Source of the DNA: Actinomycetes bacterium
GTDB lineage: Bacteria > Actinomycetota > Acidimicrobiia > Spongiisociales > SHLN01
Length of the DNA: 37,623 bases
Direction of reading: 5' to 3'
NCBI GenBank assembly: GCA_024638625.1
Contig: JAHEJY010000013.1
Coordinates: 1-37,623, forward strand
Made by a program: the position numbers and the translations under genes. Positions 1 to 37,623 of this stretch are shown piece by piece (the first letter of the stretch is position 1; the number at the start of each line of letters is the position of its first letter). The notes beneath the pieces were generated by a model. It had not been told where the DNA came from and searched no databases. It saw nothing but the letters and a program-made list of their open reading frames with translations.

Positions 1-2
1 TG

Positions 3-2012
3 GGTATTGGGCTGAGCCTCCTCTTCGTGGATGGGCCCGCAGGTGCCCACGAGGTGCCGCAAGATCCGACCGACGAGCTCGGCATCCTCACCGGAGCCAA
101 CTATCTCCGCGACCACAGTCTTGGGCCCGACGTGATGGAGGTGTGGATTTGCGAGGTGGCCAACCCCGGAACCAAGCAGAAAGTCGAGTTGACTCCCGAG
201 GTTGTGGCCACGTCGCTCAATACCGAACTGCCGCCCTATTTCAACTGGGTGTCTAACGGCCGGAAGTCGCTCTCGTTTATCCCGGCCGGAGAGGTCACGA
301 TTCCGAATGAAGACGTTGAGGCCTGTTTCAACGCGGTAGTCGCAGTGGCGGCCAACGATGGCATTTCATCGAATGGCGGTGTCATGGTGTTCGATGTCAG
401 AACCGATGACGCCGCCGGTGGCCCGGGGGACGGGCCTTCTTTTCCGGCAAACGGCCGGGTGGCCTTCTACGGGGCCAACCATGTTCGGAACATCAGCAAC
501 CTCGACCGGGCGTTCCTGGCACACGAGATCGGCCACACCATGGAGATGCCGCACTCGTACACCGGACTCACGACGATCGAAGGCCGGGTGTGGGAATACG
601 ATGACGCCATCGAGATCATGTCCGGAGCCGATTCGATGGTGGGCACGATGGCCATCAATCGATATGGAGCCGGATGGATCGACCCATCCCAGGTCGTGGT
701 CTACGACCAGACTGCGATCGAGGTGGGCTTGGGACCCGTGGGCTATGCGGGCCCGCAGTTGATCGTGATACCCGGGCCGGACCCTCACACGTTTGCGGTC
801 CTCGACGTTCGTGTGCTCAAAGATTTCGATGCGGGCTTGCCGGACGAGGGCGTGACAGTACACGTCATGGACGAGCGGGTCGAAGCGTGTTCGACAACCG
901 AGTTCCCACACTGCTTTGGGGCCGAGCGGTTGGTTCGCCCGTTCGAGTCATTTCCCTATAGCACCCAGCACGTCCATGATGTGGGAGAGGGCTTCACGGT
1001 CTACGGCATCGAGGTAGGGGTGACAGACCGTGTCGGAGACGTCTTCACGGTGGCCGTGGGGGATGTGCCGCTCGCATTTCCGAACGGAGCCCGGCTGGAA
1101 TTGAACACACTCACCGAGACCGCCATGACCCTCAGCTGGCCCGCCGCGTTCTCCTCCGAGGACTACGAGGTTTCTGGAGCCGGGACCGAGATCGTCACAG
1201 ACAGTTCCATCACCCTCACAGGGCTCACGCCCGGATCTAGCTACGAGATCAACGTCGTTGCCCGAAAAGAAGCAGAGCGAACCGACCCGCTCACGCTGTC
1301 CGTAAGGACGCTTGCGACAGGTGGTTCTCGGATCGGGCTCCAGAATTCGGGATCCGGCTTCTGGTCTCTGGTGAGAAACGATGCCAGTCTCAACGGCTTC
1401 TACTACGGCAACCCGGGTGACCTGGCGATCGCATGTGACTGGAATGGGGACGGTATCGACACGGTCGGCCTCTATCGACCTACGGACGGATTCTTGTATC
1501 TACGCAATTCGAATACCCAGGGCCCCGGCGACACCGAGATCTTCTACGGAGAACCGTCGGACATTCCCGTGTGCGGTGACTGGAACGGAAACGGCATCGA
1601 GACGATCGGCGTGTATCGGCCCCGCAATTCGACGTTCTACCTTCGGAACTCAAATACACAGGGCTTCGCCGACATCCAGTTCATCTTTGGCAATCCGGGT
1701 GATGCCCCTTTCGCCGGAGACTGGGATGGCGACGGTATCGATACTGTCGGCCTATATCGCCAATCGACGGGATTCGTTTATATCACCGACACCAACGCGT
1801 TCGGTGTCGCCGATTTCGATGCGTTTTACGGCAATCCAGGCGACCGCTTCGTGGTTGGCGACTGGGACGGCAATGGACGCGATTCATTTGGAATCTTCCG
1901 CCCTGGCGACACCACCTTCTACCTCTCGAACACCGTTGGCGACGCTATCGCCGACATCGAAATCACGGCCGGAGACCCCAACACGGTTCCCCTGGCCGGT
2001 CTCTGGGACTGA
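3..2012 (+). CDS. Secreted metzincin-like metalloprotease with FN3 domain and C-terminal FG-GAP/VCBS-like repeats (5' truncated by window edge)
   Basis: Frame is open to the left edge (GIGLSLLFVDGPAGA resembles the end of a signal peptide). HEIGHTMEMPHSY zinc motif (HExxHxxxxxH), possible Met-turn EIMSG, FN3-like segment LSWPAAFSSEDYEVSG...LTGLTPGSSYEINVVA, then about 48-aa repeats FYGNPGD..GDWDGDGIDTVGLYR. Confidence 0.8.
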   Translation, partial: GIGLSLLFVDGPAGAHEVPQDPTDELGILTGANYLRDHSLGPDVMEVWICEVANPGTKQKVELTPEVVATSLNTELPPYFNWVSNGRKSLSFIPAGEVTIPNEDVEACFNAVVAVAANDGISSNGGVMVFDVRTDDAAGGPGDGPSFPANGRVAFYGANHVRNISNLDRAFLAHEIGHTMEMPHSYTGLTTIEGRVWEYDDAIEIMSGADSMVGTMAINRYGAGWIDPSQVVVYDQTAIEVGLGPVGYAGPQLIVIPGPDPHTFAVLDVRVLKDFDAGLPDEGVTVHVMDERVEACSTTEFPHCFGAERLVRPFESFPYSTQHVHDVGEGFTVYGIEVGVTDRVGDVFTVAVGDVPLAFPNGARLELNTLTETAMTLSWPAAFSSEDYEVSGAGTEIVTDSSITLTGLTPGSSYEINVVARKEAERTDPLTLSVRTLATGGSRIGLQNSGSGFWSLVRNDASLNGFYYGNPGDLAIACDWNGDGIDTVGLYRPTDGFLYLRNSNTQGPGDTEIFYGEPSDIPVCGDWNGNGIETIGVYRPRNSTFYLRNSNTQGFADIQFIFGNPGDAPFAGDWDGDGIDTVGLYRQSTGFVYITDTNAFGVADFDAFYGNPGDRFVVGDWDGNGRDSFGIFRPGDTTFYLSNTVGDAIADIEITAGDPNTVPLAGLWD

Positions 2013-2021
2013 GGGGCCGCC

Positions 2022-2456
2022 GTGAGCGGACCGATTACGGGCGTCTTCACCGACGGCGGGTGTGTACCGAATCCAGGACCCGGCGGCTGGGGTGCCGTCT
2101 ATGTCGTTGGCGATCAACTGGTTGAGGAACGGTGGGGAGCTGACGATGACACCACCAACAACCGCATGGAACTGACCGCGCTCATCGAAGGAGCCAACCT
2201 CGTTCCGGAAGGTACGGACATGACGCTCTACTCCGATTCACGGCTGGCCGTGAACACCATCAACCAGTGGGCCGCCGGATGGGAGAGTCGCGGCTGGAAA
2301 CGCAAGACCGGGCCGGTTGAGAACCTCGAGTTGGTGAAGAAGCTGTACTACCTGCTCGCCGATCGCCCCGAGCTCAGGATCGAATGGGTCAAGGCCCATG
2401 CCGGCATCCGGTGGAACGAATATGCAGACGAACTGGCGAATCGCTGGCGCTTCTGA
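2022..2456 (+). CDS. rnhA: Ribonuclease HI
   Basis: TDGGCVPNPGPGGWGAVYV, NNRMELTALIEG, YSDSRLAVNTINQW, VKAHAGIRWNEYADELA are RNase HI motifs; full length 144 aa. Confidence 0.93.
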   Translation: MSGPITGVFTDGGCVPNPGPGGWGAVYVVGDQLVEERWGADDDTTNNRMELTALIEGANLVPEGTDMTLYSDSRLAVNTINQWAAGWESRGWKRKTGPVENLELVKKLYYLLADRPELRIEWVKAHAGIRWNEYADELANRWRF

Positions 2457-4000
2457 TGGGGCGTCGGTTGGGGACGACAATCGTTCTTGTGACCTTGCTG
2501 GTGCAGCTTCTGTCCACGGTCGGGTTGTCGGCTCAGGAAGCGCCGAATCCGGTCGCAGAGGGTGAAGCAACGTCGCAGCAGCCAGACACGCTGGGTTTCG
2601 TCGACGGCGCCACCAGCCAATATCTTCTTCCTACTCCAGACGGAGCGCTGGCATCGCTCTATTTCGGCGTACCAGGAGACGAACCGTTGTTGGGTGACTG
2701 GGATTGTGATGGCGTCGATACCCCTGGTCTGTACCGGGTGAGTGACGGGTTCGTCTATCTCCGTAACGCGAACACGATCGGAACCGCAGATATTCGCTTC
2801 TATATGGGCGAGCATGGAGACCGTCCCCTTGTCGGAGATTTCGACGGCGACGGCTGCGACAGTATCTCAGTACATCGGCCGGCCACCGGCCAGGTGTTCG
2901 TGGCGAATCAGTTGGGAAGCGAGGACCGCGGGGTCCTTCCCGACCTCGAGATGTTCTTCGGAAATCCCGGTGACCGCGCCTTCTCAGGGGACTTCGATGG
3001 CGACGGGACAACCGACATCGGGCTCCATCGGGAGTCTTCCGGTCTTGTGTACATGAGGTTTGACCAAACGACCGGTCCGGCTCAAACCGCCTTCTTCTAT
3101 GGCGAGGCACATGATCGTATCTTTTCTGGCGACTGGGACGGCGACCAATTGGAGACGGTCGGTCTCTATCGAACAGTCGATAGATCCCTGCTTCTCTCGA
3201 ACGCCAACCGGCTTCAGGTCGCCGACGCAACGTATCAGTTCGGCGAAGACGATTGGATTCCTGTTGCCGGGGTTGTGGGTGACCTCGCCGGTCTCGACTT
3301 GATCGGGCCGAAAGACCGGCCAGGCGTAGAGGTCATCGGCAAGGAAGGGTGGCGTTCGGCGCCGACCGGCAGCCTGGAGCCACACGCCATCGAGCAGGTG
3401 ACCATCCACCATTCGGCAAGATCGTTTGACGGCGCAAATGCTGACGCGCCGGCTCGCATCCGTTCCTATCAGCGGTACCACCAGGACCAGGGATGGCCCG
3501 ATATCGCCTATCACTATGTCATCGATCGCAACGGCAATGTCTACGAAGGGAGATCTCCAGAAGGACGCGGTGACACGTTCACCAACTATGACCCGAGCGG
3601 CCATTTCCTGGTCATGGTTGACGGCAACTTCGATGGCCAGGATCCGTCTCCCGCCCAGGTTGAATCACTCGCACGCATGGTGGCCTGGGGTATCGATGAA
3701 TGGGGTATCGATCCCACGGAGGTCGGAGGTCACCGCGACCATGCGAATACCAGCTGTCCCGGCGAGTATCTCTATCAGCTGATGGAGGATGGGACGCTGG
3801 CAGGCAGGGTGTCGGAGCTTCTCCAGGGCGGGGTCGGACTGCAATTGCTCGACGGAGCCGGGTCGGTCGAACGGGTGGAGCAGGTCGAGTCGGGCATCGA
3901 CGCCGATCCCGGTCTGGTCACGCTTCCGGTTGTCCCGAATCTGCCTGCGCCCGAAATCCTTACTCAGCTAGCGATCTGCCCCGGGTGCCCGGCCGGCTAA
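2456..4000 (+). CDS. Secreted PGRP/N-acetylmuramoyl-L-alanine amidase-like protein with N-terminal FG-GAP-like repeats
   Basis: Start reassigned from 2384 to the ATG at 2456, overlapping the rnhA stop (TGATG). Signal peptide [27 protein letters not shown]; repeats [19 protein letters not shown]/Amidase_2 motifs [38 protein letters not shown]. Confidence 0.88.
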
Positions 4001-4648
4001 CTCATCCAACACGAACTGTGGGCTGATTCCTCGCTCAGCCAACAGCACCAGCAGGTGATACACGACATCGGCCGCTTCGGAGGCGACCCGATCACGGCTT
4101 TCTTTTCCGACCGCGTGATTCTTTGCCGCCAACACGACCTCGGTCGCTTCCTCGAGGACCTTGCGGGCCGTGGCGTCGACGCCTCCGGCGATCAGTTCCG
4201 CAGTGTATGAACCTTCCGGCAACCGGTCGGCCCGGTCGGCGATCGTCGCCCACAGCGACTCGAGATCAAAGAAACCCTGCAAGCCGCCGGCCGCAGGCGG
4301 TCTTGTTCCATGATCCGCGTCGGCATCGTCGAGCTGGTGCCGGCTCGCGTCGAAACAGGCGGAAGCTCCGGTGTGACAGGCCGGTCCGGCGGGTTCGACG
4401 GTCAGCAAGACTGCATCGGAATCGCAGTCGAGCGCGATATCGATCACGGACAGCACGTTGCCGCTGGTTGCGCCTTTCTTCCATAGCTCCTGGCGCGACC
4501 GGCTCCAGAAGTGCGCGAAACCGGTTTCGCGGGTTCTGCGGTAAGCGTCCTCATTCATGTATGCCAGCATCAGGACAGCTCCGGTTCGGGCGTCCTGGGC
4601 AATGGCCGGCACGAGCCCGTCACCGGCGAAGTCCGGGGTTCCCGTCAC
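3968..4648 (-). CDS. hisI: Bifunctional phosphoribosyl-AMP cyclohydrolase / phosphoribosyl-ATP pyrophosphatase
   Basis: HisI motifs ([47 protein letters not shown]) followed by a HisE-like domain ([12 protein letters not shown]...[15 protein letters not shown]). Confidence 0.94.
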
Positions 4649-5397
4649 CGGACCGGGATCCCCGCATCCGCCATGGCGCCTTTCAGCTCCCCGACGGAGA
4701 TTTCCTGCCGGTGAAAGATCGACGCTGCCAGAACCGCATCGGCAACACCCGGCGCCAGCGCTTCGAGGCAGTGTTCGATGCTGCCTGCTCCCCCCGAGGC
4801 GATCACCGGAACCGTGGTTGCGCGGGTAACTGCCTCGAGGAGGGGGATATCGAATCCCGATTTCGTCCCGTCTCTATCCATGGATGTCAGGAGGATTTCA
4901 CCTGCGCCGCGGCCAGTGGCCTCCACGGCCCATGTAACTGCGTCGAGGTCCATTGGCTCGCGACCCCCGTTGACGACGACCTGCCAATTGCCGTTCTCGC
5001 GTCGGGCGTCGATCGCGATGACAACACACTGGCTGCCAAAAGCCAGCGCGCATTCGGAAACGAGGTTCCGATTGCGAACGGCTGCCGTGTTCACAGATAC
5101 TTTGTCGGCGCCTGCCCTGAGAACCGCCCGCATATCTTCAACCGACCGAACGCCGCCTCCGACGGTGAGCGGTATGAAGACGTTCTCGGCCGTCCGCCGA
5201 ACCACATCGAGCATGGTCTCCCGGTTCCGGTGGGAAGCCGTGATGTCGAGAAAGACGATCTCGTCTGCTCCTTCGGCTGCGTACCGTTCGGCGAGTTCCA
5301 CCGGATCGCCCTCGTCTGTGAGGTTGACGAAGTTGACACCCTTCACGACCCGGCCGTCCGCCACATCGAGGCAGGGGATGACTCGTTTACGAAGCAA
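4645..5397 (-). CDS. hisF: Imidazole glycerol phosphate synthase cyclase subunit
   Basis: [39 protein letters not shown]...[30 protein letters not shown] is canonical HisF. Confidence 0.97.
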
Positions 5398-6007
5398 CCG
5401 TGGCCTCCTGCCGACATGACTCGACGAAATTGGTCATGAGGCGTCGTCCGGCGTCTCCGGATCGCTCGGGGTGAAACTGGACTCCAACCCGGTTGCCAGA
5501 GCGAACCATGGCCACGACGCTCTGGTGATAATCGGTCGTTGCGACGACCATGGAGCCATCGTCGGGTATCGGCGCATAGGAATGCACGAAATAGAACGTG
5601 GTGGACGGACCGGTCCCATCCAGCAGCGGTTCGGGAGCGTGGACGACGAGATCGTTCCACCCCATGTGGGGGAGCCGGGGTGCGGTCAAGCGCTCTACTG
5701 TCCCGCCAAGGAGTCCCAGGCACGGCGTGTCGTCCTCGATCGATTGATCGAACATGAGCTGAAACCCGACACAGATGCCGAGCAGGGGTCCTCGCCACTC
5801 CTTGATAATCGATACGAGCCCATGCCCGGTGAGCCGATCCATGGCGGGACCGGTGGCGCCGACGCCGGGCAGGACGAGCCCGGCGGCTTCGGTGACCTGA
5901 TCGGCGTTCTCGATGATGCGCGGTTCGGCACCGGCTGCGGCGAGTGCACGTGTGATCGATACCAGGTTGCCGGCACCGTGGTCGATCACCAAAATCGGAA
6001 GCGTCAT
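5387..6007 (-). CDS. hisH: Imidazole glycerol phosphate synthase glutamine amidotransferase subunit
   Basis: [55 protein letters not shown]: class I GATase HisH. Confidence 0.96.
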
Positions 6008-6585
6008 GTGGCTCCCTTGGTAGAAGCAACGCCGTCGCGTCGATCATCGAGCTCGACTGCGGCCCGCAGGGCGCGGGCAACTGCCTTGATTGCGGCCTCG
6101 GCGATGTGGTGGCTATTTGCACCCGACGCTGTGAGGTGCAGCGTGGTTCCGGAGGTCCGGGCGAAGGCTTCGAGGGCGTGAGCGAAGTTCTCGGTTGTGA
6201 AGTTCCCGATCGATGGATTCGTGAACGCCACGTCGATGACCGCGTAGGGACGGCCACCGACGTCTACCGAGGCAGTCGCCAGCGCCTCGTCCATGGGGAT
6301 GGCGGCGCTGCCGAACCGGTGAATGCCGGCTCGCTCACCGATGGCCTCTGCGAAAGCAGCCCCGAGCATCAGGGCCGTGTCTTCGACGGTGTGATGGTCG
6401 TCGATGTCGAGATCCCCTTCGACCGCTACCGTCAGATCGAAGAGCCCATGATGAGCAAACGACGTCAAGAGGTGGTCGAAGAAGCCCACTCCGGTGGAGA
6501 TATCGGACCGGCCGGTGCCATCCAGAGCCAGAGAAATCTGGACTTTGGTTTCACTGGTCGAGCGGTGGACGTCAGCTGATCTCAT
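6004..6585 (-). CDS. hisB: Imidazoleglycerol-phosphate dehydratase
   Basis: Start reassigned to MRSADVHRSTSETKVQ (6585). TGVGFFDHLLTSFAHHG, DDHHTVEDTALMLG, HHIAEAAIKAVARALR motifs. Confidence 0.96.
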   Translation of the reverse strand: MRSADVHRSTSETKVQISLALDGTGRSDISTGVGFFDHLLTSFAHHGLFDLTVAVEGDLDIDDHHTVEDTALMLGAAFAEAIGERAGIHRFGSAAIPMDEALATASVDVGGRPYAVIDVAFTNPSIGNFTTENFAHALEAFARTSGTTLHLTASGANSHHIAEAAIKAVARALRAAVELDDRRDGVASTKGAT

Positions 6586-7897
6586 GGGCTTCTCCTGGTT
6601 GTGGCGATTGTGTTGGGGATTCGTCGAAACGGATCGTGGCCGCGAGAAGATGAGCGTCGAGACCCTCCGTCTGCGCCAATGAGCTGATGGTCGGAAGAAG
6701 GTGCCGGAGGCCGATATCGGTGAGGTGCTGCTCCTGTCGCCATGAGCCGAAATCGCTCGTGGCGAGCGGTCCTGATGACCGTGCCAGGCCCCCGGTTGGG
6801 AGAACGTGGTTGGTACCGGTGGCGTAGTCACCTGCCGATTCCGGAGACCAGTGGCCGACGAACACCGAGCCTGCGGCGGTCACCCGATCCGCCAGGGCTT
6901 GGGCGTCGCTGGTCAGGATCGAGAGATGTTCGGGGGCGTAGGCGTTGGCGAATTCGATGCCTTCGTCCCAATCATCTACCAGCACAAACAACCCGTGGTT
7001 TCCGAGAGACATCTCCAATATGTCGCGTCGGCCCAGGTTGGCCAGGATCGAATCGAGAGAGCCGGCCACGTTGTCGATGACCGCCTCAGAGTCGGTTACG
7101 AGCACCACGGGTGAATCCGGACCGTGCTCGGCTTGGCAGGCCATATCTGCCGCAACCACCATGGGGTTAGCCCCGCTATCCACCAACAGCAGGCTCTCCG
7201 ATGGCCCAGCGGGCAGATCGATGTCGCAGTCTCCGAATACAGCCAACTTGGCGGCAGTAACCCAGGCGTTGCCCGGACCGACGATCTTGTCGACCCGCTC
7301 AATCGTTTCGGTCCCGTACGCAAATGCCCCGATTGCTTGTGCTCCGCCCATCGCGTACACCTCGGCTACGCCGGAGACGTGGGCGGCGGCCAAAAGGGGC
7401 ATCGGGACACGACCGTCCGGGCCGGCAGGTGTGGCGATGGCGATGCCATCGACGCCGGCGACATCTGCAGGAATAGCGATCATCAAGAGCGAGGATGGGT
7501 AGGCAGCCAGACCCCCCGGCACATAGCCACCCACGCGTCGCAAAGGATTCCAACGCCTCCGGATCGTGACGCCCGGGCTTGGCTCGAGCGTCTGATCAGA
7601 TGGCAGCTGGGCAGCGTGAACCGTCCGGATGGCTGATGCGGCATGCTCGAGTGCGGTGCGAAGCTCGGCCGGGCACGATTGCCAGGCGGACACGATATCG
7701 GCGGGATCAACCCGGTGGCAACCGCCCCCGTACGTGTCGGCTGCACGTGCCAGAGCACGATCGCCGCCGCTGCGTATCGTCTCGACGATGTGTCGTGCCG
7801 AGGCGCGAATTGCCTCGTCGGGAACCGCTGATCGGTGGAGCAGGGATTTGCGAGATGCGGCGTCGAGCTCGCCCAGGCGAATCGATCGAATCTTCAT
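6572..7897 (-). CDS. hisD: Histidinol dehydrogenase
   Basis: RRWNPLRRVGGYVPGGLAAYPSSLLMIAIPADVAGV, GPGNAWVTAAK, DLPAGPSESLLLVD, ADMACQAEHGPDS, PEHLSI motifs. Confidence 0.97.
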   Translation of the reverse strand: MKIRSIRLGELDAASRKSLLHRSAVPDEAIRASARHIVETIRSGGDRALARAADTYGGGCHRVDPADIVSAWQSCPAELRTALEHAASAIRTVHAAQLPSDQTLEPSPGVTIRRRWNPLRRVGGYVPGGLAAYPSSLLMIAIPADVAGVDGIAIATPAGPDGRVPMPLLAAAHVSGVAEVYAMGGAQAIGAFAYGTETIERVDKIVGPGNAWVTAAKLAVFGDCDIDLPAGPSESLLLVDSGANPMVVAADMACQAEHGPDSPVVLVTDSEAVIDNVAGSLDSILANLGRRDILEMSLGNHGLFVLVDDWDEGIEFANAYAPEHLSILTSDAQALADRVTAAGSVFVGHWSPESAGDYATGTNHVLPTGGLARSSGPLATSDFGSWRQEQHLTDIGLRHLLPTISSLAQTEGLDAHLLAATIRFDESPTQSPQPGEAHEIS

Positions 7898-8763
7898 GGG
7901 ATGAGTTGACCGATAGGAACTACGAGAAGGCCGGTCGCCCCGGCCTGTTTCAGCCTGGGGAGCAACTCCCAGGCAATGTCGCGATCAATGACGGTATGCA
8001 CAGCCACGTGGGTGCCATCGGCGAGTGGAATGATGGTGGGGGAGTCGAGGCTCGGGAGCAGTCCGAGGATTTCGTCCTGGTTGTCCAGCGGTGCGTTCAT
8101 GAGGAGGTAGCGCTTGGTGCGCCCGGCTATGACAGCCTGGAGCATGGTGGCAACCTGATCCACGGCCGCGGCCTTGGCGGGGCTATACGGGGCCCGTTGG
8201 GCCGGCGCAACCAACACCGCCTGTGAGTCCATGATGTTCATCACCGGTCTGAGGCTGTTGACGAGCAACGTGCTGCCTGACGAGACGAGATCGACGATGG
8301 CGTCTGCGATTCCCAGCTTCGGGGCAACCTCTACCGAACCCTTCAAAGGGACCAGGTCGACTTTGATGTTGTGCGAGTCGAAATAGGCGGCTGCGATTCG
8401 CTGGTGTGACGTTGCCACTCTGACCCCATCGAAATCTTCGGGTCGGGCGATCCCGGATGCCTTTGGAACTGCGGCGACCAGCGAACACCGGCCCATCTCG
8501 AGTTCAACCAACGTCTCGAATTCGGCGTTGAAATTCGCCAGCAGGTCTTGTCCGGTGATCCCGAGATCGGCGACGCCATCGACGAGCAACTCGGCAATGT
8601 CGTCTGTACGCACGAAAAGGAGTTCGATCGAAGCGTTCCAAACCCGCACACTCAGCGCTCGCTCCGTCTTTTCGAACATCAAACCGGCATCGCGTAACAA
8701 CGCCACCGCCGGATCTTTCAACCGGCCTTTGTTGGGCACGGCAATGCGAAGAAGCTCGGTCAT
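7894..8763 (-). CDS. hisG: ATP phosphoribosyltransferase, long form with C-terminal domain
   Basis: Start reassigned to MTELLRIAVPNKGRLKDPAVALL (8763). Motifs ADLGITGQDLL, DLVSSGSTLLVNSLRPV; 289 aa includes a HisG_C-like region. Confidence 0.95.
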   Translation of the reverse strand: MTELLRIAVPNKGRLKDPAVALLRDAGLMFEKTERALSVRVWNASIELLFVRTDDIAELLVDGVADLGITGQDLLANFNAEFETLVELEMGRCSLVAAVPKASGIARPEDFDGVRVATSHQRIAAAYFDSHNIKVDLVPLKGSVEVAPKLGIADAIVDLVSSGSTLLVNSLRPVMNIMDSQAVLVAPAQRAPYSPAKAAAVDQVATMLQAVIAGRTKRYLLMNAPLDNQDEILGLLPSLDSPTIIPLADGTHVAVHTVIDRDIAWELLPRLKQAGATGLLVVPIGQLIP

Positions 8764-9068
8764 GTCCGGGGTTCGCCGAATCGTTCGAGCATTGATCGAT
8801 AACCCCCGGTGCCGTGGTTGAGCCATTGGGCGATACGGGTTACGGTCGCGGTCGATGCGCCCGTTTCCTCAGATATCGCTCGATACGAGCCGCCTTCGTC
8901 CAAGAGGCGGGCGATGGCCCATCGTTTGGACATTTCGGTCAATTCTCGCCTTGTGCAGAGATCCCGGAGAAAGTGGGCGGCCTCCTGCGGAGTCTCGAGG
9001 AGCACAACTGCCTCCAATAAGGCTTTGGTGTCCGGGTCGACCCAGTCGTCGTTGGTAGCGAATGTCAT
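8760..9068 (-). CDS. TrpR-superfamily YerC/YecD-like regulator
   Basis: Start reassigned to MTFATNDDW (9068) with AGGAAA upstream. HFLRDLCTRRELTEMSKRWAIARLLDEGGSYRAISEETGASTATVTRIAQWLNHGTGGY is a YerC/TrpR HTH signature; 4-nt overlap with hisG. Confidence 0.9.
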   Translation of the reverse strand: MTFATNDDWVDPDTKALLEAVVLLETPQEAAHFLRDLCTRRELTEMSKRWAIARLLDEGGSYRAISEETGASTATVTRIAQWLNHGTGGYRSMLERFGEPRT

Positions 9069-9148
9069 GTAGCGAGTTTCCTGTGTAGCCGAGGGCGCTG
9101 TATCGAAAAGAAGCCGTATTCGAGAGACCGGGGCAGGCTCTCCAACAG

Positions 9149-9184
9149 CAGCATGTACTGTTTTACCAGCATGTATTGTTTTAG
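9149..9184. repeat. Tandem 18-bp direct repeat in the yerC-like/hisA divergent intergenic region
   Basis: CAGCATGTACTGTTTTAC (9149-9166) followed directly by CAGCATGTATTGTTTTAG (9167-9184), 16/18 identical. Confidence 0.85.
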
Positions 9185-9235
9185 CAGGGTAGCACACTAC
9201 CACATTACAACAGGAAGCGACCGTAAGGTACCGAA

Positions 9236-9928
9236 ATGATGATCTTTCCTGCCGTGGACGTTCTGGGTGGCAAGGTCGTGCGCCTGCACACAGGCGATTA
9301 TGACCAGGTCACCGTATATCACGACGATCCGATCGAAACGTCCCGGAGATGGATGCACCAGGGTGCAGAGGTCGTCCACGTCGTCGACCTCGATGGAGCC
9401 AGGGACGGCACGCCTTCACCTGCTCTCTGGCGAAACCTTTCCGAAGGCGGCGTGCGGTTCCAGGTGGGTGGCGGCTTGCGAACCGCACTTTCAGTAGAAC
9501 AGGCGTTGGCAGCGGGAGCCGTCCGGGTCGTGCTAGGGACGGCCGCCGTTCACGATGTGGAGCTCGTGGAACGGCTCATCGAAATGCATGGGTCCGATGC
9601 GATCGCCGTATCGATCGACGTACGAGACGACAAGGCTGAGGGAGCCGGATGGCTGGAGAGCGGCCGAGCATGGCGGGACGTGGTTGCCGATTTGACGCAA
9701 GCCGGTGTCACGTGGATGGTCACGACCTCAATCAGGCGAGACGGAACCATGCTCGGTCCCGATACCCGTCTGGTGGCGGACGTCGTCGCGGCTGCTCCCG
9801 CTGCCCGGATCGTGGCGGCTGGTGGTATTGCCTCTCCGATCGATATCGAACACCTTGCCGGCCTGGGTGCGGCCGGAGCGATTGTCGGTCGAGCGTTGTA
9901 CGAGGGGGCCATCAGTCTCACTGCATGA
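9236..9928 (+). CDS. hisA: Phosphoribosylformimino-5-aminoimidazole carboxamide ribotide isomerase (HisA; PriA-type activity not excluded)
   Basis: MMIFPAVDVLGGKVVRLHTGDYDQVTVYHDDP...QVGGGLRT...VSIDVRD...RRDGTMLGPD...AAGGI. Confidence 0.93.
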   Translation: MMIFPAVDVLGGKVVRLHTGDYDQVTVYHDDPIETSRRWMHQGAEVVHVVDLDGARDGTPSPALWRNLSEGGVRFQVGGGLRTALSVEQALAAGAVRVVLGTAAVHDVELVERLIEMHGSDAIAVSIDVRDDKAEGAGWLESGRAWRDVVADLTQAGVTWMVTTSIRRDGTMLGPDTRLVADVVAAAPAARIVAAGGIASPIDIEHLAGLGAAGAIVGRALYEGAISLTA

Positions 9929-10008
9929 ATTACAGACGGTAGAAACCAACTTGCGCCCGACGACCGGCTTCGCGAAAATCAGCCGAGACGGTCGAGGGGA
10001 GAATCCGG

Positions 10009-10461
10009 GTGGAGTGCATCCAATGCGGTCCCATCAGACATCGTAAGAGCTCGTATTGCCCGTTCTGCGGCCGCGGGCTGCAGGTCACACCCGTTGGATC
10101 CGCCTCTGGCCGGGCGCTGGTGAGCAGCTGGCCGGTTGCACCACTCTCGGACGAGCCGGCATTGACGGCCGTCAGGCTGGGGGGGCCGGTCCGGGTGCCA
10201 GGTGGTGAGTTTGGGGTGGAGCAGCCGATTGCGGAAGTCAGCGGCAATGACGAAGACGTGTTGCCGGCGGTTGAAGCAATGGTCTCGGAGGTTGCGTCCT
10301 CAGGTACCCAGGGTTCCAACCGGCCCGTGTTTTTGGGCTCGGACCCGCCTATCCGTCTACCGGGGCCGGTCGAACGACCTCGAATATTGCCGGTGTGGGT
10401 CGTTGTCCTGACGGTCGTCTTGTTGTTGGTGGTGGCTGCCGGGTACTTGTTCGGCGGCTAA
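10009..10461 (+). CDS. Zinc-ribbon protein with C-terminal transmembrane helix
   Basis: GTG start with upstream GAGGGGAG. Two CxxC pairs (CIQCGPIRHRKSSYCPFCG); C-terminal hydrophobic VWVVVLTVVLLLVVAAGYLFGG. Confidence 0.7.
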   Translation: MECIQCGPIRHRKSSYCPFCGRGLQVTPVGSASGRALVSSWPVAPLSDEPALTAVRLGGPVRVPGGEFGVEQPIAEVSGNDEDVLPAVEAMVSEVASSGTQGSNRPVFLGSDPPIRLPGPVERPRILPVWVVVLTVVLLLVVAAGYLFGG

Positions 10462-10485
10462 ATCAATGTCGTCCGTGACGCCCGC

Positions 10486-12528
10486 TCATAGCACTCGCTC
10501 CGTTTCTCTCCGAAATCTGGACAAGGCTTGTTCGAGGTCAGACCACGTGACTGCGAGCTCACGGTCGCCGATTGGCACAGCCGCGTCAGATCCGATGCCC
10601 GTCTTGCGAAGTACGCCGAGGGCCGCCTCCCGGAGCAGCGAGGTGAGATCGGCGAACGAGAGGCCCTCCGTTTCGTTAGCAAGTCGATCGAGATCCACAT
10701 CATCTGCCATCGGTACGTCACTGATCTCCAGCAGGGCCAGCCGCGACTCTTTGACCGGGAGGTCGAGCAGGATATGGGTCTCTAGCCGGCCTCCCCGCAA
10801 CAGCGCCGGGTCGACGAGGTCCTTGCGGTTGGTCGCAGCCACGATCACGACATCGCCCAGGTCGGAAACGCCATCGATTTCGGTGAGGAGTGCGGCGACC
10901 ACCGAGTCGGTGACATTGTTTGTCGAGTTTCCGCGGACCGGAGCCAGGGCGTCAAACTCGTCGAAAAAGATGATCGAGGGAGCGGCGGCGCGGGCGCGGT
11001 TGAACAGCTCCCGGACGCCCCGCTCCGACTCGCCCACGAATTTATCCAGCAGTTCGGCACCTTTTACTGCGAAGAACGCGGCGCCTGCCTCGTGCGCCAA
11101 AGCGCGTGTCACGTAGGTCTTGCCGGTTCCTGGAGGGCCATACAACAGGATCCCACGGGGTGGGTCTATACCCATCCGTTCGAATCGCTCTGGATCCTGG
11201 ATGGGCCAGATGACGGCCTCTGTGAGGCGCTGCTTCACCTCGTCAAGATTGGCGACCTTGCCGAATCCATAGGAGGGCATGTCACCGAGAGAAACCGACC
11301 CGAGCGATGGTGTTGTCTCCCCAATCGCTTCGATGGCGATTTCGGTAGTTACGACTCCGTCATTGCGGACGACTTTGGCAGAGGCATGCACGACGGCGGC
11401 GAGTACGTCGGCCCCTGAGAATCCGGCCGATTTGGCGGCAAGGCGGTCGTAGTCGATGTCGTCCGAGGTCGGAACCTTGGCAAGCGAGGCCTCAAACAGC
11501 ATGCGGCGGCGCTTGAGGTCGGGCGGTGGAATCGACAATGAACGCGGCAGTAACGGCGAGGCCGCCACGGATTCATCGAGGGCACTGCGGGAGGACACGC
11601 CCAGTACCGTGGCAATGCCGGGCCGCTCGGCCACGGCATCGAGGAACCAGCGCAGAATTGCTCCTACCTGCGAGCGGAACATCCCATCCGGGCCCGCCAT
11701 GGCTTCGAGGTGATCGAGATAGATCACGGTCGGAGCCTCGCTGTTCTTGGCGGCAGGCTCCAGCCGGTCCAGGAGGCGCTCTGGCTTGAACACGAGGTTG
11801 AGGGATATTTCTTCGAGCTTGGCTCCTGCGGCCTCGGCGGCAGCGGTGACGAGTTCTGCCTTGCCGACACCGCTCGGCCCCTCGATGAGAACGCCGGCGA
11901 CTTTTGGCAAGCCCCAGGTTTTTGGCAGATTTCCGGCCGAGGTCAGCAGTGCCAACCAACCGGAAAGTGTGTCGAGTTCGACGTCCAGGCCTGCCAAAAG
12001 GGCCTGGGCCGTGGTTGGGGCGACTTGTGCGACGACCCCTCCCTCGGCTGACGACGTGGCTGCTTCGACGTCGGCCCGGGTGGCGACCATCGTGCCGGAC
12101 CCCACCAAACCCGATGGTGCCGGCTCGACGGATTCGATGGTTACCTCGATTCGCTGGTCATGTTCGGGATCGTCGGCGTACGACGTGTTGATCACGACCC
12201 TGTCCCCCTGGGTGACGGGAATGCCCTGCAGCGCTCGAGCCACATGCCGTGCGTCGAGAGGGAGGTCACCGCTGGCGAGTACCACTTGCTGGGCCTGGGG
12301 CAAGAGAGAGCGTTTCACTTCTACGGATTGGCCATCAGCCACTCCTGCGTTTCCCATGGTACGGGGACCGAGGAGGAGTGTGTTGGTCACCGCCACCTCG
12401 CCGGGGCGGATGAGTACGTTGGTGTCGCCCACGGTGGCGACGCCCCCACCCGGCAAACCCATCGCTCGCAACAATGTCGGGTCGGCCCGGCCGAAGGGGT
12501 CGGATCCTGCTCGGACGACAAATCGCAT
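10486..12528 (-). CDS. Cdc48-like tandem AAA+ ATPase
   Basis: Double-psi-barrel-like N domain; D1 Walker A GPSGVGKA with altered Walker B VIYLDHLEAM; D2 GILLYGPPGTGKT and IIFFDEFDAL, R-rich sensor region VAATNRKDLVDPALLRGGRLE. Confidence 0.9.
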   Translation of the reverse strand: MRFVVRAGSDPFGRADPTLLRAMGLPGGGVATVGDTNVLIRPGEVAVTNTLLLGPRTMGNAGVADGQSVEVKRSLLPQAQQVVLASGDLPLDARHVARALQGIPVTQGDRVVINTSYADDPEHDQRIEVTIESVEPAPSGLVGSGTMVATRADVEAATSSAEGGVVAQVAPTTAQALLAGLDVELDTLSGWLALLTSAGNLPKTWGLPKVAGVLIEGPSGVGKAELVTAAAEAAGAKLEEISLNLVFKPERLLDRLEPAAKNSEAPTVIYLDHLEAMAGPDGMFRSQVGAILRWFLDAVAERPGIATVLGVSSRSALDESVAASPLLPRSLSIPPPDLKRRRMLFEASLAKVPTSDDIDYDRLAAKSAGFSGADVLAAVVHASAKVVRNDGVVTTEIAIEAIGETTPSLGSVSLGDMPSYGFGKVANLDEVKQRLTEAVIWPIQDPERFERMGIDPPRGILLYGPPGTGKTYVTRALAHEAGAAFFAVKGAELLDKFVGESERGVRELFNRARAAAPSIIFFDEFDALAPVRGNSTNNVTDSVVAALLTEIDGVSDLGDVVIVAATNRKDLVDPALLRGGRLETHILLDLPVKESRLALLEISDVPMADDVDLDRLANETEGLSFADLTSLLREAALGVLRKTGIGSDAAVPIGDRELAVTWSDLEQALSRFRRETERVL

Positions 12529-12562
12529 TGGCCGAGTTTAGAGACGGGCTAGGGTCGCAACG

Positions 12563-13702
12563 ATGCCCGACCTGGTTGCACTCGCCCTTCCGCCCGGCCC
12601 CGGCTTCATACAACAACTGCTGGCCGCCTGGGATGTCGGCGCGGCGGTGGCCCCGATTGATCTGCGGCTGCCTTCCGTCGCCCGGTCAGCCTTGCTGGCC
12701 GACCTGGCGCCATCTTCGGTGGTATCTGAGGCGGGAGTTGAACGTCGCGATGGCGCTCAGCCCGTCTCCGTAGGCGACGCGCTCGTCATGTCCACGAGTG
12801 GCACGACCGGTAGACGCAAGGGCGTGATCCTCACCCATGACGCCCTCGAGCATGGGGCGCATCTCACGTCCGCGGCGCTCGATGTCGATCCCGATTTCGA
12901 CAGGTGGTTGGCGTGCCTCCCGTTCTCCCATATCGGCGGATTGGGAGTATGGATCAGGGCACACGCCACGGGTGTGCCGGTATCCATCCTTCCAGGATTC
13001 GATGCCATGGCCGTGATGGAGCTGGCGAAGGCGGGTGCCACGCTCGTGTCGTTGGTGCCGGCGACCCTGGCACGCATCGACCCATCGGCGTTTCGGAGGA
13101 TTCTCCTGGGGGGCGGGCCCATGCCGGACTCACGACCGGCGAATGCCGTCGCCACATACGGGCTCACCGAATCCGGCGGAGGTGTGGTCTACGACGGGCG
13201 CCCGCTCCCGGGCATCTCCGTGCGGGTCGTCAACGGCATCGTGCACCTCCGTGGCCCGACCCTGGCCCGCGCCTACCGCGACGGATCGCCAATGCTCGAT
13301 GGCGGGTGGTTGGTTACCGGCGACCGGGGTCTGCTGGACGGGTCTGGACGGCTGACGGTTCTTGGACGAGCTGATGACTTGATAAGCACGGGCGGCGAGA
13401 CCGTCGCTCCGGAACCGATCGAAGAGCGTCTCCGGGCCCACAAGAGCATTCAGGACGCCGCGGTCGTGGGACTGCCAGATGAGGAATGGGGTGAGGCGGT
13501 TACCGCAGTGATTGTTCCTGCTGACCGTTCCCGGCTCCCGGATTTGGCGGACCTTCGCTCGTGGGTCAAGGCGACGCGGCCGGCCTTCGAGGCGCCTCGG
13601 CGGCTGGTCGTTGTCGATGAACTGCCGCGAACCGGTTTGGGAAAGATCTCACGCTCGTCATTGCGACTCGAGATCGACCGAGACGCCCAGGCCGATGGGT
13701 AG
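12563..13702 (+). CDS. menE: o-Succinylbenzoate-CoA ligase (MenE-like acyl-CoA synthetase)
   Basis: ANL family motifs MSTSGTTGRRKGVILTHDAL, YGLTESGG, TGDRGLLDGSGRLTVLGRADDLISTGGETVAPEPIE, GLGKISR; next to menC and menD. Confidence 0.87.
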   Translation: MPDLVALALPPGPGFIQQLLAAWDVGAAVAPIDLRLPSVARSALLADLAPSSVVSEAGVERRDGAQPVSVGDALVMSTSGTTGRRKGVILTHDALEHGAHLTSAALDVDPDFDRWLACLPFSHIGGLGVWIRAHATGVPVSILPGFDAMAVMELAKAGATLVSLVPATLARIDPSAFRRILLGGGPMPDSRPANAVATYGLTESGGGVVYDGRPLPGISVRVVNGIVHLRGPTLARAYRDGSPMLDGGWLVTGDRGLLDGSGRLTVLGRADDLISTGGETVAPEPIEERLRAHKSIQDAAVVGLPDEEWGEAVTAVIVPADRSRLPDLADLRSWVKATRPAFEAPRRLVVVDELPRTGLGKISRSSLRLEIDRDAQADG

Positions 13703-14641
13703 CTCAAAGATCGGCCCGGGAATGACGCTCGTCCAACCCAGCTCCTCAGGGCGCACGTCTCCCCATCCCAACCCAGCCGGATTGCTGCCCGATATCGCTG
13801 CGATGTGTCCGGCGAGTAAGGCGCCGAGAACTCCGTCTAGTGACGATGTGATCGTTATCCCAAACCCCTCCAGCTCTGCCCGACGGATGGTGTCGACAAT
13901 CGACGCCGGAGATGACCACAGGGCGGGCTTGAGAACGAGTATGTCGGCTTCCCGGCCTGTTAAAAAGGCCTCGGCCGCCGAACGGCTTGTGATGGATTCG
14001 TCGGCTGCAACCTTTACACCGGTGGCCTCGAACAGGCTCCGCCACACGTGGGGATCTCCCGTCGGCTCCTCGATGTAGGAGATGTCGAAACGGGAAGCGC
14101 GTTCCATGAAGGTTTGCGCCTCGATCGTCGAAAATGCTTGATTGGCGTCGAGCCGAATCGTGCCGTCGGGTCCAAGTGCGTTTCGTAGCACGGCGATGCG
14201 GCGGAGCTCTTCTGATGGCTCGTTGCCGACTTTGAGCTTGATGCAGCGGTAGCCCTCAGCAACCACATCCAGCGGGTCCGTCGTGCGATCGACCAGTCCG
14301 TTCGCTTCCACCTTGTCGGCGGCCGTCGGGTCCAGATATTGACCCAACGAGATCCCATGTGACTGTGCTTGCAGGTCGGCGACGGCCGTCTCCCAGGCCA
14401 TCGAGGCCTCGGCAGGCATGGTCAATCCGGCCGCGATGGATGGCTCCGCCCAGGATGGAAGCCGTGCGATCAAGGCCAGCAAGGATTGTCGGCAGGCTTC
14501 CAGCGTCGTATCGGTGCGTCCCACCAGAGGGGCTGCTTGGCCGTAGCCCGTGCGTCCTTCGAGGTCTTTCAACATCAATACGAGCGGCGATGCCGAGTCA
14601 TGGCGCCACAGGATTCCGTCGGTGATCGTGAGCTCAGGCAT
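13658..14641 (-). CDS. menC: o-Succinylbenzoate synthase
   Basis: Start reassigned to MPELTITDG (14641). Enolase-superfamily catalytic residues present: IKLKVG (KxK), RLDANQAF, YIEEPTGD, VAADES, LVLKPAL. Confidence 0.92.
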   Translation of the reverse strand: MPELTITDGILWRHDSASPLVLMLKDLEGRTGYGQAAPLVGRTDTTLEACRQSLLALIARLPSWAEPSIAAGLTMPAEASMAWETAVADLQAQSHGISLGQYLDPTAADKVEANGLVDRTTDPLDVVAEGYRCIKLKVGNEPSEELRRIAVLRNALGPDGTIRLDANQAFSTIEAQTFMERASRFDISYIEEPTGDPHVWRSLFEATGVKVAADESITSRSAAEAFLTGREADILVLKPALWSSPASIVDTIRRAELEGFGITITSSLDGVLGALLAGHIAAISGSNPAGLGWGDVRPEELGWTSVIPGPIFELPIGLGVSVDLESQ

Positions 14642-16415
14642 TGGCCAGGTCCGTTGGCCCGCCGAGCATCGCAGCCGCAGCCGCACGATGGGCGGTTCGA
14701 AACGAAGGCGCAGGGTCAGGGTCGGTCTCGAGCACGATGACATCGAGCCCAGGCCTCCGTATCGCAGTGTTCAGGGCCCCGGGATTGGCATGAATCCGTC
14801 CGCCGGCCGCCTTCGCCAAACCCCGGATATCCGTGCCGTGGGGAGTTCTGAACAACCGCGTGAATGTATCGCCGGGTAAGTCGGCCGCGATCGGCAAGAA
14901 CGAGAAGATGCCGCCGCCGTCGTTGTCGATGACGATCAGGGTCACGTTGCGCTCGCCACGCCCGGCAGCGAGGAGACCTCCGGCATCGTGGAGGAATGCG
15001 ATGTCGCCGACAACGGCCACAGCCGGTTGATCCAATGCCATCGACTCGCCCAGCGTGGAAGCGATCGTGCCGTCGATGCCATTGGTCCCGCGATTGACAA
15101 ACACTCTCAGGTTGTGGTCGAGGTTGCCTGCGAATCCGTCGGCGTGGCGAATCGGCATCGAACTGGCCAGGTGGACCGAGGCGGCATGATCAACACCCCG
15201 GAGCATCGAAACGATGAGGCCGGCCTCGCTGGTGGGCGGCAACTCCGCGGCCGCGGCTGACTCAGCACGGAATGATGCCTTCTCCCAGAGATCAAGCCAG
15301 CCTGCATCCCGGCCTTCGCCAGGCTCGATACGCTCGAGGGCTTCGATCGGCGAGCCCTGGATGGTGACACCGGCAGTTCGGGTGAAATCGTGAACTTCGA
15401 TGTGGCTATTCAGGAGGACCACCGGTATCTCGCGATGGCGACTTAGCCACTGCGAGAAGGCTTTGGCCGTCGGCATCCGCCCGATGCGAAGGATTGTTTC
15501 CGGCGCGTGCTGATCGGCCAACCCCCCGGGGTGGAAGGCCGGTTCGATCCAGGGAATCACCGAGTTCGGCGGATTGTTCGTACGCAAGCCCGATCCGATG
15601 TCGGCGAACACCGGCCAGCCGCGATCGTGCGAGATTTCCAATATCCGGTGGCGGACCTGTGGCGGATGATCATCCGGTCCCACCACGATGATCCCCCGCC
15701 GGGCACCGAGAGCCCGATGCAGGGCGGACTCATCGTCGGGGGCAACGGGCGTCGTGACGAGTTGCGGCGAGAGCTCGTCTGCCGACGGATGGCTCTGCGG
15801 GCCGGTGGATTGCCCTGAGGAACGGCCGACGTCGAGGGGAGCTGCATCGAGCGGCCCTGGTTCGAGCGGTTCAGGAAATCGCCAATTGACATGGGCGGGA
15901 CCACGGCCTTCCGAGGTGGCACGCCACACCTGGCCTGCGAGGCTGACGATTTCTGCGGGTTGCATCGCATCGATATCCGGCAGCAATCTGGTCAGACGGG
16001 TGAAGCCTGAGAAGAAATGGGATTGGTCCACAGTTTGTGGCGAACCCACACCCTGTAACTCGCCAGGTCGGTCGGCCGTCAGCATGATCATGGGCACGCC
16101 TGAGTAGTGACCTTCAAGCACCGCCGGGAGGTAGTGGGCGCCGGCAGATCCAGACGTGCAGACCAGTGTTGCCGGCTTTCGAGCGGCTCTCCCGTAGCCG
16201 AGGGCCACGAATGCGGCCACGCGTTCGTCGTGCTGGATGTCGAGTGTGATCCCGGGTGTAGTGGCGGCTGCGAGGATGAGCGCCGTCGACCTGCTTCCGG
16301 GCGAGGCAACGACTAGCTCGAGACCCATACCGACCAGTTCTTCGAAGAAGCGACGTGCCATCCCGTAGCCGAGATGACCGGGATGGAGGGCTGCGGTAGT
16401 ACCAGAGATGTTCAC
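14634..16415 (-). CDS. menD: 2-succinyl-5-enolpyruvyl-6-hydroxy-3-cyclohexene-1-carboxylate synthase
   Basis: ThDP enzyme: VVASPGSRSTALILAAA, HDERVAAFVALGYGRAARKPATLVCTSGSA, NRGTNGIDGTIASTLGES, DNDGGGIFSFLP. Confidence 0.95.
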   Translation of the reverse strand: MNISGTTAALHPGHLGYGMARRFFEELVGMGLELVVASPGSRSTALILAAATTPGITLDIQHDERVAAFVALGYGRAARKPATLVCTSGSAGAHYLPAVLEGHYSGVPMIMLTADRPGELQGVGSPQTVDQSHFFSGFTRLTRLLPDIDAMQPAEIVSLAGQVWRATSEGRGPAHVNWRFPEPLEPGPLDAAPLDVGRSSGQSTGPQSHPSADELSPQLVTTPVAPDDESALHRALGARRGIIVVGPDDHPPQVRHRILEISHDRGWPVFADIGSGLRTNNPPNSVIPWIEPAFHPGGLADQHAPETILRIGRMPTAKAFSQWLSRHREIPVVLLNSHIEVHDFTRTAGVTIQGSPIEALERIEPGEGRDAGWLDLWEKASFRAESAAAAELPPTSEAGLIVSMLRGVDHAASVHLASSMPIRHADGFAGNLDHNLRVFVNRGTNGIDGTIASTLGESMALDQPAVAVVGDIAFLHDAGGLLAAGRGERNVTLIVIDNDGGGIFSFLPIAADLPGDTFTRLFRTPHGTDIRGLAKAAGGRIHANPGALNTAIRRPGLDVIVLETDPDPAPSFRTAHRAAAAAMLGGPTDLANA

Positions 16416-17779
16416 GTGAGGCCGATCAAGGCTCCAAGGTTCTGGAGTTTGAGCGTGGTTTCATCGAGCTCGGAATCCGGATCGGAACCAGCCACGATTC
16501 CGGCGCCGGCAAACAGGGTCGTATGGTCCTTCTCAAGGAGCGCACACCGCAGAGCGACCCAAAACTCACCATCGCCGTCGAGATTCAGCATGCCAACGGG
16601 TCCCGCGTACCAACCACGATCCAGGCCTTCATGTCGATTGATGAAGTCGAGGGCAGACGTATCCGGGGTGCCGCCGACGGCGGGCGTCGGGTGCAGTCGG
16701 TCGGCGAGAGCCAGCACACCGTCCTCGTGTGAACCGGTGGCGACGATGGCGGTCCTGAGATGCTGGACACTGGAAAGCTTCATGAGATCTGTGTCAGACG
16801 CTTCGGCCGCCATGCCCGCCGACGAGAATCGGTCCAGCAGATGATCGACGACGAACTGGTGCTCGGCGCGTTGCTTCGGATCATGGATCAGTTCGGAGCC
16901 GAGGGCGGCGTCATCCTCAGCGGTCGCCCCCCGGCGAACCGTTCCCGCCAACGCAGCCGATCTTGCGGTGCCGCTGGCGTGCGACCAGCGAACGAGAAGT
17001 TCCGGGCTCGCACCACAGAAAACGACACCATTTCCAATCGCGAAGGTCGCGGCCTCGGGGTGTTGAAGCCTCAACCGGGCCAGGAGGGGGCCGAGGGCAG
17101 GTGTTGACGGTGTGTCAACCGAACGCGCCAGCACGACCTTGTCGAACTCTCCGCGATGGATCGACTTCACCCCCATCGCAACGAGCTTGCGATATGACGG
17201 GTCATCATCTGGTGTGGGTACCTCTCCGATGGCGACGGGCTCGGGCAGCGGGGTGGCTGCCATCGTCATGATGGCGTTGAGATTCGAGGTCAGGTCCCTG
17301 GCAATTCGATCCGCCGACGAAGGTCCCCGGTGGTCGATTTCGGTTGCGACTTGCCAATACGCGTCCTCGCCGTGTGAGATATAGGCAAGGCGGGGCAGGC
17401 GTGCCAATGCGGGTGGCAAGGCATTCCAGTCAGATTCATCTGCAAACGAAAAGCCGGCACCGAGGGTCGGACTGATCTGCTCGCCCAGCAGATGCGTCGT
17501 GTCCCGGAGACGCCGGCGGGCGTCGTCAAGCTTCTCGAATCGTTTGCTACCGGTAGCCGTTTTCTCCCACGCTTGGCCAATCCCGACGAACGACCGGCCG
17601 GAGGAGGGCAGCTGCCAAAAAAAGGTGTCCTGGTGGTCGGCGCCGGCGGCGATGGCGAGCGGGTCGATTCCGGGTTCGGCTCGCACGGTCAAAACGGCGA
17701 GTGAGTGCGACGGGGGAGCGGCCTGGATCGACCGGGGCAGCGACTCGACGAGCGTCGAGCTCACGTCGTCCATTCGCAC
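16412..17779 (-). CDS. menF: Isochorismate synthase
   Basis: Chorismate-binding motifs FDKVVLARSVD, FCGASPELLVRW, ALAGTVRRGATAEDDAALGSELIHDPKQRAEHQFVVDHL, HPTPAVGGTP. Confidence 0.92.
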   Translation of the reverse strand: MRMDDVSSTLVESLPRSIQAAPPSHSLAVLTVRAEPGIDPLAIAAGADHQDTFFWQLPSSGRSFVGIGQAWEKTATGSKRFEKLDDARRRLRDTTHLLGEQISPTLGAGFSFADESDWNALPPALARLPRLAYISHGEDAYWQVATEIDHRGPSSADRIARDLTSNLNAIMTMAATPLPEPVAIGEVPTPDDDPSYRKLVAMGVKSIHRGEFDKVVLARSVDTPSTPALGPLLARLRLQHPEAATFAIGNGVVFCGASPELLVRWSHASGTARSAALAGTVRRGATAEDDAALGSELIHDPKQRAEHQFVVDHLLDRFSSAGMAAEASDTDLMKLSSVQHLRTAIVATGSHEDGVLALADRLHPTPAVGGTPDTSALDFINRHEGLDRGWYAGPVGMLNLDGDGEFWVALRCALLEKDHTTLFAGAGIVAGSDPDSELDETTLKLQNLGALIGLT

Positions 17780-18504
17780 GTCACCACCAATCGAGTGTTG
17801 GCGTCGAGGAGTGCGGCTGCCAACTCCGGGTCAACGTCGGCGTCGATATGCTGTCGACCCCGTTCGACCAGGGTGTTATGGAAGTGCTGGGCCACGAGCT
17901 TCGTGGTCTGGGCCATCAGCCGCCGATACGTCGCCACGAGATCGTCGCCGTCCCCGGAGCCGATGTGGCGTGAGAACAGGTTGATCGCCTGATCGGCGAC
18001 AGCCTCGACGTTCGACGCGTGCTGGGTTGCGAGATGGACCAGGTCCGTCAACGGTATTCCCGATTCGATCAGGTCGCGGGCGGTTCGGACGAGTCGCACG
18101 GCATCCCGTGCGAACCGGACCTCGCCGTCACCGGCCGTCCCGGTGGCTGTTGACCGGGCCGGTATCAGGAGATCCGCCTGCACGGCGAGCGTCACGACCT
18201 GGGGGTCGACCCCGGCGGCTACAGCCAACTCGGATAGCGATAAGGTCTGATCGCTGCCCGCCAACGCGCCGAGGATCTCATCCTGGGCACCTTCGACCAA
18301 CTGCTTGATCTGGCTCAAGGTGAACCCGGCTGCTGCCAACTGGCGGATGGTCTCGACCCGCGTCTTGTGCGCCTCGTTGTAGACCGCGACCCGCCCGACC
18401 CGGCCGGGTGGCTCGAGTAGGCCTTTGGTTTGGTAATACCGGATGGTGTCGACCGCCAACCCGGTGGCGGTTGCCAGCTCTTCGACCCTGAATGTTGAAG
18501 TCAT
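17761..18504 (-). CDS. MerR-family transcriptional regulator
   Basis: RVEELATATGLAVDTIRYYQTKGLLEPPGRVGRVAVYNEAHKTRVETIRQLAAAGFTLSQI is a MerR wHTH; overlaps menF start. Confidence 0.92.
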   Translation of the reverse strand: MTSTFRVEELATATGLAVDTIRYYQTKGLLEPPGRVGRVAVYNEAHKTRVETIRQLAAAGFTLSQIKQLVEGAQDEILGALAGSDQTLSLSELAVAAGVDPQVVTLAVQADLLIPARSTATGTAGDGEVRFARDAVRLVRTARDLIESGIPLTDLVHLATQHASNVEAVADQAINLFSRHIGSGDGDDLVATYRRLMAQTTKLVAQHFHNTLVERGRQHIDADVDPELAAALLDANTRLVVTCEWTT

Positions 18505-18519
18505 TACTCTAAGAGTAAT
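18503..18519. promoter_or_regulatory. 17-bp perfect inverted repeat overlapping the MerR gene start codon; candidate autoregulatory operator
   Basis: ATTACTCT-A-AGAGTAAT, 8-bp arms with 1-nt centre; it also contains a TANNNT box (TACTCT on minus) at -13..-8 of the ATG. Confidence 0.7.
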
Positions 18520-18564
18520 CGCTCTCAGGGTTACCGGTGGGAGAATTCGTAGGTTTCGGGGGCG

Positions 18565-20220
18565 CTACCAGCCGACCGCTTCGGCGAGTTCCGGGGGAGT
18601 CACAGCCCCGAGGAAAGCGTCCGCTGTGTCGAGAATGGCTACATCATCGCGCGCCAGCCATCTCCATATCAGGCGGGCCTCAGCGGCGGCTTCCGCGGTC
18701 TCTGGCACTTGACCGGATCCGATAGAAGCGTGATCCGGGCGTAGTGGGAGCTCCCCCGGACCCCACGAGCCGATGAGACGGCCGGACGAGAGGCAGAATC
18801 CGCTGCCGTCTGACAACTCGGCCGAGACCCATCCGGCATCCTGCAGCGCCTGCCAGCGAATGCGGTCGATGAGGCTTGCCCGGAGGCCTTCGTAGCGGTC
18901 ACGCAGGCGGGCAGCATCCTCGTAACGGAGCTGGGCGACGCAATCGGCCACCCGCTCGGCAAGGGGTGTGAGCAACAACGCCGGCTGATCTCCGAAGCCG
19001 GCCGTGATCAGTTCGACGACCGGGAGGTATTCATCGGCCGCCAGTGATCCGTCACAGGGACACAGTGCTCGCCCCAGCTGGGCAGGTGCACAGGGGGCCC
19101 GCCGTTTTCCGGGCGGGCCGGTGCACCGGCGTACCGGCGTCGCATCCCAGATCGCCGCGACAACCAGCTGGGCCCGTTTACGATGCTTGAACGGGCCGAG
19201 GTAGAGACCACCGTCGTCCTTCAGGGTGCGGGCGATCGAGAGCCGGGGAAACTTCTCCGGCGTCAGTTTCACCCAGTATGTTGACTTGGCAGGCCGACCC
19301 CGCCGGTTGTAACGGGGCCGGTGGGCACCAATCAATCTGAGCTCCGTGATCTCGGCCTCGAGCTCAGTGGGGCAGATGCGGTATTCGATCGTCTCGAGGT
19401 CGCGCAACATGGAAGCGATGGTTCGTCGGGTGTCACCGTGGAAGTATTGGCGAACCCGGCTCCTCAGATTCTTGGCTTTCCCCACGTAGATGACCTCGCC
19501 ATCGCGGTTCCTGAACAGGTAGACGCCCGGTCGGCGGGGAAGGTCTTCCGTCAGTTCGATTTTTGCATAGTTGGCACCGCCCTTTGCTGAGCACAACAGG
19601 AGCAGATCGTCGAGGTGGGTGGTTCCGAGCGAGCCCGACTGCTCCAGCAGGCTGAACATGACGTGGGCTGTCGCTTGTGCGTCCGCAAGTGCACGGTGAT
19701 TGGGGGTGATCGGTGATCGAAAATGCGCAGCGAGTGTTCGCAGTTTCAGGTTTCGGACGTCGGGACGCACGAGGCGCCGCGCGAGGGCGGCGGTATCGAC
19801 GGTCGTATTGGCAAGCCGCCCGTAACCGAGTCGCTCAGAAGCGGCGTTGAGGAACGACATATCGAAGCGAACGTTGTGGCCGACGATGACTGCATCACCG
19901 ATGAACTCGAGAAAGGTTGGCAACGCCTCATCAATGCGAGGCGCATCGATGACCATGGCGTGAGTGATGCCGGTGAGGATGGTGATGGTCGGCGGTATGA
20001 CCGCACCAGGATTGACGAGCGTCTGGAAGGTACCGATGAGCTCGCCGCCGCGGTACTTCACCGCCCCGATCTCGGTGATTTCGCACGAGGCGGCCGATCC
20101 GCCGGTCGTTTCGAGGTCGAGTACGCAGTAGGTGACCTCCCACAGCGGGGTACTCAGGTCGTCGAGACTTTGCTGTCCCTGTTTGTCGACCTGTTTGTTG
20201 CTCTGTTGGTTGCTCGGCAT
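18565..20220 (-). CDS. DEDDh (DnaQ-like) exonuclease fused to UvrC N-terminal-like GIY-YIG nuclease
   Basis: YCVLDLETTGGSAASCEITEIGAV, VGHNVRFDMSFLN, NHRALADAQATAHV (DEDDh exo); RRPGVYLFRNRDGEVIYVGKAKNLRSRVRQYF (GIY-YIG). ATG at 20220 preferred because the ATG at 20247 lies inside the LexA box. Confidence 0.9.
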   Translation of the reverse strand: MPSNQQSNKQVDKQGQQSLDDLSTPLWEVTYCVLDLETTGGSAASCEITEIGAVKYRGGELIGTFQTLVNPGAVIPPTITILTGITHAMVIDAPRIDEALPTFLEFIGDAVIVGHNVRFDMSFLNAASERLGYGRLANTTVDTAALARRLVRPDVRNLKLRTLAAHFRSPITPNHRALADAQATAHVMFSLLEQSGSLGTTHLDDLLLLCSAKGGANYAKIELTEDLPRRPGVYLFRNRDGEVIYVGKAKNLRSRVRQYFHGDTRRTIASMLRDLETIEYRICPTELEAEITELRLIGAHRPRYNRRGRPAKSTYWVKLTPEKFPRLSIARTLKDDGGLYLGPFKHRKRAQLVVAAIWDATPVRRCTGPPGKRRAPCAPAQLGRALCPCDGSLAADEYLPVVELITAGFGDQPALLLTPLAERVADCVAQLRYEDAARLRDRYEGLRASLIDRIRWQALQDAGWVSAELSDGSGFCLSSGRLIGSWGPGELPLRPDHASIGSGQVPETAEAAAEARLIWRWLARDDVAILDTADAFLGAVTPPELAEAVGW

Positions 20221-20231
20221 CGGGATCAAGC

Positions 20232-20260
20232 ACCCTACATCGAACATATGTTCGACCCAA
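20232..20260 (-). promoter_or_regulatory. LexA (SOS) box embedded in the promoter of the exonuclease/UvrC-like gene
   Basis: Perfect 16-bp palindrome TCGAACATATGTTCGA (20240-20255) matches the actinobacterial SOS box TCGAAC-N4-GTTCGA. On minus: TTGGGT-17 nt-TAGGGT, with the box inside the spacer. Confidence 0.9.
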
Positions 20261-20377
20261 GCATCTACATCGATGTCTCGTGAAACCGCCGGGACCTGAG
20301 GTTTGCGACTGTTATGGGGTTGGCCCCTCGAGCGGCGTATGTGCGCATGCCGTGCCTCCGGCGATACACTCCCGCCT

Positions 20378-21490
20378 ATGCAGGTTCACCGCCCCCGGCA
20401 CGGTCGTTTTCTGGAGGATTTTGCCGTCGGAGATAGTTGGCTCCATCCCCGGGGCTTCTCCGTCAGCCGCACGATGAGCCGACTATTCGCAACCGCGTTC
20501 TACGAGACCAGGCCGATGTATTTCTCCGCCGTCGACGCCAAAAAGGCCGGGTACGCCGACCTTCCGGTCCATCCTTTGCTGGTATTGGGCATGGCGATGT
20601 CATTGGGCATGGAAGCAGATTCAGAACAGGCGATCGCACACCTGGGATTTCGAGACCTCTATCTCCATCGGCCGATTTATCCCGACATGATGCTGAGAAC
20701 CATGACGCAGGTCCTCGACGTGGCGGTGAAGGGCGATGAGCACCCGGGGGTCGTAGAGCTGAGGAGCGCCGTGGTCGGCGACGATCGGCTTCCTGTCATT
20801 CACTACCGGCGCTCGATGCTGGTCAGAAGACGGCCGGCTGAGTTTGATGCGCGTCCCATCGACGTCGACCCTGTCCCGTTTCCAGACCTCAACGTACGAA
20901 GTTGGTTTCCTCCGGCTATGGAGTCGTGGCCGGTGGCGCCCGACTACAGCGAAGGGGATGTGATTCTCCATCAGAGCCGGAGGACGGTCACAGATGAGCA
21001 CGTCACCTGGGCATCGTGGCTCGGCAGTACCCATCCTGCGCATTTTGACCAGTTGTATCCGGGCGACGCAGAACCTGTCGGGAGCGGTCCCGAAGTCCAT
21101 TCGAGTCTCGTGCTGGCCTGGGCAGCTGGTTTGGCAGGCAGAGACACCGTCCAATCGGCGGTAGCCGAGATCGGCTACGACGATGGTCATGAGGCCGCTC
21201 CCATACGGACCGGCGACACCATTTCTGTCTTGAGCAAAGTGTTGGATCGGGTTGCCGTCGAAGAGGGAACCGAAATGGCCTTTCGGCTGGTGGCGATCAA
21301 GAATCAGACCGCAGATGAGGGATGGGAGGAATGGGGAGCCTCGATATTCGAATCAGAGCTCGGAAAAGGCGAGGCAAGCCGGGTGCAGAACAAGGTGCTC
21401 GAGATCACGAGGAGAGTGCTGTTCGCACCGACACCGCTCGAAGTCGTACCCGGACGGGCTCGCTCGCTGCGCGTTGTGCCGGAGTCCTGA
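20378..21490 (+). CDS. MaoC/hotdog-family hydratase, similar to mesaconyl-CoA hydratase-type proteins
   Basis: Two hotdog-like halves: FAVGDSWLHPRGFSVSRTMSRLFATAFYETRPMYFSAVDAKKAGYADLPVHPLLVLGMAMSLGM and the second half with GSTHPAHFD and RTGDTISVLSKVLD. Start moved to 20378, with TACACT at -13..-8. Confidence 0.7.
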   Translation: MQVHRPRHGRFLEDFAVGDSWLHPRGFSVSRTMSRLFATAFYETRPMYFSAVDAKKAGYADLPVHPLLVLGMAMSLGMEADSEQAIAHLGFRDLYLHRPIYPDMMLRTMTQVLDVAVKGDEHPGVVELRSAVVGDDRLPVIHYRRSMLVRRRPAEFDARPIDVDPVPFPDLNVRSWFPPAMESWPVAPDYSEGDVILHQSRRTVTDEHVTWASWLGSTHPAHFDQLYPGDAEPVGSGPEVHSSLVLAWAAGLAGRDTVQSAVAEIGYDDGHEAAPIRTGDTISVLSKVLDRVAVEEGTEMAFRLVAIKNQTADEGWEEWGASIFESELGKGEASRVQNKVLEITRRVLFAPTPLEVVPGRARSLRVVPES

Positions 21491-21497
21491 TTCCGCA

Positions 21498-22277
21498 ATG
21501 GTCGATATCAGCAGTCCGAACAATCCAATAGTCAAGGACGTCGTCCGGTTGCGGACGCACCGACGCCGGCATGACGAAGGGCGATTCCTCATCGAGGGAG
21601 CCCGGCTGATCGAAAAGGCTGCCGCTGCAGGAGTCGACCTGGCCGCGGTGTTCGTGGTCGAACGTGAAGCGTATCCCGGGTCGGTTTCGGTATCGCGAAC
21701 GGCGATGACCAAGATGTCGGGTCGACGCAACCCGCCAGACGCTCTTGCCGTGGCCAACTGCTGGCCCCTCTCGCCCGATGAATCGACGACCCCGGCCATG
21801 GCGTCAGAACCGGCAACGACGACGGATGCATGGTGGGTTGCTCTGGTCGGGATCGAAAAGCCCGGCAACGTTGGCGCCATCATGAGATCGAGTGCCGCCC
21901 TGGGAGCGTCCGGGGTACTGATTGTCGACTCCGGCGTCGACGTGTTCTCGAGCAATGTTGTTCGCAACTCGGCGGGTGCTCTGTTCTCGCTCCCCATCGT
22001 CGAAATCGAAAGCGATCTTCTCCATGATTTTGCGGCGGCCAGATCTGCCCGCTTGGTGGGCACGGTCCCGGAAGGGGGAACCAATCTGTGGCACGCCAAC
22101 CTCGACGATGCCGTGATTGTGTTGATCGGAAGCGAGGCGAACGGCTTGCCACGGGAAGTCCTCGAGACCTGTGACGAGCTCGTGACGGTGCCGATGCATC
22201 CCACGAGCGTCGATTCTCTCAACGCCTCGGTGAGCGCCGGAATCGTGATGGCGGAGCTGCTGCGAAGACGCCTCTGA
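21498..22277 (+). CDS. TrmH/SpoU-family RNA 2'-O-methyltransferase
   Basis: Start reassigned to ATG at 21498 with GGAG upstream. EGARLIEKAAAAGVDL (substrate-binding domain), GNVGAIMRSSAALGASGVLIVD, VIVLIGSEANGLPREVLETCDELVTVPMHPTSVDSLNASVSAGIVMAE. Confidence 0.93.
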   Translation: MVDISSPNNPIVKDVVRLRTHRRRHDEGRFLIEGARLIEKAAAAGVDLAAVFVVEREAYPGSVSVSRTAMTKMSGRRNPPDALAVANCWPLSPDESTTPAMASEPATTTDAWWVALVGIEKPGNVGAIMRSSAALGASGVLIVDSGVDVFSSNVVRNSAGALFSLPIVEIESDLLHDFAAARSARLVGTVPEGGTNLWHANLDDAVIVLIGSEANGLPREVLETCDELVTVPMHPTSVDSLNASVSAGIVMAELLRRRL

Positions 22278-22290
22278 CCGCCTTGCGGCC

Positions 22291-24651
22291 CTACCAGCTG
22301 CTGCCTCCACCCCCACCGAAGCCGCCTCCGCCTCCGAAGCCGCCTCCGCCGAATCCTCCAAAACCCCCGAAGCTGCCGCTCGACCAGCCTCCGCCGCCCC
22401 ATGAAGAACCTCCGCCACTGGAGCCACCCCAGGTGCCACCGCCCGTGCCGCCGAACCAGCTATCGCGGTCACCCGACCAGGAGTCGTGCCGGTAGATCGG
22501 TTCCCAGCCGTACTGGCCCGCATTGCCGCGAGTCAGTATCCAGTGGTAGTAGAAGACCGTGAAGGGATCGAAAGCTCCGATGCCCGCCGGGATCGGCCGG
22601 CCGGTCCAGGAATCCTGCTGGCCGTGGGTTCCCGCGTGGGCGAGCTCAGGGGCGAATCGGTCGGCGTCAGCGATCTTGCTGCGTGCCAGAGCCTGGCGTT
22701 GGGCCGCATAGGCCAGGGCGAATGCCCGGGGTCCCCGCGGGTCGCTCGCCCCGAACGCCGCTGCAATATCGGCGTATGTTCCTTCCAATCCGAGATCGGC
22801 AAGAGCCGCTCGTGCCTCTATCCACCGTCGCATAGCCTGAACCGGTTCCAGAGAGATGGCGAGGACCCCCGCGATCGACCGCCGGGCATCTCCCTCCACA
22901 CCATGGGCGACGAGATCCTTCAGCAAATCCTCGTAGACGTCGAACGCGTTGGCACGAGCTCGCATCATGGCTGCAGCGATGGAAATCGGCAGCCCGAGGC
23001 GATCGGCGTGGCGCCGAATGGCTTTGATCTGTTTCTGCGAACTCAGACCGGCCAGCGCGTATTCGGTTGATTGGTTCGGGTCGAGGCCGTTCGACCGATT
23101 CTTGCGATATGCAGTCACAAAGTTGGAGATATCCGTCTCGTTGTGATTGAGCAGCAACAACGCGGCCAATGCGTCGAGGTCGAGCCCATCGCGCTTGAGT
23201 GCGGATCCAAGGTGGTCGAGCTCCGATCGTACCTTCTCGTATGACGCGGCCGAGTGGTCGGTGTCGGCGTCGAGATCTGCCAGGGCAGCCGCCACCGCCG
23301 GCCGGGCTGCAGTGTCGGGAAGCCGCTCGTACAGCGCCTCCAGCCGATGCACCTTGTCATCGGCAACCTGGTAGGCGTCTTCCAGAGCTGCGACGGCGTC
23401 GGACAGAGAGGCGTCGGACTTGAATGTGGGGACCGCCTTGATGAATCGCTCGCCCCGGTCGGAGATGATGGCTTCACCGACGGGTGTCTCATGCAGCTGG
23501 TCCAGAATCTGCCGGCCCACCCGCTTGCGCGCAGCGGCAACTCGATGCGGTCGCTGGCTGTCAACCAGCGCCTGGAGTTCCATAAGGCGGACGGCAAAAG
23601 TCGGATCGTCATCCGGCTCTACGTCGAGGGCGGCAGACGCCACGGCCTGCACTCCCTCGTCCGTCAGCTCGGCTTCGCCCGAAGCGGCCAGCTCCAGAGG
23701 AATTTCGGTCTCTTCGGTGAGGCGTTGCCCATCGACGACATCAAGCAGTCCAGCCGACCACAGCGCCACTGCATCCGTCTCCGAAACCGGACCAGAGGCG
23801 ATGAAAGAGTTGAGCGCCGCCTCGGCATCGAAAACGGAGAGGTCGACCGGGGACCCCGGAGGAGGATTGAGGTATTCGGAGATAGTGGGAAGTTCGGCTC
23901 CCGAGACACGGAGCCGCTCGAGCTCGCCATCCACGAGCTCGGTGCGTTCGCCCATGATTTCGGCCCGCTCTTTGCGGCGCCAGCTGACCAGAGCAACACC
24001 TCCGACCCCGAGCGTGATTGCTCCTACTACACCGAGGCCGGTCCACAGGCCGGCGCCGGGATCCACCGGCGTGGGAACAGGCACGGGCACGATCGGTCCC
24101 GGGTCAGGGTCGACAGGGCCTGGGTCGGGGTCGACCGGTGCCGGAACTTCACCTTCGGCGTAGGCGACCAGGCCTTCCTCGAGCCGGGTGATGATCGCAA
24201 TGAGTCCTCCGTCGAAATCGCCGTTAGCGAAGAAACCATCTCCGGCCGAGGCGATCTCACCAGGGTCGCGTGGGAAATCGACAAATCCGTTGCCCAGCTC
24301 GACCCATGTTTCGCGATCGCCGAGATTGACGAGAACGACTACTCCCTGGCCTGTGGTTTCCTCACTCATACCGCCGACCGCCCACCGTTCCCCGATGTCG
24401 CGGGCGAATTCCTGCGACGACATCCCGTTGGTCGAATCTGTGGTGACGACTGCGATCTGGCTACCCGTGGCATCGACCACCCGCGCAATGGCGGCCTCAA
24501 CCGATGCGTCGTTTTCAACGATTCCGGCTGCGTCCGTGAGGTAGCCCGACGGCTCCTCGGGGATCTGGGCCAGCGCCCCTGCCGTCGCAGTCATCAGCAC
24601 CGCCAGAACTGCCCAGAGGGCGGTGAGGGCCGATGATGTTCGCGGTTGCAT
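22291..24651 (-). CDS. Secreted/membrane TPM-domain protein with Gly-rich C terminus
   Basis: Start at MQPRTSSALTALWAVLAVLMTATAGALAQ (24651). TPM domain YLTDAAGIVENDASVEAAIARVVDATGSQIAVVTTDST...GQGVVVLVNLGDRETWVELGNG; TM GLGVVGAITLGVGGVALVSWRRK; tail GGGGFGGGGGSSW. Confidence 0.85.
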   Translation of the reverse strand: MQPRTSSALTALWAVLAVLMTATAGALAQIPEEPSGYLTDAAGIVENDASVEAAIARVVDATGSQIAVVTTDSTNGMSSQEFARDIGERWAVGGMSEETTGQGVVVLVNLGDRETWVELGNGFVDFPRDPGEIASAGDGFFANGDFDGGLIAIITRLEEGLVAYAEGEVPAPVDPDPGPVDPDPGPIVPVPVPTPVDPGAGLWTGLGVVGAITLGVGGVALVSWRRKERAEIMGERTELVDGELERLRVSGAELPTISEYLNPPPGSPVDLSVFDAEAALNSFIASGPVSETDAVALWSAGLLDVVDGQRLTEETEIPLELAASGEAELTDEGVQAVASAALDVEPDDDPTFAVRLMELQALVDSQRPHRVAAARKRVGRQILDQLHETPVGEAIISDRGERFIKAVPTFKSDASLSDAVAALEDAYQVADDKVHRLEALYERLPDTAARPAVAAALADLDADTDHSAASYEKVRSELDHLGSALKRDGLDLDALAALLLLNHNETDISNFVTAYRKNRSNGLDPNQSTEYALAGLSSQKQIKAIRRHADRLGLPISIAAAMMRARANAFDVYEDLLKDLVAHGVEGDARRSIAGVLAISLEPVQAMRRWIEARAALADLGLEGTYADIAAAFGASDPRGPRAFALAYAAQRQALARSKIADADRFAPELAHAGTHGQQDSWTGRPIPAGIGAFDPFTVFYYHWILTRGNAGQYGWEPIYRHDSWSGDRDSWFGGTGGGTWGGSSGGGSSWGGGGWSSGSFGGFGGFGGGGFGGGGGFGGGGGSSW

Positions 24652-24753
24652 GCGCAAAACGTTAGCTGCCCGCAGATGGTTCCGATTCAGCCCGATCAGC
24701 GGAGAGGCCGACAACGGTGACGATCGTTGACGGGTGGCAGCGATCCACGCCTG

Positions 24754-25824
24754 TCAGGCGGAGATGGTTTCGGTTCGGCGCGTTTGACGCTGGAGATAAG
24801 GCCGGTCGACAGTGAGGCCAGTACCCAGGCCGGTGGGAATCTCGAGACCATGTTTGCCGGGCCTCCAGCCGGGCTTCACGATGTCGCGGCCCCATTGTCC
24901 GAAATAGTGGGCGAGCGGTCCCGCATCGAGGCCGGTGGCTGCCGCGAGCAGTGCTGCCTGTCCGGCGGCCAGCAGCGTCGAGCCCCCGGGTTCGAGCACG
25001 CCGCTAAGGCCTTCCTCCATGCAGTATGTGGCAACGTCGAGGAGCGGCCGAAAACCTCCGAACTCGTTCGTGTCGAGCATGAGCCCCGCGATGCTCGAGT
25101 GGGCTGCCTCGGCAACGTCGCTCCAGTGCCGGGCCCTCAACCAGACGTCAATGCCGCCACCCGAAGCCAGCCCTCTGGTCGCCTCTGTATCGTCCTTCGA
25201 AAACGGATCGACCAGCGCCTCAATGCCAACCCGCTCGATGGTTTTGAACACGACCGCCTCGGTCGGGTGGAAGGATCCGCCCGCATCTGCGATCACCCTT
25301 GTGGCGGGAAACGTCGACCGGAGCATGGAGATCGGATCGATGTCCCAACCGGGAGTGATGGACACGTGAAGCGCAGTTATTCCTCGATTGATCTCGAAAT
25401 CTGCGATTTTTTCGAGTTCTTGCAATGTATCTTTGATTCCGATTTTGGCACGGAACGTGAGATTTTTCGACCCCCCTCCAAGCGCGTCGAGCATTCGGGC
25501 CGAGTGGGTTCGGGCGTAGAGATCCCACAGGGCCAGTTCAAGTGCCATCTTGGTTTTGGGATGGCCTTTGAGCCCTTCCAGGCGAACACCGGTACCGGAC
25601 GGATGGACCGGCGGTGCTTCGAGTAGTACCGGGATCGCATGTTGAGTGGCAAAAAGCCATGCGCTGTCTGCGAATTCGACACCATGCCATGGTGTGGTTC
25701 CGACGGCAATCTCGGACCAGCCGTGATGACCGTCGTAGGTGGCTTGTACGATCAAAGCCTCACCCCGGGAACCGTCAGGTCGCGTGAGGACGACTTCGTG
25801 CAGAGTGATCGAATCGAGATGCAT
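24754..25824 (-). CDS. Enolase-superfamily (NSAR/OSBS-like) protein with missing catalytic residues; predicted pseudoenzyme
   Basis: Fold-level similarity to NSAR/OSBS: KGHPKTKMALELALWDLYAR, GIKDT, PGWDIDPISMLRSTFP, IADAGGSF, FGGF. The lysines and most metal ligands are replaced. Start at 25824 supported by upstream AGGAG. Confidence 0.8.
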   Translation of the reverse strand: MHLDSITLHEVVLTRPDGSRGEALIVQATYDGHHGWSEIAVGTTPWHGVEFADSAWLFATQHAIPVLLEAPPVHPSGTGVRLEGLKGHPKTKMALELALWDLYARTHSARMLDALGGGSKNLTFRAKIGIKDTLQELEKIADFEINRGITALHVSITPGWDIDPISMLRSTFPATRVIADAGGSFHPTEAVVFKTIERVGIEALVDPFSKDDTEATRGLASGGGIDVWLRARHWSDVAEAAHSSIAGLMLDTNEFGGFRPLLDVATYCMEEGLSGVLEPGGSTLLAAGQAALLAAATGLDAGPLAHYFGQWGRDIVKPGWRPGKHGLEIPTGLGTGLTVDRPYLQRQTRRTETISA

Positions 25825-25905
25825 CGCCCGGCTCCTGGCTGTACCGTCCATCAGTAAACGCCCATTGTGGTCGGGGTGCAATGAGTTACGTGACTAAATA
25901 GGCAA

Positions 25906-25954
25906 GGTCGGGTTGGCGCGACCAGGTTTTCCGATAGTATTCGAGTCCCAACCC
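25906..25954 (+). ncRNA. Candidate structured 5' leader element of metK (hairpin plus possible pseudoknot)
   Basis: GGTCG(25906-25910)/CGACC(25919-25923) stem; loop GGTTGG (25911-25916) complementary to CCAACC (25948-25953); lies upstream of an intrinsic terminator. Confidence 0.45.
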
Positions 25955-25962
25955 ACCACCAG

Positions 25963-25999
25963 CGCGACCCCGGCATCTTCTGTCGGGGTTGCGTTTTTT
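25963..25999 (+). terminator. Intrinsic terminator in the metK leader, just upstream of the start codon
   Basis: CGCGACCCCGGC-ATCTTCT-GTCGGGGTTGCG-TTTTTT: 12-bp stem (two G-U), 7-nt loop, six T; ends 20 nt before the GTG at 26020. Confidence 0.85.
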
Positions 26000-26019
26000 C
26001 CGGGTTGGAGCTCTGAGCA

Positions 26020-27186
26020 GTGCCTAATCTCGCAACCATGAACTACTTCACGACTGCTCGACCCCCCTTCTCGCCCCCGGTGGAGTTCGTGGAGAGAAAG
26101 GGTCTCGGGCACCCGGACACGATTTGTGATGCCGTCGCCGAAGAGCTGTGCCGTTACCTGGCGCGCGGCTACATGGAACGTCTCGGCACGGTTCAAGCAT
26201 TCAACGTAGACAAAGCGATTCTGGCTGCCGGCGCGGTGGACATCGGGTTCGGGGGCGGCGTCCCGGTAACCAAGACAAGGTTGATCGTGGTCGGCAAGGC
26301 CGATCTCACGCAGTGGACTCCTGAACGTGATGAGCTGATCAAGGTCGTATCCACCAAGCTCCAGGAATTATTGCCAGATGCCAACCTGGAAGAGGCATTT
26401 GACGTTGACGTATGGCTCAGCCCGTCGTCCGTCGACCTTTCCGCAGTCGTCTCAGGACGGGGGGAAGATGATGTTCCGTTGGCAAATGACACGTCGTTCG
26501 CGGCCGTGTCGCTGCCGCGTTCGGCACTGGAAGATCTGGTGTTTGCCATCGAGTCGGAACTCAACAGCGGTGCTTTTCGTTCAAAGGTGCCGGTGGGACG
26601 CGACATCAAAGTCATGGGGGCGCGGAGCGACGGATTCGAGGTAACGGTGGCAGCCCCTGTCATGGCCACCCAGGTGGATGGGCCCGCCGACTACAAGGAA
26701 GCCGTGCTGGCGGTAGCCGATCGTGCCAAGGAGATCGCGGCCCATTTGGTAGGTCACGCCGATATTTCGGTAAACAAGGCAGACAACGACGACACGCCCT
26801 ACCTCTCGCTGACAGGGTCCAGCGCCGAGCAGGGCGATGATGGCCAGGTGGGAAGGGGTAACCGATTCGGGGGGCTCATCACCCCTTATCGGGCGATGAG
26901 CCTGGAGGCCGCGTGCGGCAAGAATCCTGCTGCCCACGTCGGTAAGACGTACCATGCGGCTGCGTGGGATATATCGGAACGTGTCGTTGCCGAAACGGGT
27001 GCTACCGAAAGCACGGTTCGATTGTTGTCGCAGATCGGTAGTCCCGTGACCCAGCCTCTCGCCGCCCATATCGAGTACGCAGGCGACGCCGACGACAACC
27101 TCATCATCGACATTGCACAGGAAGCCCTCAGCGATTGGAATGGTATACGCGATCGGCTCATCGACGGGGAGTACATTCTCTACTGA
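26020..27186 (+). CDS. Archaeal-type S-adenosylmethionine synthetase
   Basis: VERKGLGHPDTICDAVAEEL, VDKAILAAGAVDIGFGGG, SLTGSSAEQGDDGQVGRGNRFGGLITPYRAMSLEAACGKNPAAHVGKTYH match the archaeal MAT family rather than canonical bacterial MetK. GTG 26020 has GGAG 9 nt upstream; ATG at 26038 is the alternative. Confidence 0.9.
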   Translation: MPNLATMNYFTTARPPFSPPVEFVERKGLGHPDTICDAVAEELCRYLARGYMERLGTVQAFNVDKAILAAGAVDIGFGGGVPVTKTRLIVVGKADLTQWTPERDELIKVVSTKLQELLPDANLEEAFDVDVWLSPSSVDLSAVVSGRGEDDVPLANDTSFAAVSLPRSALEDLVFAIESELNSGAFRSKVPVGRDIKVMGARSDGFEVTVAAPVMATQVDGPADYKEAVLAVADRAKEIAAHLVGHADISVNKADNDDTPYLSLTGSSAEQGDDGQVGRGNRFGGLITPYRAMSLEAACGKNPAAHVGKTYHAAAWDISERVVAETGATESTVRLLSQIGSPVTQPLAAHIEYAGDADDNLIIDIAQEALSDWNGIRDRLIDGEYILY

Positions 27187-27259
27187 TCGAGCTGGTAGTC
27201 GAGCCCGCTGCTCGGGGGCTCCGGAGGAGTGGTAGTGGGGTTTTTGAGTCGAGCCTGTA

Positions 27260-27649
27260 TCAGTCGAGGCCCGGCTCCGTGGTCGGGAGGCCTGCGTTCT
27301 TCCATGCCCGGTAACCGCCGATCACGTCGGCAGCATGTTCATGGCCGAGTTTGCGAAGGTGGTCGGCCTTGAAGCTCGACGAATAGCCGTCGTTGCAAAT
27401 GACAATGAGCTGGGCGCCGGTCACGAGACGCTGGTCTGTTGCGTCGCCGGCGGGATCGGCCCGCCATTCGAGAACACTGTTTGCCACCGCGATGGAACCC
27501 GGTACGGTCCCTTCATTCTGGCGATCGGTCTCGCTCCGCGTATCCACCAGAATGGCTCCATCCCTCGTAGCGGAGAGGGCCTGTTCGGGCGTCATCCGGT
27601 CAATGTGTCGTCGAGCCTTCGCGAGTAACTCGTCGGCCGTTTTCGGCAT
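27260..27649 (-). CDS. Rhodanese-like domain protein
   Basis: AILVDTRSETDRQNEGTVPGSIAVANSVLEWR, active-site-like loop ICNDGYSSS, VIGGYRAWKNAGLP. Confidence 0.9.
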   Translation of the reverse strand: MPKTADELLAKARRHIDRMTPEQALSATRDGAILVDTRSETDRQNEGTVPGSIAVANSVLEWRADPAGDATDQRLVTGAQLIVICNDGYSSSFKADHLRKLGHEHAADVIGGYRAWKNAGLPTTEPGLD

Positions 27650-27678
27650 ATCTGCGACGATACACGTAAAACCCGGGT

Positions 27679-28149
27679 TCAGACGTAGGTCATCTCCGTG
27701 CTGATGTCAATGGCTGCTTCGATGCTGCGGGCCACGGGACACTTGCTCTGGTGGAAGCCCATCACCCGTTCAACCTTTTCGCGTTCCTCGTCAGTAGATA
27801 TCCCTTTGAGCTCGTACGTGACGTGGATGCGTTTGATGACGAGCACACCATCTTCTGCTTCGACGTCGCCAACCGTGTTCGAAATCAGATTGCCGCCGCT
27901 TGCGTTGATCTTGCGCGCCTCCAGCGCGCCTCCCAGGGTGCCGGTCAGTCAACCGGCCGCGGCCGCCACGACCCAATCAATCGTGGTGGCATCAGGCGGA
28001 AAGTCGTCCATCGAGACGCCATAGTGCTCAGCGATATCGGAGTGGACGCCAAAGGTGTGATGCTCGTCTTTGGCCGGCAACCAAACATGGCGAATCGGTC
28101 CCCTCACCCGCTCGACCCGAATGTGCGCCTGATATTTGATATCGCCCAT
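27679..28149 (-). CDS. OsmC-family protein, predicted selenoprotein (in-frame TGA at 27949-27951 read as Sec)
   Basis: Manual translation through the TGA gives MGDIKYQAHIRVERVRGPIRHVWLPAKDEHHTFGVHSDIAEHYGVSMDDFPPDATTIDWVVAAAAG-U-LTGTLGGALEARKINASGGNLISNTVGDVEAEDGVLVIKRIHVTYELKGISTDEEREKVERVMGFHQSKCPVARSIEAAIDISTEMTYV, a full 156-aa OsmC protein with U in place of the first conserved Cys. Confidence 0.8.
27913..27929 (-). promoter_or_regulatory. Candidate bacterial SECIS hairpin downstream of the OsmC UGA
   Basis: On minus: GCGCGC-TGGAG-GCGCGC, 6-bp perfect GC stem and 5-nt loop, stem beginning 19 nt after TGA. Confidence 0.6.
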
Positions 28150-28220
28150 CTGGCTCCCTTCGTTTCAACTCTCTGTAGAGATGTCGGCCGTTCAGACGGT
28201 GAAACGGTGCGTGTCTGAGC

Positions 28221-29417
28221 TTACGAGGTCCGGAGCACCTCCCGGAGGCGGATGCGGTCTTTGAGAAGGCCACCGCCGAATGCCCGGGCTGCGAGTCGCA
28301 ACACGAACCAGGTGCCGATCACTTGTAGTACCAGGCTTACGATTACTTCCCAGGGGGCGGCGAAACCGAGCAGCATTCTTGTTGGCATCGTGAGCGGTGC
28401 GGTGAACGGGATGAACGAAGCGATCTTCAGAGCGAGGGTTTCTTCGCCTTCCAGAGCACTGAACGAAATGAAGAAGCCGATGAGGATGGGAACCATCGCC
28501 GGAAACGCCACTCCCTGAAGATCCTCGACTTTGGAGATCGTCGACCCGATGACGGCGTACACAGACGCATAGAAGGTGTAACCGAGCAGGAACCACACCG
28601 AAACCGTGAGCACCGGCACGATGCCGCCGGTTTCGGGCAACGGCAGGTTCTCCGTGAAGATGTTCGTAACCAACGCAACACCGATGATCACGACCACCTG
28701 GATCAACCCCGTCAGACCGACACCGAGCACCTTGCCTGCGAGCAGATCAACCGACCTGATCGTCGACAGGACGATCTCGACCACCCGGCTGCTTTTTTCG
28801 TTGACAACCGACATCGCCACTGACAGCCCGTAGGTGATGATGGTGATGTACAGCAACGTGCTGCTGATGTAGCTGAGGTTGGCGTTGGCATCATCGGCAC
28901 TCTCGTTCAGTACCGTGAAGGTGGGAGGATCGACTGCGGTGATCGCTTGTAGCTCGATCGGTGAAACCCCGAAGTCAGAAAACCGATTCGATACCTCATA
29001 GCTGTATAGCAACTGCTCTATCAGGTCACCGGTAGCTCCAAGCTGTGACTCTGAGATGATCTCGCTTCCGTCGATGATGGCGATCTGCACGTCGCCGGAC
29101 CTGACCGCTTCTACGGCAGACTCGCGGTCTGGTGACGTCTCCGGGTTGAACTGGACGTTCGATCCCAGGAATTGGGCGCCGATCGTGATCTCATCACCTG
29201 CGCCGAGCGCCACCAGCTGCAGCATGATCTCGGTGGTCCCCGAACCGGTGACTGCGACGGGGATCTGCTCGACGCCGTCGTCCACGAGCGTCGGAATGAT
29301 CATCGAAGCGAGGATTCCGATGACGAATATGGCGGTCGAGATCTGAAACGCTTTGGACTTGAGTTGCTCCGTCAGCTCCCTCGCCATGACCAACCGGATC
29401 GCAGAGATCCGGTTCAT
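28221..29417 (-). CDS. ABC-2 type transporter permease (NatB-like)
   Basis: MNRISAIRLVMARELTEQLKSKAFQISTAIFVIGILASMIIPT, large extracytoplasmic loop, several C-terminal TM segments (VNEKSSRVVEIVLSTIRSVDLLAGKVLGVGLTGLIQV). Confidence 0.9.
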   Translation of the reverse strand: MNRISAIRLVMARELTEQLKSKAFQISTAIFVIGILASMIIPTLVDDGVEQIPVAVTGSGTTEIMLQLVALGAGDEITIGAQFLGSNVQFNPETSPDRESAVEAVRSGDVQIAIIDGSEIISESQLGATGDLIEQLLYSYEVSNRFSDFGVSPIELQAITAVDPPTFTVLNESADDANANLSYISSTLLYITIITYGLSVAMSVVNEKSSRVVEIVLSTIRSVDLLAGKVLGVGLTGLIQVVVIIGVALVTNIFTENLPLPETGGIVPVLTVSVWFLLGYTFYASVYAVIGSTISKVEDLQGVAFPAMVPILIGFFISFSALEGEETLALKIASFIPFTAPLTMPTRMLLGFAAPWEVIVSLVLQVIGTWFVLRLAARAFGGGLLKDRIRLREVLRTS

Positions 29418-30346
29418 AGCCGTTGGTCTACTTGATCGGCCTCGACCGTGGACAAGAAAAGCTCAGACAGGCTGGGCGGTTCAAACCCGAAGGCAACGAC
29501 TTCGGCACGGGACCGCACGCGATCCAACAGGTCGTCAGGGTCGATTCCGTTGGCCGCAGGAAACTGCATCCGAATACGCCCACGCGTATTGCTGGTCACG
29601 CGCTGGCGCCACTCGTCCGGCAACCAATCGGCCGAGCGGTCAGCGGTTTCGATCTCGAACATGCGGATGGGGGAATCGGCCTGCAGCTCGGCCAGCGAGC
29701 CTTCCAGGATGATTCGACCTTGATGGATGACTGCCACCTGATCGCATATGTCCTCTACCAGATCGAGCTGATGGCTCGAAAAGACGACGGTGGCATTGCG
29801 GTCTCGAACCTGTTGCTTCAACGCCGCCCCTAGGTCCCGAACACCAAGCGGATCCAATCCCGAGAATGGCTCATCGAGGATCATGAGTTCGGGTTCGTGC
29901 ACGAGGGCGGCGGCCAACTGAATCCGCTGTTGATTGCCGTGCGAGAGCGTTTCGAGCTTGTCGGCGCCCCGCCCGGCGAGGCCCAGGCGCTCCAACCATC
30001 GGGACGAGGCCTCCGTCGCCGCTCCTTTCGTCAGCCCATGCATGCGGCCGAAGTACACGAGTTGCTTGAGCACGCCCATCTTTGGATAGAGGCCGCGCTG
30101 TTCGGGCATATAACCGAAACGCAGCCGGTCGTTGTTGTCGATTCCGCGACCGAGATATCGGATCTTTCCGCTATCGGGTTGGATCAATCCGAATACGGCC
30201 CTCATGGCAGTTGTTTTACCGGCGCCGTTCGGGCCGAGGAAACCAAACATCGAACCCCGCGGCACCTCGACCGTGCACCCGTCGAGTGCGGCTACATCGC
30301 CATACCGTTTGTGAAGGTCGATGAGCTCGAGGTGGGGGGCATCCAT
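29414..30346 (-). CDS. ABC transporter ATP-binding protein (NatA-like)
   Basis: GFLGPNGAGKTTAMRAVFGL, LSHGNQQRIQLAAALVHEPELMILDEPFSGLDPLG, H-loop SSHQLD. Start at 30346 (MDAPHLELID) or 30364. Confidence 0.94.
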   Translation of the reverse strand: MDAPHLELIDLHKRYGDVAALDGCTVEVPRGSMFGFLGPNGAGKTTAMRAVFGLIQPDSGKIRYLGRGIDNNDRLRFGYMPEQRGLYPKMGVLKQLVYFGRMHGLTKGAATEASSRWLERLGLAGRGADKLETLSHGNQQRIQLAAALVHEPELMILDEPFSGLDPLGVRDLGAALKQQVRDRNATVVFSSHQLDLVEDICDQVAVIHQGRIILEGSLAELQADSPIRMFEIETADRSADWLPDEWRQRVTSNTRGRIRMQFPAANGIDPDDLLDRVRSRAEVVAFGFEPPSLSELFLSTVEADQVDQRL

Positions 30347-30357
30347 GCGGGCAGAAT

Positions 30358-30924
30358 CTACCAATGCTCCCGGTGGACAGTGTCCAGCCGCGGTCGGCTG
30401 CGAGAGCCGGCCACCGGATCATGTGCGCCATAGCCGATCGTCACAACGCCGATTGGACGAACCCCGTCGGGCACTCCGAGGATGGATGGCAGGTCGGTGA
30501 AGGCGTGGACGCCGAGGAAGCCTGCCGAGAGTCCTTCATCGACTGCGCCGAGTAACAGCAGCATGAGCGCCGCGCCCGCGTCTACCCACCAGTACGGAAC
30601 ATCCCAATCGTCGGTTGTAGCCGACTTGTCGAATTCGGCATAGCGATCCCGGTAGGCGCCGATGTCGGCACAAATGGCAATGTGAATAGGAGCACTCGAC
30701 AGCCAGGGTCCATAGCCCTTGTCCGTCCAGTCCTCCTCTTGCGCTGCTGCGGCAAGCTGTTCCCGGCCTTCGATCACCACCACGAAGTGGATGCCCTGGC
30801 TGAAGCCGGCCGAGGGATGTCGCCTGGCTCGATCGAGGATCCGGAGCACTGTTTCATCCGAAACGGCCGTGGCCTGGTAGCTCCGTACCATCTTGCGACG
30901 AGCGATGATGTCGCCGAATTCCAT
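30358..30924 (-). CDS. Nitroreductase-family protein
   Basis: Start reassigned to MEFGDIIARRKMVRSYQ (30924) with GAGG upstream. ARRHPSAGFSQGIHFVVV, GAALMLLLLGAVDEGLSAGFLGV. Confidence 0.85.
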   Translation of the reverse strand: MEFGDIIARRKMVRSYQATAVSDETVLRILDRARRHPSAGFSQGIHFVVVIEGREQLAAAAQEEDWTDKGYGPWLSSAPIHIAICADIGAYRDRYAEFDKSATTDDWDVPYWWVDAGAALMLLLLGAVDEGLSAGFLGVHAFTDLPSILGVPDGVRPIGVVTIGYGAHDPVAGSRSRPRLDTVHREHW

Positions 30925-31024
30925 AACGTCCTCGATGTCGTTTGCCACAGCGAAGGGCAACGTCGTGGCGCGGTTGGGCAAGCTTATCGGCGGCCGCTTG
31001 AGGCCGATCGGTACCATTGGACAA

Positions 31025-34000
31025 ATGTCAACACCCAATGATTCATCAGACGTCACCTTCGGCACCTCCAACGAGTGGTTGGTAGAAGACATGTACCACC
31101 GCTTCCGCCAGGATCCGTCGTCTGTTTCGGAAGCGTGGCAGAGCTTCTTTGCCGACTACGAACCCGAGATTCCGGCACCGAGGGCCGCGGGTGAACCGAC
31201 CCTGCGGACGACTGTGGCGCCCTCGCGCCAAACGGTATCTCCGCCGGTGACCACCCAGCCGGACAGCCCGGCCGTTCGGTCGGTCGAGCAAGGCGTTCCC
31301 AACGGTGCCCGCGGGGCCTCTGCCGTCGATGCGCCCGGTGCAACCAGAACTGCCGAGGCCCCGACGGCACCGGTCGCCGACCAAGCGCCGCGTCCGGAAA
31401 CGGCTCGGCAGCGTTTGATCGGGCCCTCGGCCCGCATCGTTGAGGCGATGGAAGCCAGCCGCGACGTGCCCACTGCGACCTCGGTGAGGTCGGTTCCGGC
31501 CAAGCTGCTGGAAGTCAACCGGCGCATCATCAATAACCAGCTCGCCCGATTGACAGACGGGCGCAAAGTCAGCTTCACACACATCATCGGTTGGGCCGTG
31601 GTCCGTGCACTCTTGGAGATGCCCGCCATGAACAACTCATATGCCGAGATCGACGGAACACCGCATGTGATAAAGCCCGGTTCGATCAACCTCGGGATCG
31701 CGATCGATCTGGCCCGCAAAGATGGATCGAGGACGCTGCTGGTTCCCAACATCAAGGCCGCAGACACCATGGACTTTCGCCAATTCTGGCTCGCCTACGA
31801 GGACATCGTGCACCGGGTCCGGGGTGGCGCCATCACCCCGGACGATTTTGCCGGAACCACAGCCAGTCTGACCAACCCCGGCACGATCGGAACGATCCAG
31901 TCGGTACCGAGGCTGATGCCAGGACAAGGCGTAATCGTCGGCGTCGGCGCCATTTCATTCCCTCCTGAATACGAAGCGGCCGACCCGAGCACGCTGGCCA
32001 GGCTTGGCGTCGGAAGAGTCATGAACATCACCAGCACCTACGACCATCGAGTCATCCAGGGAGCTGAGAGCGGTGCCTTCCTGGCCCGCATTCACCAGTT
32101 CCTGCTCGGTGAGGATGAGTTCTACGAGTCGATATTCCGAGCACTGGGTATTCCGTACGTGCCGGCAGTGTGGGCCATCGACGACAATCCGCCGTGGGGG
32201 AGTGAAGCATGGGCCAGCAAACAAGCGAGGGTGTTCCAGCTCATCAATATGTACAGGGTCCGTGGGCACCTCATCGCCGACCTCGATCCGTTGAGGATGA
32301 AACCGCCGGGTATCCACCCCGAGCTCGATCCGATTACGCACGGTCTGACGATCTGGGACCTCGAGCGCAGCTTTGCGGTCGGTGGGCTCGGCGGATACGA
32401 ACAGATGGCGTTGGGCGATGTGCTAGGACTGCTGCGCGACGCGTACTGTCGTACGGTCGGCGTGGAGTATCGCCATATTCAGGAACCGGGGGAGAAGGAG
32501 TGGATTCAGCGCTGGGTCGAACGTAAGCCGGAACCGATCGGCCCGGAGCAGCGGAAACGAGTGATTACCAAACTCAACCACGCCGAAGCCTTCGAACAGT
32601 TTCTGCAAACGAAGTATCTCGGTCAGAAGCGATTTGGGCTCGACGGCGCCGAATCGATGATTCCGCTGTTGGACGAGGTGCTCAACTCGGCCACGGCCGA
32701 CGGCATGACTTCGGCCATACTCGGCATGGCGCACCGGGGACGCCTCAACGTTCTCGCGAACATCATCGGGAAGTCTCACACGCAGATTTTCAAAGAGTTC
32801 GAGGGGCGGTTCTCTGACGATGTCGGCGACGACCATCTTTCGGGGGACGTGAAGTATCACCTGGGAGCACAGGGAACCCACACCGACCCGGACGGTATTC
32901 AGCTTTCCGTGGAAGTGGTGGCAAATCCCAGCCATCTCGAGGCGGTCGATCCGGTCCTGGAGGGAATCGTGCGGGCTCGCCAGGATCAGCATGGACCGGG
33001 AGCCGAGCAGGCGATTCTGCCGATCCTCATTCATGGCGACGCAGCCTTTTCCGGCCAGGGGGTGGTTGCCGAAACTCTCAACCTCAGCCAACTCGACGGA
33101 TACCGCACCGGTGGCACCGTGCACGTGGTGGTCAACAACCAGGTGGGGTTTACCACCGATGCCGAAGATGCCCGGTCCAGCCAGTACGCAACAGATGTCG
33201 CCAAAGCGATCCAATCGCCGATTTTCCACGTCAATGCTGACGATCCCGAAGCCGTCGTACGTGTGGCGGCCATGGCCTTCGCCTACCGCCAGACCTTCCA
33301 CAAAGATGTCGTGATCGACCTGGTCTGCTATCGGAGACTTGGCCACAACGAATCCGACGAACCCGGATTCACGCAGCCGCTCATGTACCGCAAGATCGAA
33401 AAGCACCGCAGCGTACGCAAGCTCTATCTGGAACAGCTCGTCAAACGAGGTGAGCTGACCATCGAAGAGGGCGAGAAGATCCTCAGCGATTTCAACTCGC
33501 TGTTGTCGGAGGCACTGGCCGAGTCGCGGGGAGGGGAGGGCCTCCAATTCCCCGAGGGCCAGGACCCGACGGCGGACCAGGGCCTCATAACCGGCGTGGA
33601 CGGTGGATTGCTGGACCGGATACACGCCCACACTTCGCGGATCCCAGAGGGTTTCACGATGCATCCCAAGCTCATCCGGGTCATCGAGAACCGCAACGGG
33701 CTCTACGCCGAGGGGTTGGTCGACTGGGCGATGGCCGAGACCTTCGCTGTCGGTTCGCTCTCGCTCGAAGGCCATCGGGTTCGCATAGCCGGTGAGGATT
33801 CGAAGCGCGGAACGTTCAGTCACCGGCATGCTGCGTTCGTTGATTACAACACCGAAGAGGAGTGGATTCCGGTAGCGGGAATCGATGAAAGCCAGGCTCC
33901 CGTCGAATACGTGGATTCGATGTTGTCCGAATTTGCCGCACTCGGTTTCGAGTATGGCTATTCGGTTGCCTCGACCGGCACGTTGGTTGCGTGGGAAGCC

Positions 34001-34720
34001 CAGTTCGGAGACTTCGCCAATGGCGGTCAGGTCATTGTCGATCAGTTCATCACGTCGGGTGAGGACAAGTGGAACCAGACGTCCAACCTGACGCTCATGC
34101 TGCCGCACGGTTTTGAAGGTCAGGGTCCCGAACACTCGAGCGCCCGAATCGAGCGGTATCTCGAGAGCGCGGCAGAAGAAAACATCCGGGTAGTCGTTCC
34201 ATCGACCCCCGCGACCATGTTCCACACGATGAGGCGGCAGGCCATTGGTCGCGTTCGGAAACCCCTCATACTGTTCACCCCCAAATCATTGTTGAGAACA
34301 AGGGCGTCGTACTCGACGATTGACGATCTGACCGCCGCCGCCTTTCTCCCGGTCCTCGGGGACCCGCAGATCGAAAACGCCGCGAAGGTTGTCTTCTGCA
34401 CGGGCAAGATCTACTACGACTTGCTCGAGGCGCGGGAGCGAGAAGACCTGGCACTCGTCCGGTTGGAGCAGCTGTATCCATTTCCCGCCGCGGAAGTGGA
34501 GGCAGAGCTCGCCCGACATCAGGCCGGGGCCCAGATCGTCTGGGTGCAAGAGGAGCCCGTCAACATGGGGGCGTGGGGTTATGTTCGAACCGGCTTTTTC
34601 AACTTGCACGGAAAAGATGCCGACCTTGTGAGCCGGTCGGCGTCGGCAAGTCCGGCAACCGGCAGTTTTCAGATTCACACTCGTGAGCAGCAAGCGATCG
34701 TCGCGGAGGCGCTACGCTGA
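31025..34720 (+). CDS. kgd: Multifunctional 2-oxoglutarate dehydrogenase/decarboxylase E1 with N-terminal E2-type acyltransferase domain (Kgd/OdhA type)
   Basis: Start reassigned to MSTPNDSSDVTFG (31025), TACCAT at -13..-8. E2 core SFTHIIGWAVVRALLEMPAMN...YDHRVIQGAESG; E1o motifs GMAHRGRLNVLANIIGK, YHLGAQG, HGDAAFSGQGVVAETLNLS, RRLGHNESDEPGFTQPLMY, LPHGFEGQGPEHSSARIERYL. Confidence 0.96.
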   Translation: MSTPNDSSDVTFGTSNEWLVEDMYHRFRQDPSSVSEAWQSFFADYEPEIPAPRAAGEPTLRTTVAPSRQTVSPPVTTQPDSPAVRSVEQGVPNGARGASAVDAPGATRTAEAPTAPVADQAPRPETARQRLIGPSARIVEAMEASRDVPTATSVRSVPAKLLEVNRRIINNQLARLTDGRKVSFTHIIGWAVVRALLEMPAMNNSYAEIDGTPHVIKPGSINLGIAIDLARKDGSRTLLVPNIKAADTMDFRQFWLAYEDIVHRVRGGAITPDDFAGTTASLTNPGTIGTIQSVPRLMPGQGVIVGVGAISFPPEYEAADPSTLARLGVGRVMNITSTYDHRVIQGAESGAFLARIHQFLLGEDEFYESIFRALGIPYVPAVWAIDDNPPWGSEAWASKQARVFQLINMYRVRGHLIADLDPLRMKPPGIHPELDPITHGLTIWDLERSFAVGGLGGYEQMALGDVLGLLRDAYCRTVGVEYRHIQEPGEKEWIQRWVERKPEPIGPEQRKRVITKLNHAEAFEQFLQTKYLGQKRFGLDGAESMIPLLDEVLNSATADGMTSAILGMAHRGRLNVLANIIGKSHTQIFKEFEGRFSDDVGDDHLSGDVKYHLGAQGTHTDPDGIQLSVEVVANPSHLEAVDPVLEGIVRARQDQHGPGAEQAILPILIHGDAAFSGQGVVAETLNLSQLDGYRTGGTVHVVVNNQVGFTTDAEDARSSQYATDVAKAIQSPIFHVNADDPEAVVRVAAMAFAYRQTFHKDVVIDLVCYRRLGHNESDEPGFTQPLMYRKIEKHRSVRKLYLEQLVKRGELTIEEGEKILSDFNSLLSEALAESRGGEGLQFPEGQDPTADQGLITGVDGGLLDRIHAHTSRIPEGFTMHPKLIRVIENRNGLYAEGLVDWAMAETFAVGSLSLEGHRVRIAGEDSKRGTFSHRHAAFVDYNTEEEWIPVAGIDESQAPVEYVDSMLSEFAALGFEYGYSVASTGTLVAWEAQFGDFANGGQVIVDQFITSGEDKWNQTSNLTLMLPHGFEGQGPEHSSARIERYLESAAEENIRVVVPSTPATMFHTMRRQAIGRVRKPLILFTPKSLLRTRASYSTIDDLTAAAFLPVLGDPQIENAAKVVFCTGKIYYDLLEAREREDLALVRLEQLYPFPAAEVEAELARHQAGAQIVWVQEEPVNMGAWGYVRTGFFNLHGKDADLVSRSASASPATGSFQIHTREQQAIVAEALR

Positions 34721-34997
34721 TTTGCAAGAGCTGAGGGGTCCTCAGCGCCTGGGGTTCACAACCGGGTTCCACAACCAATTCCAGATTTGGGTCTCGCGTC
34801 CCCTGTGGGAGATAGGTCGCGGTGGCTAGCGTTCGCCCAAAGGTGAGGTTGGTTGGAACGCCAGATGTGACCCACGAAGCTGGGCCCGCATCTTGAAGAC
34901 ATCTCGAAAAGTCGATTGGGAACCATCACCGGCGGTTGCTGGCCGCAATGATGGGTGGAGAACGTATGGGCGGGTTTACACAGGGAGCACGTGAAGA

Positions 34998-37623
34998 GTG
35001 AAACGGGTCGCGTTTATCGCAAGTCTGATCGGTGCGCTGCTGGTCCTCGGTGCGGCACCGGCGTTGGCACTGGAACCCGACGAGGTCGCCGCTTTTGATT
35101 CGAGCCGCGGAGAATGGTTCCTCCGTGACAGCGACGGCGGAACGTCGCGGTTCTTCTACGGTATTCCGGCTGACGAACCCATGCTGGGCGACTGGGACTG
35201 TGACGGCGTCGATACCGTTGGGATGTTCCGCAGATCGAATGGGTTCGTGTATTTACGGAACTCCAACGACCTCGGGATTGCCGACCAGGACTTCTTCTAT
35301 GGCCAGGGAGGCGACATCCCCCTCGTCGGCGACTGGAACGGCGACGGGTGCGACACGCTCGCCATCTACCGTCAGGGAGAAGTTTTCGTTCGCAACTCAC
35401 TCGGCACCGGGGTTGCCGACTACTCGTTCTTCTTCGGGAATCCGGGCGACAGACCGTTTTCTGGTGATTTCGACGGCGACGGAGTGACCACCGTCGGTCT
35501 GTATCGAGTAACGACCGGGCTCGCCTATTTCACCAATGAGAACAAAACCGGAGTAGCCGAGTTCGAGTTTTTCTACGGCGTTCCGTCGGACAAAATCATC
35601 GCAGGCGACTGGGATGGTGATGGAGCGGACTCGGTGGGCATCTTTCGACCAACCGATGGCCGCTTCTACCTTTCCAATCAAAACGCTCAGGTCCAGGCCG
35701 ACACAGTGTTCTCCTACGGAGATCCATCCTGGGTTCCCGTTGCAGGACACCATCAGCAATTGGCGTCCAGCCTGGCCATCGACTCCAGTTCGTTGGACTT
35801 TGGCAGAGCGGGCATCAATGTTGCCTCAACCCGCTCCATCGGCGCCAGTTTCGTCGGGGAATTTGACGATCCTCGTGTGACCGTCAAAGAGATCACGTTC
35901 GTGGGTCCTGATGCCTCGTTGTTTTCCGGTTCGGCAACCAGTGCTGTCAGAGTCGGCCCTGGCGGCCGGTTCAGCGCCGATGTCAGTGTGGTTCCCGACC
36001 GGCTTGGTCCGATTTCGGCCACCATGCAGATCAGGCACTCGGGGCAGAACTCACCCATGGTGGTGGAGGTGACGGCCGAGGGCGTCTATCGGGTCAACGC
36101 CGGTGGTCCGGGCGACATCGAGGGATGGCTGGCGGATAATCCGATCAGCCCCTATGTGAGCGGAACGACTGCCGCGTTCGCGACCCCCGGCTTTGTCGGC
36201 GGGTCGAGCGTTCCCGCAGGGCTATTTGATACCTACCGGTTTGGCGCCATGGAGTGGGAGTTCCCCGTCACACCGGGCAGGTACACCGTCAATCTGTACT
36301 TCGCCGAGACGTTCGGTGCCGGCAGCCGAATCTTCGATGTGAGTATCGAAGGGGGTTCGGTGCTGACCAATTTCGATGTTGTTGCAGCTGCCGGGGGACA
36401 GAATCGGGCTGTGTCACGAAGCTTCACCGTTCAGGCTGACGGCGTTATCGATCTCGACTTCTTCCCCACCTCCGGGGAGCCGCCGCTGGTCAACGCGATC
36501 GAAATCCAACGGGTTCCGGAACCGGGAAAACTGGGAGCCGTGCCGACCTCCATCGACTTCGGCTCGGTTGCGACCGGAGGTACGGCGCAGGTGGACGTCA
36601 CGCTCGTCAACCTCGGAACGATCGGGGATCCGGTCGTGTCGATCTCGGATGCGTTCTTGACCGGGACCACGGGTCCGTATCAGATCATCGGCAATCCTCC
36701 CGCCTCACTGGCACCGGGCGTCACCGCAACCATCGCTGTCGCATTCAGCCCGTCGTCCGAGGCTGAGTCCTTTGCGTCTCTGAATATTGCCAACAGCGGA
36801 GGACAGATCTCGGTGCCGCTCCGGGGCCAGGGCAACGACGTCATCGTTTACCGGATCAATGCGGGTGGGCCTGCGTTGTCGGGCACGCTCCCATGGGCAG
36901 ACGGACGCAACCTGGCAACCGGATTGACAAGTTCAGTTGGCACCGCGGGCGGCGTTGCCGTCGACGGCGCATCGCTGCCGCTCGGGACCTCGCCGACGGT
37001 CTTTCTGACGGAGCAGTTCGGAACTGATATGCAGTGGGATTTCGGGGTCGACAGCGGCACGTATGAGGTCAGGCTCTACCTCGCCGAACGGTTCCACAAC
37101 GCCGCCGGGGCCCGTCGCTTCAACGTCACGATTGAAGGTACCCCCCGCAACAATATCGACATTTTTTCGCTGGCCGGTGGCAAAGACATCGCGGTGATGC
37201 TCCCGACCGTTGTCAATGTGACAGACGGCAACCTCGACATCAATTTCGCCAGGATCGTCGACCAGGCAACCGTGCAGGGGATCGAGGTCGTCAGGGTTGG
37301 CGGCCCTGCCGGTCTCCGCGCCGAGCCATCCAGCTTCAACTTCGGAAAGATCGCCGTGGGGGCGACGGCAACCCAAACCGTGCGGGTCGTGAACTCGAGT
37401 GATGTCCGCTCGGTACAGATCAACGGCACCTCACTCGGCGGCTCCGGCGCGTTCCAATTCGCCGTCACGAACCTCTCCACGACCCTGGCACCGGGCCGTT
37501 CGCGAGATGTAACGGTTCAGTTCAGACCGACCACCGCAGGCGAAAAGGCCGCGACGGTGAACGTCTCGCGGGTCGGAGCGGGACCGATCCTGTCAATTCC
37601 CCTCGCCGGCGTGGGTAACGCAT
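34998..37623 (+). CDS. Large secreted protein: FG-GAP-like repeats, then two malectin-like + Ig-like (choice-of-anchor D type) units; runs off the window
   Basis: Not in the ORF track because it has no stop in the window. GTG at 34998, GGGAG upstream; signal peptide VKRVAFIASLIGALLVLGAAPALA; repeats [30 protein letters not shown]; malectin-like YRVNAGGPG...WEFPVTPGRYTVNLYFAETF and YRINAGGPA...WDFGVDSGTYEVRLYLAERF; Ig-like SIDFGSVATGGTAQVDVTLVN and SFNFGKIAVGATATQTVRVVN. Confidence 0.88.
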   Translation, partial: MKRVAFIASLIGALLVLGAAPALALEPDEVAAFDSSRGEWFLRDSDGGTSRFFYGIPADEPMLGDWDCDGVDTVGMFRRSNGFVYLRNSNDLGIADQDFFYGQGGDIPLVGDWNGDGCDTLAIYRQGEVFVRNSLGTGVADYSFFFGNPGDRPFSGDFDGDGVTTVGLYRVTTGLAYFTNENKTGVAEFEFFYGVPSDKIIAGDWDGDGADSVGIFRPTDGRFYLSNQNAQVQADTVFSYGDPSWVPVAGHHQQLASSLAIDSSSLDFGRAGINVASTRSIGASFVGEFDDPRVTVKEITFVGPDASLFSGSATSAVRVGPGGRFSADVSVVPDRLGPISATMQIRHSGQNSPMVVEVTAEGVYRVNAGGPGDIEGWLADNPISPYVSGTTAAFATPGFVGGSSVPAGLFDTYRFGAMEWEFPVTPGRYTVNLYFAETFGAGSRIFDVSIEGGSVLTNFDVVAAAGGQNRAVSRSFTVQADGVIDLDFFPTSGEPPLVNAIEIQRVPEPGKLGAVPTSIDFGSVATGGTAQVDVTLVNLGTIGDPVVSISDAFLTGTTGPYQIIGNPPASLAPGVTATIAVAFSPSSEAESFASLNIANSGGQISVPLRGQGNDVIVYRINAGGPALSGTLPWADGRNLATGLTSSVGTAGGVAVDGASLPLGTSPTVFLTEQFGTDMQWDFGVDSGTYEVRLYLAERFHNAAGARRFNVTIEGTPRNNIDIFSLAGGKDIAVMLPTVVNVTDGNLDINFARIVDQATVQGIEVVRVGGPAGLRAEPSSFNFGKIAVGATATQTVRVVNSSDVRSVQINGTSLGGSGAFQFAVTNLSTTLAPGRSRDVTVQFRPTTAGEKAATVNVSRVGAGPILSIPLAGVGNA

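What the first reader, a model, noticed from the sequence alone, without database searches (positions are those of the whole stretch)
25895..26040. Candidate novel riboswitch or attenuator upstream of archaeal-type SAM synthetase
Seen: a strong intrinsic terminator (25963-25999) lies within the leader, just before the metK start. Upstream is a hairpin GGTCG/CGACC (25906-25923) whose loop GGTTGG is complementary to CCAACCC (25948-25954). A second GGGTTGG (26002-26008) overlaps the GGAG Shine-Dalgarno and could pair with the same CCAACCC. The leader can therefore form competing structures affecting termination and ribosome access. Knowledge: SAM synthetase genes are frequent SAM-riboswitch targets (SAM-VI is reported upstream of Bifidobacterium metK). 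I could not match this leader by eye to SAM-I/IV, SAM-II, SAM-III or SAM-VI.
Basis: partly seen in the sequence, partly recalled or inferred. Interest (0 to 1): 0.82.

Follow-up and report, generated by a model that had tools for sequence, protein, structure and literature searches.

The report
Ultraconserved small-RNA candidate upstream of metK
Just before a SAM-synthetase gene in an uncultured actinobacterium lies a 79-base stretch kept letter for letter in the only known sister species, which looks like a tiny separate RNA gene ending in a strong terminator rather than a switch in the gene's own message, because that message most likely starts exactly at the start codon.

Summary
The terminator (25961-25999) is real: 15 bp, -26.9 kcal/mol, six U, far above shuffles. 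It lies inside a 79-base block (25927-26005) identical in the only other genome of the genus, although the surrounding locus is just 71% identical. In 58.8 kb of DNA compared between the two genomes, the only non-coding runs longer than this are a tRNA-Leu and the SRP RNA. Nothing in Rfam, or in 395 genomes of the class, matches it convincingly.

The 5' hairpin folds no better than shuffled sequence, and neither GGGTTGG is kept in the sister genome. The GTG start and its GGAG Shine-Dalgarno are not kept either; homologues start at ATG 26038. That ATG has no Shine-Dalgarno and carries TAATCT 7 nt upstream, the mark of leaderless genes in this genome (56 of 470 genes against about 4 expected). 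metK transcription therefore most likely begins downstream of the terminator.

Best reading: a separate small-RNA gene (a -10 box TAGTAT, about 53 nt, a C-rich tail, a terminator) between a divergent enolase-superfamily gene and a leaderless metK. A factor-dependent attenuator is not excluded. No transcript data exist; the sRNA's target is unknown.

The parts
25927..26005 (+). 79-nt block identical in the only other genome of the genus (G325:C380:4067-4145)
   Evidence: 79/79 identity in a locus of 70.6% identity; next longest run there is 23 nt; found in no other genome searched
25935..25940 (+). candidate -10 box TAGTAT, in the form CGA-TAGTAT, of a short transcript starting about 25945-25948
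   Evidence: second-best promoter score of the intergenic region in both genomes; fits TANNNT; inside the identical block. Inferred; no start-site data
25945..25999 (+). proposed small RNA of about 52-55 nt: C-rich unstructured 5' tail GUCCCAACCCACCACC, then the terminator hairpin
   Evidence: fold -26.9 kcal/mol, z -6.55; no start codon for a leader peptide and no gene upstream on this strand. Transcript inferred
25961..25999 (+). intrinsic terminator: 15-bp stem, loop UCUUC, U run
   Evidence: z -6.9; one of about five real strong U-tailed terminators found in 801 kb of this genome, and the only one not following a gene
26025..26030 (+). -10 box TAATCT of the metK promoter, 7 nt before ATG (leaderless arrangement)
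   Evidence: TANNNT at gap 6-7 in 56 of 470 genes against about 4 expected; best promoter score in both genomes; conserved in the sister
26038..27186 (+). metK, archaeal-type methionine adenosyltransferase (PF01941), starting at ATG 26038
   Evidence: Pfam E 1e-95; start codon at the same alignment position in nearly all homologues
24754..25824 (-). divergent enolase-superfamily gene (o-succinylbenzoate synthase / epimerase-like)
   Evidence: PF13378; menC-type match below cut-off; shows that the terminator does not end an upstream gene
   Evidence: not conserved; region folds no better than chance
   Evidence: sister reads GGGTCGAAA; the conserved start is ATG 26038

Best explanation
The block is a self-contained small-RNA gene. 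RNA polymerase starts at about 25945-25948 from the -10 box TAGTAT, makes about 53 nt (a 16-nt C-rich unstructured tail followed by a 15-bp terminator hairpin) and stops at 25999. metK has its own promoter (-10 TAATCT, 26025-26030) and is transcribed leaderless from ATG 26038, so the terminator is not part of the metK message. The RNA most likely works in trans by pairing of its C-rich tail with G-rich sites. Because it ends 26 nt before the metK -10 box, its transcription could also occlude the metK promoter. Shown: the conservation, the terminator, the absence of a gene to terminate, and the leaderless signature. Inferred: the transcript, its start, and its mode of action.
For: Identity of 79/79 against a 71% background. 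In 58.8 kb of compared DNA the only longer non-coding runs are tRNA-Leu (110 nt) and SRP RNA (91 nt). The block ends at the terminator and begins just before a -10 box. Strong U-tailed terminators are rare in this genome, and the four other real ones lie about 20-46 nt after stop codons; this one follows no gene. Leaderless signature of metK and absence of a Shine-Dalgarno in both genomes. The same TANNNT box and missing -35 motif are reported for mycobacterial promoters (PMC3898074).
Against: No transcript data. Only two genomes carry the block and they do not differ inside it, so there is no covariation. A TANNNT box alone is not significant in 214 nt of intergenic DNA. No convincing target: complement sites show only a slight excess over the reversed control, and no gene start in the sample pairs over more than 8 bases. 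Six bases after the U run are also conserved, which an isolated sRNA does not require.
Confidence: 0.55

Rival explanations
1. Attenuator of metK controlled by a trans-acting factor: transcription from TAGTAT makes a short leader that ends at the terminator unless a protein or another RNA bound to the conserved C-rich stretch lets the polymerase through; the leaderless promoter is a second start.
For: Terminator 39 nt before the metK ATG in both genomes, same strand, no other gene to end. The C-rich stretch before the hairpin is invariant, as a binding site would be.
Against: No conserved antiterminator: what could pair with the terminator's 5' arm lies upstream of the block and differs in the sister. 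No Shine-Dalgarno for a leadered message. Strong leaderless signature. The homologues in the related family have no terminator before metK.
Confidence: 0.24
2. DNA-level or insulating element: the block protects the leaderless metK promoter from stray transcription out of the divergent intergenic region, or holds an operator over the -10 box, with no function for the RNA itself.
For: The terminator ends 26 nt before the metK -10 box. The sequence around TAGTAT is a partial palindrome (CGATAGTATTCG) (sequence).
Against: Insulation does not require an invariant loop, stem and C-rich tail; terminators normally drift with compensating changes (general knowledge).
Confidence: 0.13
3. Metabolite-sensing riboswitch as first proposed: GGGTTGG copies compete for CCAACCC and set termination and ribosome access in answer to SAM or a relative.
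For: metK is a frequent SAM-riboswitch target (general knowledge; SAM-VI in Bifidobacterium, PMC6914780 and PMC11274715, listed). The letters can pair in the window.
Against: No Rfam hit. The 5' fold is no better than chance. Both GGGTTGG copies are lost in the sister while CCAACCC is kept. Ribosome-binding site and GTG start not conserved. About 16 nt of RNA before the terminator leaves no room for an aptamer if the start is at 25945.
Confidence: 0.05

Closest known systems
Intergenic trans-acting bacterial small RNAs with their own promoter and intrinsic terminator (including C-rich ones such as the actinobacterial 6C RNA; general knowledge)
   Same: Compact promoter-RNA-terminator unit in an intergenic region, C-rich unpaired stretch, no ORF, strong conservation
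   Different: About 53 nt is very short; one hairpin; no Rfam match; known in one genus only; no target identified
SAM-VI and the other SAM riboswitches upstream of metK (Rfam)
   Same: Position upstream of a SAM synthetase gene
   Different: No sequence or structure match; metK appears leaderless; the constrained part lacks room for a known aptamer
Intrinsic-terminator attenuators (factor-dependent or leader-peptide types)
   Same: Terminator shortly before the start codon, on the same strand
   Different: No conserved antiterminator and no leader peptide start codon; a promoter lies between the terminator and the gene
Leaderless genes of Actinobacteria (TANNNT about 7 nt before the start codon; PMC3898074)
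   Same: metK box TAATCT at gap 7, no Shine-Dalgarno, no -35 motif detectable in the set
   Different: Nothing essential; seen here in an uncultured Acidimicrobiia lineage by sequence only

Membership tests
SAM riboswitches (Rfam SAM classes) | Match to the covariance model of a class | tested here: not met
   No match in the window at gathering scores; best leader score 22.8 bits to an unrelated family whose cut-off is 55
SAM riboswitches (Rfam SAM classes) | Ligand binding | not testable with these tools
   Needs in-line probing
Riboswitch / transcription attenuator in general | Lies within the mRNA of the regulated gene | tested here: inconclusive
   Indirect test only: metK carries the leaderless signature with its -10 box downstream of the terminator, which speaks against it; a second upstream start is not excluded
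Riboswitch / transcription attenuator in general | Conserved mutually exclusive structures | tested here: not met
   Partner segments changed without compensation in the sister genome
Intrinsic terminator | G+C-rich hairpin followed by a U run | tested here: met
   15 bp, -26.9 kcal/mol, z -6.9, six T
Independent small-RNA gene | Own terminator with no gene to terminate | tested here: met
   Upstream gene is divergent; no ORF
Independent small-RNA gene | Own promoter | tested here: inconclusive
   TAGTAT is the second-best scoring box in both genomes, but the motif is short and the -35 model was no better than shuffled controls
Independent small-RNA gene | Conservation of the RNA above its surroundings | tested here: met
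   79/79 identical in a 71% locus; same tier as tRNA and SRP RNA
Independent small-RNA gene | A discrete transcript exists | not testable with these tools
   No RNA data for this uncultured lineage
Leaderless gene (metK) | TANNNT box 6-7 nt before the start codon and no Shine-Dalgarno | tested here: met
   TAATCT, gap 7, in both genomes; no Shine-Dalgarno

The most novel reading that the evidence does not exclude
The invariant C-rich stretch plus terminator is a new class of metK control element: either a factor-bound attenuator working alongside a leaderless promoter, or a SAM-pathway small RNA of a kind not yet described.
Probability: 0.2. Interest if true: 0.65.

Novelty: new member of a known kind. 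Interest (0 to 1): 0.4.

Why it matters
If it is transcribed, this would be a small RNA conserved at the level of tRNA and SRP RNA that no RNA library lists, found next to the only SAM synthetase gene detected in its genome. It also shows that a terminator in front of a gene need not be a riboswitch where genes are leaderless, a trap for leader-based searches in Actinobacteria.

Tried and rejected
(1) Rfam match: none. (2) Copies or relatives of the block elsewhere: 59 relatives, the whole order (138 genomes) by BLAST and 395 genomes of the class by a covariance model gave only generic terminators, coding stretches and the 3' end plus terminator of a tRNA-Val gene. (3) tRNA origin: TTCGAGTCCCAACCCACCACCA resembles a tRNA 3' end with a doubled CCA, but ARAGORN finds no tRNA and no similar copy exists; left as coincidence. 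(4) Leader peptide: the open frame through the block has no usable start codon and does not stay open at the same place in the sister. (5) Trans targets: no clear candidates. (6) A -35 model from leaderless promoters was no better than shuffled controls and is not used as evidence. (7) SAM-IV riboswitches in relatives: none. (8) A viral-contig scan for the block: none.

Full report
What is there. The window lies in a draft genome of an uncultured Acidimicrobiia bacterium (G000, 2.8 Mb, 87% complete; the closest named record is JABDOU010000303.1). metK at 26038-27186 is an archaeal-type methionine adenosyltransferase (PF01941, E 1e-95), and no canonical bacterial metK was found in this genome. 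Upstream, on the other strand, is an enolase-superfamily gene starting at about 25824. The 214 nt between the two starts hold the reported element.

The terminator is real. Bases 25961-25999 fold into a 15-bp hairpin with a U run, -26.9 kcal/mol, z -6.9. No gene on that strand ends before it. Strong U-tailed terminators are rare in this genome: six hits in 801 kb. One is inside a gene, four lie about 20-46 nt after a stop codon, and this one follows no gene.

The element is extraordinarily conserved. The genus holds one other genome (G325). Over the 6.2-kb locus the two are 70.6% identical, yet bases 25927-26005 are identical at all 79 positions; the next longest run is 23. Comparing 801 kb of this genome with 355 kb of the other gave 58.8 kb of matched DNA at 75% identity. 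The longest identical runs are a tRNA-Leu (110), the SRP RNA (91, Rfam RF00169), this block (79) and the 5' end of a proteasome-type ATPase gene (75). With p = 0.75 per site, the chance of a run of 79 anywhere in such a comparison is about one in a million (own arithmetic). The block therefore ranks with housekeeping RNA genes. Gene conversion is unlikely because neither genome holds a second copy, though both are incomplete.

The 5' hairpin at 25906-25923 lies upstream of the block. In the sister its GGGTTGG reads GAGTTTG and the later GGGTTGG reads GGGTCGA, while CCAACCC between them is unchanged. The 5' region folds no better than shuffles (z -0.79). The large favourable energy of the whole leader comes mostly from the terminator.

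metK appears leaderless. Among 28 homologous loci, including this one, the start codon falls at the same place as ATG 26038 in all but three, which start one codon earlier. In 470 genes of this genome, TANNNT is 6 or 7 nt before the start in 56 cases, against 1.8 per position in the background. About 94% of such boxes are therefore real. The same architecture is described for Mycobacterium tuberculosis, again without a -35 motif (PMC3898074). metK has TAATCT at gap 7 in both genomes and no Shine-Dalgarno. Scanning both intergenic regions, the two best boxes are TAATCT and TAGTAT (25935-25940) in each. TAGTAT sits at the left edge of the block and would start an RNA of about 53 nt that ends at the terminator.

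Interpretation. The simplest account is two transcription units: a short non-coding RNA (promoter TAGTAT, C-rich tail, terminator) and a leaderless metK. What the RNA does is inferred. A C-rich unpaired tail suggests pairing with G-rich targets, but none stands out. Interference with the metK promoter 26 nt downstream is possible. A factor-dependent attenuator cannot be excluded without transcript data. A SAM riboswitch of the proposed form is unlikely.

Comparison with the known. No Rfam family fits. Searches of 59 relatives, of 138 genomes of the order, and of 395 genomes of the class by covariance model found no convincing relative. The archaeal-type metK genes of a related family have short leaders with TANNNT boxes, often a Shine-Dalgarno, and no terminator. 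The element is thus confined to one genus on present data, and with two identical copies covariation cannot be tested. I file it as a candidate new small-RNA gene, a new member of a known kind.

Noticed in passing
window 26038-27186; family and class searches: Archaeal-type SAM synthetase seems to have replaced the canonical one in this genus (no PF02773 in either genome), while three genomes of the sister genus carry the canonical enzyme; PF01941 is patchy in the class (38 of 395 genomes over the cut-off), mostly in one other family.
   Followed up: partly
801 kb of the window's genome: Leaderless genes look common: TANNNT 6-7 nt before the start in 56 of 470 genes.
   Followed up: yes
801 kb of the window's genome: Strong U-tailed terminators are very rare (about five real ones in 801 kb); several follow genes expected to be highly expressed (pilin-like, substrate-binding, lysine/alanine-rich protein).
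   Followed up: partly
window 25940-25961: TTCGAGTCCCAACCCACCACCA resembles a tRNA 3' end followed by a second CCA; no tRNA is there.
   Followed up: partly
window 27890-27942 and L228 7789-7863: Two other unusually long identical runs between the sister genomes (53 and 75 nt) lie in or at the start of likely protein genes; the second is the 5' end of a proteasome-type ATPase gene.
   Followed up: no
L246 about 650-810, minus strand: Directly after a terminator, a repeated unit resembling GTCCCCCACNNAGTGGGGGAAAGTACCGCAGCCCGTAGGGCTGGGGTAGGG.
   Followed up: no
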